In this document: positions 1 through 64,000 of the stretch, one piece after another
How the letters are laid out: each line of letters begins with the position of its first letter
How positions within the stretch are numbered: position 1 is the stretch's first letter
Source of the DNA: Bauldia sp.
GTDB lineage: Bacteria; Pseudomonadota; Alphaproteobacteria; Rhizobiales; Kaistiaceae
Direction: 5' to 3'
DNA length: 64,000 bases
Assembly (NCBI GenBank): GCA_037200845.1
Contig: JBBCGQ010000001.1
Location: forward strand, 2,616,237-2,680,236
Position numbers and translations under genes: made by a program
The notes under the pieces: generated by a model
Seen by the model: only the letters and a program-made list of their open reading frames with translations
The model's database searches: none
What the model was told of the DNA's origin: nothing

Positions 1-1
1 G

Positions 2-70
2 AAGAACTCGGCGCGTGTGCATGTCTTCCGCGATTTTCTTCTGAGCAAGGCGCAGAACTGGTCGTATTGA
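2..70 (+). CDS. C-terminal end of a LysR-type transcriptional regulator (partial)
   Basis: Only the last 22 codons lie in the window, ending in TGA at 68-70. The residues include ARVHVFRDFLLSKA followed by a short aromatic tail. This resembles the usual end of LysR-type regulators of the GcvA/AmpR kind, where a helix containing V-x-x-F-R-D-F-L-L closes the effector domain. The rest of the gene is outside the window, so the assignment rests on this short tail. Confidence 0.45.
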   Translation, partial: KNSARVHVFRDFLLSKAQNWSY

Positions 71-230
71 GGTTGTGGTTTGTTTGTCACAACCTGCAAC
101 GATCTTTGGCAATTCATGCAGTGCCTATTTGCGCGGCAATGAACATTGCTCAAGATGATCGGGCTGATGCGGCGATTCGTTCGTTACTTCCTCCCTCCGA
201 ACGAATGTCCCCATTGAGCTTGTTCCCCTC

Positions 231-309
231 TGGAAGGCGTATGCCGCTGGCCATGCCGCGGCAAAACCTTGCCGGGTCTCCTAAGACGGGGCCCGGCTTT
301 TTCTTCGCC
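231..309 (+). repeat. Direct repeat, left copy (flanks the cupin gene)
   Basis: About 75 bp that recurs in the same orientation at 888-963. Shared blocks include GGAAGG, CGTATG, a GGCC-containing stretch and the 18-mer CAAAACCTTGCCGGGTC(C/T), followed by a T-rich end reading toward CGCC. The two copies enclose the cupin gene. Outside the shared blocks the copies have diverged by several substitutions and small indels. Confidence 0.6.
271..303 (+). terminator. Rho-independent terminator-like hairpin
   Basis: GCCGG-GTCT pairs with AGAC and CCGGC across a bulge, and is followed by five T residues at 298-302. It lies inside the left direct repeat. The right copy at 888-963 keeps the T-run but has lost the stem. 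It could terminate transcripts from the left, about 200 bp after the LysR-type gene. Confidence 0.5.
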
Positions 310-329
310 TTCTTCCGGAACGCATCCCG

Positions 330-800
330 CTACTTGTGAATCGGGTCGACCCAGCGGACGTCTTCCGGCTTCTCGACCGGCTCGATGTCGAGGTTGACGA
401 CCACCGCCTCGTTGTCCGAGCGCACGACGACGCACTCCAGCGGCTCGTCGGTCGAGGCATTGATCTCCTGATGCGGGACGAACGGCGGAATGAAGATGAA
501 GTCGCCCGGCCCGGCCTCGACGACATATTCGAGATGGTCGCCCCAGCGCATGCGCGCCCGGCCGCGCATGACGTAGATCACGCTCTCTAGCGCGCCATGA
601 TGATGCGCGCCGGTCTTGGCGTTGGCCTCGATGCGCACCGTGCCCGCCCAGATCTTCTGCGCGCCGACGCGGGCGTAGTTGATCGCGACGGCGCGCTGCA
701 TCCCGGGCGTCTGCGCCGTGTTCGGGTCAAGCCGGTCGCCGGGGATGACGCGGACGCCGTTGGTCTTCCAGTCGATTTCGTGCGGGTGGTGGTGCGACAT
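330..800 (-). CDS. Cupin-domain protein
   Basis: A 156-residue single-domain cupin. The metal-site motif of cupin motif 1 is visible around residues 66-85 (AHHHGALESVIYVMRGRARM), and motif 2 around residues 100-115 (PGDFIFIPPFVPHQEIN). The N-terminus is His-rich (MSHHHPHE). Such small cupins bind a divalent metal and act as dioxygenases, isomerases or sugar-binding proteins, and the substrate cannot be read from the sequence. The gene stands alone, convergent with the upstream LysR-type gene and divergent from hicAB, and is bracketed by a 75-bp direct repeat. No clear Shine-Dalgarno is visible ahead of the ATG. Confidence 0.8.
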   Translation of the reverse strand: MSHHHPHEIDWKTNGVRVIPGDRLDPNTAQTPGMQRAVAINYARVGAQKIWAGTVRIEANAKTGAHHHGALESVIYVMRGRARMRWGDHLEYVVEAGPGDFIFIPPFVPHQEINASTDEPLECVVVRSDNEAVVVNLDIEPVEKPEDVRWVDPIHK

Positions 801-887
801 CGGATGACCGCGGGGTTGGAAGGATCAGTTTCGCCCCGCGGCCGGGAATTGCAACACCGACCGCGGTCCGCGGCGCGGCTGGCGTCC

Positions 888-963
888 GGAAGGACGTATG
901 GCGCCGGCCGGATGCGACAAAACCTTGCCGGGTCCTTGCGACGGAGATTTGGTTTTTCTCGCC
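888..963 (+). repeat. Direct repeat, right copy
   Basis: Second copy of the repeat described at 231-309, in the same orientation, about 40 bp upstream of hicA. It keeps the AAAACCTTGCCGGGTC core and the T-rich end but not the terminator stem. Confidence 0.6.
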
Positions 964-1004
964 TCGACTTGAGTTTCGCACAAAAATGTGCGACACAGAA
1001 GGTC

Positions 1005-1211
1005 GTGAAGAGGGAACAGCTTTTCTCGGCATTGCGCCGCTGGTGCCGGAAGAATCACCGTTCGTTCTTGGTCGATACGGTCGCCGGCAAGGGTTCACAC
1101 GTGAAGGTCTACGTCGGCGACGCTTCGACGGTAGTCAAGTCGGGCGATCTGTCGCCAATCTACGTCGGCCTCATTCTCAAACAGCTCGGCCTTCCAAAGG
1201 ATGCCGTATAG
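1005..1211 (+). CDS. hicA: HicA-family toxin (mRNA interferase)
   Basis: 68 residues from a GTG start. HicA toxins are double-stranded-RNA-binding-fold RNases that cleave mRNA. The conserved GSH that carries the catalytic His is present (AGKGSHVKVY, about residues 29-38), followed by the family end with LILKQLGL. The reading frame stays open upstream, but no ATG sits nearby and length and motif position fit the GTG. Two bases separate its stop from the HicB start, so the two are translated together. Toxin first and antitoxin second is the usual hic order. Confidence 0.8.
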   Translation: MKREQLFSALRRWCRKNHRSFLVDTVAGKGSHVKVYVGDASTVVKSGDLSPIYVGLILKQLGLPKDAV

Positions 1212-1213
1212 CC

Positions 1214-1648
1214 ATGCGCTACATTTTTCCTGCAAGGCTCGAGTCGCATCGCGGCACGGTGATCGTTTCCTTCCGCGACCTGCCAGAGGCCATCACCGAA
1301 GGACGTGACCGGACGGCCGCATTGCATGAGGCTATCGACTGTCTCGACACCGCGCTGCTTTTTCGCATCAAGGAGGGCGCACCCATGCCTTCGCCCTCGC
1401 GACTGCGCGCGGGAGAAGTCGCAGTGGCTGCCTCGCCAAGCATCGCCGCCAAGGCCGCGTTCGTGCGCGCCTTTGCCGAGTCAGGCTTAACTCGGGTTGC
1501 TTTGGCGGCCGCTCTAGGCGTACGCGAAACCGAGGTTCGGCGAATGCTCGATCCGGATCACGGGACCAAGCTCGATCGCTTGAACGAGGGCATGCGTGCC
1601 CTCGGCCGCCAGTTCGTCATCGTCGACCAACCCGCCGACGCGGCGTAG
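1214..1648 (+). CDS. hicB: HicB-family antitoxin with C-terminal HTH
   Basis: 144 residues from the ATG at 1214, two bases after hicA. The N-terminal half is the partial RNase-H-like HicB domain (MRYIFPARLE..., then the DLPEAITEG motif near residue 22). The C-terminal half is a helix-turn-helix region around residues 90-125 (LAAALGVRETEVRRML) that would bind the hic operator and repress the operon. The longer open frame to the left overlaps hicA out of frame and is unlikely to be used. Its 3' end lies three bases from the convergent hydrolase gene. Confidence 0.85.
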   Translation: MRYIFPARLESHRGTVIVSFRDLPEAITEGRDRTAALHEAIDCLDTALLFRIKEGAPMPSPSRLRAGEVAVAASPSIAAKAAFVRAFAESGLTRVALAAALGVRETEVRRMLDPDHGTKLDRLNEGMRALGRQFVIVDQPADAA

Positions 1649-1651
1649 CCC

Positions 1652-2236
1652 CTAGCCCCCAATCGCCGCAACGATCTCCGCCGTCGGCCGCGTACGGCCG
1701 AGGCGCGGGAAGATTTTCTCCACCGCGAATTTGTGGTTGTCGGCCGAAGCCGCGGAAATCGCGTCCTCGGCGAAGACGACCGCGTAGCCGTGCTGCCACG
1801 CCTCGCGGCCGGTGCCTTCCACACCGAAGTTGGTGGCGATGCCGGTGAGGATGATCGTGTCGATGCCGCGGCGGCGGAGCTGCAGGTCGAGCTCAGTGCC
1901 GTGGAAGGCGCCCCACTGCCGCTTGGTGATGACGACATCGGCGGCGAGCGCCGCGATCTCCGGCACGAGGTCGGACCAGTTGGCCGGCATGCCGCCGGGC
2001 GGCACCTGCATCTGCTGGTCGGTCGGCTGCGCCAGGCGGTCGGCGCCGCCGGCCGAGAAGGCGACGCGCACCGGCACGATCAGGCCGCCGCCGGCCTTCA
2101 GCGGCGCGGCGATCTTTACGGTATTGGCGATGACCGCGGCGGCAGTGTGCGGCGCGACGTTCATGCCGGCGACGCCGTGCTGGAGGTCGATGATGACGAG
2201 CGCCGTGTTCTTCGGCGTGAGGGCTAGGTCGGCCAT
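1652..2236 (-). CDS. Isochorismatase-like (YcaC-type) hydrolase lacking the nucleophile Cys
   Basis: 194 residues with the alpha/beta fold of the isochorismatase/nicotinamidase superfamily: TALVIIDLQHGV at the N-terminus carries the catalytic Asp, and ITKRQWGAF carries the Lys. The position where active members have Cys (TNxCVxxT) reads TNFGVEGT, so the nucleophile is replaced by Gly. Such G-variants form a recognisable subgroup of annotated hydrolases of unknown activity. Neighbours are hicB (convergent) and msrP (same strand, 27 bp upstream). The substrate is unknown. Confidence 0.8.
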   Translation of the reverse strand: MADLALTPKNTALVIIDLQHGVAGMNVAPHTAAAVIANTVKIAAPLKAGGGLIVPVRVAFSAGGADRLAQPTDQQMQVPPGGMPANWSDLVPEIAALAADVVITKRQWGAFHGTELDLQLRRRGIDTIILTGIATNFGVEGTGREAWQHGYAVVFAEDAISAASADNHKFAVEKIFPRLGRTRPTAEIVAAIGG

Positions 2237-2263
2237 GGCGGTCCCCGGTTGGTGCGACTCGGC

Positions 2264-3238
2264 TCAAATATAGAGCGGCTCGGCGTCCATTCCCGCGTAG
2301 AGACCGGCGACAAATTCGCCGTAGCCGTTGAATGGCAGCGTCGGCATCGCCTCGCCGGTGGCGAGGTCGTGCTCGCTCGCCTGATGCGGCGTGGCCGGGC
2401 TGACGTTCGCCCAGAAGCCGAAGCGGGTGTCGAGCTGCGGCCAGAAGGTCGCCGGGCGCGACTCCACGAAGGAGAAGCGCACGATCGACTTGATCGACTT
2501 GAAGCCGTACTTCCACGGCACGGCCAGCCGGATCGGCGCGCCCATCGATTTCGCCGCCGGCTTGCCGTACGCGCCGGTGACCAGGAAGGCGAGGTCGTTG
2601 CCGGCCTCGGCGAGCGTCAGCGCCTCGACGTAGGGCCACGGATACCAGGACTGCTTCTGGCCGCTGGCGATGTCCGGCGCATAAAACGACTCCATGCGGA
2701 GATATTTCGCCGAACCGAGCGGCTTCGCCATATCGACCAGCGCCTTCAGCGGGAAACCGGTCCACGGCACGACCATCGACCAACCCTCGGCGCAGCGGTG
2801 GCGATAGACGCGCTCCTCGAGGCTGACGCGCTTCAGGAGATCGTCGATGCCGAGCGTGAAGGACGACGCGACCAGCCCATCGATGCGCATCTCCCACGGC
2901 CGCACCACGAGATTGTGCGCCGGCGCGACGATGTTCTTGGCCGCGCCGAATTCATAGAAATTGTTCCAGGTCGTCGCCCGCACCTCGGGCGTGACCGCGC
3001 GCGCGACGGCGTAGCGCGGGCTCCGCGCCGCCGGATAGAGGCCGCGCGAGGGATCGCTGGCCGCGGCGCGCGATGCCTCGATCTCGGGATCGCGGCGATT
3101 GAGCAGCACGCCGCCGATGGCGCTCGCGCCCGCCAGCACGGCGGCGCCGGCGATCAACGTCCGGCGATTGAGATAGATCGCCTCCGGAGTTGCCCGGCCC
3201 TCCGGCAACTCCCAGCCGCCACGCGTCCTTACCGACAT
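2264..3238 (-). CDS. msrP: Protein-methionine-sulfoxide reductase catalytic subunit
   Basis: 324 residues, molybdopterin enzyme of the sulfite-oxidase fold (MsrP, formerly YedY), which repairs oxidised Met in periplasmic proteins. A twin-arginine signal is present at about residues 24-45 (NRRTLIAGAAVLAG), so it is exported folded. The Mo-ligand Cys sits in HRCAEGWSMVVPW near residue 145. The usual membrane haem partner MsrQ is not encoded next to it. The same-strand gene upstream is an EF-G-like GTPase and the one downstream a YcaC-like hydrolase. The mod transport genes at 11-15 kb would supply its metal. Confidence 0.93.
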   Translation of the reverse strand: MSVRTRGGWELPEGRATPEAIYLNRRTLIAGAAVLAGASAIGGVLLNRRDPEIEASRAAASDPSRGLYPAARSPRYAVARAVTPEVRATTWNNFYEFGAAKNIVAPAHNLVVRPWEMRIDGLVASSFTLGIDDLLKRVSLEERVYRHRCAEGWSMVVPWTGFPLKALVDMAKPLGSAKYLRMESFYAPDIASGQKQSWYPWPYVEALTLAEAGNDLAFLVTGAYGKPAAKSMGAPIRLAVPWKYGFKSIKSIVRFSFVESRPATFWPQLDTRFGFWANVSPATPHQASEHDLATGEAMPTLPFNGYGEFVAGLYAGMDAEPLYI

Positions 3239-3410
3239 CCGCTCGACTCACGCACGCACCGCCGCCGCCAACTGCGAGAGTGAGAGTCGCGATGGTGGCG
3301 AGCAAATCACGATCGGCGTTGGTCCACATGGAACTCGGCCTGGTCGCGCGGGAGCGTCAGCATCGCCGCGCGAGAGGAGGAGGCACACCCCTCCCGCCGC
3401 AACAGGATCG

Positions 3411-5459
3411 CTACGCCGCGACCGCCCTCGCCCGCTCCACGATCTGGTCGGCGACCTTGCCGCTGAGTTCGGCGAGATGATCGAAGCGCGCGCGGAAGGT
3501 GCCGACGCCTGCCGTTGCCGAGCGGAGCTCCACGATGAGGTCGCGGATCTCCGACTGCGGGATCAGCGCCTCGACCACGTCCCAGCCCGGCCAGCCCGGC
3601 CGCGCGTCGAAGCCGAGCAACTGGCCGCGGCGCTGCGAGACGATGCCGTTGACGCGCGGCGTCGCGTCGGAGGGAACCGCGACCTCGACCTTCAGCACCG
3701 GCTCGAGCAGCACCGGCTTGCACTGCGGCATGCCCTCGCGCATGCCGATCTGCGCCGCCGTGCGGAAGGCCATGTCGGAGGAATCGACCGAGTGGTAGGA
3801 GCCGTCGGTGAGCGTCACCGACAGGTCGACAACCTGGAAGCCGAGCGGCCCCTGCGCGAGATATTCGCGCACGCCCTCCTCGATCGAGGAGAAATAATTC
3901 TTCGGCACCGCGCCGCCGGTGACCGTCTCGGCGAACTGGAAGCCGGAGCCGCGCGGCAGCGGGCTGATGTCGAGCACCACGTCGCCGAACTGGCCGTGGC
4001 CGCCGGACTGCTTCTTGTGGCGGCCGCGGATGCTCACGGCGCCGCGGATGGATTCCTTGTAAGGCACTGTCGGCTCGTGGGTTTTCACCCCGATCCCGTA
4101 CTTGCCGGTGAGCCGCTCCAGCGCCACGCGGAGGTGCATCTCGCCCTGCCCCTCGATCAGCGTCTCGCCGGTGTCCTGGCTGTGGCTGACGCGGAGCGAT
4201 GGATCTTCCTCCACCGCCTTGGCGAGCGCGGCCGACAGCTTCACGTCGTCCTTACGCTCGGCCGAGGCGACGGCGGTGCCCAGCACCGGATCGGGCGGGG
4301 CGAGCGTCACGATGTCGGCGACCGGTGCCTTGCCGGCGACGAGCGTCATGCCGGTGCGCGCGGTGTCGAGCTTGCCGAGGCCGACCGTTTCGCCGGCCTT
4401 CGCCGCGTCGCGCTTCTGCGCCTGCTGGCCGAAAATGCGGAAGACGCCGGAGACACGGCCGACCGGCCCGCCGGTGCCGGTGAGCTCGGCGCCGTCGCCG
4501 ACCGAACCGGACAGGACGCGGGCGATGGACAGCTTGCCGCCGTGGCTGGTGTGCAGCGTCTTCAGCACCTGCACCACCGCCTCGCCATTCTCCTTCACCT
4601 TGAGGCGGGCGCGAGTGTCGGCGATGCCGGGAGACTCGTGGCGGATGGCCTTGAGCAGCCGGCCGACGCCGTGGCCGTGCTCGGCTGAGCCGATCAGTAC
4701 CGGGCAGATGACGCCTTCGCGCATCTCCATGGCGAGGTCGGCGAATACGCGGTCGCGTGGCGGCTCGATCTCGGAGAGCAGTTGCTCCATTAACTGATCG
4801 TCGTAGTCGGCGAGCGTCTCCAGCATGTGGAACCGCTCCTCGGTCTCCGCCGCCTTAGCCTCGGTCGAGATGTCGATGACTTCGCTCGGCGCATGTTCGC
4901 GGTAGACGAAGGCGCGTTCCAGCGCGAGGTCGATGAAGCCGGTGACGGTGTTGCCCTGCCGGATCGGCATGTGTCGGAGCACCAGCGGGATCGCGCTCGC
5001 GCGTTGCAGGGTCGCCAGCGTCTCGCGGACGCCGCCCTCGATCCTATCGACCTTGTTGAGGAACAGGACATGCGGGATGCCCTTGTCCTCCAGCGCCTTC
5101 AATATTACCTGCAGTGCCGGCACTTTCTTCTCGTCGGCTTCCGCCACCACCACCGCCAGATCGACCCCGGCGACCACCGGCTCCGCCTCGAAGGCGAACT
5201 CGATCGAGCCCGGGCAGTCGATGATCGTCAGCCTGTCGCCCATGAATTCGGTCTCGGTGACGTTGACCTCGACGCTCATCTGGTGCGCCCGCGCTTCCGG
5301 GCTGGCGTCGCCGACGGTGTTCTTTTCGCCGACCGTGCCCTGCCGCGTCACCGCACCGGTGCGCGCCAGTATTGCCTCGAGAAGCGTGGTCTTGCCGCTT
5401 GCGAATGGCCCCACCAGTGCGATGCACCGGGGGCCGCCTGCTCTGCTGCCGTTACCCAT
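3411..5459 (-). CDS. Elongation factor G-like GTPase
   Basis: 682 residues. A translational GTPase with P-loop GPFASGKTTL near residue 15, G3 motif DCPG and G4 motif NKVD, followed by the EF-G domains II-V. The switch-I region does not show the canonical RGITI of housekeeping EF-G, and the gene is not beside rpsL/rpsG/tuf, so it is a paralogue of the FusA2/EF-G-like type rather than the main translocase. Two in-frame ATGs compete. The one at 5459 is preceded by GGGAGG with seven bases of spacing, whereas the one at 5474 has no site, so 5459 is preferred. The frame stays open to 5933 through a repeat, which is not evidence for coding. Confidence 0.85.
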   Translation of the reverse strand: MGNGSRAGGPRCIALVGPFASGKTTLLEAILARTGAVTRQGTVGEKNTVGDASPEARAHQMSVEVNVTETEFMGDRLTIIDCPGSIEFAFEAEPVVAGVDLAVVVAEADEKKVPALQVILKALEDKGIPHVLFLNKVDRIEGGVRETLATLQRASAIPLVLRHMPIRQGNTVTGFIDLALERAFVYREHAPSEVIDISTEAKAAETEERFHMLETLADYDDQLMEQLLSEIEPPRDRVFADLAMEMREGVICPVLIGSAEHGHGVGRLLKAIRHESPGIADTRARLKVKENGEAVVQVLKTLHTSHGGKLSIARVLSGSVGDGAELTGTGGPVGRVSGVFRIFGQQAQKRDAAKAGETVGLGKLDTARTGMTLVAGKAPVADIVTLAPPDPVLGTAVASAERKDDVKLSAALAKAVEEDPSLRVSHSQDTGETLIEGQGEMHLRVALERLTGKYGIGVKTHEPTVPYKESIRGAVSIRGRHKKQSGGHGQFGDVVLDISPLPRGSGFQFAETVTGGAVPKNYFSSIEEGVREYLAQGPLGFQVVDLSVTLTDGSYHSVDSSDMAFRTAAQIGMREGMPQCKPVLLEPVLKVEVAVPSDATPRVNGIVSQRRGQLLGFDARPGWPGWDVVEALIPQSEIRDLIVELRSATAGVGTFRARFDHLAELSGKVADQIVERARAVAA

Positions 5460-5579
5460 GGCCGTGCCTCCCATGGCTACTTGTTGCCACGCGAAGGCCG
5501 CCGCCTTCTGCGCGGGGATGGCGGATCGTGTTCCTGAACGGCGGTGGTGACAAGGGTTAATCTTGTGCCGCGCCGAGCG

Positions 5580-5735
5580 TGGGAGAGACACCCTCTCCGA
5601 AACCGCGACGCGGCTTCGGCCCTCCCACAAGGGGAGAACTCGTCGCGCTGCTAGACCCGATCTCCACTTGAACCCTCCCCTTGTGGGAGCGTCAAAACGC
5701 CGAAGGCGTTTTGGGGAGGGGTGTGGTGAGGGAAA
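5580..5735. repeat. Family A palindromic repeat, copy 1 (diverged)
   Basis: Imperfect long palindrome: the left half runs GAGACACCCTCTCC...CCCTCCCACAAGGGGAG and the right half CCCTCCCCTTGTGGGAG...GGGGAGGGGTGT, with nested hairpins such as AACGCC-GAA-GGCGTT. It fills most of the 375-base gap between the EF-G-like gene and corA. The left arm has lost several bases relative to the copies at 21.7, 32.3, 36.3 and 44.6 kb. Confidence 0.75.
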
Positions 5736-5834
5736 AGACACTGTTGGTGCGGCATCGTGTGCCCCACTGCCCCGCGCGCCGCGCTTGATCGGCGACCGGC
5801 AAGGGTGCATGTCCGTCCGGAAAGGGCTGAGCGA

Positions 5835-6821
5835 ATGCTGACTGCGTACCGTCTGAGCGAGAAGGGTCTGGAGGAGGTCGTCGCGACCGACCCGGCGGCG
5901 TTGCCGCCGGACGTCGCGTGGGTCGACCTGCACCAGCCGACGCTCGACGAGGACCGCACCGCCGAGCGCTTCCTGGCCGCCCAGATCCCGAGCCGCGAAG
6001 AAACCGAAGAGATCGAATTTTCGAGCCGCTTCTATGCCGAGGACGGCGCCGTGTTCATGACGGCGACGCTCTTGACCGGCATCGATACCGGCAAGCCGAT
6101 GCTGGCGCCGTTTACCGTCGTGGTCGCCGGCGACCGCATCGCCACGGTGCGCTACGACGACCTGCGCGCCGTCCGCCAGTTCATCAACCGCGCCGCCAAG
6201 CCCGGCAGCGCCTGCACGACGACGCCGGCGATCTTCCTCGGCCTGATCGAGGCGGTCGTCGACCGCACCGCCGACGTCCTGGAACGCATCTCCAAGGACG
6301 TCGACAAGATCAACACGGAAGTCTTCTCCAAGCAGGACATCAGCCGCCAGACCGTGCAGAGCGGCCGCCGGCTGGAAGGCCTGATCAGCGACATCGGCCT
6401 GCAGGGCGACCTTGCCGCCAAGGCGCGCGAGTCTCTCTCCTCGCTCGAGCGGCTGGTGCAGTACGCCGGCCTCGCCCTGCCGCTGATCAACGCTAAAGGC
6501 TCGAGCCGCTCGCGCCTCAAGCTAGCTGGCCGCGACATCAAATCGCTCGAGGACCACGTCACCTTCTTGTCGGGCAAGATCACGTTCCTGCTCGACGCCA
6601 CGCTCGGCCGCATCAACGTGCAGCAGAACGAGGTGATCCGCATCCTGACGGTGGCGACCACCGTGTTCTTCCCCCCGACCTTGCTCGGCACCGTCTGGGG
6701 CATGAACTTCCACGCCATGCCGGAACTATCGTGGAGCTATGGCTATCCGCTGGCGATCCTGGCGATGATCGCCTCCGGCATCCTGCCGTTCCTTTATTTC
6801 AAGCGGCGCGGCTGGCTCTAG
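5835..6821 (+). CDS. corA: CorA-family divalent cation transporter
   Basis: 328 residues. A large cytoplasmic N-terminal domain is followed by two C-terminal membrane helices, with the signature GMN loop after the first (TVWGMNFHAMPELSW) and a basic C-terminus KRRGWL. CorA pentamers import Mg2+ (also Co2+ and Ni2+) down the membrane potential. The ATG at 5835 was chosen because the longer open frame runs into the repeat upstream and because MLTAYRL is a typical CorA N-terminus. It appears monocistronic. Confidence 0.92.
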   Translation: MLTAYRLSEKGLEEVVATDPAALPPDVAWVDLHQPTLDEDRTAERFLAAQIPSREETEEIEFSSRFYAEDGAVFMTATLLTGIDTGKPMLAPFTVVVAGDRIATVRYDDLRAVRQFINRAAKPGSACTTTPAIFLGLIEAVVDRTADVLERISKDVDKINTEVFSKQDISRQTVQSGRRLEGLISDIGLQGDLAAKARESLSSLERLVQYAGLALPLINAKGSSRSRLKLAGRDIKSLEDHVTFLSGKITFLLDATLGRINVQQNEVIRILTVATTVFFPPTLLGTVWGMNFHAMPELSWSYGYPLAILAMIASGILPFLYFKRRGWL

Positions 6822-6869
6822 AGCGCGGGCGGGAATCGCCCCATAATGCGCTCCAGGAGCCGTCGGCCA

Positions 6870-7070
6870 ATGCCTCCGGAAGAACAGAGGGAAGACCTGC
6901 CCGAGGGGCGCGGCGAGCGCCTGCGGGTTGACGCGTCGAAGGTGGACGTGGCGCGGCTGCGCCTGTCCGCCGTCGACCGCATGGTCTTCGGCGCCGAGCG
7001 CCGCCACGCCGTCGAGGACCACGACCGCCTGATGAAAGAAGCCGTGATGGGGCTGTTCGGCCATGGCTGA
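6870..7070 (+). CDS. Small protein of unknown function, coupled to the next gene
   Basis: 66 residues, strongly charged (MPPEEQREDL... then RHAVEDHDRLMKEAVMGLF), no membrane segment or signal. An upstream ATG at 6846 would add eight residues. The start at 6870 follows an AGGAG about eleven bases away. Its last eight bases overlap the start of the next gene (ATG inside GGCCATGGCTGA), which indicates translational coupling. Not recognised. The coupling and sense-strand openness are the evidence that it is real. Confidence 0.5.
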   Translation: MPPEEQREDLPEGRGERLRVDASKVDVARLRLSAVDRMVFGAERRHAVEDHDRLMKEAVMGLFGHG

Positions 7071-7590
7071 GCCCGCCGTCCGCCCGGTCGAACTGCCGCC
7101 GTGGAGCCTCGCCTCGCTCGCCGACGAGGCCAACTTCGACCGGCTGGTCGACACGGCCGCGACCGCGATCGCCGACCGTTTCACGCTGAAGGTCCACCAG
7201 AACACCGTCTCGCGGCGGATGGCCTACACCACCTTCATCGACAGCCTGGCGACGGAGAACCTGCCGCTCATCGACTATCGCGCCTTCGTCGCGATCTGCG
7301 GCAATCTGATCGCGGCGATCGCGCGCCACCGCGTCGTCTCGTTCTCGGCGATGATCCGCGATCCCCGCGACCGCATGATCGGCGTCATCCTGAAATATCC
7401 GAACGAGGTGACCGCACTCGCCGCCGGCGCCGCGCTCTATTCGCTGCGCGTGCGCGAACTGACCGGCGAGGGCGCCGCCAGCGGCCTCCCCGCCATGGTC
7501 GTGGAGAACGCCGCCGCCAACCTCAACCGCCACCCCGAGGCGGCGGCAAAATTCCGCGAGCTGCTCCAGCTATCGACGCCGTGGACCTGA
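7063..7590 (+). CDS. Conserved-looking protein of unknown function
   Basis: 175 residues, predicted mostly helical with Ala-rich segments, no signal peptide and no transmembrane helix strong enough to call. Notable stretches are RLVDTAATAIADRF near residue 30 and AAANLNRHPEAAAKFRELL near the C-terminus. It starts inside the end of the preceding small gene and is convergent with the aminotransferase, four bases apart. I do not recognise the family. The two coupled genes probably act together, and nothing in the sequence gives the function. Confidence 0.6.
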   Translation: MAEPAVRPVELPPWSLASLADEANFDRLVDTAATAIADRFTLKVHQNTVSRRMAYTTFIDSLATENLPLIDYRAFVAICGNLIAAIARHRVVSFSAMIRDPRDRMIGVILKYPNEVTALAAGAALYSLRVRELTGEGAASGLPAMVVENAAANLNRHPEAAAKFRELLQLSTPWT

Positions 7591-7594
7591 CGGC

Positions 7595-8830
<1,236 letters not shown>

Positions 8831-8901
8831 CTAAGCCCCGGAATTGCGAGATACAAGGTCCGAAGGCACCCCTTTCGGTTTCGTAGCGACCTGGGAAAGC
8901 G

Positions 8902-9894
8902 TTACTCCACTACGCGTATCGTGCAGGCTTCGCTGCAGGCGCCATGCCCGTTGTCAGGGCCCTCGTCGCATTGCTCGCCTTCGTCTGGGACGCCATCGCC
9001 GCAATATCCCTCAGTCACGGGCGTGGGAGGGGTGCAGGTCCCGCTGATGCAATGCTCGCCGGTGGTGCAATTGCGGTCGTCAACACAGGTCCCACCGCCC
9101 GTGCTGCTCGAACCGCTGCCGTTTGCCTTCGCCGCCAGGAGATCGAACAGCCAGTTCTGCGGATAGCCGGTGCGCCGGCGTTGCAGCAGCGTCTTGCCGG
9201 TATCGCCGAAGTAGACGTTGACGCCACCCTTGACGACCGAATAGCCGCCTGCCCCGACGCGGCCTTCGGCAAAAACCGACACTGGCTTATCGTCATCGAC
9301 CTGCAGCTCGGCGCGGCCGACGGCGACGTCGGTGCGGAACGAATGCCGCCAGCCGGCGGAGAGGCGGAGATTCTCCGTCGGATACAGCGCAGCATCGACC
9401 GCAGCGAACCAGTCGCTCGGCCCGCCGGCCATCGAAGCCCAGCCCGCCCACGCCTCGATGTTGACGTTGTTGATGTAGAGCTCGACCTCGGGGCCGATCC
9501 GGAAAATCTGGCCGGTGCCGTGTCCGGCTTCGTAGGAGGCGCTTGCGCCCAGCAGGTACTTCGCCGGATCGCGGTAGAACAGGTGAGCCGCGACGCCGCC
9601 CCACGTCCCCCCGCCGGAGCTGGTAAGCGAGCCGTCGGCCTGCAGGCCGAAAGCGCAGCCGAGCGGCACCGAGTACGACCCGGTCAACTGTGCGAAGTCG
9701 GTCCTGCCCGTGTCGCCGTTGACGTTGTTCGCCGTGCCTGCCGCGCCGCCGAGCTTGCCGTTCGGCGCCGAAACCGCGCAGCCTGCAAGCGTGTCTTTGG
9801 GGAGGGGATCGGCAGCATACGACGCAGAAAACAGTGCGGCGGCGGCGAGCATGCCGGCCGGTAACCAAACTCGGGGACGCATCGGAGAACTCAC
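8902..9894 (-). CDS. Secreted beta-barrel-like protein with Cys-rich C-terminal repeats
   Basis: 330 residues. A signal peptide (residues 1-27, ending ASYAAD) is followed by about 215 residues of alternating aromatic beta-strand pattern typical of an outer-membrane barrel (for example GGVAAHLFYRD, VSVFAEGRVGAGGY, GGVNVYFGDTG). A Ser/Gly linker leads to about 70 residues with eight Cys: CVDDRNCTTGEHC and then CGDGVPDEGEQCDEG...ACSEAC. The latter matches the CGDG-x-GEECDDG-type repeat (DUF4215-like) that is abundant in surface proteins of myxobacteria and unusual in alphaproteobacteria. The barrel part resembles the protein at 16616-17443. Function is unknown, and surface exposure of the tail is inferred. 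Confidence 0.65.
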   Translation of the reverse strand: MSSPMRPRVWLPAGMLAAAALFSASYAADPLPKDTLAGCAVSAPNGKLGGAAGTANNVNGDTGRTDFAQLTGSYSVPLGCAFGLQADGSLTSSGGGTWGGVAAHLFYRDPAKYLLGASASYEAGHGTGQIFRIGPEVELYINNVNIEAWAGWASMAGGPSDWFAAVDAALYPTENLRLSAGWRHSFRTDVAVGRAELQVDDDKPVSVFAEGRVGAGGYSVVKGGVNVYFGDTGKTLLQRRRTGYPQNWLFDLLAAKANGSGSSSTGGGTCVDDRNCTTGEHCISGTCTPPTPVTEGYCGDGVPDEGEQCDEGPDNGHGACSEACTIRVVE

Positions 9895-10180
9895 ACCACG
9901 CAGCCGCGAATGACGCTTAGCAAGCTCAGCTACCGAAGGCTGTTGCCCGGAAACGACAATCGTAGGGAAACCGCCGCGCGCGGCGCGCTTTTCTCCATTG
10001 CGGAAACAGCCTACGCCGGCAGAGCCGGGCGACGCTCCATCAACTCACCCCGTCAGCGATTGGCGAGGAACAGGGGCCGGCATCTCGGGGCAGCGCCGCG
10101 GCCGATCCATCGGGCCGGCTGATCGTTTCCCGCAACGTTTCGAATTGGACGGCGATGGCGACGCCCGATATGCCTCAGCT

Positions 10181-10816
10181 ATGACGGGCGCGTACACCCT
10201 CTATTCGATGCAGGAATCCGGCAACGCGTATAAGCCGCGCCTGCTGATGCATCTCCTCGGCATTCCGTTCCGGCTGATCGAGACGGACCCGCGCAAAGGC
10301 CAGACCCGCAACGCCGAGTTCCTGGCGCTGAACCCGAACGGGCGCGTGCCCCTGCTCGTGCTGCCGGACGGGCACAAGCTTTCCGAGTCGGGCGCGATGC
10401 TGCTCTATCTCGGCGACGGCACGAAGTATGTGCCGGCGGACCGCTACGAGCGCGCGCTGGTGCACCAGTGGCTGTTCTTCGAGCAGTACGACCATGAGCC
10501 CCAGATCGCGGTGGCACGCTCGTACCTGCATACGTATCCCGAGCGTAAGGCGAAGGTGACGCCGGAGCTGATCGCCGGCTGGCAGGCGAAGGGCGGCCAT
10601 GCATTGTCGGTCATGGAGCAGCGCCTCGCCGGCAACGACTGGCTGGTCGGTTACGGCTACACGATCGCCGACATCGCGCTCTATGCCTACACCCACGTCG
10701 CCCACGAGGGCGGCTTCGACCTTGCCCAATATCCGGGCATCAGCCGCTGGATTGCGAGGGTCGCCGCCGAGCCGCGCCATGTGCCGCTGGAGTGGCGGCC
10801 CGAGCCGCTGCCCTAA
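10181..10816 (+). CDS. Glutathione S-transferase family protein
   Basis: 211 residues. The N-terminal thioredoxin-like domain (MTGAYTLYSMQESGNAYKPR, NPNGRVPLLVLPDG, then the glutathione-binding LSESGAMLLYL near residue 70) is followed by an all-helical C-terminal domain with the family N-cap motif YTIADIALYAYTHVAHEGGF. The ATG at 10181 gives the standard GST N-terminus, whereas the open frame upstream is unrelated and Arg-rich. Divergent from the barrel-protein gene across 286 bases in which I see no gene and no clear repeat. Confidence 0.88.
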   Translation: MTGAYTLYSMQESGNAYKPRLLMHLLGIPFRLIETDPRKGQTRNAEFLALNPNGRVPLLVLPDGHKLSESGAMLLYLGDGTKYVPADRYERALVHQWLFFEQYDHEPQIAVARSYLHTYPERKAKVTPELIAGWQAKGGHALSVMEQRLAGNDWLVGYGYTIADIALYAYTHVAHEGGFDLAQYPGISRWIARVAAEPRHVPLEWRPEPLP

Positions 10817-10912
10817 TTCCGCCCCGACAACTGTCCGCACGCGCCTTATTCGCGACCGATACCGGCCGCCTTCCGGCGCGATCCTCTCCTCATCGGACGG
10901 AGGGACACCGAC

Positions 10913-11095
10913 ATGCGCGACGCTTTTTCGGACATTCCGCACTATCAGGACGAGCCGCACGCCCGCGGCGATGGTTTCATAGTCGGCGCCGTGCTTTGCG
11001 CCGCCGTCGTCGTGGCGCTGTTCGCGCTGCACGGCGCGCCGAACCTGCTCGGCGACCGCTTCAACGCCGACGCGATCACGTATCAGGCGCACTGA
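10913..11095 (+). CDS. Small single-span membrane protein, unknown
   Basis: 60 residues with one hydrophobic helix at about residues 23-42 (FIVGAVLCAAVVVALFAL) between a charged N-terminus and a polar C-terminus. A strong ribosome-binding site (GGAGGG, nine bases before the ATG) supports it. It sits between the GST gene and the molybdate regulator on the same strand. No family recognised. Confidence 0.6.
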   Translation: MRDAFSDIPHYQDEPHARGDGFIVGAVLCAAVVVALFALHGAPNLLGDRFNADAITYQAH

Positions 11096-11159
11096 CGATT
11101 TGACGGCGCCGCAAGCGCGGCGCTAAGCCGGGTCCGACCTCCACGCCGGACCTCAGCGC

Positions 11160-11570
11160 ATGCCGCAGTTCGCCAACCAGACCGAAGGCCTCCGCTTTCG
11201 CGTCGTGCTCGGCCCCGGCATCGCCATCGGCCCCGGCAAGGCCGACCTCCTGCAAGCCATCGACGAGACCGCATCGCTGACCGCCGCCGCCGCGCGTTTC
11301 GAGATGAGCTACAAGCGCGGCTGGACGCTGGTGCAGGAGATGAACCGCGCCTTCGAGACGCCGCTGGTCGCGACCGAAAAGGGCGGCGCCGGCGGCGGCG
11401 GCCGCGCCAAGCTGACGCCGCTTGGCCGGCGCGTGCTGAAACGCTTCCGCGAGATGGAGGCGGACGCGACCCGCGTGGTGGCATCGGGCGTCGCCGATCT
11501 CAAGCGGCTGCTGAAGAAAACCGGTGCCCCCTCTCCGCCTTCTCCGCGCAGGCGGGGATCCAGGGAGTGA
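11160..11570 (+). CDS. modE: ModE-type molybdenum-responsive regulator (DNA-binding domain only)
   Basis: 136 residues. The winged helix-turn-helix of the ModE N-terminal domain is clear: GPGKADLLQAIDETASLTAAAA...MSYKRGWTLVQEMN, then GGAGGGGRAKLTPLGRRVLKRF. The molybdate-binding TOBE (Mop) half of full-length ModE is missing, as in short ModE-like proteins of many alphaproteobacteria, so metal sensing must work differently. The last residues (about PSPPSPRRRGSRE) are encoded by a family C repeat at 11529-11570. It heads the mod block and probably represses modABC through the palindrome at 12377-12400. Confidence 0.85.
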   Translation: MPQFANQTEGLRFRVVLGPGIAIGPGKADLLQAIDETASLTAAAARFEMSYKRGWTLVQEMNRAFETPLVATEKGGAGGGGRAKLTPLGRRVLKRFREMEADATRVVASGVADLKRLLKKTGAPSPPSPRRRGSRE

Positions 11571-11642
11571 GTCTGAAACAAGCTAGGCTGGCATAGGCCC
11601 TTCCACCTGGCCCCCCGCTTTCGTGGGGATGAGCGGAGGGAG
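11529..11642. repeat. Family C paired hairpin, copy 1
   Basis: Left hairpin around CCGCGCAGGCGGGGATCCAGG and an inverted right hairpin CCCCCCGCTTTCGTGGGGATGAGCGGAGGG, about 55 bp apart. The left arm overlaps the 3' end of the modE coding sequence and supplies its stop codon. The same layout occurs at 41605-41722 and 54882-54998. Confidence 0.65.
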
Positions 11643-11724
11643 AGATCGGCGCAAGGATTCTTCCTGCTTGCCAATCCTCCAACCCCCGGCCACATACCCT
11701 CGCGCGTCCCGCCAGGAGCCTCCC

Positions 11725-12237
11725 ATGTCCGTCGCCATGTACCCGATCTCCGTCCCGGTCTTCGACCGCCGCCTCAAGGCGCACGCCGCCATCATCGACA
11801 AGGCCGCCGCCCACGCCGAGGCGAAAAAGATCGATCCGACGGCCTTCATGACCGACCGGCTCTATCCGGACATGTTTCCCTATTGGCTGCAGGTGCAGTC
11901 GGCCTGCGACCACGCCAAGAATTCCACGGCGCGGCTGACCGGCGTCGAGATGCCGATTTTCGACGAGACGGCGAAGACGTTCGATGGCCTCAAGGCGCGC
12001 ATCGCGCAAACGCTGGAATTCGTCAACGCCAAGACGCCCGCCGATTTCGACGGCGCCGCCGAACGCATCCTCACGCTCACGCAGAACGGCCGCGAGCGGC
12101 AGATGACCGGCCTCGACTATTTCCTCAACTCGGCGCTGCCCAACTTCTACTTCCACCTGACGACGGCCTACGGAATCCTGCGCCACAACGGCGTCGAGAT
12201 CGGCAAGCGCGATTTCATGGGCAATCCGCAGGTTTAG
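11725..12237 (+). CDS. DUF1993-family protein
   Basis: 170 residues. The N-terminus MSVAMYPISVPVFDRRL and the long helices (LYPDMFPYWLQVQSACDHAKN near residue 45, then FYFHLTTAYGILRHNGVEIGKRDFMG at the C-terminus) are typical of DUF1993, a DinB-like helical-bundle family of unknown activity. AGGAG precedes the ATG at 11725. It lies between modE and modA, with repeats on both sides. A role in molybdate uptake is suggested only by position. Confidence 0.8.
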   Translation: MSVAMYPISVPVFDRRLKAHAAIIDKAAAHAEAKKIDPTAFMTDRLYPDMFPYWLQVQSACDHAKNSTARLTGVEMPIFDETAKTFDGLKARIAQTLEFVNAKTPADFDGAAERILTLTQNGRERQMTGLDYFLNSALPNFYFHLTTAYGILRHNGVEIGKRDFMGNPQV

Positions 12238-12243
12238 CGCCGC

Positions 12244-12322
12244 TGTCGTCCCCGCGCAGGCGGGGACCCAGTACACGCCGCGCTGTCATTGAATACTGGG
12301 CCCCGCCTTCGCGGGGACGATA
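12244..12322. repeat. Family C paired hairpin, copy 2
   Basis: Two inverted hairpins facing each other: GTCGTCCCCGCGCAGGCGGGG-ACCCAGTA on the left and TACTGGG-CCCCGCCTTCGCGGGGACGA on the right, about 20 bp apart. This is a BIME-like arrangement in the space between the DUF1993 gene and modA. Copy 3 lies on the other side of modA. Confidence 0.8.
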
Positions 12323-12376
12323 ACCGGGGCGGCCGACCGGCGTTGATTCACGCACCGATCCGTGGTGAAACAGCCC

Positions 12377-12400
12377 CGATATTTCCATCCGTACATATCG
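12377..12400 (+). promoter_or_regulatory. Candidate Mo-box (ModE operator) upstream of modA
   Basis: Perfect dyad CGATAT-N12-ATATCG centred 21 bp before the modA start and running up to its ribosome-binding site (AGGTGA at 12401-12406). Known ModE operators are AT-rich inverted repeats of CGnTATA-like half-sites of similar overall length. A short ModE-like regulator gene lies about 0.8 kb upstream. The position would block transcription or initiation of modABC when molybdate is plentiful. Assignment to ModE is inference. Confidence 0.55.
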
Positions 12401-12409
12401 AGGTGACCC

Positions 12410-13192
12410 ATGCTGAACCGCCGTTCGCTTCTGCTCGCCCCCGCCCTCGCGCTGGGCCTCGCGCTTGCCGCCCCGGCCGCGCCCGCCTTTGCCGCCGACG
12501 TCATCGTCTTCGCCGCCTCGAGCCTGCAGAATGCGCTCGACGATGCGGTCAAGGCCTACACCGCCGACACCGGCAAGACCGTCACCGTCAGCTACGGCGG
12601 CTCCTCCGCGCTCGCCAAGCAGATCGAGCAGGCGGCACCGGCCGACATCTTCTTCTCCGCCGACCTCGACTGGATGAAGGACCTGCACGACAAGAACCTG
12701 ACCGTCGCCGACACCGAGAAGTCGATCCTCGGCAACGAGATCGTGCTCGTCGCGCCGAAGGATTCGACCGCGACCGCCACCATCGCCCCGGGCTTCGATC
12801 TCGGTGCGATCCTCGGCGCCGACGGCAAGCTCGCCATGGCCAACGTCGACTCCGTCCCGGCCGGCAAGTACGGCAAGGCGGCGCTGACCACGCTCGGCGT
12901 CTGGGACAAGGTCTCGGCGCAGGTCGTGCAGTCCGACAACGTCCGCGCCGCCCTCGCCTTCGTCGCCAAGGGCGAAGCGCCGGCCGGCATCGTCTACCAG
13001 ACCGACGCCAATGCCGAGCCGGGCGTCAAGGTCATCGGCACGTTCCCGACCGACTCGCATCCGCCGATCGTCTATCCAGTCGCGCTGCTCGCCTCCTCGA
13101 CCAACCCGGACGCCAAGGACTTCCTCGCGTACCTGGAGTCCGACAAGGCGGCGCCGGCGTTCACCAAGCAGGGATTCACGATCCTCAAGTAG
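12410..13192 (+). CDS. modA: Molybdate ABC transporter substrate-binding protein
   Basis: 260 residues. Signal peptide 1-28 (LLLAPALALGLALAAPAAPAFAAD), then the ModA fold: AASSLQNALDDA, SYGGSSALAKQIEQAAPADIFFSAD (oxyanion-contact Ser/Ala region) and VVQSDNVRAALAFVAKGEAPAGIVYQTDA. It delivers MoO4(2-) (and WO4(2-)) from the periplasm to ModB-ModC. Length is standard. AGGTGA precedes the ATG. It is bracketed by family C repeats at 12244-12322 and 13211-13304, the second of which separates it from modB. Confidence 0.95.
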   Translation: MLNRRSLLLAPALALGLALAAPAAPAFAADVIVFAASSLQNALDDAVKAYTADTGKTVTVSYGGSSALAKQIEQAAPADIFFSADLDWMKDLHDKNLTVADTEKSILGNEIVLVAPKDSTATATIAPGFDLGAILGADGKLAMANVDSVPAGKYGKAALTTLGVWDKVSAQVVQSDNVRAALAFVAKGEAPAGIVYQTDANAEPGVKVIGTFPTDSHPPIVYPVALLASSTNPDAKDFLAYLESDKAAPAFTKQGFTILK

Positions 13193-13210
13193 CAACTCTG
13201 ACTCCACTTT

Positions 13211-13304
13211 TGTCATTCCCGCGTAGGCGGGAATCCAGTATCCGCAGTCATGGCGTAACTGCACCGACGGCGCATACTGGGTCCCCGCCTTCGCGGGGAC
13301 GACA
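13211..13304. repeat. Family C paired hairpin, copy 3 (modA-modB gap)
   Basis: Left hairpin GTCATTCCCGCGTAGGCGGG-AATCCAGTAT and right inverted hairpin ATACTGGG-TCCCCGCCTTCGCGGGGACGAC. The left core fits ATTCCC-N8-GGGAAT, the consensus of the neisserial dRS3 repeat. It occupies most of the 118-bp gap between modA and modB inside what should be one transcript and ends seven bases before the modB start. Confidence 0.85.
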
Positions 13305-13310
13305 AGCGGA

Positions 13311-14015
13311 GTGATCGTGTTCGAGCCACTGACCGCGGCGGAATGGACGGCGATCGCGCTTTCGCTGCGCGTCGCCACCGTCGCGGCCATTGTCTCCCTC
13401 CCCTTCGGCATCGGCGTCGCCTACCTGCTGGCGCGCGGACGCTTCCCCGGCCGCGCCCTGTTCGATGCGTTCGTGCACCTGCCGCTGGTGATGCCGCCGG
13501 TCGTCACCGGCTACCTGCTGCTGCTCCTGTTCGGACGCCGCGGGCCGATCGGCGGCTTTCTCGAGCACACGTTCGGCGTCGTCATCGCCTTCAAGTGGGA
13601 GGGCGCAGCGCTCGTCGGCGCGGTCATGGGCTTCCCGCTGATGGTGCGCGCCATCCGCCTGTCGCTCGACACGGTGGACCGGCGGCTGGAAGCCGCGGCA
13701 TCGACGCTGGGCGCCAGCCGCATCTGGGTGCTCACGACCGTGACGCTGCCCCTCGCCCTCCCCGGCGTCCTCGCCGGGCTGGTGCTGTCGTTCGCGCGCG
13801 CGCTCGGCGAATTCGGCGCCACCATCACCTTCGTCGGCAACATCCCGGGCGTGACCCAGACCATGCCGTCGGCGATCTACACCTACACGCAGGTGCCCGG
13901 CGGCGACCTCGCCGCGCTGCGCCTGACCGCGATCGCGGTGATCATCGCCTTCGCCGCGCTGCTCATCTCCGACGCGCTGGCGCGGCGGGCGACGCGCCGG
14001 GTGCTCGGCCAATGA
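13311..14015 (+). CDS. modB: Molybdate ABC transporter permease
   Basis: 234 residues from a GTG start. A binding-protein-dependent permease with about five membrane helices and the EAA loop (LEAAASTLGASRIWVLTTVTLPLALPGV near residue 125) that docks on ModC. It forms the inner-membrane channel for molybdate. The stop overlaps the modC start (ATGA, four bases), so modB and modC are translationally coupled. The ribosome-binding site is weak and sits at the very edge of the family C repeat. Confidence 0.93.
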   Translation: MIVFEPLTAAEWTAIALSLRVATVAAIVSLPFGIGVAYLLARGRFPGRALFDAFVHLPLVMPPVVTGYLLLLLFGRRGPIGGFLEHTFGVVIAFKWEGAALVGAVMGFPLMVRAIRLSLDTVDRRLEAAASTLGASRIWVLTTVTLPLALPGVLAGLVLSFARALGEFGATITFVGNIPGVTQTMPSAIYTYTQVPGGDLAALRLTAIAVIIAFAALLISDALARRATRRVLGQ

Positions 14016-15094
14016 CGATCGCCGTCGACGTCGACAAGCGCGCCGGCGAATTTTCGCTGTCGGTGAAATTCGAAAGCGACGGCCGCATCACTGCGCTCTT
14101 CGGCCGCTCCGGCGCCGGCAAGACGACGCTGGTCAACCTCATCGCCGGGCTGATGCAGCCCGACCGCGGCCGCATCGCGGTGAACGACACAGTGCTGGTC
14201 GATACGGCCCGCGGCATCGCCGTCCCGACACACAAGCGCGGCATCGGCTACGTCTTCCAGGAGGGGCGGCTGTTCCCGCATCTCTCGGTGCGCGGCAACC
14301 TCGGCTACGGCCGCCGCTTCGCGCGCGAGCGCAGCGGCCCGCCGCTGGACGAGATCGCGGCGCTGCTCGGCATCGGCGCCCTGCTCGACCGGCGCCCGGC
14401 CGATCTTTCCGGCGGCGAGAAGCAGCGCGTCGCCATCGGCCGCGCGCTGCTCGCCAACCCGCACCTGCTGCTGATGGACGAGCCGCTGGCGTCCCTCGAC
14501 CGCGAGCGGAAGGCCGAGATCCTGCCCTACATCGAGCGGCTGCGCGACGAGATGAACCTGCCCATCGTCTACGTCAGCCATGCCGTCGAGGAAGTCGCGC
14601 GGCTGGCCGACACCGTCGTTGTGCTCGCCGATGGCAAGGTCGCGGCGTCCGGCCCGACTGGCGACATCTTCGCCCGGCTCGACCTCGGCGACGCGGTCGA
14701 CCGCGACATGACCGGCGGCATCCTCACCGCCCGCGTCGTCTCGCACGACACAGCAACCGGCACGACGCGCCTCGATCATCCCGCCGGGCCGATTTTCCAT
14801 CCCCTGCTCGATGCGCCGCCGGACGCAACGGTGCGGCTCCGCGTCCGCGCCCGCGACGTGGCGATTGCCGTCGGCGAGCCCGGGCAAATCTCCATCCGCA
14901 ATCGCCTCGCGGCGACGGTGACCGAGATCGCGTCGGGCCGCGATCATGCCGTCGATGTGAAACTGGATGTCGGGGGCGAAGCGCTGGTGGCGCTGATCAC
15001 GCACGGAGCCTTGTCGGCGCTCGACCTGAAGGTAGGCCGGCCGGTCGTCGCGCTGATAAAATCAACCGCGTTCGACCGGCCGGAAGACTCGTAG
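14012..15094 (+). CDS. modC: Molybdate ABC transporter ATP-binding protein
   Basis: 360 residues. Walker A GRSGAGKTTL near residue 31, signature LSGGEKQRVAIGRALL near 130, Walker B LLMDEPLASLD near 152, and the H-loop in YVSHAVEEVARL. A C-terminal TOBE (molybdate-binding) domain covers roughly residues 285-355. It drives uptake by ATP hydrolysis and may sense cytoplasmic molybdate through the TOBE domain, which the ModE-like protein here lacks. Convergent with the RlpA-like gene, two bases apart. Confidence 0.95.
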   Translation: MTIAVDVDKRAGEFSLSVKFESDGRITALFGRSGAGKTTLVNLIAGLMQPDRGRIAVNDTVLVDTARGIAVPTHKRGIGYVFQEGRLFPHLSVRGNLGYGRRFARERSGPPLDEIAALLGIGALLDRRPADLSGGEKQRVAIGRALLANPHLLLMDEPLASLDRERKAEILPYIERLRDEMNLPIVYVSHAVEEVARLADTVVVLADGKVAASGPTGDIFARLDLGDAVDRDMTGGILTARVVSHDTATGTTRLDHPAGPIFHPLLDAPPDATVRLRVRARDVAIAVGEPGQISIRNRLAATVTEIASGRDHAVDVKLDVGGEALVALITHGALSALDLKVGRPVVALIKSTAFDRPEDS

Positions 15095-15096
15095 TT

Positions 15097-15510
15097 CTAG
15101 CTGCTGCAGCCGTTCAGCACCGGCTTGCCGTCGCCATCGCTGTCGATGACGCTCACCTTCACCCGCGCCGTGCCCGTCGAGATCATGCCGAGTTGCTCGG
15201 CAGCACCTCGGGTCACGTCGATGACGCGGCCGCCGACGTAGGGACCGCGATCGTTGATGCGCACCACCACGACGCGGTGGTTGGCGAGGTTCTCGACCCG
15301 AACCTCGGTCCCGAAGGGCAGAGTGCGGTGAGCCGCGGCCAAAGCGTTGGCATTCATCGGTTCACCGCTCGCTGTCCGCGAGCCCATCTTGTACCAGGAA
15401 GCCTTGCCGCACTGCGCGGCCGCTGCATCAGAAGGATGAAAACTCGCCGCCGCGCAGAACGCACCGAAAGCGAGACCGAACGCTACAAACCGCGCTGTCT
15501 GAAAAGTCAC
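15097..15510 (-). CDS. RlpA-like septal ring lytic transglycosylase family protein
   Basis: 137 residues from the GTG at 15510. A signal peptide (about FVAFGLAFGAFCAAASFHPSDAAAA) is followed by a double-psi beta-barrel: CGKASWYKMGSRTASGE, the LPFGTEVRVENLAN motif and the catalytic-Asp motif NDRGPYVGGRVIDVT. RlpA proteins cleave naked glycan strands in the periplasm. There is no SPOR domain, so septal targeting by that domain is not expected. The open frame runs to an ATG at 15666, but those residues are Arg-rich and unlike an export signal, so the internal start is preferred. Confidence 0.82.
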   Translation of the reverse strand: MTFQTARFVAFGLAFGAFCAAASFHPSDAAAAQCGKASWYKMGSRTASGEPMNANALAAAHRTLPFGTEVRVENLANHRVVVVRINDRGPYVGGRVIDVTRGAAEQLGMISTGTARVKVSVIDSDGDGKPVLNGCSS

Positions 15511-15718
15511 TCGCTGACACCTGCCTGTTGTTTTGCCGCATCGTTTCTTTGCCTCCAGCCTCCGATACGGCTCCGCACTTCCGCGCCGCATCTGAGGCGA
15601 TGAGGCAGACGAAATACGGCATGAATACGGTTGGGTAACCGCGTTTCTCCACCGGTGGTAAACCACTGTGGTTACTGCGGAATCTGGATTTCTGCCCGTT
15701 TAGGATGAATCTGGCGGG

Positions 15719-16501
15719 CTAGAGCCGACCAATCAGGGCTTGTGCCGCGGCCGGGGCGCGGACCTTGTCGCCGGCGATCATGAACACAAAGACGTCGCGC
15801 TTCGCCTTTTTCGGCTTGGCCGTGCCGAAGGTCGGCAGGTCGTCCGGCAAGCCGCCGGCCGCCCAGGTCTTCGCCCGCTTCGCCCATTGGTCGAGGTCCG
15901 TGGCGGGATAGCCCGCCGCCTCCTTCTCCTGGCTCCGCTGCAGCCGCGCGTAGACGAAGTCGGCGGTGACGTCGGCGATTGCCGGGTAGTCGTCGGAGTC
16001 GGCGTAGACCACCGCGACGTTGTGCCTGGCGGCGAGCGCGACGAACTCCGGCACCAGGAACGACGCGTGCCGCACCTCGACGACATGGCGGAGCGTCAGG
16101 CCGTCGGCCTTCTCCGGCAGCAGCGCCAGGAACGCACCGAAATCGTCGGCGTCGAATTTCTTGAACGGCGCCATCTGCCAGAGCAGCGGCCCGAGCTTTG
16201 GTCCGAGTTCGGTGACGCCCGACTTCAGGAACCAGGCGAGCGGCTCGCCGGCCTCGCCCAGCACCTTCTTGTTGACCACAGCTCGGTGGCCTTTGACGGA
16301 GAAGACGAAATCGTCCGGCGTCTCCTCGCGCCACTTGGCAAAGCTCGCCGCCGACTGCGTGCGGTAGAAGGTGCCATTGATCTCGATCGCGGTGAGCTTC
16401 GACGCGGCGTATTTCAGCTCGTTGGCATGCTTCAGGCCGTCCGGATAGAACGTGCCGCGCCACGGCTCGTAGGTCCAGCCCCCGATGCCTACGCGGATCA
16501 T
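15719..16501 (-). CDS. DUF72-family protein
   Basis: 260 residues with the family opening IRVGIGGWTYEPWRGTFYP, the conserved EINGTFYRTQ near residue 42, and RHVVEVRHASF near 160 within a TIM-barrel-like fold. DUF72 proteins (YecE type) are widespread and lack an established enzymatic role. About 115 bp separate it from the barrel-protein gene at 16616-17443, which is transcribed from the same strand upstream of it. Confidence 0.88.
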   Translation of the reverse strand: MIRVGIGGWTYEPWRGTFYPDGLKHANELKYAASKLTAIEINGTFYRTQSAASFAKWREETPDDFVFSVKGHRAVVNKKVLGEAGEPLAWFLKSGVTELGPKLGPLLWQMAPFKKFDADDFGAFLALLPEKADGLTLRHVVEVRHASFLVPEFVALAARHNVAVVYADSDDYPAIADVTADFVYARLQRSQEKEAAGYPATDLDQWAKRAKTWAAGGLPDDLPTFGTAKPKKAKRDVFVFMIAGDKVRAPAAAQALIGRL

Positions 16502-16615
16502 GATGCCTCCATCATGGCGCGGCCGATCATTGGCCGCCCACGACGGATAGTGGCACCGGACGCGCCGGAACGCGAGTTCGACGTTGGCGCCCCGGGGCGG
16601 GCGATCCTGAAGCCT

Positions 16616-17443
16616 CTAGTTCGGATCTCGCACGACCACATGGGTCAGCTCGAAGGGATCGAGCGCTGCACCCATCGTCTCCCGCTCCCACAACGACTTG
16701 CCGCCGAAATTCCACTTCGCCCCAACCAGGATGCGATCCGCATTGTCTCTGCGAGAGTAGTAGCTGTATGTCTGCGTGACGTGGGTGTAGCGCGCGAAGA
16801 CGCTCATCGGCAGCGTGGCGCACTGGTACTCGATCGCCGCCCCGAGCAGCGTGCTATCGACCGACTCGGATTCGAAGGTGAGACGTTCGACGCCTGCCTT
16901 CGCTTCGACGAACAGGTTCGGGTTGACGAAATAACGCGCCCGCAACGTCGCGGCGCCTCCGTTCGAGGTGTCGCCGCCGTCGGTCGCCGTGGTCACGGCG
17001 AGCTGACCGTAAAGCGAGAAGTTGTTCCAGTAAGCCAGGCCTTCGACGCCGCCGTACCACTGCACCGTCAGGTCGCTCCAATAGGGCGCCCGGCCGAGCA
17101 GGTCGCCGGAGTGCTGGCCGATGACGCCGAACAGGGCGTTGGACGGAAAATGGTAGTAGACGTGGGCGGCCAGGTCGACCGTATCCAGCCGCTCGTTGCT
17201 GTCGAGTTCGTTCAGATCCTGGAACGTCAGCACGGCGTCGCCCTGGAATTTCCACATCCCGTCGAGCGTGGTCTGGAACGATCCGCGCCCCTGCCAGGTC
17301 CCGCCGGAAAAAGAAGAGCCACCCGAATCGGTCAAACGCGACGCTCCGCCGGCCGCCAGGAGGTAGCCGTCCTGCGCCGCCGCACCGCTGGCCGCACCGC
17401 CAGCAACAATCAAAGCCAGTGAAACCGCCGACAATTTCCGCAT
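16616..17443 (-). CDS. Outer-membrane beta-barrel-like protein
   Basis: 275 residues from the ATG at 17443. Signal peptide at 1-23 (LALIVAGGAASGAAAQD), then alternating hydrophobic/polar strands rich in Tyr and Trp (WQGRGSFQTTLDGMWKF, VDLAAHVYYHFPSN, GGVEGLAYWNNFSLYGQLAV, LRARYFVNPNLFVEAKAG). The C-terminus does not end in Phe, so it is not a classical porin end. It resembles the barrel part of the protein at 8902-9894 in strand spacing and wording (AAHLFYRDP versus AAHVYYHFP) and may be a distant paralogue. An AGGGG about ten bases upstream supports the start. Function unknown. Confidence 0.65.
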   Translation of the reverse strand: MRKLSAVSLALIVAGGAASGAAAQDGYLLAAGGASRLTDSGGSSFSGGTWQGRGSFQTTLDGMWKFQGDAVLTFQDLNELDSNERLDTVDLAAHVYYHFPSNALFGVIGQHSGDLLGRAPYWSDLTVQWYGGVEGLAYWNNFSLYGQLAVTTATDGGDTSNGGAATLRARYFVNPNLFVEAKAGVERLTFESESVDSTLLGAAIEYQCATLPMSVFARYTHVTQTYSYYSRRDNADRILVGAKWNFGGKSLWERETMGAALDPFELTHVVVRDPN

Positions 17444-17642
17444 CGCACCGCCGCCCCTGCTCATCCCAATCGCGATCCGCAATCGCGCTGCGATCTCGCC
17501 AGCTTGCGGCCACGATGTCACGGGCCGGAGCCGACAGAATGGTGGAAAACGAGAGGATTTGCGGGAGCAATGCTCGCCCTGCAACAACCGGGCGGGCTCG
17601 GGTCGCTGCGCCGGGGCGGCGAAACTCGCAGCCGGAAAGGCG

Positions 17643-17666
17643 GCGGGCGGCACAGATGCCGCCCGC
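17643..17666 (-). terminator. Strong hairpin downstream of the small basic gene
   Basis: Perfect 10-bp stem GCGGGCGGCA / TGCCGCCCGC with a four-base loop, 18 bp after the stop of the 44-residue gene on the minus strand. The following minus-strand bases include CCTTTCC but no long T-run, so termination efficiency is uncertain. Confidence 0.4.
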
Positions 17667-17684
17667 GGAAAATTCGCCTGATGC

Positions 17685-17819
17685 CTACTTCTTGCCGGCC
17701 GAGCCGCCCATCGCGTTCGGAGGCGTCTTGCCGCCGAAGGGAACATGCTTCTGCTTCTTGTTCTTGTCCGCCTTCGGTTTCTTCTTTTCCTTGCCGGGTC
17801 GATCACTGCCCTTGGCCAT
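17685..17819 (-). CDS. Small Lys-rich protein (44 aa)
   Basis: 44 residues, one third Lys/Arg (MAKGSDRPGKEKKKPKADKN...), with a Gly/Pro-rich end. A perfect AGGAGG stands seven bases before the ATG at 17819, far better than chance, and this decides both that the gene is real and its start. The frame stays open upstream into the next gene's region out of frame with it. The sequence has no structure to assign. Nucleic-acid or ribosome association is possible from charge alone. Confidence 0.6.
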   Translation of the reverse strand: MAKGSDRPGKEKKKPKADKNKKQKHVPFGGKTPPNAMGGSAGKK

Positions 17820-17898
17820 GATGTCCTCCTGTGCTGTCGCGGTTGATTCCGCTGGCGCGATACTAGCGGCAGCGCGGCGTCGTGTGAATTGCGTGTGA

Positions 17899-18258
17899 CT
17901 ATTGCGGGGCGGCGGACGGCGGCACGGTGACCGGCGCGCAGCCCTGATTCTCGTTGATGTAGAGGAAGTCGTCGATCGAGGCTTCGAGCTGGGCGATGTT
18001 CTCGCCCTTGTCGTGGCCATTCTCCATGCAGCGGTCGAAGACCGCGATGCCGTTCGCCATCACTTCGATGTGGTGCTTGATCGCCGCGCACAGCTCGACC
18101 TTGTCTGCCTGGGTCACCTTGTCGAGGCGGGCCTGGGTCTCCGCGAAGCTGGCATCGACGGCGGCGAGGTCGGCCGGGCAGGTTGCCAGCGGCTCGGCGG
18201 CGTGAGCAGGAACGGCGGCAAGGACAGCGATGACGATGGCAAGCGAAAGCGGCGACAT
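17899..18258 (-). CDS. Small periplasmic protein, unknown
   Basis: 119 residues. Signal peptide 1-20 (LAIVIAVLAAVPAHAAE), mature part largely helical with four Cys (TCPADLA, LCAAIKHH, FDRCMENG, QGCAPV), which could form two disulfides in the periplasm. No family recognised. It follows the two-helix reading frame and uvrB on the same strand. Confidence 0.65.
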   Translation of the reverse strand: MSPLSLAIVIAVLAAVPAHAAEPLATCPADLAAVDASFAETQARLDKVTQADKVELCAAIKHHIEVMANGIAVFDRCMENGHDKGENIAQLEASIDDFLYINENQGCAPVTVPPSAAPQ

Positions 18259-18282
18259 GCCGCCAAAATTAGCCGCGATCGC

Positions 18283-18501
18283 TCAACTGTTCCACCCGGC
18301 ATAGACGACAAAGCCCACCGCCGCGACGACCAGACCCGCCAGCATTCCGACCACCAGCCCGACCCACGGCCCGCGCTTGCGCCGCAAGCTCCACCCGACG
18401 AAGGCACCGACCAGCGCGCCGGCGATCAGCAACGGCCAGGCGAGGATCAGGACGATGATCGCAAGATCGCCGGGCGAATTGAGGATGCCGATGTCGGACA
18501 G
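18283..18501 (-). CDS. Two-helix membrane peptide reading frame directly behind uvrB, no standard start
   Basis: 72 codons immediately following the uvrB TAG and in the same frame. The reading is LSDIGILNSPGDLAIIVLIL..., a first hydrophobic helix at residues 13-36, a basic turn (WSLRRKRGPW) and a second helix at 46-68, ending YAGWNS. It has the charge and hydrophobicity profile of a real hairpin membrane protein, and no stop codon interrupts it. There is no ATG, GTG or TTG before the first helix. The candidates are the CTG directly after the TAG (with AAGGGA about ten bases upstream) or readthrough of the uvrB stop. A sequence error removing a start is also possible. Confidence 0.45.
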   Translation of the reverse strand: MSDIGILNSPGDLAIIVLILAWPLLIAGALVGAFVGWSLRRKRGPWVGLVVGMLAGLVVAAVGFVVYAGWNS

Positions 18502-21234
18502 CTACCGCCGTCCCTTCTTCCCGACATGGCTGCCCGGCCGGCCGCCGATCGACCGCGGCTTCGGCCGGTCGCCCGGCGCCACCGGCACGATCTCCTGCGC
18601 GCGGCCTTCGTCGCGGTCGGGTTTGTGCGGGCGGTTACGGGGGACCGGAACCTCCGTGTCGGTGCCGGGGCCCATGGTGTCCAGCGACGGCTTGTGCGGG
18701 CGGTTGCCCGGCACCGGGATCTCGGTGCGGCGGACGGTCATTTCGTCGAGCGTGTTCTTGCGGACGCGGGTGCCCCCTACACCCGCTTCGCCGGTCCCCC
18801 TCGCCCGCTCTGCGGGGGAGGATCCAGCCGCGCCGCTGCGGCCGGATGCTCCCCCGTTCACGGGGGAGCTGTCGGCGAACCCGACTGACGGGGCGCTTCG
18901 CCTTTTGCCGCCTTCCCTGCCGCCTGCGTCGCCGGGATCGCGCGCCAGCGGATCGTCGTGGACGGCGAGTTCCATCGTCTCCAGCCGCTTGATCTCGTCG
19001 CGGAGCCGCGCCGCCTCCTCGAATTCGAGATCGGCCGCCGCGTCGCGCATCTGCTTCTCAAGGTCGGCGAGCGTCGCCTTGAAATTGTGGCCGATCAGGC
19101 GGCCATCTTCGGCAAGCCCGGTCGGCACCATGACGTGGTCGCGCTCGTAGACCGACGACATGATGTCGCCGATGTTCTTCTTGATCGACTCCGGCGTGAT
19201 GCCGTTGGCGGTGTTGTACTCGACCTGCTTCTCGCGGCGGCGGTCGGTTTCGGCGATGGCGCGCTCCATCGAGCCGGTCACGTGGTCGGCGTAGAGGATG
19301 ACGCGGCCGTCGACGTTGCGCGCGGCGCGGCCGATGGTCTGCACCAGCGACGTCTCGGAGCGCAGGAAACCTTCCTTGTCGGCGTCGAGGATGGCGACCA
19401 GCGCGCACTCCGGGATGTCGAGGCCCTCGCGCAGCAGGTTGATACCGACCAGCACGTCGAAAGCGCCGAGGCGGAGGTCGCGGATGATCTCGATGCGCTC
19501 CAGCGTCTCGACGTCGGAGTGCATGTAGCGCACGCGCACGCCCTGCTCGTGCAGGTATTCGGTGAGGTCCTCGGCCATGCGCTTGGTCAGCACCGTGACC
19601 AGCGTGCGGTAGCCCGCCAGCGCCGTGTCACGGATCTCGCCGAGCACGTCGTCGACCTGCGTCTTCGCCGGGCGGATCTCGACCGGCGGGTCGATCAGGC
19701 CGGTCGGCCGGATCACCTGCTCGGTGAACACGCCGCCGGTGCGGTTCATCTCCCACGATCCCGGCGTCGCCGAGACATACATCGACTGCGGCCGCATCAG
19801 GTCCCACTCCTCGAAGCGGAGCGGCCGGTTGTCCATGCACGACGGCAGGCGGAAGCCGTACTCGGCCAGCGTCGCCTTGCGGCGGAAGTCGCCGCGGTAC
19901 ATGCCGCCGATCTGCGGGATGGTGACGTGGCTCTCGTCGACGAAGACCAGCGCGTTGTCGGGCAGATATTCGAACAACGTCGGCGGCGGCTCGCCCGGCT
20001 TGCGGCCGGTGAGGTAGCGCGAATAATTCTCGATGCCGGCGCACGAGCCGGTCGCCTCGATCATCTCGATGTCGAAGCGGCAGCGCTGCTCGAGCCGCTG
20101 CGCTTCCAGCAGCCTGCCCGCCTGGGTCAATTCGTCGAGCCTGAGCTTCAGCTCCTCGCGGATGCTCTTCACCGCCTGCGCCAGCGTCGGGCGCGGCGTT
20201 ACGTAATGGGAGTTGGCATAGACCTTCACCTGCTTGAGGTCGCCGCCCTTGTGGCCGGTGAGCGGATCGAACTCGGTGATCGACTCGACCTCGTCGCCGA
20301 ACAGATTGATCCGCCAGGCGCGGTCTTCGAGATGCGCCGGGAACAGATCGACCGTGTCGCCGCGCACGCGGAAGGTGCCACGGCGGAAATCGGCATCGGC
20401 GCGCTTGTACTGCAGCGCGACGAGGTCGGCGATCAGTTGCCGCTGGTCGATCTTCTCGCCGAGCGTGATGGCGAAGGTCATCGCCGTGTACGTCTCGACC
20501 GAGCCGATGCCGTAGATGCACGACACCGAGGCGACGATGATGACGTCGTCGCGCTCGAGCAGCGAGCGCGTCGCCGAGTGGCGCATGCGGTCGATCTGCT
20601 CGTTGATCGAGGATTCCTTCTCGATGTAGGTGTCGGTGCGCGGGACGTACGCCTCCGGCTGGTAGTAGTCGTAGTAGGAGACGAAATACTCGACCGCGTT
20701 GTCCGGGAAGAACGACTTGAACTCGCCGTAGAGCTGGGCGGCCAGCGTCTTGTTGGGCGCCAGGATCAGCGCCGGGCGCTGCGTCGCCTCGATCACCTTG
20801 GCGGCGGTGTAGGTCTTGCCCGAGCCGGTCACGCCGAGCAGCACCTGGTCGCGCTCGTGCGCGTTGACGCCGGCGACGAGCTCGGCGATCGCGGTCGGCT
20901 GGTCGCCCTTCGGCTCGAACTCCGAGACGATTTTCAGCGGCACGCCGCCCTCGGACTTCTCCGGCCGCGGCGGGCGGTGCGGCACCCAGGTCTTGGCCAG
21001 GAACTCCGGCCGGCCGGTCTCGATCAGCGCCGAAAGCGCCTCGACCGTGGCGGTGACCGCGTTCTGCGGCAGGCTGCCGACGTCCTCGAGATTGACGTCG
21101 AGGCCGGCGACGGGGCTGAGGCCCACGGCGGCGCGCTCCTTGGCCGAGCCGCGACCGCCCATTGACGTGCCGCGGCTCGTCTTTAGTGCCTTTTGCGGCG
21201 CTTCGCCGAGGCCGGTATTTTTCGGGGTTCGCAT
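18502..21234 (-). CDS. uvrB: UvrABC system protein B, with N- and C-terminal extensions
   Basis: 910 residues, against about 670 for typical UvrB. Core motifs are intact: Walker [13 protein letters not shown] near residue 135, damage-binding beta-hairpin [10 protein letters not shown], helicase motif [11 protein letters not shown], motif [11 protein letters not shown], and the C-terminal UVR domain ([21 protein letters not shown]). It loads onto damaged DNA with UvrA and recruits UvrC for nucleotide excision repair. A roughly 97-residue N-terminal extension precedes [18 protein letters not shown]. After the UVR domain comes a tail of about 130 residues containing a translated family B repeat (18770-18895) and tandem VPGNRPHKP / VPRNRPHKP motifs. 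Long tails are usual in rhizobial UvrB, but the translated repeat is not. Confidence 0.95.
18770..18895. repeat. Family B palindromic repeat inside the uvrB coding sequence
   Basis: The block GCTCCCCCGTTCACGGGGGA-GCTGTCGGCG...CCGACTGACGGGG matches 62303-62418 and 63750-63870 with few differences. The left part (GGTCCCCCTCGCCCG...GGGGGAGGA) matches too. On the minus strand it is translated in frame within uvrB to a peptide including [16 protein letters not shown], and the same 16 residues can be read from the copy at 63.8 kb. It lies between the UVR domain and the conserved NTLDEMTV segment of the tail. Confidence 0.85.
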
Positions 21235-21363
21235 GGCGGGAAATATGGTGGATGCGGGGGCGAATGGCGAGGGGCGGCCTGCCCGAACCTGTCAGCAGTC
21301 GCCCGCCTTGCCAGACGCCGGGCCGCCCGCTATCGCCACTCATATATATAGGGAGACAACAGC

Positions 21364-21666
21364 ATGATCATTGTGTCGGGCGAATTGCGGCTGAAGCCGG
21401 AGAGGGTCGAAAAACTCCGGCCGGCGATGCGGACGGTGATCACCGCCAACCGCCGCGAGGACGGCTGCCTGCTGTTTGCCTTCGGCGAGGATGTGCTGGA
21501 GCCCGGCATCATCCGCATTGTGGAACGCTGGCGCGACTGGGACGCGCTCGCCGCGCACGATCGCGCGCCACACGTCGTCGCGTGGCGCGCGGCGCTGAAG
21601 GAGAGCGGCGCGGTACTCGGACGCGACCTCGTGGCGCACGAGGCGAGCAACCCGCGGCCGATTTAG
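21364..21666 (+). CDS. Antibiotic biosynthesis monooxygenase (ABM) domain protein
   Basis: 100 residues forming one dimeric ferredoxin-like ABM domain: MIIVSGELRLKPERVEKLRP, then REDGCLLFAFGEDV and IIRIVERWRDWDALAAHDRAPHV. Relatives are quinol monooxygenases (YgiN type) or haem-degrading enzymes, and the substrate cannot be read here. A GGGAGAC stretch lies before the ATG. Divergent from uvrB and followed by a family A repeat. Confidence 0.85.
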   Translation: MIIVSGELRLKPERVEKLRPAMRTVITANRREDGCLLFAFGEDVLEPGIIRIVERWRDWDALAAHDRAPHVVAWRAALKESGAVLGRDLVAHEASNPRPI

Positions 21667-21682
21667 ACGAGAGGTTGGCGGA

Positions 21683-21841
21683 GGAGAGACACCCCTCCCC
21701 AAAACCGCCTCGCGGTTTTGGCCCTCCCACAAGGGGAGGGCTCAAGTGGAGTTTGTTGGAGCGTGATGTTTCAACAGTGTTGAACCCTCCCCTTGTGGGA
21801 GGGTCAAAACGCCGGAGGCGTTTTGGGGAGGGGTGTGTCTC
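21683..21841. repeat. Family A palindromic repeat, copy 2
   Basis: Nearly complete copy. The left half GAGAGACACCCCTCCCCAAAACCGCC...GGCCCTCCCACAAGGGGAGGG and the right half CCCTCCCCTTGTGGGAGGG...GGCGTTTTGGGGAGGGGTGTGTCTC are reverse complements of each other, joined by about 45 bp containing GTTTGTTGGAGCGTGATGTT. Fills the gap between the ABM gene and the next one. Confidence 0.9.
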
Positions 21842-21867
21842 AGCCGATCCGTGCTCGCAGCGACGAG

Positions 21868-22125
21868 CTACGACCTGAGCTTCATCAGCACGTAGTCCGC
21901 CGCCACGCGCGGCCACTCTTCGCTCTCCTCGACTTCCTCCAGCAGAAGCGCAAGGCGGCTTGCCGCAACAAACTCGCCGAGGCGGCCGATGACGAACGCT
22001 GCGAAGAAGCCCGGCCACTTGTCGTCGCCCATGCCCTTGAGGGCGCTGCGCTCATATTCCTCATGCACCGCGTCGGCGATCGCGAGAGCGTCGGCGAGCG
22101 TGTCGCGATCGGGAAGGTCGGCCAT
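21868..22125 (-). CDS. Small acidic protein of unknown function
   Basis: 85 residues, acidic and helical (MADLPDRDTLADALAIADAVHEEYERS..., then SRLALLLEEVEESEEWPRVAADYVLM). No signal or membrane helix. The ATG at 22125 follows AGGGACC. A longer frame to 22173 lacks a better site. Family not recognised. Confidence 0.55.
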   Translation of the reverse strand: MADLPDRDTLADALAIADAVHEEYERSALKGMGDDKWPGFFAAFVIGRLGEFVAASRLALLLEEVEESEEWPRVAADYVLMKLRS

Positions 22126-22224
22126 GGTCCCTGCCCCGGAAACGGAAGTCGTGCCCCGGCGACCATAGCGCATTTCTCCGGCCGCGCAGCGCGCCTGAAG
22201 GACGACGGGATCCGGAAACGAAAC

Positions 22225-22249
22225 GGGGCACCCTGAGGTGCCCCTTTTT
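22225..22249 (+). terminator. Rho-independent terminator
   Basis: Perfect stem GGGGCACC-CTGA-GGTGCCCC followed by five T on the plus strand. The minus-strand reading is followed by GTTTCGTTTCC. No plus-strand gene ends close by (the nearest, the ABM gene, ends 560 bp earlier), so it may serve the Lys-rich gene at 22352-22447 on the minus strand, act in both directions, or end an unrecognised plus-strand RNA. Confidence 0.65.
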
Positions 22250-22351
22250 ACGCGGCCCTTTTACTTGGGCCGTCCGTCCGCCGCGCGTCTCTCGTTGGAG
22301 AAGTCCGCGGCGGCGGAACGGAAGCGTGTCGCCGAAGTGGCGACGCGAAGA

Positions 22352-22447
22352 CTACTTCTTCTTCGCGACCTTCTTCGCCGGCTTCTTCGCGGCCTTCTTC
22401 ACAGCCGGCTTCTTTTTCGCCGCCGTCTTCTTCACAGCTTTAGCCAA
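22352..22447 (-). CDS. 31-residue Lys/Ala-rich micro-protein
   Basis: 31 residues, about half Lys: MAKAVKKTAAKKKPAVKKAA followed by KKPAKKVAKKK. The start is TTG with AGGAG seven bases upstream, and no ATG is available in frame. The composition is that of histone-H1-like (AlgP/HU-tail) KAAKKP repeats, here as a free-standing peptide. DNA compaction or RNA binding is a reasonable inference, and no partner domain is present. A terminator lies about 100 bp downstream at 22225-22249. Confidence 0.6.
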   Translation of the reverse strand: MAKAVKKTAAKKKPAVKKAAKKPAKKVAKKK

Positions 22448-22644
22448 AGTACTTCTCCTCTCCGTGCATGAGCCGAATCGGCTCGATCCGCATTCTATTC
22501 CAACTCGCGCGTTAACAGCGCGCTAATTCGATTACGCGAGTCCGCGCGCGTGCGCAAGATTCGACGCGTACAGAATCGCATCGTACGTTCGCGCGCATCG
22601 CACGCACCGTGTCGCGTTCGTCTTCGTCGCGAAGGATCGACACC

Positions 22645-23433
22645 ATGGCATCGCACTCGCATCGCATCTCCCTCGCGCTCGTCGCGCTCGCGGCGACGAT
22701 CGGCGCGCGCGACGCGCTCGCCGCGACCGACGACATCGGCACCGCGACCGCGATCACCACCGTCGTCACCGGCACGCGCGATGCCGGACAACTGACGCTG
22801 AAGAGCGGCGACGCGGTCTTCCAGAACGAGACGATCAGCACAGACGCGAACGGCGTCGGACAGTTCCAGTTCAACGACCAGACGAAGCTGGCGATCGGCC
22901 CGGACTCGACCGTCGTGCTCGATAATTTCATATATGATTCAAACACTTCCAGCGGCAAAGTGGTGATCAACCTGACCGCCGGCGCGCTCCGCTTCATCAC
23001 CGGCAAGGCCGACCACAACGCCTACGAGATCGTCACGCCGACCGCGACGATCGGCGTCCGCGGCACCGTCTTCGACGTCTACACCAAGCCCGACGGCGAG
23101 ATGGCGGTGGCGATGATCGACGGCGCCATCGAGGTGTGCCCGAAGGTAGGCCTGTGCCGCGTCCACAACGTCGTCGGCAAGTTCCTGCACATGACTCCGC
23201 TCGGCGCTTTTTCGCTGCGCGACAAGTGGGACGGATCGTTCCTCGCCGGCGTGCCGTTCAGGCTCGCGCTGCCGTTTCTCGGCGACCAAAAAAATTTGGT
23301 GCCGGCGCTCCGCGGCAAGACGACATCGATCGCGAAGTACGTCACCGTCGCCGGCAACGACATCGGCAAGGCCATCAAGACTCCGCTAACCAAGCTGCCG
23401 AAGTTCAAATTCCCGAAGCTGTTCGGCAAGTGA
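22645..23433 (+). CDS. Secreted FecR-domain protein
   Basis: 262 residues from the ATG at 22645 (AAGGA nine bases upstream). Signal peptide to about residue 27 (LALVALAATIGARDALAA). A classical FecR beta-helix domain at about residues 45-150: LKSGDAVFQNETISTDANG, KLAIGPDSTVVLDN, LTAGALRFITG and VTPTATIGVRGTVFDV. The last 40 residues are basic (KTPLTKLPKFKFPKLFGK). FecR domains usually belong to anti-sigma regulators, but this protein has no transmembrane helix or sigma-binding N-terminus and no sigma factor gene nearby, so it is an exported structural or binding protein. Codons in its first third favour GCG/CGA much more than those of its neighbours. Confidence 0.8.
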   Translation: MASHSHRISLALVALAATIGARDALAATDDIGTATAITTVVTGTRDAGQLTLKSGDAVFQNETISTDANGVGQFQFNDQTKLAIGPDSTVVLDNFIYDSNTSSGKVVINLTAGALRFITGKADHNAYEIVTPTATIGVRGTVFDVYTKPDGEMAVAMIDGAIEVCPKVGLCRVHNVVGKFLHMTPLGAFSLRDKWDGSFLAGVPFRLALPFLGDQKNLVPALRGKTTSIAKYVTVAGNDIGKAIKTPLTKLPKFKFPKLFGK

Positions 23434-23568
23434 TTCGCGTCGCGTCGGCGACTCGCTTGGTCTGCCGCGCCGGGATGTGAACGGCATCACATCCTTTCCC
23501 CTCTTCGCAGATGCGAAAGATTTTGCGTCACCGGCGCGAACCGCTCCGGGTGACGCGGGAGGCCGGCG

Positions 23569-24447
23569 TCAGGCGAGATTCTGTTTCAGGAACGCCACCG
23601 TGCGCGACCACGCGAGGTCCGATGCCGCCTTGTCGTAGCGCGCCTCGGACGTGTCGTTGTTGAAGGCGTGGTTGACGCCCGGATAGACGAAGATCTGGTA
23701 GTCGACGCCGGCTGCCTTCAGCGCCGCCTCGTAGTCCGGGATGCCGGCATCGATGCGCTCGTCGAGCCCGGCATAGTGCAGCATCAGTCTCGCCTTGATC
23801 TTATCGACACCGGTCTTCGGCTGGGCGCCGTAGTAGGGCACGCCGGCGAGCAGGTCGGGACTGGCGACGGCGAGCTGGTTGACCATGCCGCCGCCCCAGC
23901 AGAAGCCGATGGCGCCGACCTTGCCGGTCGAGCGTGGGTCACTCTTCAGGAACGCCACCGTCGCGACGAGATTGGCGACGGTCGCCGATGCATCCAGTCC
24001 CTGGATCAGTTTCGCCGCCGCATTCTCGTCGCTCGGCGTGCCGCCGGCAGACGAGAGCAGATCGGGCGCCAGCGCCGTGAAGCCTTCCAGCGCCATGCGC
24101 CGCGTCACGTCTTCAATGTGCGCGTTGAGCCCGCGGTTCTCGTGGATGACGATGACCGCCGGCAGCGGACCGGACGCATCGGCAGGACACGCGAGATATC
24201 CCTTCATCGTGACGCCGGCCGCGCCCGGATATTCGATGCGCTCCGTCTCCAGGCGCGTGTCGTCGGGCGGCACGATCGCCGCGCGCGCCGGGTCGGCCGC
24301 GATCATCGGCACGATCGCCGCAGCCGCAGCCGCGCTGCCAGTGAGCTTGGCGAGCTTCGCCATGAAGCCGCGCCGGTCGAGCGTCAGGTGCGTGTACTCG
24401 TCGTAGAGGTCGATCATCTCCTGCGTGATTCTGGGTCGCTCGTTCAT
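23569..24447 (-). CDS. Dienelactone hydrolase family protein (YghX-like), Tat-exported
   Basis: 292 residues. The N-terminal ITQEMIDLYDEYTHLTLDRR-GFMAKLAKL carries an RRGFM twin-arginine motif near residue 30 after a long n-region, then an Ala-rich h-region, as in YghX-like proteins. The catalytic triad of dienelactone hydrolases is visible: nucleophile Cys in GFCWGG, Asp in AGLDERID and His in PGVNHAFNN. AGGAGG seven bases before the ATG at 24447 fixes the start over the longer frame. Substrate unknown. Tat export is inferred from the motif. Confidence 0.85.
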   Translation of the reverse strand: MNERPRITQEMIDLYDEYTHLTLDRRGFMAKLAKLTGSAAAAAAIVPMIAADPARAAIVPPDDTRLETERIEYPGAAGVTMKGYLACPADASGPLPAVIVIHENRGLNAHIEDVTRRMALEGFTALAPDLLSSAGGTPSDENAAAKLIQGLDASATVANLVATVAFLKSDPRSTGKVGAIGFCWGGGMVNQLAVASPDLLAGVPYYGAQPKTGVDKIKARLMLHYAGLDERIDAGIPDYEAALKAAGVDYQIFVYPGVNHAFNNDTSEARYDKAASDLAWSRTVAFLKQNLA

Positions 24448-24692
24448 CGCGATTCCTCCTTCGCTGGTCGATTGCGACGCCGATCTAACCAGCAAATTGC
24501 GGAGCGCTGCGGACCCTCACGGACAAGTGACTCCAGCGGAATTTCCGCTCACGGAAATGCGCGCCGCGACGCGCCTTCTCCCGCCGGCCGTTGTTTTCGG
24601 GCGCCGCGCCGCATAAATTGTGGCGGCAGGCGGGCTTCAGCCCCTGAAGGAAGGCAGGCGACCCCGTCGGCGAGGTAACCGAACGGAAGGTC

Positions 24693-24914
24693 ATGTCGAT
24701 GCGCCAGAACGGCACCGTGAAATTCTTCAATGCGTCGAAGGGTTACGGCTTCATCACCCCCGACGACGGCAGCAAGGACGTCTTCGTCCACGTCACCGCG
24801 GTAGAGCGCTCCGGCCTCGGCGCGCTCGCCGACGGCCAGCGGGTCTCCTTCGAAACCGAACCCGACAAACGCGGCAAGGGACCGAAGGCAATCGACCTTC
24901 AACCGGCGAGTTGA
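24693..24914 (+). CDS. Cold-shock domain protein (CspA family)
   Basis: 73 residues, a single OB-fold cold-shock domain with RNP1 KGYGFITP and RNP2 VFVHVTAV. It acts as an RNA chaperone and antiterminator. The 5' leader of at least 90 bp upstream contains a GC-rich inverted repeat (GGCGGGCTTCAGCCC), as cold-shock mRNAs often have structured leaders. A rho-independent terminator follows at 24943-24967. Two closely spaced ATGs (24693 and 24699) both fit, and the first follows GGAAGG. Confidence 0.93.
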   Translation: MSMRQNGTVKFFNASKGYGFITPDDGSKDVFVHVTAVERSGLGALADGQRVSFETEPDKRGKGPKAIDLQPAS

Positions 24915-24942
24915 TCGACACCGCACGCGGCACACTTTTCGA

Positions 24943-24967
24943 GCCGCCGGATTTCCGGCGGCTTTTT
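24943..24967 (+). terminator. Rho-independent terminator of the cold-shock gene
   Basis: Stem GCCGCCGG-ATTT-CCGGCGGC followed by five T, 29 bp after the stop codon. Confidence 0.85.
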
Positions 24968-24983
24968 GTGCGTCCCCTCCAAC

Positions 24984-25019
24984 GTCATCCTTCGGCGCGG
25001 CGAGGCGCGACCGGTGGCG
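24984..25019. repeat. Family E repeat, partial copy 1
   Basis: GTCATCCTTCGGCGCGGCGA followed by GGCGCGACCGG: a diverged version of the 41-bp element that frames the GIY-YIG gene, lying about 40 bp outside the left terminal copy and in the same orientation. Confidence 0.6.
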
Positions 25020-25056
25020 AGATAGCGCTATTGAGCGAGCGCCGCCTTCCCTCCAC

Positions 25057-25097
25057 TGTCATCCTTCGGCGGCGCGGAGCGCCGACCGGAGGACCAC
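25057..25097 (+). repeat. Family E terminal inverted repeat, left
   Basis: Runs from CTGTCATCCTTCGGCGGCGC to CCGACCGGAGGACCA, containing the hairpin core GGCGC-GGA-GCGCC. Confidence 0.85.
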
Positions 25098-25104
25098 GAT
25101 CAAT

Positions 25105-25389
25105 TTACGCCAGCGTTGAGTACAGGTCGTCCCACTCCACATTGGCCCTCTCGATCAGCGCGACTTTCCATTCTCGCTTCCAGTGCTTCAGACGCTTCTC
25201 GCGATGGATCGCCTCATTGATATCGGCGAACTCCTCGAAGTGGACGAGCAGCTTGAGGCCATGAGTCTTTGTGAAGCCCGGCACCAATCCTTCGCGGTGT
25301 TCCCAAGCGCGGCGCACGATATCGTTCGTCACACCAACGTAGAGCGTGCCGTGCCGACGGTTGGCCATGATGTAAACGTAATACGCCAT
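25105..25389 (-). CDS. GIY-YIG nuclease family protein (UPF0213/YhbQ-like)
   Basis: 94 residues, a free-standing GIY-YIG domain. Motif 1 is YYVYIM near residue 4 and the partner motif LYVGVT near residue 16. The catalytic Arg lies in NDIVRRAWEHR and the metal-binding Glu in INEAIHREKRLKHW. Relatives cut DNA at branched or specific sites. The gene fills almost exactly the space between two inverted family E repeats, about 50 bp from a third copy. It could cut at these repeats, in the way TnpA(REP)/RAYT transposases act on their REP hairpins, but that is inference. Confidence 0.88.
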   Translation of the reverse strand: MAYYVYIMANRRHGTLYVGVTNDIVRRAWEHREGLVPGFTKTHGLKLLVHFEEFADINEAIHREKRLKHWKREWKVALIERANVEWDDLYSTLA

Positions 25390-25402
25390 CGCTTGGTCTC
25401 AC

Positions 25403-25443
25403 TGGTCCTCCGGTCGGCGCTTCGCGCCGCCGAAGGATGACAG
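25403..25443 (-). repeat. Family E terminal inverted repeat, right
   Basis: Reverse complement of the left copy with one mismatch in the hairpin loop region (GCGCGAAGCGC instead of GCGCGGAGCGC). Confidence 0.85.
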
Positions 25444-25535
25444 TCGAGAGGAGGCGGCGCTGGCGGAATGAGAAGAGGCGAAGGCGATCGAGCCGACCGC
25501 ACCTGTCGCCTCCCGCAAGGTCGGCAAGATAGGCC

Positions 25536-26435
25536 CTACCCGTTCGCGGCCATCGCGTGCTGCTTCGGGGTCACCGCGGCCGAATAGTCTTCCATCAGCG
25601 TCTTGCTGATCTGGCCCGGCGTGAAGCGGTACTGGGCGACCTCGGAGACCGGCGTCACTTCCGCGGCGGTGCCGGTGAGGAAGCATTCGCTGAAGCCGGC
25701 CATTTCCTCCGGCATGATCGCGCGCTCGACGACCTTCAGGCCGCGCGCCCGCGCGAGGTCGATGACCGTGCGGCGCGTGATGCCGTCGAGGAAGCAGTCC
25801 GGCGTCGGCGTGTGGAGGACGCCGTCCTTGACGAAGAAGACGTTGGCGCCGGTGGCTTCCGCGATCTGGCCGCGCCAGTCGAGCATCAGCGCGTCGGCGT
25901 AGCCTTTGCGCTCCGCCTCGTGCTTGGAGATCGTGCAGATCATGTAGAGGCCGGACGCCTTCGATTTCGACGGCTCGGTCACCGGATCCGGACGGCGGTA
26001 TTTCGCCATGTCGAGGCGGATGCCCTTCAGCCGCTCCTCCGGCTTGAAGTAGGACGGCCAGTCCCACACCGCGATCGCGCAATGGATCGTGTTGTTCTGC
26101 GCCGAGACGCCCATCATCTCGCTGCCGCGCCAGGCGATCGGGCGCACGTACGCGTCGATCATGTTCTGGCGGACGAGCAGTTCGGCCGTCGCCTTGTTGA
26201 TCGTATCGACCGAATACGGAATGTCGAAGCCGAGCAGCCGCGCCGATTCGTGCAGGCGCTTGGTGTGCTCGTCGAGCTTGAAGACGACGCCGCCATAGGC
26301 GCGCTCGCCCTCGAAGACCGAGCTGGCATAGTGCAGCCCGTGGGTCAGCACGTGAATCTTGGCGTCGGCCCAGGGCACGAAAACCCCGTCCATCCAGATG
26401 ACACCGGGCCGATTATCGAAGGGCTGCGCAGCCAT
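25536..26435 (-). CDS. ilvE: Branched-chain-amino-acid aminotransferase
   Basis: 299 residues, fold-type IV PLP enzyme: VIWMDGVFVPWADAKIHVL at the start, PLP-Lys region SKASGLYMICTISKHEA near residue 155, cofactor-phosphate loops QIAEATGANVFFV and GITRRTVIDLARARG. It catalyses the last step of Leu, Ile and Val synthesis and the first of their breakdown. Length and motifs are normal. Divergent from petP across 219 bases, which probably hold both promoters. Confidence 0.93.
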   Translation of the reverse strand: MAAQPFDNRPGVIWMDGVFVPWADAKIHVLTHGLHYASSVFEGERAYGGVVFKLDEHTKRLHESARLLGFDIPYSVDTINKATAELLVRQNMIDAYVRPIAWRGSEMMGVSAQNNTIHCAIAVWDWPSYFKPEERLKGIRLDMAKYRRPDPVTEPSKSKASGLYMICTISKHEAERKGYADALMLDWRGQIAEATGANVFFVKDGVLHTPTPDCFLDGITRRTVIDLARARGLKVVERAIMPEEMAGFSECFLTGTAAEVTPVSEVAQYRFTPGQISKTLMEDYSAAVTPKQHAMAANG

Positions 26436-26654
26436 GGAACCGTTCTCCTCACCTGACCTAGGGCTCTTCTTATCTAGCCCCTTTTGGCGCTTGTCCGCTG
26501 GGGCCCGACATTTTGCGTCGCACCCCGATCGTCGTTATGGTGCCGCGCACCAAGAGATTCCGCGGAAACGACGCTAAAGGAAGCGCCGCGCGGCGTGTTC
26601 GTTCGTTGCGCCGCGAGCCTCGTTTTCGTAACAAACGACCGAAAATATGTCAAC

Positions 26655-27194
26655 ATGGCTGACGTAAATTTGAAAGAGACCGCAGCGACGGCAAAACGGG
26701 CGAAAGGCGGGGCCACCCTCGTCACCGCGCCGCTCTCCGCGAGCGACCAGCCCGAGATCCAGTTCATCGAGCTTCTCTTCTTTGCCTATCGCGACTTCAT
26801 CTCCGATCCCGACGCGGCGCTGCTGAGCTACGGCTTCGGCCGCGCCCACCATCGCGTCATCCACTTCGTCAACCGCAATCCGGGCATCCGCGTCGCCGAT
26901 CTCCTCGACATATTGAAGATCACCAAGCAGAGCCTCGGCCGCGTGCTGAAGCAACTCGTCGACAACGGCTTCATCGAGCAGAAGACCGGGCCTACCGACC
27001 GCCGCCAGCGTCTGCTCTATCCGACCGAGTCCGGCCGCGCGCTGGCGCTCCGCCTCATCGACCTGCAGGCCGCCCGCATCGGTAAGGCGCTGGCCTCGCT
27101 CTCGCCCGAGGGCCAGGTCGCCGCGGAAAAATTCCTGCGCGCCGTCATCGACAGCGGCGAGCGCGACAAGGTCGCCCACCTGATCGAGCGTTGA
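26655..27194 (+). CDS. petP: MarR-family regulator, PetP-like
   Basis: 179 residues. A winged-helix MarR fold at about residues 40-150 (FGRAHHRVIHFVNRNPGIRVADLLDILKITKQSLGRVLKQLVDNGFIEQ, then the wing with DRRQRLLYPTESG). It matches the PetP protein encoded with petR in alphaproteobacteria. No Shine-Dalgarno is visible ahead of the ATG at 26655, so a leaderless mRNA or another start is possible. The stop overlaps a TTG that could begin petR. Confidence 0.85.
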   Translation: MADVNLKETAATAKRAKGGATLVTAPLSASDQPEIQFIELLFFAYRDFISDPDAALLSYGFGRAHHRVIHFVNRNPGIRVADLLDILKITKQSLGRVLKQLVDNGFIEQKTGPTDRRQRLLYPTESGRALALRLIDLQAARIGKALASLSPEGQVAAEKFLRAVIDSGERDKVAHLIER

Positions 27195-27202
27195 GCGTAG
27201 CT

Positions 27203-27943
27203 ATGTCGACCACCGAAGCCCCTGCCCCGACGGCCGCCCAGGCTGGCGATCGTCCGCTTTCCGACGACGCGCCGCACCTGCTCGTCATCGACGACGACAA
27301 GCGCATCCGCACGCTGCTGTCGCGCTATCTGGGCGACCACGGGTTCCGCGTCTCCATCGCCGCCAACGCCGCCGAGGCGCGCCAGCGGCTCGCCGGCCTC
27401 GCCTTCGATCTGCTGATCGTCGACGTCATGATGCCGGGCGAAGACGGCATGGCGCTGGTCCGGTCGCTGCGCGAGACGATGACCGTGCCGATCCTGATGC
27501 TGACCGCACGCACCGAAAGCGAAAGCCGCATCGCCGGGCTGGAGTCGGGCGCCGACGACTATGTGTCGAAGCCGTTCGAGCCGCGCGAGCTGCTGCTCAG
27601 GATCAACAATATCCTGAAGCGCAGCGTGCCCTCGACCAAGCCGCTGATCGAGCAGGTGTCGTTCGGCCCGTTCACCTTCAACCGCGAGCGGCTCGAGCTG
27701 AAGCGCGCCGGCGAGCCGGTGCGGCTCACCGAACGCGAGCGCCAGATCATGGCGATCTTCGCCGCGGTGCCCGGCGAAACCGTGCCGCGCGACAAGCTGG
27801 TCGTATCGACCGGTCCGAGCGGCGAACGCACCGTCGATGTGCAGATCAATCGCCTGCGCCGCAAGATCGAGGCCGATCCCGGCAACCCGCTCTATCTCCA
27901 GACCGTGCGCGGCATCGGCTATCGCCTGGCGATCGCCGTCTAG
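27203..27943 (+). CDS. petR: Two-component response regulator, OmpR class (PetR-like)
   Basis: 246 residues from the ATG at 27203. A TTG at 27191 overlapping the petP stop would add four. Receiver domain with acidic pair DDD (LLVIDDDKRIRTLL), phospho-acceptor Asp in LLIVDVMMPGEDG and Lys in DDYVSKPFEPREL. The C-terminal OmpR-type winged helix has LTERERQIMAIFAAVPGE and VDVQINRLRRKIE. It receives phosphate from the kinase directly downstream. In Rhodobacter capsulatus petR is needed for bc1 cytochrome expression, and here the pet structural genes are about 25 kb away. Confidence 0.9.
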   Translation: MSTTEAPAPTAAQAGDRPLSDDAPHLLVIDDDKRIRTLLSRYLGDHGFRVSIAANAAEARQRLAGLAFDLLIVDVMMPGEDGMALVRSLRETMTVPILMLTARTESESRIAGLESGADDYVSKPFEPRELLLRINNILKRSVPSTKPLIEQVSFGPFTFNRERLELKRAGEPVRLTERERQIMAIFAAVPGETVPRDKLVVSTGPSGERTVDVQINRLRRKIEADPGNPLYLQTVRGIGYRLAIAV

Positions 27944-27953
27944 GACCGGCGCG

Positions 27954-29333
27954 ATGGCGACGACCATCGACGAACTCCCGGCTTCCGCTCCCGGCATCCG
28001 CGGCGTCTACGGCCGCGCCGCGCGCGCCATGGGCGCCGTCATGCCCAAGGGCCTGTTCGCCCGCTCGCTTATCATCATCATCGCCCCGGTCGTGCTGCTC
28101 CAGTCGCTGGTCGCCTTCGTCTTCATGGAGCGCAACTGGCAGGACGTGACGCAGCGCCTGTCGGCGGCGACCGCCGGCGAGATCGCGGCAATCGTCGACA
28201 TCATCGAGCGCTACCCGCAGCAGCCGGATTTCTCCGATGTCGTCGACATCGCCGCCTCGCGCTTCGGGCTGAACATTGCCGTGCTGCCGCCGGAGCCGCT
28301 CCCCCCCGCCGGGCCAAAGCCGTTCTTCTCGCCGCTCGACCGCATGCTCAGCCAGGAGATCACGCGCGCGGTCGGCAAGCCGTTCTGGATCGACACCGTC
28401 GGCCGCTCCAACCTCGTCGAGATCCGCATCCAGCTTGCCCGCAACGTGCTCCGCGTCTTCGCGCCGCGCAGCCAGACCTATGCCTCGAACGCCCTCATCT
28501 TCATCTCCGCGATGGTCGCGACCAGCGTCGTGCTGCTCGCCATCGCTATCGTTTTCCTGCGCAACCAGATCCGCCCCATCCTCAAGCTGACCGCCGCCGT
28601 CGACAACTTCGGCAAGGGCCGCGCCGTCGGCGACTTCGCCCCGCGCGGCGCCCGCGAGGTGCGCCAGGCGACCGTCGCCTTCCACCTGATGCGCGAGCGT
28701 GTCGAGCGCCAGATGGAGCAGCGCACCGCGATGCTCGCCGGCGTCAGCCACGACCTGCGCACGGTGCTGACGCGGCTCAAGCTGCAACTCGCGCTGCTCG
28801 AGGGCAGCGAGGACGTCGTCGCGATGAAGAGCGACGTCGCCGACATGGACAAGATGCTGGAGGGCTACCTCGCCTTCGCCCGCGGCCAGAGCGACGAGGA
28901 CGCGGTGCCGACCGATATCGCCGCGATGCTGCGCGACATCACGCAGGAATCGCGCGTCTCCGGCCACGACACCGAGTACGCCTTCTCCGGCGATCCGACC
29001 GTGCGGCTGCGCCCGCAGAGCTTCAAGCGCTGCATCGCCAACCTCGTCTCCAATGCCGGTCGCCACGGCGACAACATCGTCATCCTCGGCCGCCACGCCG
29101 ACGACCACCTGACCGTGACCGTCGACGACGACGGCCCCGGGGTCCCCTTCGAGGAGCAGGAGGCGGTGTTCAAGCCGTTCTACCGCCTCGACAACGCCCG
29201 CAACCTCGACGAAAGCGGCACCGGCCTCGGCCTGCCGATCGCGCGCGACATCGCCCGCAGCCATGGCGGCGACATCGCGCTGTCCGACAGCCCGATGGGT
29301 GGGCTTAGAGTGACGGTGACTATTCCGGCGTAG
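27954..29333 (+). CDS. EnvZ-like sensor histidine kinase
   Basis: 459 residues from the ATG ten bases after petR. Membrane helices at about 34-54 and 175-200 enclose a periplasmic domain. HAMP follows, then the H-box GVSHDLRTVLTRLKLQLALLE, the N-box NLVSNAGRHGD, and the G-boxes DDDGPGVPFEEQEAVFKPFYRL and GTGLGLPIARDIARS. The residue after HDLRT is Val instead of the common Pro, a substitution also usual in related alphaproteobacterial EnvZ-like kinases. It is the cognate kinase of petR by position. The signal is unknown. Confidence 0.9.
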   Translation: MATTIDELPASAPGIRGVYGRAARAMGAVMPKGLFARSLIIIIAPVVLLQSLVAFVFMERNWQDVTQRLSAATAGEIAAIVDIIERYPQQPDFSDVVDIAASRFGLNIAVLPPEPLPPAGPKPFFSPLDRMLSQEITRAVGKPFWIDTVGRSNLVEIRIQLARNVLRVFAPRSQTYASNALIFISAMVATSVVLLAIAIVFLRNQIRPILKLTAAVDNFGKGRAVGDFAPRGAREVRQATVAFHLMRERVERQMEQRTAMLAGVSHDLRTVLTRLKLQLALLEGSEDVVAMKSDVADMDKMLEGYLAFARGQSDEDAVPTDIAAMLRDITQESRVSGHDTEYAFSGDPTVRLRPQSFKRCIANLVSNAGRHGDNIVILGRHADDHLTVTVDDDGPGVPFEEQEAVFKPFYRLDNARNLDESGTGLGLPIARDIARSHGGDIALSDSPMGGLRVTVTIPA

Positions 29334-29351
29334 GCGACTATCTTTGTCACC

Positions 29352-29624
29352 ATGGGTGCCGCGACACGGAAGATCGAGGTTGACGAGGAGACCGCTGCCA
29401 CGCTGGAGAAGCGGGCGGCGGAGATCGGCATGAGCGTGCCCGATCTTGTGGCTTGGCTGGTGCACGAGGAGCAAAAGCCGTTCGAGCTTTCGCCGGAGGA
29501 TTTGGCGGAGCTGGACCGTCGTTCGGAAGCTGCCCGCACCGAGCCGAATGTGCCTCACGAAGACGTGGTCCGGTGGCTCAAGACGTGGGGCACGCCTGAC
29601 TACAAGCCGTGGTTCAAGGATTGA
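29352..29624 (+). CDS. Antitoxin of a ParE/RelE-type pair
   Basis: 90 residues. The N-terminal half (RKIEVDEETAATLEKRAAEIGMSVPDLVAWLVHEE) has the strand-helix-helix pattern of ribbon-helix-helix DNA-binding antitoxins. The acidic C-terminal half (LSPEDLAELDRRSEAARTEPNVPHEDVVRWLKTW) would wrap the toxin. Its stop overlaps the toxin start, the usual arrangement. It would neutralise the toxin and repress the operon. Confidence 0.8.
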   Translation: MGAATRKIEVDEETAATLEKRAAEIGMSVPDLVAWLVHEEQKPFELSPEDLAELDRRSEAARTEPNVPHEDVVRWLKTWGTPDYKPWFKD

Positions 29625-29911
29625 CGCTCAAGTGGTCGTCACGGTCGCTGCGTGATTTGCAGCGATTTGCCGAATTCCTTCAGCCGGAGCACCCCGAACT
29701 CGCCACGCGAATCGCCGACGAGATCGTCGGCAGGATGTCGACGTTGGCGGACTTCCCGCGGCTAGGACCGCGAATCGCCGGGCGTGACCGCCACCGCAGT
29801 ATCGCTATCGACGTGCTCGGCGCGGCGTACGTGGTGCAGTATGAGATAGAGGGCGGCACAATACTGGTGCTTCGAGTCTTTCACGCGCGCGAACATCGTC
29901 CGATAGAATAG
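29621..29911 (+). CDS. ParE/RelE-family toxin
   Basis: 96 residues if initiated at the TTG at 29621, which shares bases with the antitoxin TGA. A GTG at 29609 would add four residues. Family pattern: LKWSSRSLRDLQRFAEFLQPEHPELATRIADEI, LADFPRLGPRIAGRDRHRSIAID, AYVVQYEIEGGTILVLRVFHAREHR. RelE members cleave ribosome-bound mRNA and ParE members poison gyrase. The missing RelE catalytic signature favours ParE, but this is not settled. Confidence 0.8.
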   Translation: MTLKWSSRSLRDLQRFAEFLQPEHPELATRIADEIVGRMSTLADFPRLGPRIAGRDRHRSIAIDVLGAAYVVQYEIEGGTILVLRVFHAREHRPIE

Positions 29912-29955
29912 CGACGGTTCGGACGTGCCCGACCGATACGGCAGGGAGGCCGACA

Positions 29956-30822
29956 ATGCCGACGAACGCTGCCGCGGTGACCAAGCTCGCATTGCTGATC
30001 GACGGCGACAACGTCAGCGCCACCTACATGCCGCTCATCATGCGCGAGGCCGAGATGATCGGTGTCGTCGCCATCCGCCGCATCTACGGCCAGTTCAAGA
30101 GCGGCAAGATGAAGTCGTGGCTGAAGCAACTCGACGTGTTCGACCTGACGCCGGTCAACGTCTCGCCGCTGACGCGCGGTAAGAACGCCACCGACATGAA
30201 GCTGGTCATCGAGGCGATGGACATGCTCGGCGGCCGCGGCTTCGACGGCTTCCTGATCGCGTCGAGCGACGGCGACTTCACGCCGCTGGTCGCCCGCATC
30301 CGCGCCAGCGCCGTCGCCTGCTACGGCTTCGGCATGAAGAAGGCGCCGGCGGCCTACAAGGCGGAGTTCGACCGGTTCTTCGAATGCGACACCGCGTTGG
30401 CGGCGGAGAAGAAGGCCGCGCCGCGGCGCGCCGCGGCGGCCCCTGCCCCGAAGCCGGCCGCGCCGACGCCGGTTCGCGCCGCGCCGCGACAGGCGCCTGC
30501 CGCGAAGCCGGTCGCGACTGCGCCCGCCACAGCAACGGCACCTGCCCCCGCGCCTCAGCGCGTGCGGCGCGCTCCCCAGCCGGCGACCCCGAAGCTGCCG
30601 ATACCGGCGGCGGAAATTCTCTCCGCCATAGACGAGGTGCGCGAGTCCGACGGTTGGTCGCATCTGGGCTCGGTGAGCAACGAGGTGCGCCGCCGCGTCG
30701 GGGACTTTTCGCCCAAGAAGCACGGCCACGCGACGCTGAAGAAACTCGTCGCCGCGATGCCCGACGTGGAACTGCACACGACCCCGAACGGCACGGCGTT
30801 CGTGCGGCGGCGTTCGCCCTAG
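29956..30822 (+). CDS. NYN-domain RNase-like protein with C-terminal OST-HTH/LOTUS domain
   Basis: 288 residues. The N-terminal NYN (PIN-like) domain at about 10-135 shows all expected acidic positions: ALLIDGDNVSATYMP, KNATDMKLVIEAMDML and IASSDGDFTPLVARIR. An Ala/Pro-rich linker (about 150-215) leads to a LOTUS domain at about 220-288 (AEILSAIDEVRESDGWSHLGSVSNEVRRRV...SPKKHGHATLKKLVAA). The same pairing occurs in animal MARF1-type proteins, where NYN cuts RNA and LOTUS binds it. Its stop overlaps the stop of the convergent tRNA-binding-protein gene by four bases. Confidence 0.88.
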   Translation: MPTNAAAVTKLALLIDGDNVSATYMPLIMREAEMIGVVAIRRIYGQFKSGKMKSWLKQLDVFDLTPVNVSPLTRGKNATDMKLVIEAMDMLGGRGFDGFLIASSDGDFTPLVARIRASAVACYGFGMKKAPAAYKAEFDRFFECDTALAAEKKAAPRRAAAAPAPKPAAPTPVRAAPRQAPAAKPVATAPATATAPAPAPQRVRRAPQPATPKLPIPAAEILSAIDEVRESDGWSHLGSVSNEVRRRVGDFSPKKHGHATLKKLVAAMPDVELHTTPNGTAFVRRRSP

Positions 30823-31175
30823 AACAGCCGCCCGCCGTCCGGCACGGCGAGCGACGGGCCGATCAGCACGACCTCGCCCTTCTCGTCGGGGAATCCCAAC
30901 GTCAGCACCTCGGACATGAACGGCCCGATCTGGCGCGGCGGGAAGTTGACCACCGCCGCGACCTGCTGGCCGACGAGAGTCTCGGGCGTGTAGTGCCTGG
31001 TGATCTGCGCCGACGATTTTCTGCGCCCGATCTCCGGCCCGAAATCGATCACGATCTGGTAGGCGGGCTTGCGCGCCTCCGGGAACGTGCGCGCCTCGAC
31101 GATGGTGCCGACGCGGATATCGACCTTGAGGAAATCGTCGAACTTGATCTGCGCTGCGGGCTTGTTCTCCGCCAT
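30819..31175 (-). CDS. tRNA-binding domain protein (CsaA-like)
   Basis: 118 residues, an OB-fold EMAP/CsaA-type tRNA-binding domain: IKFDDFLKVDIRVGTIVEA, YQIVIDFGPEIGRRKSSAQI and VVNFPPRQIGPFMSEVLTLG. CsaA-type proteins are dimeric and bind tRNA, with chaperone activity described for Bacillus CsaA. The ATG at 31175 lies two bases after the proC stop, so both genes form one operon. Length is standard. Confidence 0.9.
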   Translation of the reverse strand: MAENKPAAQIKFDDFLKVDIRVGTIVEARTFPEARKPAYQIVIDFGPEIGRRKSSAQITRHYTPETLVGQQVAAVVNFPPRQIGPFMSEVLTLGFPDEKGEVVLIGPSLAVPDGGRLF

Positions 31176-31177
31176 GG

Positions 31178-32008
31178 CTACTTCGCCAGCTCGCGCGAGC
31201 GCTTGCGCGCCGCGGCGACTGCCTTCTTCATCAGCGCGGTCAGCCCCGGGCGACCCATCAGCACCTTCAGCGCCGCCGCGGTGGTGCCCTTCGGCGACGT
31301 CACGTTCTGCCGCAGCACGTCGGCGCCGAGGTCCGACTGGTAGAGCAGTTCGCCAGCGCCCTCGACCGTGGCGCGCGCCAGCTTCTCGGCCGCCGCCTTG
31401 TCGAACCCGACCGAGACGGCCGCGGCGGCGAGCGCCTCGACCATGTGGAAAACGTAGGCCGGGCCCGAGCCGGAAACCGCGGTCGCCGAGTCGATCATGC
31501 CTTCCTTCTCGACCCAGATGACATCGCCGACGGCTTCGAGCAGCGTCGTCACCAGCGCCTTCGCCGCCTTGTCGGTGCGCGCGTTGGCGATCGCGACCGT
31601 GATGCCGCGGCCGACCTGCGCCGGCGTGTTCGGGATCGAGCGGACGACGGCGACGTCGCCGATGCCGGCGGCAAGCTGCTTCAGCGTCGTGCCGGCAGCG
31701 ATCGACAGCACGATGGTGTCGCGCCCGACCAGCGGACGGAGGGTCGGCAGCACGTCGCCGATGATCTGAGGCTTCACGGCGACAACGATCACCTTCGCCG
31801 TCGCGCCCGCCGGGACGAACGCATTGGCGGCGAGCCCGGCCTCGGACAGAAACGCGACGCTGTCGGGCGGCGGCGCCGGATCGACGACCAGCACCGCGCG
31901 CTTGTCGAGGCCGTTGTCGAGCCAGCCCTTGAGCAGCGCGCCGCCCATCTTGCCGGCGCCGACGAGGGCCAGGCGCGCGGTGGGGGAGAAGGCGAAGGCG
32001 AGGGTCAT
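31178..32008 (-). CDS. proC: Pyrroline-5-carboxylate reductase
   Basis: 276 residues. Rossmann motif LALVGAGKMGGALLKGW near residue 12, NADP-binding VAVKPQ, and the C-terminal dimer/active-site region VSGSGPAYVFHMVEALAAAAV and RQNVTSPKGTTAAAL. It catalyses the last step of proline synthesis. An in-frame ATG at 32020 would add four residues, and neither start has a convincing ribosome-binding site. Upstream lies a 490-bp repeat island that separates it from ybjN. Confidence 0.93.
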   Translation of the reverse strand: MTLAFAFSPTARLALVGAGKMGGALLKGWLDNGLDKRAVLVVDPAPPPDSVAFLSEAGLAANAFVPAGATAKVIVVAVKPQIIGDVLPTLRPLVGRDTIVLSIAAGTTLKQLAAGIGDVAVVRSIPNTPAQVGRGITVAIANARTDKAAKALVTTLLEAVGDVIWVEKEGMIDSATAVSGSGPAYVFHMVEALAAAAVSVGFDKAAAEKLARATVEGAGELLYQSDLGADVLRQNVTSPKGTTAAALKVLMGRPGLTALMKKAVAAARKRSRELAK

Positions 32009-32059
32009 GGGAGGCGGCATCCGGTGGCGAGGGAGAAATGACTGCCATGACTTCGCGCC

Positions 32060-32092
32060 GTTGTCATTCCCGCGAAGGCGGGAATCCTGCTC
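32060..32092 (+). repeat. Family C hairpin, left half of a split pair
   Basis: GTCATTCCCGCGAAGGCGGG followed by AATCC, again of the form ATTCCC-N8-GGGAAT. Its expected inverted partner is not within 100 bp but about 370 bp away at 32456-32492, with families D and A between. Confidence 0.75.
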
Positions 32093-32098
32093 GTCGCG

Positions 32099-32259
32099 AA
32101 CGCGTCCCCCACCCGCCTCGCTGCGCTCGGCACCCTCCCCGCAAGGGGGAGGGAGGACAAACAACTTCTTCCGTGTTTGTGGAAACGCCGGACGTGCAGC
32201 GAGCATCCCTCCCCCTGCGGGGAGGGTGGCCCGCGAAGCCGGACGGGTGGGGGACTGCC
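32099..32259. repeat. Family D long palindrome
   Basis: About 160 bp, ends GTCCCCCACCCG and CGGGTGGGGGAC, with nested arms CACCCTCCCCGCAAGGGGGA and TCCCTCCCCCTGCGGGGAGGGTGG. Built like family A but with different ends and centre. Only one copy in the window. Confidence 0.75.
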
Positions 32260-32293
32260 TCGCACACCACGACGATGTCATCGTCCATGCGGA

Positions 32294-32443
32294 GTAGAGA
32301 CACCCCTCCCCAAAACGCCTTCGGCGTTTTGACCCTCCCGCAAGGGGAGGGTTCGCTTTGCTGCACGACCCCGACTCCGCTTGAGCCCTCCCCTTGCGGG
32401 AGGGCCAAAACCGCAACGCGGTTTTGGGGAGGGGTGTGCCTCA
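32294..32443. repeat. Family A palindromic repeat, copy 3
   Basis: GAGACACCCCTCCCCAAAACGCC to GGTTTTGGGGAGGGGTGTGCCTC. Orientation is inverted relative to copies 2, 4 and 5, with the AACGCC arm first. Confidence 0.9.
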
Positions 32444-32455
32444 GCGAGCACTGAC

Positions 32456-32492
32456 TTCACCGCCTGGATCCCCGCCTTCGCCGGGAACGGAG
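32456..32492 (-). repeat. Family C hairpin, right half of a split pair
   Basis: CTGGATCCCCGCCTTCGCCGGGAACGG, in the inverted orientation expected for the partner of 32060-32092. It ends a few bases before the ybjN stop codon. Confidence 0.65.
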
Positions 32493-32496
32493 TGCG

Positions 32497-32997
32497 CTAC
32501 GCCTCGCCGTGCGTCTCGAACAGCACCGTCTGCAGCGCCTCCGGCGCCGTCTTGCCGGCCCACACCACGAACTGGAACGCCTGGAAGTATCGCTCGCAGG
32601 CTTCGATGGCGGTGACCAGCAGCTTCTCGACCTGCGCGCTGGTCGGTTCGGCGCCGCCCGAGAGCAGCATCGCCTGGCGATAGAGCACGACGCCCTCGCG
32701 CGTCCACAGATCGAAGTGGCCGATCCAGAGCTGCTCGTTGACGCCGGAGAGCAGACGCATGACCTCCATCTGCCGCGCCGGCGGCACCTTGAGGTCGAAG
32801 GCGCAGGCGAGATGGACGGCTTCCTTCTCGGCGAGCCATGAGAAGGAGACGTGATAGTCGCACCACCCGCCGGCGACCGAGACGGTGATCTCATCGTCCC
32901 CTGCCCGCTCGAACGACCAGTCGTTGAGCGCCGCGATTTGCTCGATCACGTCGACAGGGTTCGCCTGCCGCTCCTGCTCGAAGTCAATAAGGCTCAT
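32497..32997 (-). CDS. YbjN-domain protein
   Basis: 166 residues: NPVDVIEQIAALNDWSFERAGDDEITVSVAGGWCDYHVSFSW, then ACAFDLKVPPARQMEVMRLLSGVNEQLWIGHFDL and YRQAMLLSGG. This is the YbjN (DUF1790) fold, related to type III secretion chaperones and implicated in stress physiology in Escherichia coli. It is commonly encoded just upstream of proC in this order of bacteria. The repeat island now separates the two. Confidence 0.87.
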   Translation of the reverse strand: MSLIDFEQERQANPVDVIEQIAALNDWSFERAGDDEITVSVAGGWCDYHVSFSWLAEKEAVHLACAFDLKVPPARQMEVMRLLSGVNEQLWIGHFDLWTREGVVLYRQAMLLSGGAEPTSAQVEKLLVTAIEACERYFQAFQFVVWAGKTAPEALQTVLFETHGEA

Positions 32998-33206
32998 GGC
33001 TACCCGCTGCGGCTGACCAAGTTGTGGGGACTGTTGCTACGCAACAGAGGACGAACAAACCGGTCGATAACCCGAGGGGCTGGAATTCGGCCCCCGCAGC
33101 GAATCTCCGTTGAGAATCAGTATATAGCCGCCGCCCTTTGAGCCGCCACACTAGACTGTGGATGACATCGTTTCTTCACAGAAGCGAGCGCCGGCGCCTC
33201 CCGCGG

Positions 33207-33461
33207 TTACTTCGCGGCGAGCTTCGCCTCGAGCTCGGCGATGCGCGCCTTCAGCGTCTCGTTCTCGGCGCGCGCCTGCGAGGCCATCTCGCGCACAACG
33301 TCGAATTCCTCGCGCTTGATGAGGTCGAGATCGGCGACGATGCGCTCCATCTGACTCCGGAACACGGTCTCGGCTTCGCGCTTGACGCCCTGCGCGACGC
33401 TCGCTGCATCGCCCACCAGCCGCGCCATCTCGTCGAACAGGCGGTTTTGGGTCTGCGTCAT
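33207..33461 (-). CDS. ubiK: UbiK-family accessory factor (BMFP)
   Basis: 84 residues: MTQTQNRLFDEMARLVGDAASVAQGVKREAE, then FRSQMERIVADLDLIKREEF and a C-terminal coiled coil (AENETLKARIAELEAKLAA). Membrane fusogenic/UbiK family, a trimeric coiled-coil protein that assists the ubiquinone-biosynthesis complex. Divergent from lgt, a common neighbour. Confidence 0.87.
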   Translation of the reverse strand: MTQTQNRLFDEMARLVGDAASVAQGVKREAETVFRSQMERIVADLDLIKREEFDVVREMASQARAENETLKARIAELEAKLAAK

Positions 33462-33592
33462 GGCTTCGCCTCCGGCAATCCTGGGACAGCAGCTACTATG
33501 GGGGCGGCGGCGGGCCGCTTCAAGCTTGGCTTGACCGGCGCGGCCCCTGCGGCGCAGGTTGCGGCGCTTTTTAAGGTGCGAGGACGGCCCGT

Positions 33593-34420
33593 TTGGAACT
33601 GCTGGCGCTTCCCTTTCCGGCCATCGACCCGGTGCTCATCCAGGTCGGCCCGCTGGCGATCCGCTGGTATGCGCTGGCCTATATCGCCGGGATCTTCCTT
33701 GCCTGGTGGTACGCCAAACGGCTGGCAAGCGACGCTAAGCTCTGGGGACCGGCGGGCGCACCGCTGAAGGGATCCGACCTCGACGATTTCGTCGTCTGGG
33801 CGGCGCTGGGGGTCGTCGTCGGCGGCCGCCTCGGCTACGTCCTGTTCTACGACCTCCAGCATTACCTGCAGGAGCCCGGCGACATCCTCGCCGTCTGGCA
33901 CGGCGGCATGTCGTTCCACGGCGGCTTCCTCGGCATGATGCTGGCGATGACGCTGTTCGCCCGCTCGCGCAACATCCCGGCATGGTCGCTGATCGACGTC
34001 GTCGCGACCGGAGTGCCCTTCGGGCTTTTCTTCGGCCGCCTCGCCAACTTCATCAACGGCGAACTGTGGGGGCGCGTCAGCGACGTGCCGTGGGCGATGG
34101 TGTTCCCGGGCGCCGGCGACACGCCGCGCCACCCGAGCCAGCTTTATGAGGCAGGACTGGAAGGTATCGTCCTGTTCGTCGTGCTCTGGATCGCGACCCA
34201 CCGCTATCACAAGCTGGCGACCCGCGGCTTCGTCTCGGGCATCTTCTGCACCGGATACGGTATCGCCCGCACGTTCGTCGAAGCCTTCCGCGAGCCCGAC
34301 GCGCAGGTCGGCTACCTCTGGGGCGGCCTCACCGAGGGGATGCTCCTGTCGATCCCGATGATCCTGTTCGGCGTCGGCCTGATGATCTGGGCCAACCGCC
34401 GAGAGGCGGCCGCCGCGTGA
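33593..34420 (+). CDS. lgt: Prolipoprotein diacylglyceryl transferase
   Basis: 275 residues from a TTG start with GAGGA ten bases upstream. Seven membrane helices. Signature [14 protein letters not shown] near residue 145, and [12 protein letters not shown] near 103 with the essential His. It transfers diacylglycerol from phosphatidylglycerol to the lipobox Cys, the first step of lipoprotein maturation. Its TGA overlaps the GTG of midA (GTGA). First gene of an lgt-midA-pgeF operon. Confidence 0.95.
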
Positions 34421-35505
34421 CGCCGCTCGCCGAAAAGATGGCGGCGCTCGTCCGCGCCGCGGGGCCGCTGACCGTCGCCGACTACATGGCGATGTGCCTC
34501 GCCGATCCCGAGTACGGCTACTACATGCGGCGCGAGCCGTTCGGCCGCACCGGCGACTTCATCACCGCGCCCGAGATCAGCCAGATTTTCGGCGAGCTGA
34601 TCGGGCTGTGGGCGATCGCCGTCTGGGAGATGATGGGCGAGCCGCGGCCGTTCGTCCTCGCCGAGCTGGGCCCCGGCCGCGGCACGCTGATGGCCGATAT
34701 GCTGCGCACGGCCAAGATCAAGCCGGATTTCCTGCGCGCCGCCGACGTCCATCTGGTCGAGATGAGCCCGCGACTCCGCGAAATCCAGAAACAGACGCTG
34801 TCGGCGGCGGGCCTTGGCGTTCACTGGCACGGCTCGGTCGCCGACCTGCCGCCCGGCCCGGCGATCGTCGTCGCCAACGAATTTTTCGACGCGCTCCCCA
34901 TCCGCCAGTTCCAGTGGATAGAGAAGCGGTGGACCGAGCGCATGGTCGGCCTGTCGGACACCGGCGATCTCGCCTTCGGCCTGGTGCCGGTCGAGCAGCG
35001 CCCGGCCGGCGTGGCGTTGCCCGATGGCGCCATCATCGAGGCATCGCCAGCCGGCAAGGCCGTGATGATAACGCTCGGCGAACGCTTCAAGCGCCACGGC
35101 GGCGCGGCGCTGATCATCGACTACGGCGCCGCGGCGCCGGGCACCGGCAGCACGCTGCAGGCAGTCCGCGCCCACAAATACGACGATCCCCTCGCCGCGC
35201 CCGGCGAGGCCGACGTCACCGCCCACGTCGATTTCGCGGCGCTCGCCCGCGCCGCGGTTGCGGCCGGCGCGGAGGCGCGCACGCTGATGGGCCAGGGCGA
35301 ATTTCTCATCCGCCTCGGCCTCGTCGACCGCGCCAACGTGCTCGGCCGCGGCAAGGACAAGAAGACGCGCGATATGATCGCCGCCGCGATCGAGCGGCTG
35401 GCGGCGCCGAAGGCGATGGGCACGCTGTTCAAGGTGCTCGCCGTCTCTGCCCCCGGCCTCAAGCTGCCGCTGTTCGACCCGATCGAGATCGGAGCCACGC
35501 GATGA
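34417..35505 (+). CDS. MidA/NDUFAF7-family protein arginine methyltransferase
   Basis: 362 residues from GTG. SAM-binding class I fold of COG1565: [36 protein letters not shown], the glycine-rich [17 protein letters not shown], then [15 protein letters not shown] and LIIDYGA. The mitochondrial homologue NDUFAF7 methylates an arginine of complex I, and a comparable role in bacteria is inference. Four-base overlaps with lgt and pgeF show translational coupling. Confidence 0.9.
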
Positions 35506-36275
35506 CCGCGCCCCATATCACCGCACCGTCGCTGGTCATGCCCGGCGTCCGCCACGGCTTCTTCACCCGCGCCGGCGGCGTCTCGTCCGGCATCTACGCC
35601 AGCCTCAACTGCGGCGTCGGCTCGAGCGACGATCGCGCCCTGGTGCTGGAAAATCGCGCCCGCGTCACCGCCGCCATCGGCGCGCCGGCGGAGAAACTCG
35701 CGACGCCCTATCAGGTGCACGGCACCATCGCCGTCACCGTGACCGAAGTCTGGGCGCCCGGCGAAGGCCCGCGCGCCGACGCCGTCGTCACCAACGTGCC
35801 GGGCATCGTGCTGGGCGTTGGCAGTGCCGACTGCGGCCCGATCCTGCTCGCCGACGGCGAGGCGGGCGTCATCGGCGCCGCGCACTCCGGCTGGCGCGGC
35901 GCGCTCGCCGGCGTCGCCGAGTCCGTGGTTGCCGCGATGGAGAGACTGGGCGCCGACCGCAAGCGCATCGCCGCGGTGCTGGGGCCGACGATCAGCCAGC
36001 CCAACTACGAAGTCGGCGCCGAGGTGCGCGATCAGTTCGTCTCCGTCGATGCCGACTATGCGCGCTTCTTCGCACCCTCGGCGCGTGAGGCGCATTTCCA
36101 GTTCGACCTGCCCGGCGTGATCGTGGCGCGGCTCTCGGCCGCCGGCGTCAAGGCATCGTCGGTCGGCCTGTGCACCTATGCCGACGAGACGCGGTTCTTC
36201 TCCTTCCGCCGCACCACGCATCGCGGCGAGGCGGATTATGGGCGGCAGTTGTCGGTGGTGATGCTGGCGGCGTAG
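35502..36275 (+). CDS. pgeF: Purine nucleoside phosphorylase/laccase-domain protein (YfiH)
   Basis: 257 residues. The YfiH/DUF152 zinc ligands are visible: His in YQVHG, Cys in SADCGP and His in AAHSGWRG. Opening [20 protein letters not shown] is typical. Members act on purine nucleosides, and in Escherichia coli the protein edits peptidoglycan precursors carrying Ser. ATG overlaps the midA stop (ATGA). A family A repeat starts six bases after the stop. Confidence 0.92.
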
Positions 36276-36280
36276 CGGAG

Positions 36281-36440
36281 GAGAGACACCCCTCCCCAAA
36301 ACCGCGATGCGGTTTTGGCCCTCCCACAAGGGGAGGGCTCAAGCGGAGTTTGTTGGAGCGTGCCGTTTCAACACGGATGAACCCTCCCCTTGTGGGAGGG
36401 TCAAACCGCCGAAGGCGGTTTGGGGAGGGGTGTCTCTCTC
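36281..36440. repeat. Family A palindromic repeat, copy 4
   Basis: GAGAGACACCCCTCCCCAAA to TTTGGGGAGGGGTGTCTCTC, filling the gap between the convergent pgeF and alpha/beta-hydrolase genes exactly. Its last bases touch the hydrolase stop codon. Internal spacer GTTTGTTGGAGCGTGCCGTT resembles copies 2 and 5. Confidence 0.9.
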
Positions 36441-37221
36441 AGAGTTCGCCGGCCCGCGGCGCTTCCAGCCAATCCAGCACGAAATCCGCGACCTCCTCCC
36501 AGCCCGCCATCGACGCCAGGAAGTGCGAGCGGTCCGGGTAATATTTCAGCGCCGTGATCGCCGGCGACGTCTTCTGCCTGGCGTAGCAGGCGCGCACCGA
36601 GCCCGGGCTCGCCGTGCGGTCCCTGCCCCCGGCTGTCATCAGCAGCGGCACCTTGCGGTTGGCCGGGTCGATCGCGTTGCCGATGTTCAGCACCTCGTCG
36701 AAATAGAGCTTGCCCGGCGTCGGCGCGACGTAGCGCTCGTAGGCGGCGCGCGCGTCCGCCTCGGGCATGCCGTTGGCGAAGCTCGACAGGAACGACGCGA
36801 ACGACATCGTGTGCACGCGCTTCCACGCGTTCCACTTGAGGAACACGGGCAGCGCGCTGAGCACCGGGCCGATGCCCGGCATGACGCCCTTGAACGGCGC
36901 CGGGTCGAGCGCCACCCCGGCGGCGCCGAGGCCGCGGTCGAGCATGATCTGCGTGAACAGGCCGCCGAAGGAATGGCCGACGATGATCGGCGGCTCGGCC
37001 TTGGCGCGGATGATCTTCTCGTAGTGCGCGGCGATCTCGTTGATGCCGACGTTGGCGAGCGCCGGTGGCGGGTTGCGGCGAAGCTCGGCCAGCGGAATGT
37101 CTTCGAACGGCCACGCCGGCGCCTCGGCATCGTAGCCGTGCGCCGCAAAACGCACCTGGAACTTGTCCCACGAGGCCGGCGTCAGCCAGGCGCCGTGAAT
37201 GAATACGACCGGTTTGCCCAT
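36439..37221 (-). CDS. Alpha/beta-fold hydrolase
   Basis: 260 residues. Oxyanion loop [13 protein letters not shown] near residue 6, nucleophile elbow VGHSFGG near 82, and acid and His positions in [13 protein letters not shown] and [10 protein letters not shown]. No signal peptide, so cytoplasmic. The ATG at 37221 directly precedes GKPVVFIHG, as usual. The family includes esterases and haloalkane dehalogenase relatives, and the substrate is unknown. Confidence 0.88.
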
Positions 37222-37297
37222 CGTCCCTCCGCGTGGCGACACCGGCGAGTCTGGCACCATTTCGCGTTTGCGGCTAGACAAGCGGCAGGAGAGAGCA

Positions 37298-37831
37298 ATG
37301 CCCCCAACCCAGCGCCGCAACGGCCGGATCGCGCGCCTGACCCTGGCGCTCGCGGCGGTATTCCTGCTCGCCGCCTGCACCAGCGTTTCACTGCCGCCGA
37401 TGGGCCCCGGCCCGCCGCCGCTGATCTCGGCAAAGAAGACGCGCACGCTCGGCCCCGCGCCGGTAAAGGGCGAGGAGGTGCATTTCGCCTTCGCCCCGGT
37501 CACCGGCGTGCCGGCCGATATGCGCTTCGCGCTGGAAGACAGCCTCAAGAAATACGCCGCGACTCGCGCGCTCACCATCGTGGCGCCCGGCGACCCGACC
37601 GCCGTCTATCAAGTGAAGGGCTACCTCTCCGCCATCGGCGACGATGCCGGCACCGTGCTCGTCTACACCTGGGACGTGGCCGACGCCTTCGGCACGCCGC
37701 TCTACCGGATTTCCGGCCAGGAGTCCGCTGCCGGCAGCCCGACCGACCCGTGGATCGGCATCACCGGCGTCGAGATGGACGCCGCCGCCCGCGACACGAT
37801 CGACAAGCTTGCCGACTGGGTGAACGGCTAG
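37298..37831 (+). CDS. Lipoprotein of unknown function
   Basis: 177 residues with a lipobox LLAAC near residue 30 after a basic n-region ([19 protein letters not shown]). The mature part has a Pro-rich segment and a folded beta-rich domain ([36 protein letters not shown]). AGGAG precedes the ATG at 37298. It should be lipidated by the lgt product encoded 3.7 kb away. Not assigned to a family. Confidence 0.78.
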
Positions 37832-37944
37832 GACAAATCGCCCGCCACGGCGCCGGTTGTTTCTCGCGCCGCCCGCTGCTAGAAGGCCGCGGCATCACGC
37901 CGGTCGTTAGCCGGATCAGGTACCCCCTGAAAGCGGGCCAGGGC

Positions 37945-38877
37945 ATGAAGCTGGTAGCCGGGAATTCGAATCGGACGCTTGCCGACGCTATCGGCGCGTA
38001 TCTGGAAATCCCGCTAGCCAAGTGCTCGGTCCGCCGTTTCGCCGACCAGGAAATCTTCGTCGAGATCCAGGAAAACGTGCGCGGCGAGGACCTGTTCGTC
38101 ATCCAGTCGACGAGCTATCCGGCAAACGACAACCTGATGGAGCTGCTGATCATCATCGACGCGGCGCGGCGCGCTTCCGCCCGCCGCATCACGGCGGTTA
38201 TCCCCTACTTCGGCTATGCCCGCCAGGATCGCAAACCCGGCCCGCGCACGCCGATCTCGGCCAAGCTCGTCGCCAACCTGATCACCCGCGCCGGCACCGA
38301 CCGCGTGCTGACGCTCGATCTCCACGCCGGCCAGTTGCAGGGCTTCTTCGACATCCCGACCGACAACCTTTACTCGGTGCCGGTGATGACGCGCGACCTC
38401 AAGACCCACCACGACATCTCCAACGTCACGATCGTGTCGCCCGACGTCGGCGGCGTGGTGCGCGCCCGAGCGCTGGCGAAGCGCCTCGACGCGCCGCTCG
38501 CCATCGTCGACAAGCGCCGCGAGCGTCCCGGCGAATCCGAGGTGATGAACATCATCGGCACCGTCGAGGGCCGCCGCTGCATCCTGTTCGACGACATCGT
38601 CGATTCCGGCGGCACGCTGTGCAACGCCGCCGAGGCGCTGATGGAAGCCGGCGCCCAGTCGGTGATGGCCTACATCACCCACGGCGTGCTCTCCGGCGGC
38701 GCCGTCGCCCGCATCACGGCATCGCGCATCGAGGAGCTGGTGATCACCGATTCGATCCAGCCGACCGAAGCCGTGCTCGCCGCGCCGAACATCCGCGTCT
38801 GCCCGATCGCAACACTGATCGGCGAGGCGATCGCGCGCACCGCGCACGAGGAGTCGGTGTCGAGTTTGTTCGACTAA
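37945..38877 (+). CDS. prs: Ribose-phosphate pyrophosphokinase
   Basis: 310 residues: [19 protein letters not shown]-loop region [32 protein letters not shown], and the PRPP-binding motif [12 protein letters not shown] near residue 218. It makes PRPP from ribose 5-phosphate and ATP for nucleotide, His and Trp synthesis. The ATG at 37945 yields the full standard length. The upstream open frame is not coding. Product feeds apt at 50.3 kb. Confidence 0.96.
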
Positions 38878-38972
38878 CCGCCGCCTCCCGACGCAGGCGG
38901 GCCAGGCTGAGCATCTCCGGATCGTTTGTGTAGGGACGCGGAACATCCGCCCGGCTCATCGGTTTTCGGCCC

Positions 38973-39380
38973 ATGGCAAGGAAACCAAAGCCGCCCTCGC
39001 TCCGTGAAGCATCGATCTGGCGCCGTTACGGCTACGCCTGGATCACGGCGATTTTCTTCGTCGTCACCATCGTCGGCCACTGGATCTTCGGCTGGTACGC
39101 CTACGTCAACGATGAGACCGAACACGGCCAGCCGCCGGAGGTCTCGCAATACGTCATCGAGATGGGCCGCGACACGCTCGAGAATTGGCAGTCCGAGTTC
39201 CTGCAGTTGCTGTGGCAGGTAGGCGGTCTCGCCGTGCTTCTTTACGTCGGCTCGCCGCAATCCTCGGACGGCGATGAACGGCAGGAGGCGAAGATCGACG
39301 CGCTGCTCAAGCTTGTCGATGCGAAGCAGGCCGAGCGTATCATCGCCGACCTCGACGCGCGTTACGACCGCAAGGGCTAA
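38973..39380 (+). CDS. Small membrane protein, DUF6766-like
   Basis: 135 residues with two hydrophobic segments: residues 19-41 (YAWITAIFFVVTIVGHWIFGWYAY) and about 74-90 (LLWQVGGLAVLLYVG), separated by the conserved-looking ENWQSEFLQ. The arrangement resembles DUF6766 proteins (helix, HGQPP stretch, ENWESEFLQ, helix, KxD end). The tail is helical and charged. Function unknown. Four bases separate it from the cysteine-hydrolase gene, so they may be co-transcribed. Confidence 0.7.
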   Translation: MARKPKPPSLREASIWRRYGYAWITAIFFVVTIVGHWIFGWYAYVNDETEHGQPPEVSQYVIEMGRDTLENWQSEFLQLLWQVGGLAVLLYVGSPQSSDGDERQEAKIDALLKLVDAKQAERIIADLDARYDRKG

Positions 39381-39384
39381 CGCC

Positions 39385-39993
39385 GTGGCCTCGCCGCTCC
39401 GCGCGCCGCTGACGCCATGCTCGGTCAACCTGTGCATCGACATGCAGCGCCTGTTCACCGCGGAGGGACCGTGGCCGACGCCGTGGCTGGAGCCGACATT
39501 GCCGGTAATCCAGGCGATCGCCGGCCGCCATCCCGAGCGAACGGTGTTCACGCGTTTCATTCCGCCCGAGAAGCCGGAGGACATGCCCGGCATGTGGCAG
39601 CGGTATTACCGCCGCTGGCCGGAGGCGACCCGGAGCGAACTCAAACCGGAATTGCTGGAGCTTGTGCCGTCATTGGCGCGGCTGGCGCCGCCGGCGGTGG
39701 TCATGGACAAGCCCGTCTATTCGCCATTCTCCGGCAGCCACCTGCCGCACCATCTTGCCGAACGCGGGGCCGATGCCCTGATCGTCACTGGCGCCGAAAC
39801 GGACGTCTGTGTGCTGGCGACGGTGCTGGGCGCGGTTGACCACGGTTTCCGGGTCGTGCTTGTCACGGACGCGGTTTGCTCGTCCTCCGACGCCGGGCAC
39901 CACGCCCTTTTCGAGCTCTTCCGGACGCGGTTTACAGAGCAGGTCGAGGTGACCAACGCCGAAACCGTGCTTTCCGCCTGGCAGCGGCACTAG
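39385..39993 (+). CDS. Cysteine hydrolase (isochorismatase-like)
   Basis: 202 residues from a GTG four bases after the preceding stop. Catalytic triad visible: Asp in LCIDMQRLF, Lys in VVMDKPVYSPF, Cys in TGAETDVCVLATVLGAVD. Unlike the YcaC-like protein at 1652-2236, the nucleophile is intact. It hydrolyses an amide or ureide, identity unknown. Followed by the rplY promoter region. Confidence 0.87.
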   Translation: MASPLRAPLTPCSVNLCIDMQRLFTAEGPWPTPWLEPTLPVIQAIAGRHPERTVFTRFIPPEKPEDMPGMWQRYYRRWPEATRSELKPELLELVPSLARLAPPAVVMDKPVYSPFSGSHLPHHLAERGADALIVTGAETDVCVLATVLGAVDHGFRVVLVTDAVCSSSDAGHHALFELFRTRFTEQVEVTNAETVLSAWQRH

Positions 39994-40003
39994 ACCGCCT
40001 GGT

Positions 40004-40032
40004 TTGCCTTTTTCCGCCCCCTCCCCTATAAG
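40004..40032 (+). promoter_or_regulatory. Candidate sigma-70 promoter of rplY-pth
   Basis: TTGCCT, 17-base spacer, TATAAG, ending 63 bp before the rplY ATG. This fits the housekeeping consensus well for such GC-rich DNA. Confidence 0.55.
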
Positions 40033-40095
40033 CCCGCCAGCCGCGCCGACACCCCTGGAGGCACGCGGCAAACAAAGCAAACCTAGGAGTTTCCG

Positions 40096-40869
40096 ATGGG
40101 CCAGACTTACGAGCTCTCGGCGACGGTTCGCGAGAAGGTGGGCAAGGGGGCCGCTCGCTCGGTACGTCGTCAAGGCATGATTCCCGCCGTCATCTATGGC
40201 GGCAACAAACCCCCGCTTGCGATCAACCTCCCCCAGCGTGACGTCTCGTTCAAGATTCACGGGGGCGGCTTCTACACCACCGTCGCGACGATCGACGTCG
40301 CCGGCGAGAAGGTGCGCGTCCTGCCGCGCGACTTCCAGATCGACCCGATGAACGAGAAGCCGATGCATGTCGACTTCATGCGTGTCACCGCCGGCTCGAC
40401 CGTCACGATCGAAGTGCCGGTGCAGTTCATCAACGAGAGCGCCGCGCCCGGCATTCGCCGCGGCGGCGTGCTCAACGTCGTGCGCCACCGCATCTCGGTG
40501 ATCGCGCCCGTCGATGCCATCCCGGAGAAGATCGTCGCCGACCTCACCGGTCTCGACATCACCGACTCGCTGCACATCTCGAAGGTGCAGTTGCCGGAAG
40601 GCATTCGCACGACCATCCGCGACCGCGACTTCACCATCGCGACCATCGCCGCCCCGGCCGGCGTGAAGGAAGAAATGAAGGCGGCCGCCGATGCCGCTGC
40701 TGCTGCCAAGGCGGCGGCGGCTGCCGCGGCGGAAGCCGGCACCGAGGAAGGTGCTGCCGGCGCTCCGGGTGCTGCTCCGGCCGAAGGTGCCGCCGCTGGC
40801 GGTGCCGCGCCGGCTGCCGGCGCCAAGGGTGCCGCGGCTCCGGCTGCTGCCAAGGGCGGAAAGAAGTAA
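40096..40869 (+). CDS. rplY: 50S ribosomal protein L25/general stress protein Ctc
   Basis: 257 residues. The 5S-rRNA-binding L25 domain ([36 protein letters not shown]) is followed by the TL5/CTC beta domain ([20 protein letters not shown]...GGVLNVVRH) and a low-complexity Ala/Gly/Pro tail of about 60 residues with a final KGGKK. Alphaproteobacterial L25 proteins often carry such tails. TAGGAG precedes the ATG. pth follows 31 bp later in one operon. Confidence 0.95.
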
Positions 40870-40900
40870 CGGAGTCCGCTGAAACCTGCGGAGCTTCAGA

Positions 40901-41602
40901 ATGCTGCTGCTTGTCGGTCTCGGCAATCCGGGACCGGAGTACGCCAGACAGCGCCACAACGTCGGCTTCATCGCCGTCGATGCCATCCATCGCCGCCACG
41001 GTTTTCAGCCGTGGCGGCGACGCTTTTCCGGCGAAGTCGCCGAGGGCACCATCTCGGGTGAGAAGGTGCTGCTGCTGAAACCCCTCACCTACATGAACGA
41101 CAGCGGCCGCTCCGTGCAGGACGCGGCGCGCTTCTACAAGCTTGAGCCCAAGGACATTCTCGTCATCCACGACGAGGTCGACCTTCCCCCCGGCAAGACG
41201 CGAATGAAAGTCGGCGGCGGCGCGGCCGGCCACAATGGCCTGCGCTCCATCGATGCGGCGATCGGGCAGGACTACCGGCGCCTGCGCGTCGGCGTCGGCC
41301 ATCCCGGCGTCAAGGAAGCCGTGCCCGGCTATGTGCTCCACGATTTTCCGAAGGGCGATGCGGAGTGGCTGGTGCCGCTGATCGACGCCATCGCCGACAA
41401 CGCCGGGCTGCTCGCCGACAACAAGGACAACACCTTCGCCAACCGCCTGCACGCGCTGAGCGAGCCGGAGAAGGCCGCGAAGAAGACCGAGGCGGCGAAG
41501 CCTCAACCGAAGGCCGGCGAGGCGAAGCCGAAGGCGGCCGACGGCGAGCCGACGCCGGAAGGCCCCCTCGCCCGCAATCTGAAAAAACTGTTCGGGCTCT
41601 AA
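40901..41602 (+). CDS. pth: Peptidyl-tRNA hydrolase
   Basis: 233 residues. Active-site residues N9 and H19 in [18 protein letters not shown], the [14 protein letters not shown] loop, and [13 protein letters not shown]. It recycles peptidyl-tRNA released from stalled ribosomes. A roughly 45-residue Lys/Ala/Pro-rich C-terminal extension ([20 protein letters not shown]) goes beyond the usual end. ychF, its usual partner, lies 3.2 kb downstream after repeats and four minus-strand genes. Confidence 0.95.
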
Positions 41603-41604
41603 CC

Positions 41605-41722
41605 TCTCCGCCTTCTCCGCGAAAGCCGGGATTCAGGAGGTGAGGCTCGCGCGCCAACGCGGCAGCGAACGCTATCGCAACACCTTGGCCCCCCGCTTTC
41701 GGGGGAAAGCGAAGGCCCGCCC
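41605..41722. repeat. Family C paired hairpin, copy after pth
   Basis: CTCCGCCTTCTCCGCGAAAG...GGGATTCAGGAGG on the left and CCTTGGCCCCCCGCTTTCGG followed by GGGAAAGCG on the right, the same layout as 11529-11642. It begins two bases after the pth stop. Confidence 0.6.
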
Positions 41723-41813
41723 AGCGTCACTCAGAAAACAGAGGTAAGAGGCGCAGCCGTGGTTGCGGCGGGAGGGAAACCCGGCCGCGCCTCTTGAAGG
41801 TGCTTCGCCGAGG

Positions 41814-42389
41814 TCAGGTCGGCAGCAGCACCTTGTTGATGACCTGGATGACGCCGTTCGACTGGTTAACGTCGCCGATGGTGATCTCGGCGGCATTACC
41901 CATCGCGTCGATCAGCCGGATCTTGTTGCCCTTCGCCTCGACGGTGAGCTTCTCGCCCTGCACCGTGGTCAGCGTGTAGGTCTTGCCGCCCATCGTCTTC
42001 GCCATCATGTCGGCGACCGAGATGTGGCCGGGCACGACGTGGTAGGTCAGCACCTTGACGAGGTCGGCCTTGTTGGCCGGCATCAGCAGCGTGTCGACCG
42101 TGCCCGCCGGCAGCGCCGCGAAGGCTTCGTTGGTCGGCGCGAATACGGTGAACGGGCCGGCGCCTTCCAGCGTATCGACGAGGCCGGCGGCCTTGACGGC
42201 CGCGACCAGCGTCGTGTGGTCCTTCGAGTTGACGGCGTTCTCGATGATGTTCTTGGACGGATACATCGCCGCCCCGCCGACATCGACGGTCATCTCGGCG
42301 GCGAGCGAAGCAAGCGGAGCGACCGAGAGCGCCGCGGCGGCGAAAATAACGGCAGCAGCGGCGGTGCGGACAGGCGAGGAATGCGACAT
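41814..42389 (-). CDS. Secreted fasciclin-domain protein
   Basis: 191 residues. Signal peptide 1-31 (AAAAVIFAAAALSVAPLASLAAE), then one FAS1 domain with both conserved segments: H1 FTVFAPTNEAFAALP and H2 VKVLTYHVVPGHIS, ending GVIQVINKVLLP. Bacterial FAS1 proteins are exported adhesins or matrix components. First of the minus-strand genes lying between pth and ychF. Confidence 0.9.
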   Translation of the reverse strand: MSHSSPVRTAAAAVIFAAAALSVAPLASLAAEMTVDVGGAAMYPSKNIIENAVNSKDHTTLVAAVKAAGLVDTLEGAGPFTVFAPTNEAFAALPAGTVDTLLMPANKADLVKVLTYHVVPGHISVADMMAKTMGGKTYTLTTVQGEKLTVEAKGNKIRLIDAMGNAAEITIGDVNQSNGVIQVINKVLLPT

Positions 42390-42608
42390 GGGGTGGGCCT
42401 CGTGGTTGGCGGCGAGGATTCGCCGGCGCCAGTCGCTCTACACCCTTGTTAGTATAGATATTGGGACAATTGCTACCAATAGTTGTCGTCGATGACCGGG
42501 AATCGCTACAATTCGAGGGAAATGCCAGACAAACTGGCGTAAACGGCCGCCGCCACGCGCTGCGCCACGCGACGGCCCCCGCCCACAATCGTCGGGCGCT
42601 GACCGCTT

Positions 42609-43232
42609 TCAGTACTTCGGCAGCGACTGGCTGGTTGGCGGCCGCACGTCAGCAGTGGACCCGGTGATCTCGCAAACGACCTCCCCGGTGGCGGCGGCCG
42701 AATAGCACAGGAAGTTGTTCTCCTGATCGGTCAGGTAGATGTCCGTCACCTGATCGACGCACGTCTTGTAGTGCGCCTTCACGTCGACGACGGCCAAATC
42801 CATGTTGCCGTTGCCGAACTGGATCTCCTCGCCGCCCGTCCAGGCGCGCGGCTCACCGACCGCGATCTCGCCGACGCTGACGTTGGTCTGTGTCTCAGAC
42901 CGCTCGAGCGACGTCCGCAGTGCATGGCGAACGGTCTGCTCGAGATCGCTGGCGCCCTGCCCTTCATCCGATTCGAAGCAGACGTTCTTCGCCACCGCCG
43001 CGCCGGGGCACGGCACCGACTGCAACTGCTCGGCCCGGAACGATTGCCCCGCCCCCTGATTTAGCCGGCTGTCGCGCGCCATGTACTGCCCGTCGATGTT
43101 GCTCGGCCCCAGGATCACGGCAGGCGTGCCGTTGGCGAGCACGCATTCGCCAGCCGCGAACTGGGCAAACGCCGAGGGCGACCAGAGGACGACAGCGAGA
43201 ACCGCGGGAATGAGCAGGCGCACGGCGGGCAC
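42609..43232 (-). CDS. Secreted Cys-containing protein, unknown
   Basis: 207 residues. Signal peptide 1-23 (LLIPAVLAVVLWSPSAFAQ). The mature protein has six Cys (GECVLANG, VPCPGA, NVCFES, KTCVDQ, FLCYSA, EVVCEIT), consistent with three disulfides. It starts with a short SH3-like stretch (FAAGECVLANGTPAVILGPSNIDGQY). No family recognised. Located between fasciclin and the small gene at 43334. Confidence 0.65.
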   Translation of the reverse strand: MPAVRLLIPAVLAVVLWSPSAFAQFAAGECVLANGTPAVILGPSNIDGQYMARDSRLNQGAGQSFRAEQLQSVPCPGAAVAKNVCFESDEGQGASDLEQTVRHALRTSLERSETQTNVSVGEIAVGEPRAWTGGEEIQFGNGNMDLAVVDVKAHYKTCVDQVTDIYLTDQENNFLCYSAAATGEVVCEITGSTADVRPPTSQSLPKY

Positions 43233-43333
43233 TCCTTCGGGGAGGGTAAGTCTACAGCCCGACGTTGCTACACCCGCCTAATTCCCGGCAAGCGACCGCT
43301 CTGCGGCGAAGCGCCACAAATCGGCGTCGATCG

Positions 43334-43573
43334 TTACCCGCTCGGCGGGGCGCCGGAACCGAGTTCGACCGTCACGCCGCGCTGCGCGGCGAGCCGCGTC
43401 ATCCGGTTGCGCAACTCGGCGAGCGACATCGATGAATTGGGATATTCGTAGAGCAGGCGCGCCGCTTCCACCTCGACGACCAGCGTCGCATTTCGCCGTG
43501 CCGCCTTTTCGATTGCCACGCTGGCGTAGCCAAGGATGTGCAATCGCGTATCCAGATCAGCAAGAAGTGACAT
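43334..43573 (-). CDS. Small protein of unknown function (79 aa)
   Basis: 79 residues, helical, no signal (MSLLADLDTRLHILGYASVA..., MSLAELRNRMTRLAAQRGVTVEL). Not recognised. Openness and position in a run of same-strand genes are the only support. Confidence 0.45.
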   Translation of the reverse strand: MSLLADLDTRLHILGYASVAIEKAARRNATLVVEVEAARLLYEYPNSSMSLAELRNRMTRLAAQRGVTVELGSGAPPSG

Positions 43574-43679
43574 GACAGTCAGACCTCCTCGTCGCCGCTG
43601 ATCCGAAGATTAAGCAGCGGACGTCGCGGCTGACTGTTCGGAACTGCACACCGTCGCGACGGATCGCGAGGTCGGTTAA

Positions 43680-44480
43680 TCAAACCGCAGCGGCAAGGCG
43701 CTTGCGCCGCGCGCCCCAGTCCAGACCGTCGACCGCGCCGATCGAGGAAACCGGATGACGGCGCGCGATCATGTCGGCGAGCTTCACCGGCTCCGACAAC
43801 ATCGGCCAGTGCCCGGTCGGCAGCGATTCCAGCGTCCACTCCCGCCCGGCCATGGGCGCGAACCACGGATCGCCGGAGGCGATCATCTGGCGCACCGCGT
43901 CGAGCGGGATGGTGCAGAGGATCGCGCGGCGCGGCACGTGCGGCCGATGCGAGCCGCGGAGGTGCACTAGGTCGGTTGCGACCTTCAGCGGCTGCGGCAC
44001 CGCGAGATGACGGAAGAATGAGCGGTTGGCATCGTCGAGGCCGGCCAGCGCCGCCTCGCCCAGCGCCTCCCACGATGGCAGCGGCAGGCGCCCGCCGACC
44101 GCCGCGGCGATGGCGTCGGCACGGCCGTTCGGGCCGGAGAAATCGGCGATGCATTTGCCTTCCGGCACCGGACCCGAATCGACGAAGACGAGACTGGCGA
44201 CCCGATCGGGCACGCGCGCCGCGACGATATCGACGATGGCGCCGGCGCCGCTGTGGCCGACCAGCACGACGTCATGCAGGTCGCCGGCGACGAGGAAATG
44301 GACGACGTCGGCAACGTGCGTCTCCAGCCCGATGGCGGGCGACGCCTCGGCCTTGCGCTCGCCGAGGCCCGTCAGGCTGAGCGGGAACGCGCGGTGGCCG
44401 GCAACCTTCAGCCGCGCCGCCACGTCGCGCCACGCCCAGGCGCCGATCCAGAACCCGCCTACCAGCACGAACGTCGTCAT
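43680..44480 (-). CDS. Alpha/beta-fold hydrolase
   Basis: 266 residues of the EstC/HNL-like type: TTFVLVGGFWIGAWAWRDVAARLK near the start, nucleophile Ser in VLVGHSGAGAIVD near residue 73, and His in SLPTGHWPMLSEP near 230. No signal peptide. It is unrelated in detail to the hydrolase at 36439-37221. Substrate unknown. Confidence 0.85.
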   Translation of the reverse strand: MTTFVLVGGFWIGAWAWRDVAARLKVAGHRAFPLSLTGLGERKAEASPAIGLETHVADVVHFLVAGDLHDVVLVGHSGAGAIVDIVAARVPDRVASLVFVDSGPVPEGKCIADFSGPNGRADAIAAAVGGRLPLPSWEALGEAALAGLDDANRSFFRHLAVPQPLKVATDLVHLRGSHRPHVPRRAILCTIPLDAVRQMIASGDPWFAPMAGREWTLESLPTGHWPMLSEPVKLADMIARRHPVSSIGAVDGLDWGARRKRLAAAV

Positions 44481-44586
44481 GGCCTCGCTCCCGTTCTTGA
44501 GGTTTGGGGATAGCGGGCGGCGTGGACAACTGCTGTCAGGAGTGCGGGTGACCGCTGTGGATGAGAGACACTCGTGGCTGCGAGGA

Positions 44587-44742
44587 TGAGAGACACCCCT
44601 CCCCAAAACCGCGTTGCGGTTTTGGCCCTCCCACAAGGGGAGGGCTCAAGCGGAGTTTGGTGAAGCGCGATGTTTCAACAAAGTGACCCTCCCTTGTGGG
44701 AGGGTCAAACCGCCGAAGGCGGTTTGAGGAGGGGTGTCCCTC
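44587..44742. repeat. Family A palindromic repeat, copy 5
   Basis: AGACACCCCTCCCCAAAACC to GGTTTGAGGAGGGGTGTCCC, with spacer GTTTGGTGAAGCGCGATGTT. Lies between the divergent hydrolase and ychF genes, so it sits in their promoter region. Confidence 0.9.
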
Positions 44743-44844
44743 CTTCTTCAAGCAGCCGCGCCCAGCCACAAGCCTCCAGTCTTGCCCAATCCCCCTTGCC
44801 TCACTAGAACCACCGCCAAATCCCCTCCCTCGAAGGAATGACCG

Positions 44845-45942
44845 ATGGGTTTCCGCTGCGGCATCGTCGGGTTGCCGAATGTCGGCAAGTCGACGCTTTT
44901 CAACGCCCTGACGCGCACCGCCGCGGCGCAGGCGGCGAACTATCCGTTCTGCACCATTGAGCCGAACACCGGCGAGGTCGCGGTGCCCGATCCGCGGCTG
45001 GAGAAGCTCGCGGCCGTCGTCCATCCGCAGCAGATCGTGCCGACGCGCATTTCGTTCGTCGATATCGCCGGTCTCGTGCGCGGCGCCTCCAAGGGCGAAG
45101 GGCTGGGCAACCAGTTCCTCGCCAACATCCGCGAGGTCGACGCCAACCTGCATGTGCTGCGCTGCTTCGACGGCACTGACGTCACCCACGTCGAGGGCCG
45201 CGTCGATCCCGTCGCCGACGCCGAGACCGTGAACACCGAATTGATGCTCGCCGATCTCGCCTCGCTCGAGCGGCGTGTGACGGCCCAGCGCAAGAAAGCG
45301 CAGGGCGGCGACAAGGAGGCGAAGGCCGAGGTCGCGCTGATGGATGCGGCGCTGGAACTGCTCAACGCCGGCAAGCCGGCGCGCCTGGTCGACGTGCCGA
45401 AGGGCGAGGAAGCCGCCTTCCGCGCGCTCAATCTTCTGACCTCGAAGCCGATCCTCTACGTCGCCAACGTCGACGAAGGCTCCGCCGCCGCTGGCAACCG
45501 GCACTCCAAGGCCGTCGAGGCGCTGGCGAAACTGGAAGGCGCCGGCTTCGTCATGATCTCCGCGGCAATCGAGGCGGAAATCGCGCAGCTCCCCGATGCC
45601 GAGCAGAAGGAATTCCTCGCCACTATCGGCCTGGAGGAGCCCGGCCTCGACCGCCTGATCCGCGCCGGCTACGCGCTGCTCGGCCTGATCACGTATTTCA
45701 CCGCCGGACCGAAGGAAGTGCGCGCCTGGACGGTGCACAAGGGCGACCGCGCGCCGCAGGCGGCGGGCGTGATCCACACCGATTTCGAAAAGGGCTTCAT
45801 CCGCGCCCAGACCATCGCCTTCGACGATTACGTGCGGCTCGGCGGCGAACAGGCAGCCAAGGACGCCGGCAAGGCGCGCGACGAAGGCAAGGAATACGTG
45901 GTCGCCGACGGCGACGTGATGCTCTTCCGCTTCAACGTGTGA
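44845..45942 (+). CDS. ychF: Redox-regulated ATPase YchF
   Basis: 365 residues, Obg-family P-loop protein: G1 [16 protein letters not shown]3 [20 protein letters not shown], and the NxxE ATP-specific motif in [11 protein letters not shown]-terminal TGS domain covers about residues 280-363 ([20 protein letters not shown]). It binds ribosomes and is involved in stress and translation control. Length is standard. Confidence 0.96.
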
Positions 45943-46077
45943 CGGCGTGTCGCGGCGTTTATTCTCATTCTAACTATCAACAATGTCGTGACCCAAACTG
46001 TGAAGGGCCGACCGGAACGGCGGCTGTCGCAACACGTTCTCCTGAGGCTGCGGGACTGAGCAACCAGGAGACTGAAA

Positions 46078-46410
46078 ATGAAAACCTCCCACGGACTTCT
46101 CGCCCTATCCGCCGCGGCGCTGTTCACGATCGCCGCAGCCGCCACGTCGTTCGCCGAGGATGTCACCCCGGCCGCCACCGACAACTCGGAGTCAACCTCC
46201 GCGAACACTGACCTCACCGGCAGGGCTGTGCTGGGCATCGACATCAGCAACGCCGGCAATACGCCGGAGACCGTGCAGAATTTCTTCGCCGGGCTCTCGT
46301 CTGACGATCAGACGGGCCTCCGTGCCACATGCTCGCGGGTCCTGTCCGACGGCTCGGCGGTCGGCAACCTGGGCGTCATCCAGTTCTGCCAGAACTTGCA
46401 GGCCGGCTAA
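46078..46410 (+). CDS. Small secreted protein with two C-terminal Cys
   Basis: 110 residues. Signal peptide 1-26 (GLLALSAAALFTIAAAATSFAE), a Thr/Ser-rich segment, then a domain NTPETVQNFFAGLSSDDQTG...TCSRVLSDG...VIQFCQNLQAG with two Cys. The pattern is common in small exported proteins of rhizobia with no assigned role. AGGAG precedes the ATG and a terminator follows at 46426-46460, so it is a single-gene transcript. Confidence 0.7.
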   Translation: MKTSHGLLALSAAALFTIAAAATSFAEDVTPAATDNSESTSANTDLTGRAVLGIDISNAGNTPETVQNFFAGLSSDDQTGLRATCSRVLSDGSAVGNLGVIQFCQNLQAG

Positions 46411-46425
46411 CCGGCAGCGTGAAAT

Positions 46426-46460
46426 CGCCGGTCCCGCGCATCGCGGGGCCGGCGTTTTTT
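46426..46460. terminator. Bidirectional rho-independent terminator
   Basis: Stem CGCCGGTCCCGCG / CGCGGGGCCGGCG with a three-base loop and six T on the plus strand. The kinase stop codon on the other strand begins at the end of the T-run, so the hairpin serves both convergent genes. Confidence 0.85.
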
Positions 46461-48082
46461 CATGTCCGGTCGAGCAGCCGGTCGCCCTCGGCGAGCGAGC
46501 GGAACGGCCGGCCGTCGAGCGCCTGGCGCAGCTTCCGCGACAGATCGAGGTCGAGGTAAGGCTTGGGCAGCACCAGCCCCAGCCGCGAGAATTGCTGGCC
46601 GGCCAGCGGGTGCGCGTGGCCCGACGTGAACAGCACCCGCACGTCCGGCAATCTTTCCGCGACGATCTTCGCCAGCGCCGGTCCCTGCATCGGCCCGCGC
46701 AGGAAAACGTCGGTGAACAGCACGTCGATCGGCGTGCCCGTATCGACGACCGCAAGCGCCGACGGCCCGTCGATCGCGGAGAGCACGCGATAGCCCAGCC
46801 GCTCGACGCGCGACTTCGCCACCTTGAAGACGTCGGGATCGTCGTCGACGACCAGCACGACCTCGCGATTGCGCGCCATCTCGACCGTGCCCGGCTGGGG
46901 TCGCTCCGCCGGCGCCGACGCTGGCCCGACGGGGCGGCACGGCAGGTAGAGTCGGACCGTCGTCCCGTGCCCGGGCTCGCTGTAGAGGCGGAGCAGCCCG
47001 CCCGACTGGCGCGCGAAGCCGTAGGCGCCGGAAAGACCGAGCCCGCTGCCGTGCTCGGCGTCCTTGGTGGTGAAGAACGGCTCGATCGCCCGTTCGCGCA
47101 CTTCCGCCGTCATGCCCGTGCCGGTGTCGGCAACCGAGATCAGCACGTAGTCGCCGGGCACGGCCTCGCCGTCGCTCTCGGTGAATTTCTCGTCGATCGC
47201 GATGTTCTCCGCCGCGATGGTGATCGTTCCGCCTTCCGGCATCGCGTCGCGGCCGTTGAGCGCCAGATTGACCAGCGCGCTCTGCAACTGGTCGCGGTCG
47301 AGCAGGCAGCGCGGAATGTCGTGCGCCACCGCGATCTTCACCTCGACCGAAGGCGGCAGCGTGCGGCGCAGAAGATCGGCAAGGCTGGTGATCTCCTCGC
47401 CGACGTCGACCGCGGCGGGCGTCAGCGCCTGCCGCCGCCCGAAGGTGAGCAGCCGGCGCGTCGTCGCTTCGGCGAGCCCCGTCGCCCTCGCCGCCGCCTG
47501 CAGCGAGGCGCGGATGACAGGGTCGCTGACCACCGGCAGCGCATCCTCGATGCCGTTCAGGATGACCGTCAGCAGATTGTTGAAGTCGTGCGCGATGCCG
47601 GCGGTGAGCTGACCGACGGCGGCGAGCTTCTGCGCGTGGCTGAGCTGCTCGCGCGCCAGCATGCCCTCGGTGACGTCGCGATAGACCATGGCGACGTGGC
47701 GGATGGTGCCGTCGGCCTCCGGCAGCGGAAACGCGCTCATCTCGATCTGCACGCGCCGCCCCGCGACCCTGACGTTCTGGAGCTGGCTGGCGTCGTACTC
47801 GAACGGCGGCGTCGTGACGCGCTCGCCCTCGAAGGCGCGCCGCAGGATCGCGACGATGCCGAGCCGCTCGCCGATATCGTCCTCGAACAGCGAGTATTCC
47901 GGCGGCGGCACCGAACCGAACAGATCCTTGAACGCCGGATTGGCGAGCACGCAATGGCCGTCGCTGGCAAAGATCGCGATGCCGAACGGCGAAAAGCGGA
48001 AGATGCCGTCGGCAAACGCTGCCGGATCGGCGATCCCCGCAAGGCGATCGGCCAGACGGCCCGGATAGGTTGTGTCAGTCAC
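46460..48082 (-). CDS. Hybrid sensor histidine kinase (PAS-HisKA-HATPase-receiver)
   Basis: 540 residues from the GTG at 48082. An ATG at 48193 would add 37 residues that look unstructured. No membrane helix, so cytoplasmic. PAS domain at about 20-140, phospho-accepting H165 in GQLTAGIAHDFNNLLTVI, N-box ALVNLALNGRDAMPEGG, G-boxes ADTGTGMT and GSGLGLSGAYGFARQSGG. The C-terminal receiver has VVDDDPDVFKVAKS and acceptor Asp in VLFTDVFLRGPM. The architecture resembles CckA-type kinases without the membrane part. The signal and output partner are unknown. Confidence 0.88.
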   Translation of the reverse strand: MTDTTYPGRLADRLAGIADPAAFADGIFRFSPFGIAIFASDGHCVLANPAFKDLFGSVPPPEYSLFEDDIGERLGIVAILRRAFEGERVTTPPFEYDASQLQNVRVAGRRVQIEMSAFPLPEADGTIRHVAMVYRDVTEGMLAREQLSHAQKLAAVGQLTAGIAHDFNNLLTVILNGIEDALPVVSDPVIRASLQAAARATGLAEATTRRLLTFGRRQALTPAAVDVGEEITSLADLLRRTLPPSVEVKIAVAHDIPRCLLDRDQLQSALVNLALNGRDAMPEGGTITIAAENIAIDEKFTESDGEAVPGDYVLISVADTGTGMTAEVRERAIEPFFTTKDAEHGSGLGLSGAYGFARQSGGLLRLYSEPGHGTTVRLYLPCRPVGPASAPAERPQPGTVEMARNREVVLVVDDDPDVFKVAKSRVERLGYRVLSAIDGPSALAVVDTGTPIDVLFTDVFLRGPMQGPALAKIVAERLPDVRVLFTSGHAHPLAGQQFSRLGLVLPKPYLDLDLSRKLRQALDGRPFRSLAEGDRLLDRT

Positions 48083-48215
48083 CGCATTCGTCCCGGAAAT
48101 CCCCCTTCCCGGGGACTCCTTCTGTACGAAAGCGTGCACTACGACCGGCTGAAAGTCACGCCCGCGTAACCGGGCGGAGCGCCGTGTTTCCACGGCGCCC
48201 CGTTACACGAATGCG

Positions 48216-49058
48216 TTACTGCGCCGGCGGGCCCGCCCAGGCCGGCAGCGCGTCGATCTTTTCCTGCCGCCGCTGGTCGGCCGATTTCTTGTAGTCGTTG
48301 CCGAACGGTGCGGATTCGAACGAGCCGTATTCCGGGTTGGCGATCACGATCCAGTCGTGTCCGATGTGGGCGATGTTCTTGTCCAACGACGCCTGGCGTT
48401 CGGTTTCGGAGCCGCCGAAATCGTCGGAGAAATCGCCCCAGTTGTCGCCGAGCATCAGCAGCACGCGATAGTCCTTGGCGACGAAGTCGCGCCGCGTGCC
48501 CTTCTTCGACGTCCAGTCGGGCTGCTCCTTGGAAAACAGGAACGTGTCGACGTTGCCGCCCATCGGGAAGCCGAGCGCCTCGGCATTCTTGCGTGTGTCG
48601 GCCTCCTGCGTCTCGTCGCGGTTGGTGACGTAGAAAATCTTCACGCCCTTGGAGTCGGCATACTTGAGGAAGTCGAGCGCGCCGGGCACTGCCTTCGCCG
48701 CCTGCGCCTTCGTCCACGCATCGTACGTCTTGCCGGCGTAATCCTGCCCGGCCTTGATCAGCCACGACTCGTAGCCGCCGTTGTCGAGCATCGTCTCGTC
48801 CATGTCGGTGATGATGGCCAGCGGCTTGTCGGCGGCGTCGGTCTGCCCGAGCGCGCTCCACGACTTGTCGGCGAGCGCCTCGTCGAGGCGGATCTTCGCC
48901 AACTGGTACATCGACAGCGTGTTGGCCTTGAACTCGATCGAGTTCGAGACCCACAGGGTGGCATTCAGGAGATCGTTCTGCGGCACCGGATCGGCCGCGT
49001 AGGCACTGCTCATCGGGATGGCAAGCGCAAGCGCCGCCAGGAATGCTTTGCCGTACAT
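48216..49058 (-). CDS. Secreted HAD acid phosphatase (5'-nucleotidase e(P4)-like)
   Basis: 280 residues. Signal peptide 1-21 (AFLAALALAIPMSSAYAAD). The four Asp-motifs of class B/C acid phosphatases are present: IITDMDETMLDNGGY, FYVTNRDE, and LGDNWGDFSDDF near the C-terminus. There is no lipobox Cys, unlike the lipoprotein e(P4) of Haemophilus. It removes phosphate from nucleotides in the periplasm. GAGAGG lies before the ATG at 49058. The longer frame to 49118 would bury the signal peptide. Confidence 0.9.
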   Translation of the reverse strand: MYGKAFLAALALAIPMSSAYAADPVPQNDLLNATLWVSNSIEFKANTLSMYQLAKIRLDEALADKSWSALGQTDAADKPLAIITDMDETMLDNGGYESWLIKAGQDYAGKTYDAWTKAQAAKAVPGALDFLKYADSKGVKIFYVTNRDETQEADTRKNAEALGFPMGGNVDTFLFSKEQPDWTSKKGTRRDFVAKDYRVLLMLGDNWGDFSDDFGGSETERQASLDKNIAHIGHDWIVIANPEYGSFESAPFGNDYKKSADQRRQEKIDALPAWAGPPAQ

Positions 49059-49210
49059 CGAGTTCGCCTCTCTGTTGACAGGAATGGTTCGGGCCCACCA
49101 GCCAGATGCATCGAGCATAGCAAACAGAGCAACGGCATCGCGACAGGGATTCGGAAAAATAGTTTGCCGGCTTACTTAGGCGCGTTCGCTCGTCCTGGTG
49201 GCGGCATGTC

Positions 49211-49330
49211 CATTCCTCCCGCTCATCCCTTCAAGCGAGGGTCCATGTATCGCGGTCAGCAAATGTGGTCTGCCGGAACGGGGATACTCCTCCCACATGG
49301 ATTGCCGCTTGCGCGGGGATGAGCGGAGAC
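49211..49330. repeat. Family C paired hairpin, diverged copy
   Basis: CCTCCCGCTCATCCCTTCAA...GGGTCCATGTAT on the left and CACATGGATTGCCGCTTGCG-CGGGGATGAGCGGAG on the right form an inverted pair. With some spacer it accounts for most of the 322-base gap between the acid phosphatase and the GST. No gene seen there. Confidence 0.55.
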
Positions 49331-49380
49331 AGGCAGGCCCCGCCCTTCCATTTCCATTCGACGGCTCCGCAGGGCCAGCC

Positions 49381-50046
49381 CTAATCCGTCTGCGGCTCCG
49401 GCGGCGGGTCCTTCTTCGCCTTGTCTTCCCATTCGCGGAAAGCCGGATCGGCGAGTACCGCCTCCATGTAGGCCGCGCCCGTCGCGCCAAGCTTGACGCC
49501 GTAGGTGCGGAAGCGCGTCACCACCGGCGCGTACATCGCATCGGCGATCGTCCAGCGGCCGAAGAGGAACGGCCCGCCGCCCGTCTTGCCCCAGCTTTCG
49601 CGCGCCTCGCGCCACATCTTCTCGATGCGCGCGATGTCGGCGTTGGCGCCCGGATGGTTGGGGTTGTTGTGTCGATCGAGCAGCGCCATCGGCAGATGCT
49701 CGCGCAGCGGCCGGAAGCCGGAGTGCATCTCCGCCGAAATCGAGCGCGCATAGGCGCGCGCCGCCGCCTGCTCCGGCCACAGCTTCGCGTCCGCGAAAAA
49801 TTCGGCGAGGTATTCGCCGACGGCGAGCGAGTCCCACACCCTGATCTCGCGGCCGTCGCGCTGGTGCACCAGGAACGGCACCTTGCCGGTCGGCGAAAGC
49901 TGGTTGAGCCGCGCCTTGCCCTCGAAGGTGCGGTAGCGGATCACCGTCTCCTCGAACGGCGCGCCGCTTTTCTTCATCGGCAGCCAGCCGCGCAGCGACC
50001 ACGACGAGAGCGTGCGATAGCCGATGTAGATGTGGAACTCGGCCAT
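49381..50046 (-). CDS. Glutathione S-transferase family protein
   Basis: 221 residues. Thioredoxin-like N-terminal domain with YRTLSSWSLRGWLPMKKSG (active-site Ser region), LSPTGKVPFLVHQRDGRE and the glutathione-binding WDSLAVGEYLAE. The helical C-terminal domain has RWTIADAMYAPVVTRFRTYG. It resembles the zeta/maleylacetoacetate-isomerase-like branch. Starts four bases after the apt stop, so apt and this gene are one transcript. Confidence 0.88.
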   Translation of the reverse strand: MAEFHIYIGYRTLSSWSLRGWLPMKKSGAPFEETVIRYRTFEGKARLNQLSPTGKVPFLVHQRDGREIRVWDSLAVGEYLAEFFADAKLWPEQAAARAYARSISAEMHSGFRPLREHLPMALLDRHNNPNHPGANADIARIEKMWREARESWGKTGGGPFLFGRWTIADAMYAPVVTRFRTYGVKLGATGAAYMEAVLADPAFREWEDKAKKDPPPEPQTD

Positions 50047-50050
50047 GCGA

Positions 50051-50590
50051 TCAGTGTCCTTCGAAGCTGACGAGGGTGTGCAGTTTGACGTCCTTGGCGG
50101 CGATGCGGCGGGCGCCGCCGAGATCCGGCAGGTCGATGACGAACGCCGCCGCGACGATGTCGCCGCCGGAGCGGCGGATGAGCTCGATCGCCGCTTCCGC
50201 CGTGCCGCCCGTGGCGATGAGATCGTCAACCAGCAGCACGCGCGCGCCCTTGTGGATCGCGTCGGCGTGAATCTCGATGGTGTCGACGCCGTACTCGAGG
50301 CTGTACTCCTGGCCGATGGTGCGCGCCGGCAGCTTGCCCTTCTTGCGGATCGGCACGAAGCCGCGGCCGAGCGCATGCGCCACCGCCCCGCCGAGGATGA
50401 AACCGCGCGCCTCGATGCCGGCGACGTAGTCGATGCGCTGCGTAATGAACGGCAGCACGAGTCCATCGACGGCAGCGCGCAGCCCGACGGGGTCGGCGAT
50501 CAGCGTGGTGATGTCGCGGAAAAGGATGCCGGGTTTCGGATAATCCGGGATCGTGCGGATCAGCGCCTTGATATCGACGGTCGCGGTCAT
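50051..50590 (-). CDS. apt: Adenine phosphoribosyltransferase
   Basis: 179 residues: [24 protein letters not shown] at the N-terminus, the adenine-pocket segment [18 protein letters not shown], and the PRPP loop [18 protein letters not shown]. It salvages adenine to AMP with PRPP from prs. In related bacteria apt commonly lies directly after petC. Here about 1.3 kb with a small membrane-protein gene and a toxin pair lies between. Confidence 0.95.
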
Positions 50591-50785
50591 GGGCCCCCCG
50601 AAGAGACGCGCCTCTGCCGCCCCGCTCTTAGCAAACACGCGCCGGCAAAGCCATGCGGCGCGGCGCCGAAACGCGCGGATTAACTAAGACTTAATCTTGA
50701 TTTCCGAGCGGCTTGGCGGCCTCGCCGAGCATGTTACGGTCGCGGCAGGTGCGGCGTGTCATGACAGATCTGGGAATTGCTAATC

Positions 50786-51088
50786 ATGAAACGCACCATC
50801 CCCAATGCAATTGCGGCGCTCGCCGTCATCGGCTTCGCCGCGCAGCCGATCGCCGCCAATGCCGTCATCCGTCTTCCCTGCCCGCCGCTCGTCGCCGATC
50901 CGGGTCCTCTGCCGATGCTGGCCACCGTCGGCTTCATGCTTTGCGCCGGCCTCACGCTCGGCAAGGTAGATGCTGACGACGCCCGCGGCATCAGGAAGGC
51001 CGAGAAGGGCGATCACGTCCGCGCCCTCCTGAGCTGCCTGCTGCCCTTCCATTTCAAGCACAAGAACGTGGTCTCGGCGAAAGGCTAG
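50786..51088 (+). CDS. Small exported or membrane protein, unknown
   Basis: 100 residues. An N-terminal signal or anchor (AIAALAVIGFAAQPIAANAV), a second hydrophobic stretch at about 42-58 (LPMLATVGFMLCAGLTLG), and a charged C-terminal part (RGIRKAEKGDHVRALLSCLLPFHFKHKN). A TTG at 50777 could extend it by three residues. A strong terminator follows at 51117-51154. No family recognised. Confidence 0.6.
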   Translation: MKRTIPNAIAALAVIGFAAQPIAANAVIRLPCPPLVADPGPLPMLATVGFMLCAGLTLGKVDADDARGIRKAEKGDHVRALLSCLLPFHFKHKNVVSAKG

Positions 51089-51116
51089 AGCCGCCGCTTC
51101 ATCGCGTAGCTTCAAA

Positions 51117-51154
51117 TCAACCGCGCCTGGGCAACCGGCGCGGTTGATCTTTTT
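51117..51154 (+). terminator. Rho-independent terminator
   Basis: Perfect 11-bp stem TCAACCGCGCC / GGCGCGGTTGA with a nine-base loop, followed by TCTTTTTC, 29 bp after the stop of the preceding gene. Confidence 0.88.
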
Positions 51155-51217
51155 CTGGCTGGGCTTGACCCCACCCCCACCCCGCCCCTATGTTCATCGC
51201 CATCGGAGAACGAAACC

Positions 51218-51571
51218 ATGGCGACGATCAAGATCAACGACGACGCGATCTGGATAAAGGGCATCGAGGGCGACCCCGGCCTGCAGGAACGAATTCGGGG
51301 CCTGCGCCCCCGTCAAGTGCTCGATCTCGAGGTCGACGGCGTCGTCGGCCAGTGGGAGCGCATGCGCGACGGCAGCGACGGGCGCCCGACCCTGGGCATC
51401 AAGCCGATCGGCAAGATGCGCGAAGTCTGGTCCCGCCTGCGCCAGAGCGCCACGCAGAAGGTCGTGCCGCTGCGCGAGGTCGTGACCGCCGACAGCTACC
51501 TCACCGCCCTGCCCGCGACGCTCGGCGAATGGGACTCGAAGGAGGACGACGAGGCCTACCGTGATCTGTAG
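51218..51571 (+). CDS. Putative antitoxin partner of a MazF/PemK-type toxin
   Basis: 117 residues: MATIKINDDAIWIKGIEGDPGLQERIRGL..., then QVLDLEVDGVVGQWERMRDG and a C-terminal acidic stretch EWDSKEDDEAYRDL. Not a recognisable MazE/PemI by motif, although a beta-rich start with an acidic tail fits an antitoxin that threads into MazF. Its last 11 bases overlap the toxin start. The role is inferred from that coupling. Confidence 0.6.
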   Translation: MATIKINDDAIWIKGIEGDPGLQERIRGLRPRQVLDLEVDGVVGQWERMRDGSDGRPTLGIKPIGKMREVWSRLRQSATQKVVPLREVVTADSYLTALPATLGEWDSKEDDEAYRDL

Positions 51572-51896
51572 CTTCGCCGACGTCGTGGTCGTGCCATTTC
51601 CGTTCGTCGACCGGCCGATTTCGAAGACCCGGCCAGCGCTGGTCTTTTCCAGCGCCGCCTTCAACGAGGAGCACGATCAGTCGGTCCTCGCGATGATCAC
51701 CACCGGTGCAAACTCGGCATGGCCGAGCGACATCGTCATCGGCGACGGCAAGCGCGCCGGCCTCGCCCGTCGCTCCGTTATCCGCTGGAAGCTGTTCACG
51801 CTGCCGAACCAGATCATCCTGAAACGGATCGGCACGCTCGGCGAAAAGGACCTTGCCGCGGTTAAACGCTCGGCCCGCCGCTATTTCCTGCAGTGA
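51561..51896 (+). CDS. MazF/PemK-family toxin (mRNA interferase)
   Basis: 111 residues from GTG. Fold markers: FADVVVVPFPFVDRPISKTRPALVFSS near the start (the substrate-loop Arg follows the PFPF turn), VLAMITTGANSAWPSDIVI and LARRSVIRWKLFTLPNQIILKRIGTL. MazF-type toxins cleave mRNA at short motifs. Third toxin-antitoxin locus in the window. Convergent with petC, ten bases apart. Confidence 0.85.
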   Translation: MICSFADVVVVPFPFVDRPISKTRPALVFSSAAFNEEHDQSVLAMITTGANSAWPSDIVIGDGKRAGLARRSVIRWKLFTLPNQIILKRIGTLGEKDLAAVKRSARRYFLQ

Positions 51897-51906
51897 GGGC
51901 TCCGCG

Positions 51907-52848
51907 CTAGTGCGCGACGCCTTCCCACACCCGCTTCTTGGTCAGGTACATCAGTCCGGCGAACACCAGCAGGAAGATGAACACCATGAAGCCGATGCGC
52001 TTGCGCTCGACCAGGTGCGGCTCCGCCGTCCACATCAGGAACGCGGCGACGTCGTGCGCGTACTGGTCGACCGTCTGCGGGCTGCCGTCGGTGTAGGTCA
52101 CCACGCCGTCAGACAGGGGCGGCGGCATCTTCAGCGACGCGGCGGCGAGGAAGTACGGGTTGTAGTGGGTGCCGTCGGGGATCGTCACGCCCGGGGGCGG
52201 ATCCTGGAAGCCGGTGAGCAGCGCGTGGATGTAGTCCGGCCCACCCTCCTGGTACTGCGTGAAGAAATCGATGATCGCCCAGAAGACGCCGCGCGGCGCG
52301 CCGCGTGCCTTGGCCATCAGCGACAGATCGGGCGGCGCGGCGCCGCCGTTGGCGGCAGCAGCGGCCTGCGTGTTCGGGAACGGCGCCGGGAAATGATCCG
52401 ACGGCTTGCCGGCCCGCTCGAACATGTCGCCGGCCTCGTTCGGCCCGTCCTGGACCTGGAACGATGCGGCGAGCGACTTGACCTCGTCGTCGGTGAAGTG
52501 CGGCCCGCCCTCGTCGCCGAGGTTACGGAAGTAGAGGTACTTCATCGAGTGACAGGCGGAGCAGACTTCCTTGTAGACCTGGTAGCCGCGCTGGAGCTGC
52601 GCCGTGTCGTACCTGCCGAACGGACCGGCGAACGACCAGCTCTGCAACTCGGGCAGCTTGATCGGGAAATGCGCCTCGCCGGCTTCGGCGGGCTCGGCCG
52701 CCGGTTCCGCGGCGGCGGGCGCCGCCGGGACAGCAGCCGCGGGCGCCTCGGCAGCGGGAGCGGCGGCAGGCGCCGCGGCATCCTGCGCAAAGGCCGGCAG
52801 CGTGATCGCGGCGAGCGCTGCGGAGAAGACGGCGGCGGCGAGTTTCAT
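51907..52848 (-). CDS. petC: Cytochrome c1 of the bc1 complex
   Basis: 313 residues. Signal peptide 1-22 (AVFSAALAAITLPAFAQD), an Ala/Pro/Glu-rich linker at about 23-60, haem-binding CSACHS near residue 95, the axial Met region toward the C-terminus (AAASLKMPPPLSDGVVTY), and one C-terminal membrane anchor (IGFMVFIFLLVFAGLMYL). It passes electrons from the Rieske protein to periplasmic cytochrome c. Last gene of petABC, four bases after petB. Confidence 0.95.
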   Translation of the reverse strand: MKLAAAVFSAALAAITLPAFAQDAAAPAAAPAAEAPAAAVPAAPAAAEPAAEPAEAGEAHFPIKLPELQSWSFAGPFGRYDTAQLQRGYQVYKEVCSACHSMKYLYFRNLGDEGGPHFTDDEVKSLAASFQVQDGPNEAGDMFERAGKPSDHFPAPFPNTQAAAAANGGAAPPDLSLMAKARGAPRGVFWAIIDFFTQYQEGGPDYIHALLTGFQDPPPGVTIPDGTHYNPYFLAAASLKMPPPLSDGVVTYTDGSPQTVDQYAHDVAAFLMWTAEPHLVERKRIGFMVFIFLLVFAGLMYLTKKRVWEGVAH

Positions 52849-52852
52849 GGGA

Positions 52853-54097
52853 TCAGACCTTCGCCGCGGCGGCAGCATTCTTCGCCAGCACCGCCTCGGT
52901 GATGCTGGTCGGCAGCGCCTTCGGCCGCTCGAGCAGTCCCACCACCGGCATGATGACCAGGAAGAACGCGAAGTAGTAGACCGTGAGGATGCGCGCCGCG
53001 ATGACGAAGCCGCCCTCCGGAGGCTGCGAGCCGAGGTAGCCGAGGCCGATCGCGCAGATGACGAAGATCCAGAAGAACTGGCGGTAGATCGGGCGGAAGG
53101 TCGCCGAGCGCACGCGCGATGTGTCGAGCCAGGGCAGGAAGGCAAGCACCGCGATCGCCGAGAACATGGCGACGACGCCGAACAGCTTGTCCGGAATGGC
53201 GCGCAGGATTGCGTAGAACGGCAGCAGGTACCATTCCGGCACGATGTGCGCCGGCGTCTGCAGCGGGTTGGCCGGAATGTAGTTGTCGGGCTCGCCGGTG
53301 TAGTTCGGCACGTAGAACACCAGCCAGGCGAACAGCAGCAGGAAGACGCTGAGGCCGAAGAAATCCTTGATCGTGTAGTACGGGTGGAACGGCACCGTGT
53401 CCTGGCCGCTCTTCACATCGACGCCGGTCGGATTGCCGTTGCCGGGAATGTGCAGCGCCCAGATGTGCAGCACGACCACGCCGGCGATCATGAACGGCAA
53501 GAGGTAGTGCAGCGCGTAGAAGCGGTTGAGCGTCGGGTTGTCGATCGCGAACCCGCCGATGAGCAGCGTGTGGATCGCGTCGCCGACCAGCGGTATCGCC
53601 GAGAACAGGTTGGTGATGACCGTCGCACCCCAGAACGACATCTGCCCCCACGGCAGCACGTAGCCGAAGAAGGCCGTGCCGATCATGAGCAGGAAGATGA
53701 TGACGCCTAGGATCCAGAGAATCTCGCGCGGCTCCTTGTACGAGCCGTAGTAGAGCCCGCGCAGCATGTGGATGTAGACCGAGAAGAAGAACAGCGACGC
53801 GCCGTTGGCGTGCAGATAGCGGATCAGCCAGCCGTAGTTCACGTCGCGCATGATGTGCTCGACCGAATCCATCGCCAGGTTGGCGTTCGGCGTGTAGTTC
53901 ATGGCGAGCACGACACCGGTGACGATCTGCGCCACCAGCATGAAGACGAGGATGGCGCCGAAGTTCCACCAGTAGTTCAGGTTCTTCGGCGTCGGATAGG
54001 CGACGAACGACGGATATATGAAGCCGACGATCGGCAGCCGCGCCTCGAACCATTTGGCGAAGCCGCTTTTCGGGGTGTAGGTCGAATGTCCGTCCAT
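52853..54097 (-). CDS. petB: Cytochrome b of the bc1 complex
   Basis: 414 residues, eight membrane helices. Haem ligands lie in [22 protein letters not shown] and [23 protein letters not shown]. The Qo-site PEWY motif is in [20 protein letters not shown]. It oxidises ubiquinol at Qo and reduces quinone at Qi. Start at 54097 ([22 protein letters not shown]) is typical. The petA stop lies 20 bp upstream. Confidence 0.96.
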
Positions 54098-54117
54098 GGT
54101 CTGTCGCCCGCCCCGCC

Positions 54118-54705
54118 TCAGCCGATCAGGATCGTGGTGTCGGTAGTGAAGGAATACTTCGGCACCTCGAGATTTTGCGGCGCCGGCCCCTGCCGGATGC
54201 GCCCGGCGGTGTCGTACTGCGAGCCGTGGCACGGGCAGAACCAGCCGCCGTAGAGGCCCTGCTGCCCGAGCGGCACACAGCCCAGGTGCGTGCATACGCC
54301 CAGCATGATCAGCCAGTTTTCCTTGCCCGAGGCAGAACGGTTGTCGTCGGTCGCCATGGCGTTCGCCGGCAGATTGTCGTTGCGCGCCACCGGATCCTTG
54401 AGGTCGGACAGCGCCACCGCCTTGGCATCGGAAATTTCCTTGGCCGTGCGGTTGCGGATGAACACCGGCTTGCCGCGCCATTTTACGGTGATCGACTCGC
54501 CCTCGCCGACGGCGGCGATATCGACTTCGATGGTCGCCAGCGCCAGCGCCGCCTGATCGGGATTCATCTGGTCGACCAGCGGCCAGGCGACGAGCGCAGC
54601 GCCCACGACACCAACGGCGCCGGTGGCGATATAGAGAAAGTCGCGGCGGGAGGGTTCCGGCTTGTCCCCGTGCGGGGCGGTGCCGATGATGGTTTCAGTC
54701 GCCAA
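54118..54705 (-). CDS. petA: Ubiquinol-cytochrome c reductase Rieske iron-sulfur subunit
   Basis: 195 residues from a TTG start; AGGAG six bases upstream decides it. Tat motif [19 protein letters not shown] at about residues 18-37 serves as signal anchor. The 2Fe-2S ligands are in [10 protein letters not shown] and CPCHGSQYD. It carries electrons from ubiquinol to cytochrome c1. Head of the petABC operon, with a hairpin in its leader at 54745-54774. Confidence 0.96.
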
Positions 54706-54744
54706 GACAGCTCCTAAGCCCCGAATCCAGCGCCAGAAAGGCCC

Positions 54745-54774
54745 GCCGGGTCGCGGATTGTTTAGCGACCCGGC
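54745..54774 (-). promoter_or_regulatory. Hairpin in the petA leader
   Basis: Perfect 10-bp stem GCCGGGTCGC / GCGACCCGGC with a ten-base loop, about 40 bp upstream of the petA start. It has no T-run on the minus strand. It could be an operator dyad, an mRNA leader structure, or a small remnant of the nearby repeats. Confidence 0.4.
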
Positions 54775-54881
54775 TTAGGACTTGTCCAGAGTAGCCGGGC
54801 CGAATGCGCACATTGTCGCGGTTTTGGGGGGATTGGGCCAGCCCGCTGACCCGCTCGCGGCGAAGCGCCGCTCCCTCTGCC

Positions 54882-54998
54882 CGCTCGTCCCCGCGAAAAC
54901 GGGGACCCAGGTGTTCCGCTTGAGAGTCGCGGGGATATGCAACAGCCGCCGTCCCTATCCTCCTAGGCCCCGCTTTCGCAGGGAGGAGCGGAGGGAGA
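54882..54998. repeat. Family C paired hairpin, copy between petA and ABC exporter 1
   Basis: CGTCCCCGCGAAAACGGGGA-CCCAGG on the left and CCTAGGCCCCGCTTTCGCAG-GGAGGAGCGGAGGGA on the right. With the petA leader this accounts for the nearly 300-base gap. It stops four bases before the exporter stop codon. Confidence 0.65.
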
Positions 54999-55002
54999 TG
55001 CC

Positions 55003-56901
55003 CTACTCCGCCGCCGCGGTCTCCACATACGGCGCCGGCCCCGCCTCGGCCCGCTCCGGCGCCGGATCAAGGAAGCCGCCCGACTGCCGGCTCCACAGCG
55101 AAGCGTAGAGGCCGCCCTGGCGGACGAGGTCGGCGTGCTTGCCCATTTCCACGATCTGGCCGTGGTCGAGCACGACCAGCCGGTCCATCGCCGCGATGGT
55201 CGACAGCCGGTGGGCAATGGCGATGACGGTCTTGCCGACCATCAGGCGGTAGAAGCTTTCCTGGATCGCCGCCTCGACTTCCGAATCGAGCGCCGAGGTC
55301 GCCTCGTCGAGCACCAGGATCGGCGCGTCCTTGAGAAGCACGCGCGCGATGGCGACGCGCTGGCGCTGGCCGCCGGAAAGTTTCGCGCCGCGCTCGCCGA
55401 CGTGCGCGTCGAAGCCGATGCGGCCGTAGTGGTCGGACAGGCCCGGCACGAAGCCGTCGGCATGCGCCTGCCGCGCCGCCTCGATCATCGCATCGTCGCC
55501 CGCTTCCGGCTTGCCGTAGAGGATGTTGTCGCGGATCGAGCGGTGCAGCAGCGAGGTGTCCTGCGTGATCAGGCCGATCTGGGCGCGCAGCGAATCCTGC
55601 GACACCTGCGCGATGTCCTGCCCGTCGATGACGATGCGCCCGCCCTCGAGGTCGTAGAAGCGCAGCAGCAGGTTGGCGATAGTCGACTTGCCGGCGCCCG
55701 AGCGGCCGACCAGCCCGACCTTCTCGCCGGGCTTTATGGTCAGCGACAGGTTCTCGATGATGCCGCTCTTGCGGCCGTAGTGGAACGTGACGTTCTCGAA
55801 GCGGATTTCGCCCTTGGTCACCTTCATCTCGCCGGCGCGCGGCTTGTCGACGAGCTCTTGCGGGCGGGCGATCGTCTCCATGCCTTCCTGCACGGCGCCG
55901 ACGTTGTCGAAGATGCCGATCGAGGTCCACATGATCCAGCCCGACATCGTCGCGATGCGGAAGGCGAGCCCCGCCGCGATGGTCAGCGCGCCGAGCGTCA
56001 TGGCGCCATGCGCCCACAGCACGACGCCGAGCGCCGCGGTGCCGCCGATCAGCAGCCCGTTCATGATGACCACCGACGTCGACATCGCGGTGATCATGCG
56101 CGTCGAGCGCTGGAACTTCTTCTGGTGGTCGCTGACGGCATCCAGTGCGTAGTCGTCCTCGCGCGAGGTGTGCGCGAACAGCTTCACGGTCTGGATGTTG
56201 GTGTAGCTATCGACGATGCGCCCGGTGAGCATCGAGCGCGCTTCCGACACGATCACCGAGCGTTCGCGGATACGCGGCACGAAATAGTAGAGCACGAAGA
56301 CGAAGCAGACGATCCAGATCGCCAGCGGCACCGTCAGCCACAACTGGATCTGCCCGAACAGCACCAGCGAGCTGATCGAGTAGATCGTGACGAACCACAG
56401 CGCGTCGCACACCTGCACGACGGATTCGCGCAAGGCCGGCCCGGTCTGGATGATCTTGGAAGCGATGCGGCCGGCAAAATCGTTGGTGAAGAAACCGACG
56501 GTCTGCCGCAGCACATAGCGGTGCGTCTGCCAGCGCACGAGATTGGTGAACGACGGCGCCAGCGACTGCTGCACGAGCAGGTCGTGCAGGATGTTGAACA
56601 CCGGCCGCGCCAGCACCACGACGAACGCCATCCACGCGAACGTCCAGCCATAGTCGCGCAGCATGTTCTGCGGCGTCGTGTGGCTGAGCATGTCGACCAG
56701 GTCGCCGGCGTAGCGGAAGATCGACACCTCGATCAGCGACACGAACAGCCCGACGAACATGAGCGCGACCAGCACCGGCCACACCTGCTTGGTGTAGTGC
56801 CAGTAGAAGGCATAGAGCGCCGGCGGTGGCATGCTCGGGTCATGCCGCCGGAAGGGGTCGATGAGGCTTTCGAAGAAACCGGTGATCGATCGAAAAATCA
56901 T
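55003..56901 (-). CDS. ABC exporter (half-transporter) 1
   Basis: 632 residues. Six-helix membrane domain at about 35-330 fused to an ATPase: Walker A GLVGRSGAGKSTIANLLLRFYD, signature LSGGQRQRVAIARVLL, Walker B ILVLDEATSALDS, H-loop AIAHRLSTIAAMD. MsbA-like exporter class, which works as a dimer to flip lipids or drugs. Its gene follows exporter 2 by 76 bp on the same strand. All three exporters here share long identical stretches in the ATPase, indicating duplication. The substrate cannot be read from sequence. Confidence 0.9.
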   Translation of the reverse strand: MIFRSITGFFESLIDPFRRHDPSMPPPALYAFYWHYTKQVWPVLVALMFVGLFVSLIEVSIFRYAGDLVDMLSHTTPQNMLRDYGWTFAWMAFVVVLARPVFNILHDLLVQQSLAPSFTNLVRWQTHRYVLRQTVGFFTNDFAGRIASKIIQTGPALRESVVQVCDALWFVTIYSISSLVLFGQIQLWLTVPLAIWIVCFVFVLYYFVPRIRERSVIVSEARSMLTGRIVDSYTNIQTVKLFAHTSREDDYALDAVSDHQKKFQRSTRMITAMSTSVVIMNGLLIGGTAALGVVLWAHGAMTLGALTIAAGLAFRIATMSGWIMWTSIGIFDNVGAVQEGMETIARPQELVDKPRAGEMKVTKGEIRFENVTFHYGRKSGIIENLSLTIKPGEKVGLVGRSGAGKSTIANLLLRFYDLEGGRIVIDGQDIAQVSQDSLRAQIGLITQDTSLLHRSIRDNILYGKPEAGDDAMIEAARQAHADGFVPGLSDHYGRIGFDAHVGERGAKLSGGQRQRVAIARVLLKDAPILVLDEATSALDSEVEAAIQESFYRLMVGKTVIAIAHRLSTIAAMDRLVVLDHGQIVEMGKHADLVRQGGLYASLWSRQSGGFLDPAPERAEAGPAPYVETAAAE

Positions 56902-56977
56902 GGGAAATCAGCCGTCGTCCGAAGGTCGCGATAGAGACCCAACCGGGCGGCTTTGCAACCGCCCGGCGGGAAATGCG

Positions 56978-58828
56978 TTATTCCGCCGCCTGCCCGATCG
57001 CTTCCGGATCGAGGAAACCGCCCGACTGGCGGCTCCATAACGAGGCGTAGAGGCCGTTGTTGCGCAGCAGTTCGTCGTGCCGGCCGACTTCGACCACGCG
57101 GCCCTTATCGAGCACGACGAGGCGATCCATGGCGGCGATGGTCGACAGGCGGTGCGCGATCGCGATGACGGTCTTGCCGGCCATCAGGCCGTAAAGCGTC
57201 TCCTGGATCGCCGCCTCGATTTCCGAATCGAGCGCCGAGGTCGCTTCGTCGAGGATGAGGATCGGCGCATTCTTCAGGAAGATGCGCGCGATCGCGACCC
57301 GCTGGCGCTGGCCGCCGCTGAGCTTGATGCCGCGCTCGCCGACGTGGGCGTCGTAGCCGGTGCGTCCCTTCGGGTCGATCAGCGTCTGGATGAACTCGTC
57401 GGCGTGGGCGAGCTTCGCCGCCTCGACGATCTCGGCCTCGGTCGCATCCGGCCGGCCGTAGGCGATGTTCTCGCGCACCGAGCGATGCAGCAGCGAGGTG
57501 TCCTGTGTCACCATGCCGATCTGCCGGCGGAGCGACTCCTGCGTCACCGACGCGATGTCCTGCCCGTCGATGCGGATATGGCCACCCTCGAGGTCGTAGA
57601 AACGCAAGAGCAGGTTGACCAGCGTCGACTTGCCGGCGCCCGAACGGCCGACCAGGCCGATCTTCTCGCCGGGGTGAATGGTCAGCGAGAAATCCTCGAT
57701 CACCTTCGTCGCGCGGCCGTAGTGGAAGCGGGCGTGGTCGAATTCGACGACGCCCTGCGACACGACGAGTTCCTTTGCCCCGGCCTTGTCGAGGATGGAG
57801 ACCGGCTTGGTCAGCATGCCCATGCCGTCCTCGACCGTGCCGATCGACTCGAACAGGCCGGCGACCTCCCACAGGATCCACTGCGACATGGACCGCAGCC
57901 GCATCACGAGGCTGATCGCGATGGTGATGCCGCCGACGGTGACGAACGACCGCGTCCACCCGTATATCGACAGGCCGGCGACGGCCGCGACCAGCGCCGA
58001 GTTCATCACCGTCAGGTAGAGCGACAGGCTGGTGAACATGCGGCCCTGCCGCTGCACGGTGACCAGGAACTCGTTCATCGCGTCGCGGGCGTAGCCCTGC
58101 TCGCGGTCGGTATGGGCGAACAGCTTCACCGTCTGGATGTTGGTGTAGCTATCGACGACGCGACCGGTCATCTGCGCCCGCGCATCGGCCTGCTGCTCGC
58201 CGACCTTGCCGAGTCGCGGCACGAACCACGCGATCAGCCCGATGTAGGCGGCGAGCCACACGACCAGGATCGCGACCATCCACAGATCGCTCTGCCCGAG
58301 AAGGAACACCGTGCCGATGAAGTAGGTGATGATGTAGACACCGACGTCGACGACCTTGGTGACGGTGTCGCGCACGGCCAGCGCCGTCTGCATCACCTTC
58401 TGCGAAACGCGGCCGGCGAATTCGTCGTTGAAGAACGACAGCGACTGCCCGAGCATCTGGCGATGCGCGCGCCAGCGCACCAGCATCGGATAGACGCCGA
58501 ACGTCGTCTGGAACTGGAACAGCGAGGCAAACAGCGTCAGCGCCGGCACGGCGATGAGCACGACCAGCCCCCAGAACCAGAGCTGGCCGCCGTACTGCGC
58601 GACGAACCCGGCGCGGTCCGCCTTGCCCATCCAGTCGATCAGGTCGCCGGAAAACTGGATGAAGCCGATCTCGACCACCGACAGAATCGCCGTCAGCAGC
58701 GCCATCAGCGCCAGGTAGGGCAGCGCCGGGCGCGAATAGTAATAGAGGAACGCCAGCAGCTTGCCCGGCGGACGCGTACCGTCCTCCGGCGGATAGGGCG
58801 AGATCAGGGTTTCGAAGAAACGAAACAA
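56978..58828 (-). CDS. ABC exporter (half-transporter) 2
   Basis: 616 residues, the same domain plan as exporter 1: N-terminus MFRFFETLISPYPPEDGTRP, membrane domain to about 330, Walker A GLVGRSGAGKSTLVNLLLRFYD, signature LSGGQRQRVAIARIFL, Walker B ILILDEATSALDS. Exporters 1 and 2 are adjacent and may form a heterodimer, as many paired ABC half-transporters do. That is inference. First gene of the pair. Confidence 0.9.
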   Translation of the reverse strand: MFRFFETLISPYPPEDGTRPPGKLLAFLYYYSRPALPYLALMALLTAILSVVEIGFIQFSGDLIDWMGKADRAGFVAQYGGQLWFWGLVVLIAVPALTLFASLFQFQTTFGVYPMLVRWRAHRQMLGQSLSFFNDEFAGRVSQKVMQTALAVRDTVTKVVDVGVYIITYFIGTVFLLGQSDLWMVAILVVWLAAYIGLIAWFVPRLGKVGEQQADARAQMTGRVVDSYTNIQTVKLFAHTDREQGYARDAMNEFLVTVQRQGRMFTSLSLYLTVMNSALVAAVAGLSIYGWTRSFVTVGGITIAISLVMRLRSMSQWILWEVAGLFESIGTVEDGMGMLTKPVSILDKAGAKELVVSQGVVEFDHARFHYGRATKVIEDFSLTIHPGEKIGLVGRSGAGKSTLVNLLLRFYDLEGGHIRIDGQDIASVTQESLRRQIGMVTQDTSLLHRSVRENIAYGRPDATEAEIVEAAKLAHADEFIQTLIDPKGRTGYDAHVGERGIKLSGGQRQRVAIARIFLKNAPILILDEATSALDSEIEAAIQETLYGLMAGKTVIAIAHRLSTIAAMDRLVVLDKGRVVEVGRHDELLRNNGLYASLWSRQSGGFLDPEAIGQAAE

Positions 58829-59154
58829 GGCGAAGCTCCAGGTGGCAGGCGGCTCTGACTAACCGCCGGCGCGGCCGGATCTGGTCAGCAGAAATGCGGA
58901 CGACGAAGCGCCCCCGGCGGGGCCGGTGGCTTTAGGGTGGATAGCGGCAAGTCGTTGACGGGCGCCTGTTTAGGGCAGTTTCACCCAGGATACCAGAGCC
59001 GCCCTGCCCCAGGGCCCGGACTACCGCCGCGCGTGGCAAACGGGCCACAACCGGCCCGCCGACTCGCCCTTCGAGCCAAACAAACGGTGGAGAGCCGTAA
59101 CAGCGCGGGGTAGTACGCTAAACACCACCCACCGGTTGTAGGCGCGGTCTGTGA

Positions 59155-59298
59155 GGCTGTGGCGACAACCCCAACGTCTTCGTCGTCGGCAAACGGCTCA
59201 TAGTCGCGTCCGAGGTGCTGTTCCCGACCGCGTCGGACAAGGTCGAAGCGGCACAACGGCGAGTTGACACTGCCGGTGCGCGCTGCCTCACTCCCTGA
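59155..59298 (+). pseudogene. Possible remnant of an OmpA/MotB-like peptidoglycan-associated gene
   Basis: A short open frame reads NVFVVGKRLIVASEVLFPTA followed by SDKVEAAQ. The wording resembles the SEVLFPSGSA segment that opens the OmpA-like domain in alphaproteobacterial MotB/peptidoglycan-binding proteins. It is preceded by a stop and has no start or continuation. The rest of the 484-base gap 58829-59312 shows nothing else I can name. Confidence 0.3.
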
Positions 59299-59312
59299 AA
59301 ACGGGGGGAGCG

Positions 59313-59915
59313 ATGGCGGACGGAGACAACGGCGTAACCTGGCTCGATCGCGTCCGGCGCGGCGAGCACTTCGAGATGCCCGACCCGACCCTGATCGCGG
59401 ACCTGATCAAGACGCGAGCCCTGGTCGATCGCTTCAACGCCCTGCCCGTCAGCGAGTTCGACCAGCGCACCGAGTTGATGCGGCAGTTTTTCGGCAAGGT
59501 CGGCACCAACGTGCTCGTGATGCCCGGGCTCAACATGGACGTCGGCGTCAACATCTCGATCGGCAACGACGTCTTCATCAACGTGAACAGCACGTTCCTC
59601 GCGGCATTTCCGGTCACCATCGGCAACGGCGTCGCGATGGGTCCCTCGGTGATGATCATGGCATCGGGGCATCCGCCGCGCGCCGCCGATCGCAAACGCC
59701 GCGATCCGGTCACCGGGCAGACGAAGGAAGTCACCATCGGCGCGCCCATCGTCATCGGCGACGACGTGTGGATCGGCGCCGGCGTCATCGTGCTGCCCGG
59801 CGTCACTATCGGCGCCCGCTGCACCATCGGCGCGGGCAGCGTCGTCACCAAATCGATCCCGCCGGACATGCTCGCCTACGGCAACCCCTGCCGGCCGGTG
59901 CGCAGCCTCGCCTAG
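59313..59915 (+). CDS. Hexapeptide-repeat sugar O-acetyltransferase (maltose/galactoside type)
   Basis: 200 residues. N-terminal helical Mac domain (VTWLDRVRRGEHFEMPDPTL), then left-handed beta-helix hexapeptides: MDVGVNISIGNDVFINVNST, VTIGNGVAMGPSVMI, the catalytic His in MASGHPP, and VIGDDVWIGAGVIVLPGVTIGA. Ends GNPCRPVR, as usual in the family. It transfers acetyl from acetyl-CoA to a sugar. GGGGGGAG stands directly upstream of the ATG. It lies, on the opposite strand, between exporters 2 and 3. Confidence 0.9.
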   Translation: MADGDNGVTWLDRVRRGEHFEMPDPTLIADLIKTRALVDRFNALPVSEFDQRTELMRQFFGKVGTNVLVMPGLNMDVGVNISIGNDVFINVNSTFLAAFPVTIGNGVAMGPSVMIMASGHPPRAADRKRRDPVTGQTKEVTIGAPIVIGDDVWIGAGVIVLPGVTIGARCTIGAGSVVTKSIPPDMLAYGNPCRPVRSLA

Positions 59916-59924
59916 CGCGGAGCG

Positions 59925-61782
59925 CTACTCCGCCGCCGCGGCCGGCTGCACCTCATCGAGGCCAAGGAAGCCGCCCGACTGGCGATGCCAGAGCTGGGCG
60001 TAGAGGCCGCCGAGGCGCAGCAGCTCCTGATGCGTACCGGTCTCGACGATCTTGCCCTTGTCCATGACCACGAGGCGGTCGAGCACCGCGATGGTCGACA
60101 GGCGGTGGGCGATGGCGATGACGGTGCGATCCTTCATCAGGCCGTAGAGCTGGTCCTGGATGGTCGCCTCGACCTCGGAGTCCAGCGCCGAGGTCGCCTC
60201 GTCGAGGATCAGGATCGGCGCGTCCTTGAGCAGCAGCCGCGCGATCGCGACGCGCTGGCGCTGGCCGCCGGAAAGCTTCACGCCGCGCTCGCCGACGTGC
60301 GCGTCATAGGCCGATCGGCCGTTGAGATCGTGCAAGGACCGGATGAATTCGTCGGCTTCCGCCCGCTTCGCCGCGTCCGCGATTTCGGCGTCGCTGGCGC
60401 CCGGCTTGCCGTAGCGGATGTTGTCGCGGATCGAGCGATGCAGCAGCGAGGTGTCCTGCGTCACCACGCCGATATTGGCGCGGAGCGACTCCTGCGTGAC
60501 GTGCGCAACGTCCTGCCCGTCGATGGTGATCTTCCCGCCTTCCACGTCGTAAAAACGCAAGAGCAGATTGACCAGCGTCGACTTGCCCGCGCCGGATCGC
60601 CCGACCAGGCCGACCCGCTCGCCGGGCTTCACCGTCAGCGACAGATGATCGATGACGCCGCCCGGCCGCCCATAGTGGAAAGAGACGTCGTCGAACCTGA
60701 TCTCGCCGTGCGCCACGGCCAGCGGCTGGGCGTCAGCGGCATCGACGACGGAATACGGCCGGCTGATCGTCTGCATGCCGTTCTGCACCGTACCGACGCT
60801 CTCGAACAGCGACGTGATCGTGCGGATGATCATGCCCGACATCTGGTTGAGCCGGATGACCAGCGAGGTCGCGAGCGCGATCGAGCCGACGCTGATCGCC
60901 GACACCGACCACAGCCACAGCGCCAGCCCGCCGATGCCGAAGATCAGCAGCGAGTTCAGCACCGTCAGCGTGATCTGCAGGTTGGCGACCGTCTCGGCGA
61001 ACCTGCGGTAGGCGTCGAGATGGATGCGGAAGCCTTCGTAGGCGAAGGCATCCTCACGCTCGGCATGCGCAAACAGTTTCACCGACTGGATGTTGGAGTA
61101 GCCGTCGACGATCCGGCCCGACAGGCCGGAGTTCGCTTCCGCCACGGCCGCCGAGCGAGCCCGCACCGGCGGGATCAGGTAGACGATCACCAGCACGTAG
61201 CCGACGGTCCACAGCGCAATCGGCGCGATCAGCCACGCGTCGATGCCGACGAACAGCCACAGCGTGCCGCCGACATAGATGATAAGCGTCCAGATGCCGT
61301 CGATGAGGCCGTTGACGGTGTCGCGGAGCGAGGGCCCGGTCTGCAGCACCTTCTGCGCAATGCGCCCGGCGAAGTCGTTCTGGAAAAACGCCAGCGACTG
61401 GCGCAGCACGTAACGATAGCTCTGCCAGCGCACCGAGAAGGTAAGCGCCGCATCAGGCCGAGCTGGCCGAACGAACGCGACAGCAGCGCGTTCAGCGGCC
61501 GCAGCAGCACACGATGACCAGCGCCATGCCGAGCAGCTCGGGCCAATAGGTGGCGAAGAACGTGACCTTCGGCCCCTCGGTGGCGCGGTCTACGAGCCAG
61601 CCGAGGAACACGAAAATGCTCATCTCGGTCACCGCCGTGACCAGCGAAATCAAGAGGACGATGACGATCGTCCCGCGCACCGGCATCAGGAAATGGCGGT
61701 AGAAGGCAAGCAGCGTATCCGGCGGGCGCGTGACAGGAGTCTCGACCAGCGGCAGGATCAGGCGTTCAAACCAGCGTCTCAT
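59925..61782 (-). pseudogene. ABC exporter 3, interrupted by two frameshifts
   Basis: Three consecutive minus-strand frames together rebuild one exporter of about 620 residues like exporters 1 and 2. 61782-61510 encodes MRRWFERLILPLVETPVTRP up to ELLGMALVIV. About 61524-61455 in a second frame encodes VLLRPLNALLSRSFGQLGLM. From about 61445 a third frame continues through LTFSVRWQSYRYVLRQSLAFF to the end, with intact Walker A GLVGRSGAGKSTLVNLLLRF, signature LSGGQRQRVAIARLLL and Walker B ILILDEATSALDS. Each junction is explained by one missing base. The downstream part could still be translated from the GTG at 61433 as a truncated protein. Confidence 0.8.
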
Positions 61783-61792
61783 GCCAACCGCG

Positions 61793-62266
61793 ATGCCTTC
61801 CCTAGCCCTTTACCAGCCGGATATTCCGCAGAACGCGGGCAACATGCTGCGTCTCTGCGCGTGTCTCGCCGTGGAGGTTCACATCATCGAACCGGCGGGA
61901 TTTGACCTTTCCGACCGCGCGCTGAAGCGGGCCGGCATGGACTATCTGGCGCATGTGAACCCAGTTCGCCACCTCAGCTTTGGCGAATTCGAGGAATGGC
62001 GGAAGGCGAAGGGCCGCCGCCTTGTACTTCTCACGACGCGGAGCGCCAAACCTTACGCCGATTTCATCTTCGCCAAGGACGATGTGATCCTGGTCGGGCG
62101 GGAGAGCGCCGGAGTCCCGGACGCGGTGCATGAGGCCGCGGACGCCCGGCTGGTGATCCCGATGGCGCCGTGGTTGCGGTCGCTCAACGTATCTACCGCC
62201 GCCGCGATAGTGTTGGGCGAGGCGCTGCGGCAGACGGGTGGATTTCCGGTCATGCCCAACAAATGA
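61793..62266 (+). CDS. trmL: tRNA (cytidine/uridine(34)-2'-O)-methyltransferase
   Basis: 157 residues. A SPOUT-class methyltransferase with the deep trefoil knot: LALYQPDIPQNAGNMLRLCACL, HIIEPAGFDLSDRALKRAGMDY, ILVGRESAGVP and IPMAPWLRSLNVSTAAAIVL. It modifies the wobble base of tRNA-Leu. An ATG at 61781 would add four residues and overlap the start codon of exporter 3 on the other strand. In relatives trmL often lies near petA. Here the exporter block separates them. Confidence 0.93.
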   Translation: MPSLALYQPDIPQNAGNMLRLCACLAVEVHIIEPAGFDLSDRALKRAGMDYLAHVNPVRHLSFGEFEEWRKAKGRRLVLLTTRSAKPYADFIFAKDDVILVGRESAGVPDAVHEAADARLVIPMAPWLRSLNVSTAAAIVLGEALRQTGGFPVMPNK

Positions 62267-62302
62267 GCGTGCGGCGCATCGTTTAGCCAAGCGGCTGCAC
62301 CG

Positions 62303-62418
62303 TGCCCCTCCACCGCCTTCGGCGGTCCCCCTCCCCCGTTGCACGGGGAGGACCAGCCCGGGCCTCCGGTGCTCCCCCGTTCAGGGGGGAGCTGTCGGCG
62401 TAGCCGACTGAGGGGGCT
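62303..62418. repeat. Family B palindromic repeat, copy 2
   Basis: GTGCCCCTCCACCGCCTTCG...GGTCCCCCTCCCCCG, then GCTCCCCCGTTCAGGGGGGA-GCTGTCGGCGTAGCCGACTG. Lies in the 393-base gap between trmL and the binding-protein gene. The remainder of the gap probably carries that operon's promoter, but no clear -35/-10 pair stands out. Confidence 0.85.
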
Positions 62419-62659
62419 TGGCATCCTTCTTGCGAATTCCATCCCGTGCAGAGCGTCTAGGGTTCCGGTTGCCATGCTCGGCAATGCTGGTCCGAGAGAC
62501 GCGGCTCGCGCGCTGCCCGCGCTGCGAGAACACGGCGGGCCAAAATCCCGGGAGGTCACTGCACGGGTTTGCTGAGCGCGAGCCCGCCTCCCGTCCGTGC
62601 TCGGCAAACTTCGCTTGTGATGGGCCGTCCGGCCGCAACCGATCGAAGGAGCCTTCCCG

Positions 62660-63727
62660 ATGCAGTCCAAGTTTCTGAAATTCGCGCTCGCCGCGGCAGT
62701 GATGACCGCCGGCATGGCGACGCATAGCGCCTTCGCCGAGGCCAAGAAGGAATTCAACATCGCCTGGTCGATCTACGTCGGCTGGATGCCGTGGCCCTAC
62801 GCCGCCGACGCCGGCATCGTGAAGAAGTGGGCCGACAAGTACGGCATCACCATCAACATCACGCAGATCAACGACTATGTGGAGTCGCTCAACCAGTACA
62901 CCGCCGGCAAGTTCGATGGCGTCACCGTCGCCTCGATGGACGCGCTGACCATACCCGCCGCCGGCGGTGTCGACACCAGCGCCATCATCATGGGCGACTA
63001 TTCCAACGGCAACGACGGCATCGTGCTGAAGGATGGCAAGACGCTCGCCGACATCAAGGGCCGCGACATCAACATCGTCGAGTTTTCCGTGTCGCACTAC
63101 CTGCTGGCGCGCGGCCTCGACACGGTCGGTTTGACCGAGAAGGACGTGAAGACGGTCAACACCTCCGACGTCGATATCGTCGCCGCCTTCAAGTCGCCGG
63201 ACTCCAAGGCCGTCGTCACCTGGAACCCGCAGCTTCAGGAAGTGAAAGCCGAACCGACCGCCACTGAGGTGTTCGACTCCAGCAAGATCCCCGGCGAGAT
63301 CGAGGACCTGCTCGTCGTGAATACGGAGACGCTGAAGGACAACCCCGACCTCGGCAAGGCGCTGGCCGGCGCCTGGTACGAGACGCTGGCGCTCGTCACC
63401 GCCGACACGCCGGAAGGCAAGGCGGCCCGCGAGGCCATGGGCAAGTTGTCCGGCACCGACCTCGCCGGCTACGAGTCGCAGTTGAAGACGACGTTCCTCT
63501 TCGACAAGCCGGCCGACGCGGTGAAGTTCACCACCAGCCCGGACCTCGTGAAGATCCAGGACCTCGTGCGGAAATTCTCGTTCGATCACCAGTTGCTCGG
63601 TACCGGCGCCACCTCGCCCGACGTCGTCGGCATCGAGATGCCCGCCGGCACGCTCGGCGACCCGAAGAATATCAAGCTGCGGTTTGATCCGACGTACATG
63701 CAGTTGGCGGCCGACGGGAAGCTCTAG
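62660..63727 (+). CDS. ABC transporter substrate-binding protein, urea-carboxylase-associated type
   Basis: 355 residues. Signal peptide 1-26 (FALAAAVMTAGMATHSAFAE). The mature protein begins KKEFNIAWSIYVGWMPWPYAADAGIVKKWADKYGI and contains NDYVESLNQYTAGKFDGVTVASMDAL. This matches the periplasmic component of the ABC importers found in urea carboxylase/allophanate hydrolase regions (the NitT/TauT-like SsuA fold). The ligand is taken to be urea or a related compound, from the family name only. GAAGGAG precedes the ATG. A permease begins 186 bp downstream after a family B repeat. Confidence 0.85.
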   Translation: MQSKFLKFALAAAVMTAGMATHSAFAEAKKEFNIAWSIYVGWMPWPYAADAGIVKKWADKYGITINITQINDYVESLNQYTAGKFDGVTVASMDALTIPAAGGVDTSAIIMGDYSNGNDGIVLKDGKTLADIKGRDINIVEFSVSHYLLARGLDTVGLTEKDVKTVNTSDVDIVAAFKSPDSKAVVTWNPQLQEVKAEPTATEVFDSSKIPGEIEDLLVVNTETLKDNPDLGKALAGAWYETLALVTADTPEGKAAREAMGKLSGTDLAGYESQLKTTFLFDKPADAVKFTTSPDLVKIQDLVRKFSFDHQLLGTGATSPDVVGIEMPAGTLGDPKNIKLRFDPTYMQLAADGKL

Positions 63728-63749
63728 AAACGTGGCCACCGGTGAGGTT

Positions 63750-63870
63750 GCCCCCTCCACCATGCCGCGCATGGTCCCCCTCCCCCGCTTCGCAGGGGAG
63801 GATCGCCAAGCGGCGCCTCCGGTGCTCCCCCGTTTACGGGGGAGCTGTCGGCAAAGCCGACTGAGGGGGC
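63750..63870. repeat. Family B palindromic repeat, copy 3
   Basis: TTGCCCCCTCCACCATGCCG...GGTCCCCCTCCCCCG, then GCTCCCCCGTTTACGGGGGA-GCTGTCGGCAAAGCCGACTG. It separates the binding-protein gene from its permease within the presumed operon. Confidence 0.85.
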
Positions 63871-63913
63871 ACGCCGCAGCAAGGACGCCGGAGGACCAGC
63901 CATCCACCGCCTG

Positions 63914-64000
63914 ATGAACATAGTCCCCACTCGCGGCACGCGGGTGGGCTGGCGCTGCTCCCGTTCCTGCTGATCGTGCTGGTCTACATGGTCGGCTCGG
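63914..64000 (+). CDS. ABC transporter permease, start only, with an apparent frameshift
   Basis: The ATG at 63914 begins MNIVPTRGTRV. After about 11 codons this frame runs into a stop, while the next frame reads GLALLPFLLIVLVYMVGS, a membrane helix like the first one of permeases in urea-carboxylase ABC loci. One missing G in the run near 63944-63948 would join them. The gene continues beyond the window. Confidence 0.5.

Follow-up and report, generated by a model that had tools for sequence, protein, structure and literature searches.

Whether a minimal nuclease gene enclosed by inverted hairpin repeats recognises these repeats, and whether it contributes to their spread, is the question raised by one locus of the window, as the whole stretch of 64,000 nucleotides under analysis is called here. 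The gene (25105..25389, reverse strand), identified as an open reading frame with a match to Pfam PF01541, lies between a cold-shock gene (csp; 24693..24914, forward strand; PF00313) on its left and a gene for a class IV aminotransferase (termed ilvE; 25536..26435, reverse strand; PF01063) on its right, and these two neighbours, assigned by synteny as well, mark the site that is empty in relatives. Its 94-aa product contains little besides the GIY-YIG catalytic domain, with PF01541 as the sole Pfam match, covering residues 3-75 (E=4.6e-13). Alignment reveals invariant G, Y, R, E and N positions across the nuclease family, the conserved glutamate being E64, and the positions that we take to be those of GIY-YIG catalysis vary little or not at all among 70 aligned sequences. 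The AlphaFold2 model of the protein has a pLDDT of 96.5, and a PDB search with this model retrieved a UPF0213 protein (E=5e-4), followed by weaker matches (E of 0.025 and up) to a second UPF0213 protein, Slx1, I-TevI and the UvrC nuclease domain. By sequence, the nearest solved structures are also of UPF0213 type, namely 1zg2 (E=6.6e-6) and 1ywl (E=0.0014), entries that are named hypothetical, and we know of no linkage of UPF0213-type proteins to repeats. An NCBIfam search for a curated name gave a group I intron endonuclease as its sole match, far under the cut-off. GIY-YIG homing endonucleases such as I-TevI share with the window protein the catalytic fold, albeit as a weak match, and the occurrence of occupied and empty alleles. 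However, 94 aa leave no room for a separate DNA-binding domain, and the window gene is flanked by repeats, with no visible intron.

The repeats consist of the left REP arm A (25056..25096, forward strand) and its inverted copy A' (25403..25443, reverse strand), both defined by sequence and hairpin fold, with the GTCAT tag pointing outward and the CCA tail on the gene side. Re-reading of the sequence confirmed the initial annotation in that 41-bp inverted arms, identical at 40 of 41 positions with the single difference in the hairpin loop, enclose just a 94-residue GIY-YIG gene; of the gaps of 7 and 13 bp given there between gene and arms, the second holds and the first measures 8 bp. The inverted similarity reaches 67 nt at 90% (25030-25096 / 25403-25469) by means of outer extensions on the left (25030..25055, forward strand) and on the right (25444..25469, reverse strand), which are recognised by sequence match and genomic consensus. 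In the left extension, the pyrimidine-rich part adjoining the tag is also kept in genomic doublets (cctcCCCtCcaCT), and the consensus of 28 copies contains a pyrimidine tract of about 12 nt in the outward direction. As had been predicted, a hairpin can form at each of the two ends that flank the gene, the intact arms folding as single-stranded DNA with -15.1 kcal/mol each (z -3.8 and -4.3). The diverged third REP previously noticed outside the left arm is real as well (24983..25022, forward strand, oriented like the left arm; 79% identity over 39 nt at 24970-25008) and has no stable hairpin, its fold being no better than those of shuffled sequences (z 0.3). Chance origin of the arms was rejected, with 3 matches to TGTCATCCTTCGGCG in the window at up to 2 mismatches as compared to 0.19 expected. 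An ordinary insertion sequence was dropped because no target duplication was seen, there being no direct match longer than 6 bp within ~66 bp outside each arm, where relatives are too diverged to give exact junctions.

Genome-wide, the single 3.15-Mb contig of the host genome contains 62 exact matches to the GTCATCCTTCGGCG core, as compared to none for the reversed control. These exact cores bear out the suggestion that the ends are copies of palindromes abundant in the same genome, and repeats of the exact window type are abundant just in this host, since each of the 27 other genomes of the family contains 0-3. Allowing up to 3 mismatches gives 74 matches against 15 for the control, the weakest of them being partly due to chance. 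The 62 exact matches resolve into 24 pairs with outward tags (48 matches) and 14 unpaired matches, some of which have a mismatched partner in the search with up to 3 mismatches. All pairs but one (23 of 24) span 100-125 bp, forming doublets of ~117 bp, and the 24th is the gene unit with 384 bp, an inverted REP doublet in which the gene takes the place of the short spacer. Within 2 mismatches over 38 nt, the left and right gene-unit arms are matched by 23 and 24 of 28 genomic arms, respectively, and, as read by eye, many genomic doublets combine an A arm with a different arm, whereas the gene unit combines A with A. Open reading frames of at least 150 aa are lacking in 15 of 28 genomic doublets, a count made uninformative by spurious long frames in G+C-rich DNA. 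That the hairpins do nothing more than terminate transcription of a small gene or stabilise its RNA would agree with their closeness to both gene ends and with their stable folds, calculated with DNA parameters, but is hardly credible given copies on both sides in a set orientation, 59 exact cores away from the locus (62 less the 3 at the locus) and the co-variation with the protein described below; this terminator-alone reading was dropped on account of the genome-wide copies and the co-variation. Instead, the window quite probably holds a cognate pair, composed of a minimal GIY-YIG nuclease and the REP hairpin that it would recognise, in the form of an inverted doublet with the gene as spacer.

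The repeats resemble a described class. According to the main text of Di Nocera et al. 2013 (PMC3733652), CGTC REPs carry an unpaired CGTC (or TGTC, CCTC) tag and a CCA tail, have a stem of 8-9 bp and a loop of 4-5 nt, predominate as dimers, are found mainly in alpha-proteobacteria with dRS3 as the CGTC REP of Neisseria, and 'seem lacking a dedicated transposase', RAYTs being proposed there as mobilisers of the other (GTAG) class. The window arm is like these REPs in its tag and tail (TGTCAT...GGACCA) and in the predominance of doublets (24 pairs, 14 unpaired), but unlike them in its stem of 14 pairs with a bulge and its 3-nt loop. The string 'GIY' has no occurrence in the main text of PMC3733652, and a literature search at the level of listings found no published link between GIY-YIG proteins and REPs.

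All 3 nucleases of this clade in the host genome have REPs on both sides, and the three paralogues carry different REPs. The REP beside the second nuclease at C1:331453 (G000:C1:331289-331870; L003, L037-L039) has a core, GTCATCCTCCGCGAAGGCGGAGGATC, that is present in 3 exact copies, and with 9 pairs and a 4-nt loop it falls within the stem and loop definition of CGTC REPs. All 3 copies are at the locus of this nuclease, with no match elsewhere in the host genome at up to 3 mismatches, and this small number is counted against the reading as a cognate pair. The third, more distant nuclease (G000:C1:904185-904457; L001, L087) has another CGTC-type REP on both sides, and a window-type doublet is located ~1.7 kb from this gene at C1:904185. 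A generic REP pattern has 24 matches in the host genome. Around its 3 other GIY-YIG genes (L002, L005, L006), no REP was found within ~3.2 kb, although the finder used is blind to long-stem repeats like those of the window.

Linkage of nuclease and REP is general across the family of homologues. Among the 28 genomes of the host's family, 23 together contain 44 matches to the window protein, 3 of these 44 copies having internal stops. In the other 5, none was found at E<=1e-8, yet four of these five contain 14, 46, 9 and 23 generic REPs; both observations are counted against the cognate-pair reading. Using a strict finder, which misses the long-stem arms of the window itself, a CGTC-type hairpin was found within 300 bp on some side of 35 of the 44 copies and on both sides of 26, each gene tending to have a different stem. 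A further set of 80 named loci, being the best matches to the window protein and no random sample, comes from many Alphaproteobacteria and also from Massilia, Flavobacteriaceae, Omnitrophota, Uhrbacteria and others; flanks are long enough in 77 and too short in 3. In 250-bp flanks, inverted repeats with a score of at least 18 are present at 44 of 77 homologues, as compared to 4 of 558 control ORFs and 3 of 96 spaced controls with gaps of at least 100 bp on both sides, and the 33 homologues without a strong inverted repeat are counted against the cognate-pair reading. The inverted orientation is not exclusive, in that direct repeats with a score of at least 18 frequently span the gene too (38 of 77 versus 6 of 558 controls), owing to the presence of several REPs per side in many cases. 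The linked repeats are mostly CGTC-type REPs. REP-like hairpins occur on both sides of 49 of 77 homologues versus 6 of 96 spaced controls, and on any side of 69 versus 20, and their density falls from 4.1 per kb in the 300 bp next to the gene to 0.18 per kb at more than 2 kb, the value for distant intergenic DNA being 0.69 per kb. A REP is present on both sides in 77 of 124 rows, the innermost tags pointing outward in 44, inward in 17 and in mixed directions in 16.

Between genomes, protein distance and REP stem mismatch are correlated (Mantel 0.188, reached in 0 of 500 permutations), also after removal of pairs with homologous flanks (Mantel 0.181, 0 of 500), although some flank sharing may be hidden by short contigs. 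Such pairs were excluded because several of the wins in the host-controlled comparisons given below represented the same locus in sister species. Among pairs with no shared flank, stems are identical in 7 of 7 at a protein distance below 0.2, in 67% of 36 at 0.2-0.3, in 26% of 143 at 0.30-0.35 and in 4% of 2320 at 0.45-0.5. This test covered 116 of 123 genes and employed a looser finder, which gives a match within 250 bp for 119 of 123 genes, such that some stems are due to chance; the stem of the window gene was set by hand, and L090 was left out as the same locus as G010:C277. In host-controlled comparisons, 23 of 30 favour the nearest homologue elsewhere, with 5 ties and 2 losses, both involving the tandem duplicate of G020. 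By these sequence comparisons, nuclease similarity predicts the REP stem even between genes with unrelated flanks, which suggests that every nuclease of the clade corresponds to a hairpin of its own and that the two move together.

REP abundance follows the nuclease within families, as seen in 297 genomes of the order, each at least 95% complete. Nucleases were called at E<=1e-10 among up to 17 first-look candidates per genome, so that some may be missed, and the generic REP pattern used has almost no background and does not catch the window-type REP. The nuclease is present in at least 193 of the 297 genomes, namely in at least 80 of the 92 that have 20 or more generic REPs as compared to at least 113 of the 205 that have fewer; it is present in at least 3 of the 21 with zero REPs as compared to at least 48 of the 52 with more than 40. 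When labels were shuffled within families, the difference for the nuclease was reached in 0 of 5000 cases. The commonness of the nuclease in REP-poor genomes as well (at least 113 of 205) is counted against the cognate-pair reading. The initial annotation had named repeats spread widely in genomes without the gene as an argument against a self-moving unit, and by the generic pattern this is true of 12 of the 92 REP-rich genomes, in which no nuclease was detected among up to 17 candidates, but not of the remaining 80, which have it. Two of these 12 have a Y1_Tnp match. Another explanation is that a RAYT moves the REPs and that the nuclease locus is just one of their insertion sites. The proposal cited above for GTAG-class REPs lends itself to this explanation. 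RAYT/REPtron systems are similar to the window unit in that the gene is flanked by REPs, gene-less doublets occur elsewhere and the REP sequence is enzyme-specific. They are unlike the window unit in that its enzyme is GIY-YIG and not Y1_Tnp (HUH), and the host genome has 0 matches to Y1_Tnp at the sensitivity of the Pfam model, on which ground a RAYT was dropped as the mover in this genome, although an earlier RAYT may have been lost. Moreover, Y1_Tnp is found in 48 of the 297 genomes and its association with REP number within families is not clear (454 of 5000 shuffles), making this explanation most improbable.

Comparison of occupied and empty sites bears on the history of the unit. The order DLH-csp-ilvE-marR is found with no unit in L171, L173 and L181, and the order csp-ilvE-marR in L177, L178 and L183, so that the csp-ilvE site is empty in six relatives; that the same gene with the same flanks might stand at this locus in all relatives, which had been considered as a refutation of mobility, is thus false. 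No clade nuclease was found beside the aminotransferase gene (~1.5 kb per side) in 26 other family genomes, and one insertion in the lineage of the window would be the simplest history. As read by eye, the aminotransferase gene seems to have a GIY-YIG-like frame as its downstream neighbour in L182, L187 and L190-L196 of genus g8; at E<=1e-3 this frame is not matched by the window protein. A second genus, represented by 14 genomes, carries the unit between genes that we take to be fabI and hrpB in G023, G021 and G017 (L197, L199, L202) and, with orthologous flanks, in inverted orientation in G013 (L198); it is absent in nine genomes, and for G026 a search of the vicinity did not reveal the second of the two genes. 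Between merR-like and SMP-30-like genes, G026 carries a related nuclease that has 84% identity to the G023 copy and the same REP stem. A merR match is present in 12 other genomes, and in 11 of them these two genes are adjacent with no nuclease, separated by gaps of 37 to 601 bp, some of which contain other sequence (578 and 601 bp in L231 and L233, from G017 and G023); in G014 the second gene is not in the vicinity, and merR has no match in G021. With two occupied sites in one genus and nuclease-free alleles at both, the unit therefore occurs at different sites; alternatively, two old copies followed by differential loss may account for the pattern, the exact junctions being too diverged to show duplications. 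A passenger gene that hitchhikes between REPs and is inverted or deleted by REP recombination would explain the inversion in G013 relative to G023, G021 and G017, as well as the REP-like sequence that, by eye, occupies the fabI-hrpB site of G019 with no nuclease gene. However, hitchhiking predicts neither that the REP follows the nuclease across loci with no shared flanks nor that the other GIY-YIG genes of the host genome are REP-free, and it is considered improbable.

Returning to the cognate pair, the protein would bind the REP hairpin when the latter becomes single-stranded during replication, repair or DNA uptake, and would cut beside the bound hairpin. The gene-less doublets of ~117 bp would be non-autonomous relatives of the unit, and cutting would drive the copying of REPs and gene to new places in a homing-like manner, with host repair joining the ends. 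Recognition and cleavage of the hairpin by the nuclease are likely, and recognition as a single strand is proposed in view of the conservation of hairpin, tag and tail and of the biochemistry reported for the Ssn enzymes. These are reportedly site-specific single-stranded GIY-YIG nucleases of Neisseria with a repeated cognate site, NTS, said to have been described by Chenal et al. in Nature Communications in 2025, with many homologues and a characterisation through cleavage and transformation. A homologue from gonococcus, which over 92% of the window protein shares 50% identity with it and was found at one place in the chromosome record, lies among 8 dRS3-like CGTC REPs and is presumably the published Ssn. 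Because of this homologue and its surrounding REPs, it is very probable that Ssn and the window pair belong together. Like Ssn as reported, the window pair combines a small GIY-YIG protein with a repeated, putatively cognate site, in this case a co-varying REP with 62 exact cores. The kind of system is probably not wholly new, and the remark of the initial annotation that no description of such a unit was known to it is therefore doubtful. Compared to Ssn as reported, the present observations would add doublets similar to REPINs, sites that are empty in relatives, REP types particular to each paralogue and a host with no Y1_Tnp match, the possible reading as a mobile unit being the interesting part.

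The copying of REPs and gene is the one step that separates the cognate pair as described from the explanation that the nuclease cuts its own REPs without spreading them, having been domesticated for recombination, transformation or repair, as is reportedly the case for neisserial Ssn, while the REPs spread otherwise. The single place of the gonococcal homologue among its REPs favours domestication, as does an enzyme reduced to the nuclease domain alone, whereas genome-specific bursts of REPs, a REP type that follows the nuclease and units at different sites speak against it; its chance is substantial, though short of even. That cutting promotes the copying of REPs and gene is given somewhat less than an even chance. 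To our knowledge, GIY-YIG enzymes are hydrolytic nucleases without strand transfer, and mobility would therefore need host functions. The overall idea of the initial annotation stands as far as the ends are an abundant palindrome, the site is empty in relatives and nuclease and repeat co-vary, with mobilisation of REPs by the nuclease being plausible. By its position, co-variation and abundance, in a host with no Y1_Tnp match, the nuclease is a candidate enzyme for CGTC REPs, and the pairing of nuclease and REP may explain the spread of a large class of bacterial repeats. More tentatively, and with a chance short of even, the GIY-YIG family could be the missing dedicated enzyme of CGTC REPs, with the unit of ~0.4 kb as a minimal autonomous element that would cut its own hairpins as single strands and copy itself and the doublets via host repair. 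If REPs are indeed moved too, this would represent a very small autonomous mobile unit with transposase-free mobility, and a transposase-independent counterpart of RAYT/REPIN.

Some homologous loci contain more than one nuclease copy. A 4.2-kb palindrome-like contig of G025 (L049 / L065; G025:C20) carries two identical inverted nuclease copies and may be an assembly artefact, and in G020 (L048 / L067; G020:C5:87166-89044) close nuclease copies with the same REP stem are arranged in tandem with a period of ~1.6 kb. On pSymB of S. meliloti (L228), a REP-flanked nuclease is located between gltA and lpxB, and just upstream there is what seems, on visual reading, to be the 3' end of another nuclease gene.
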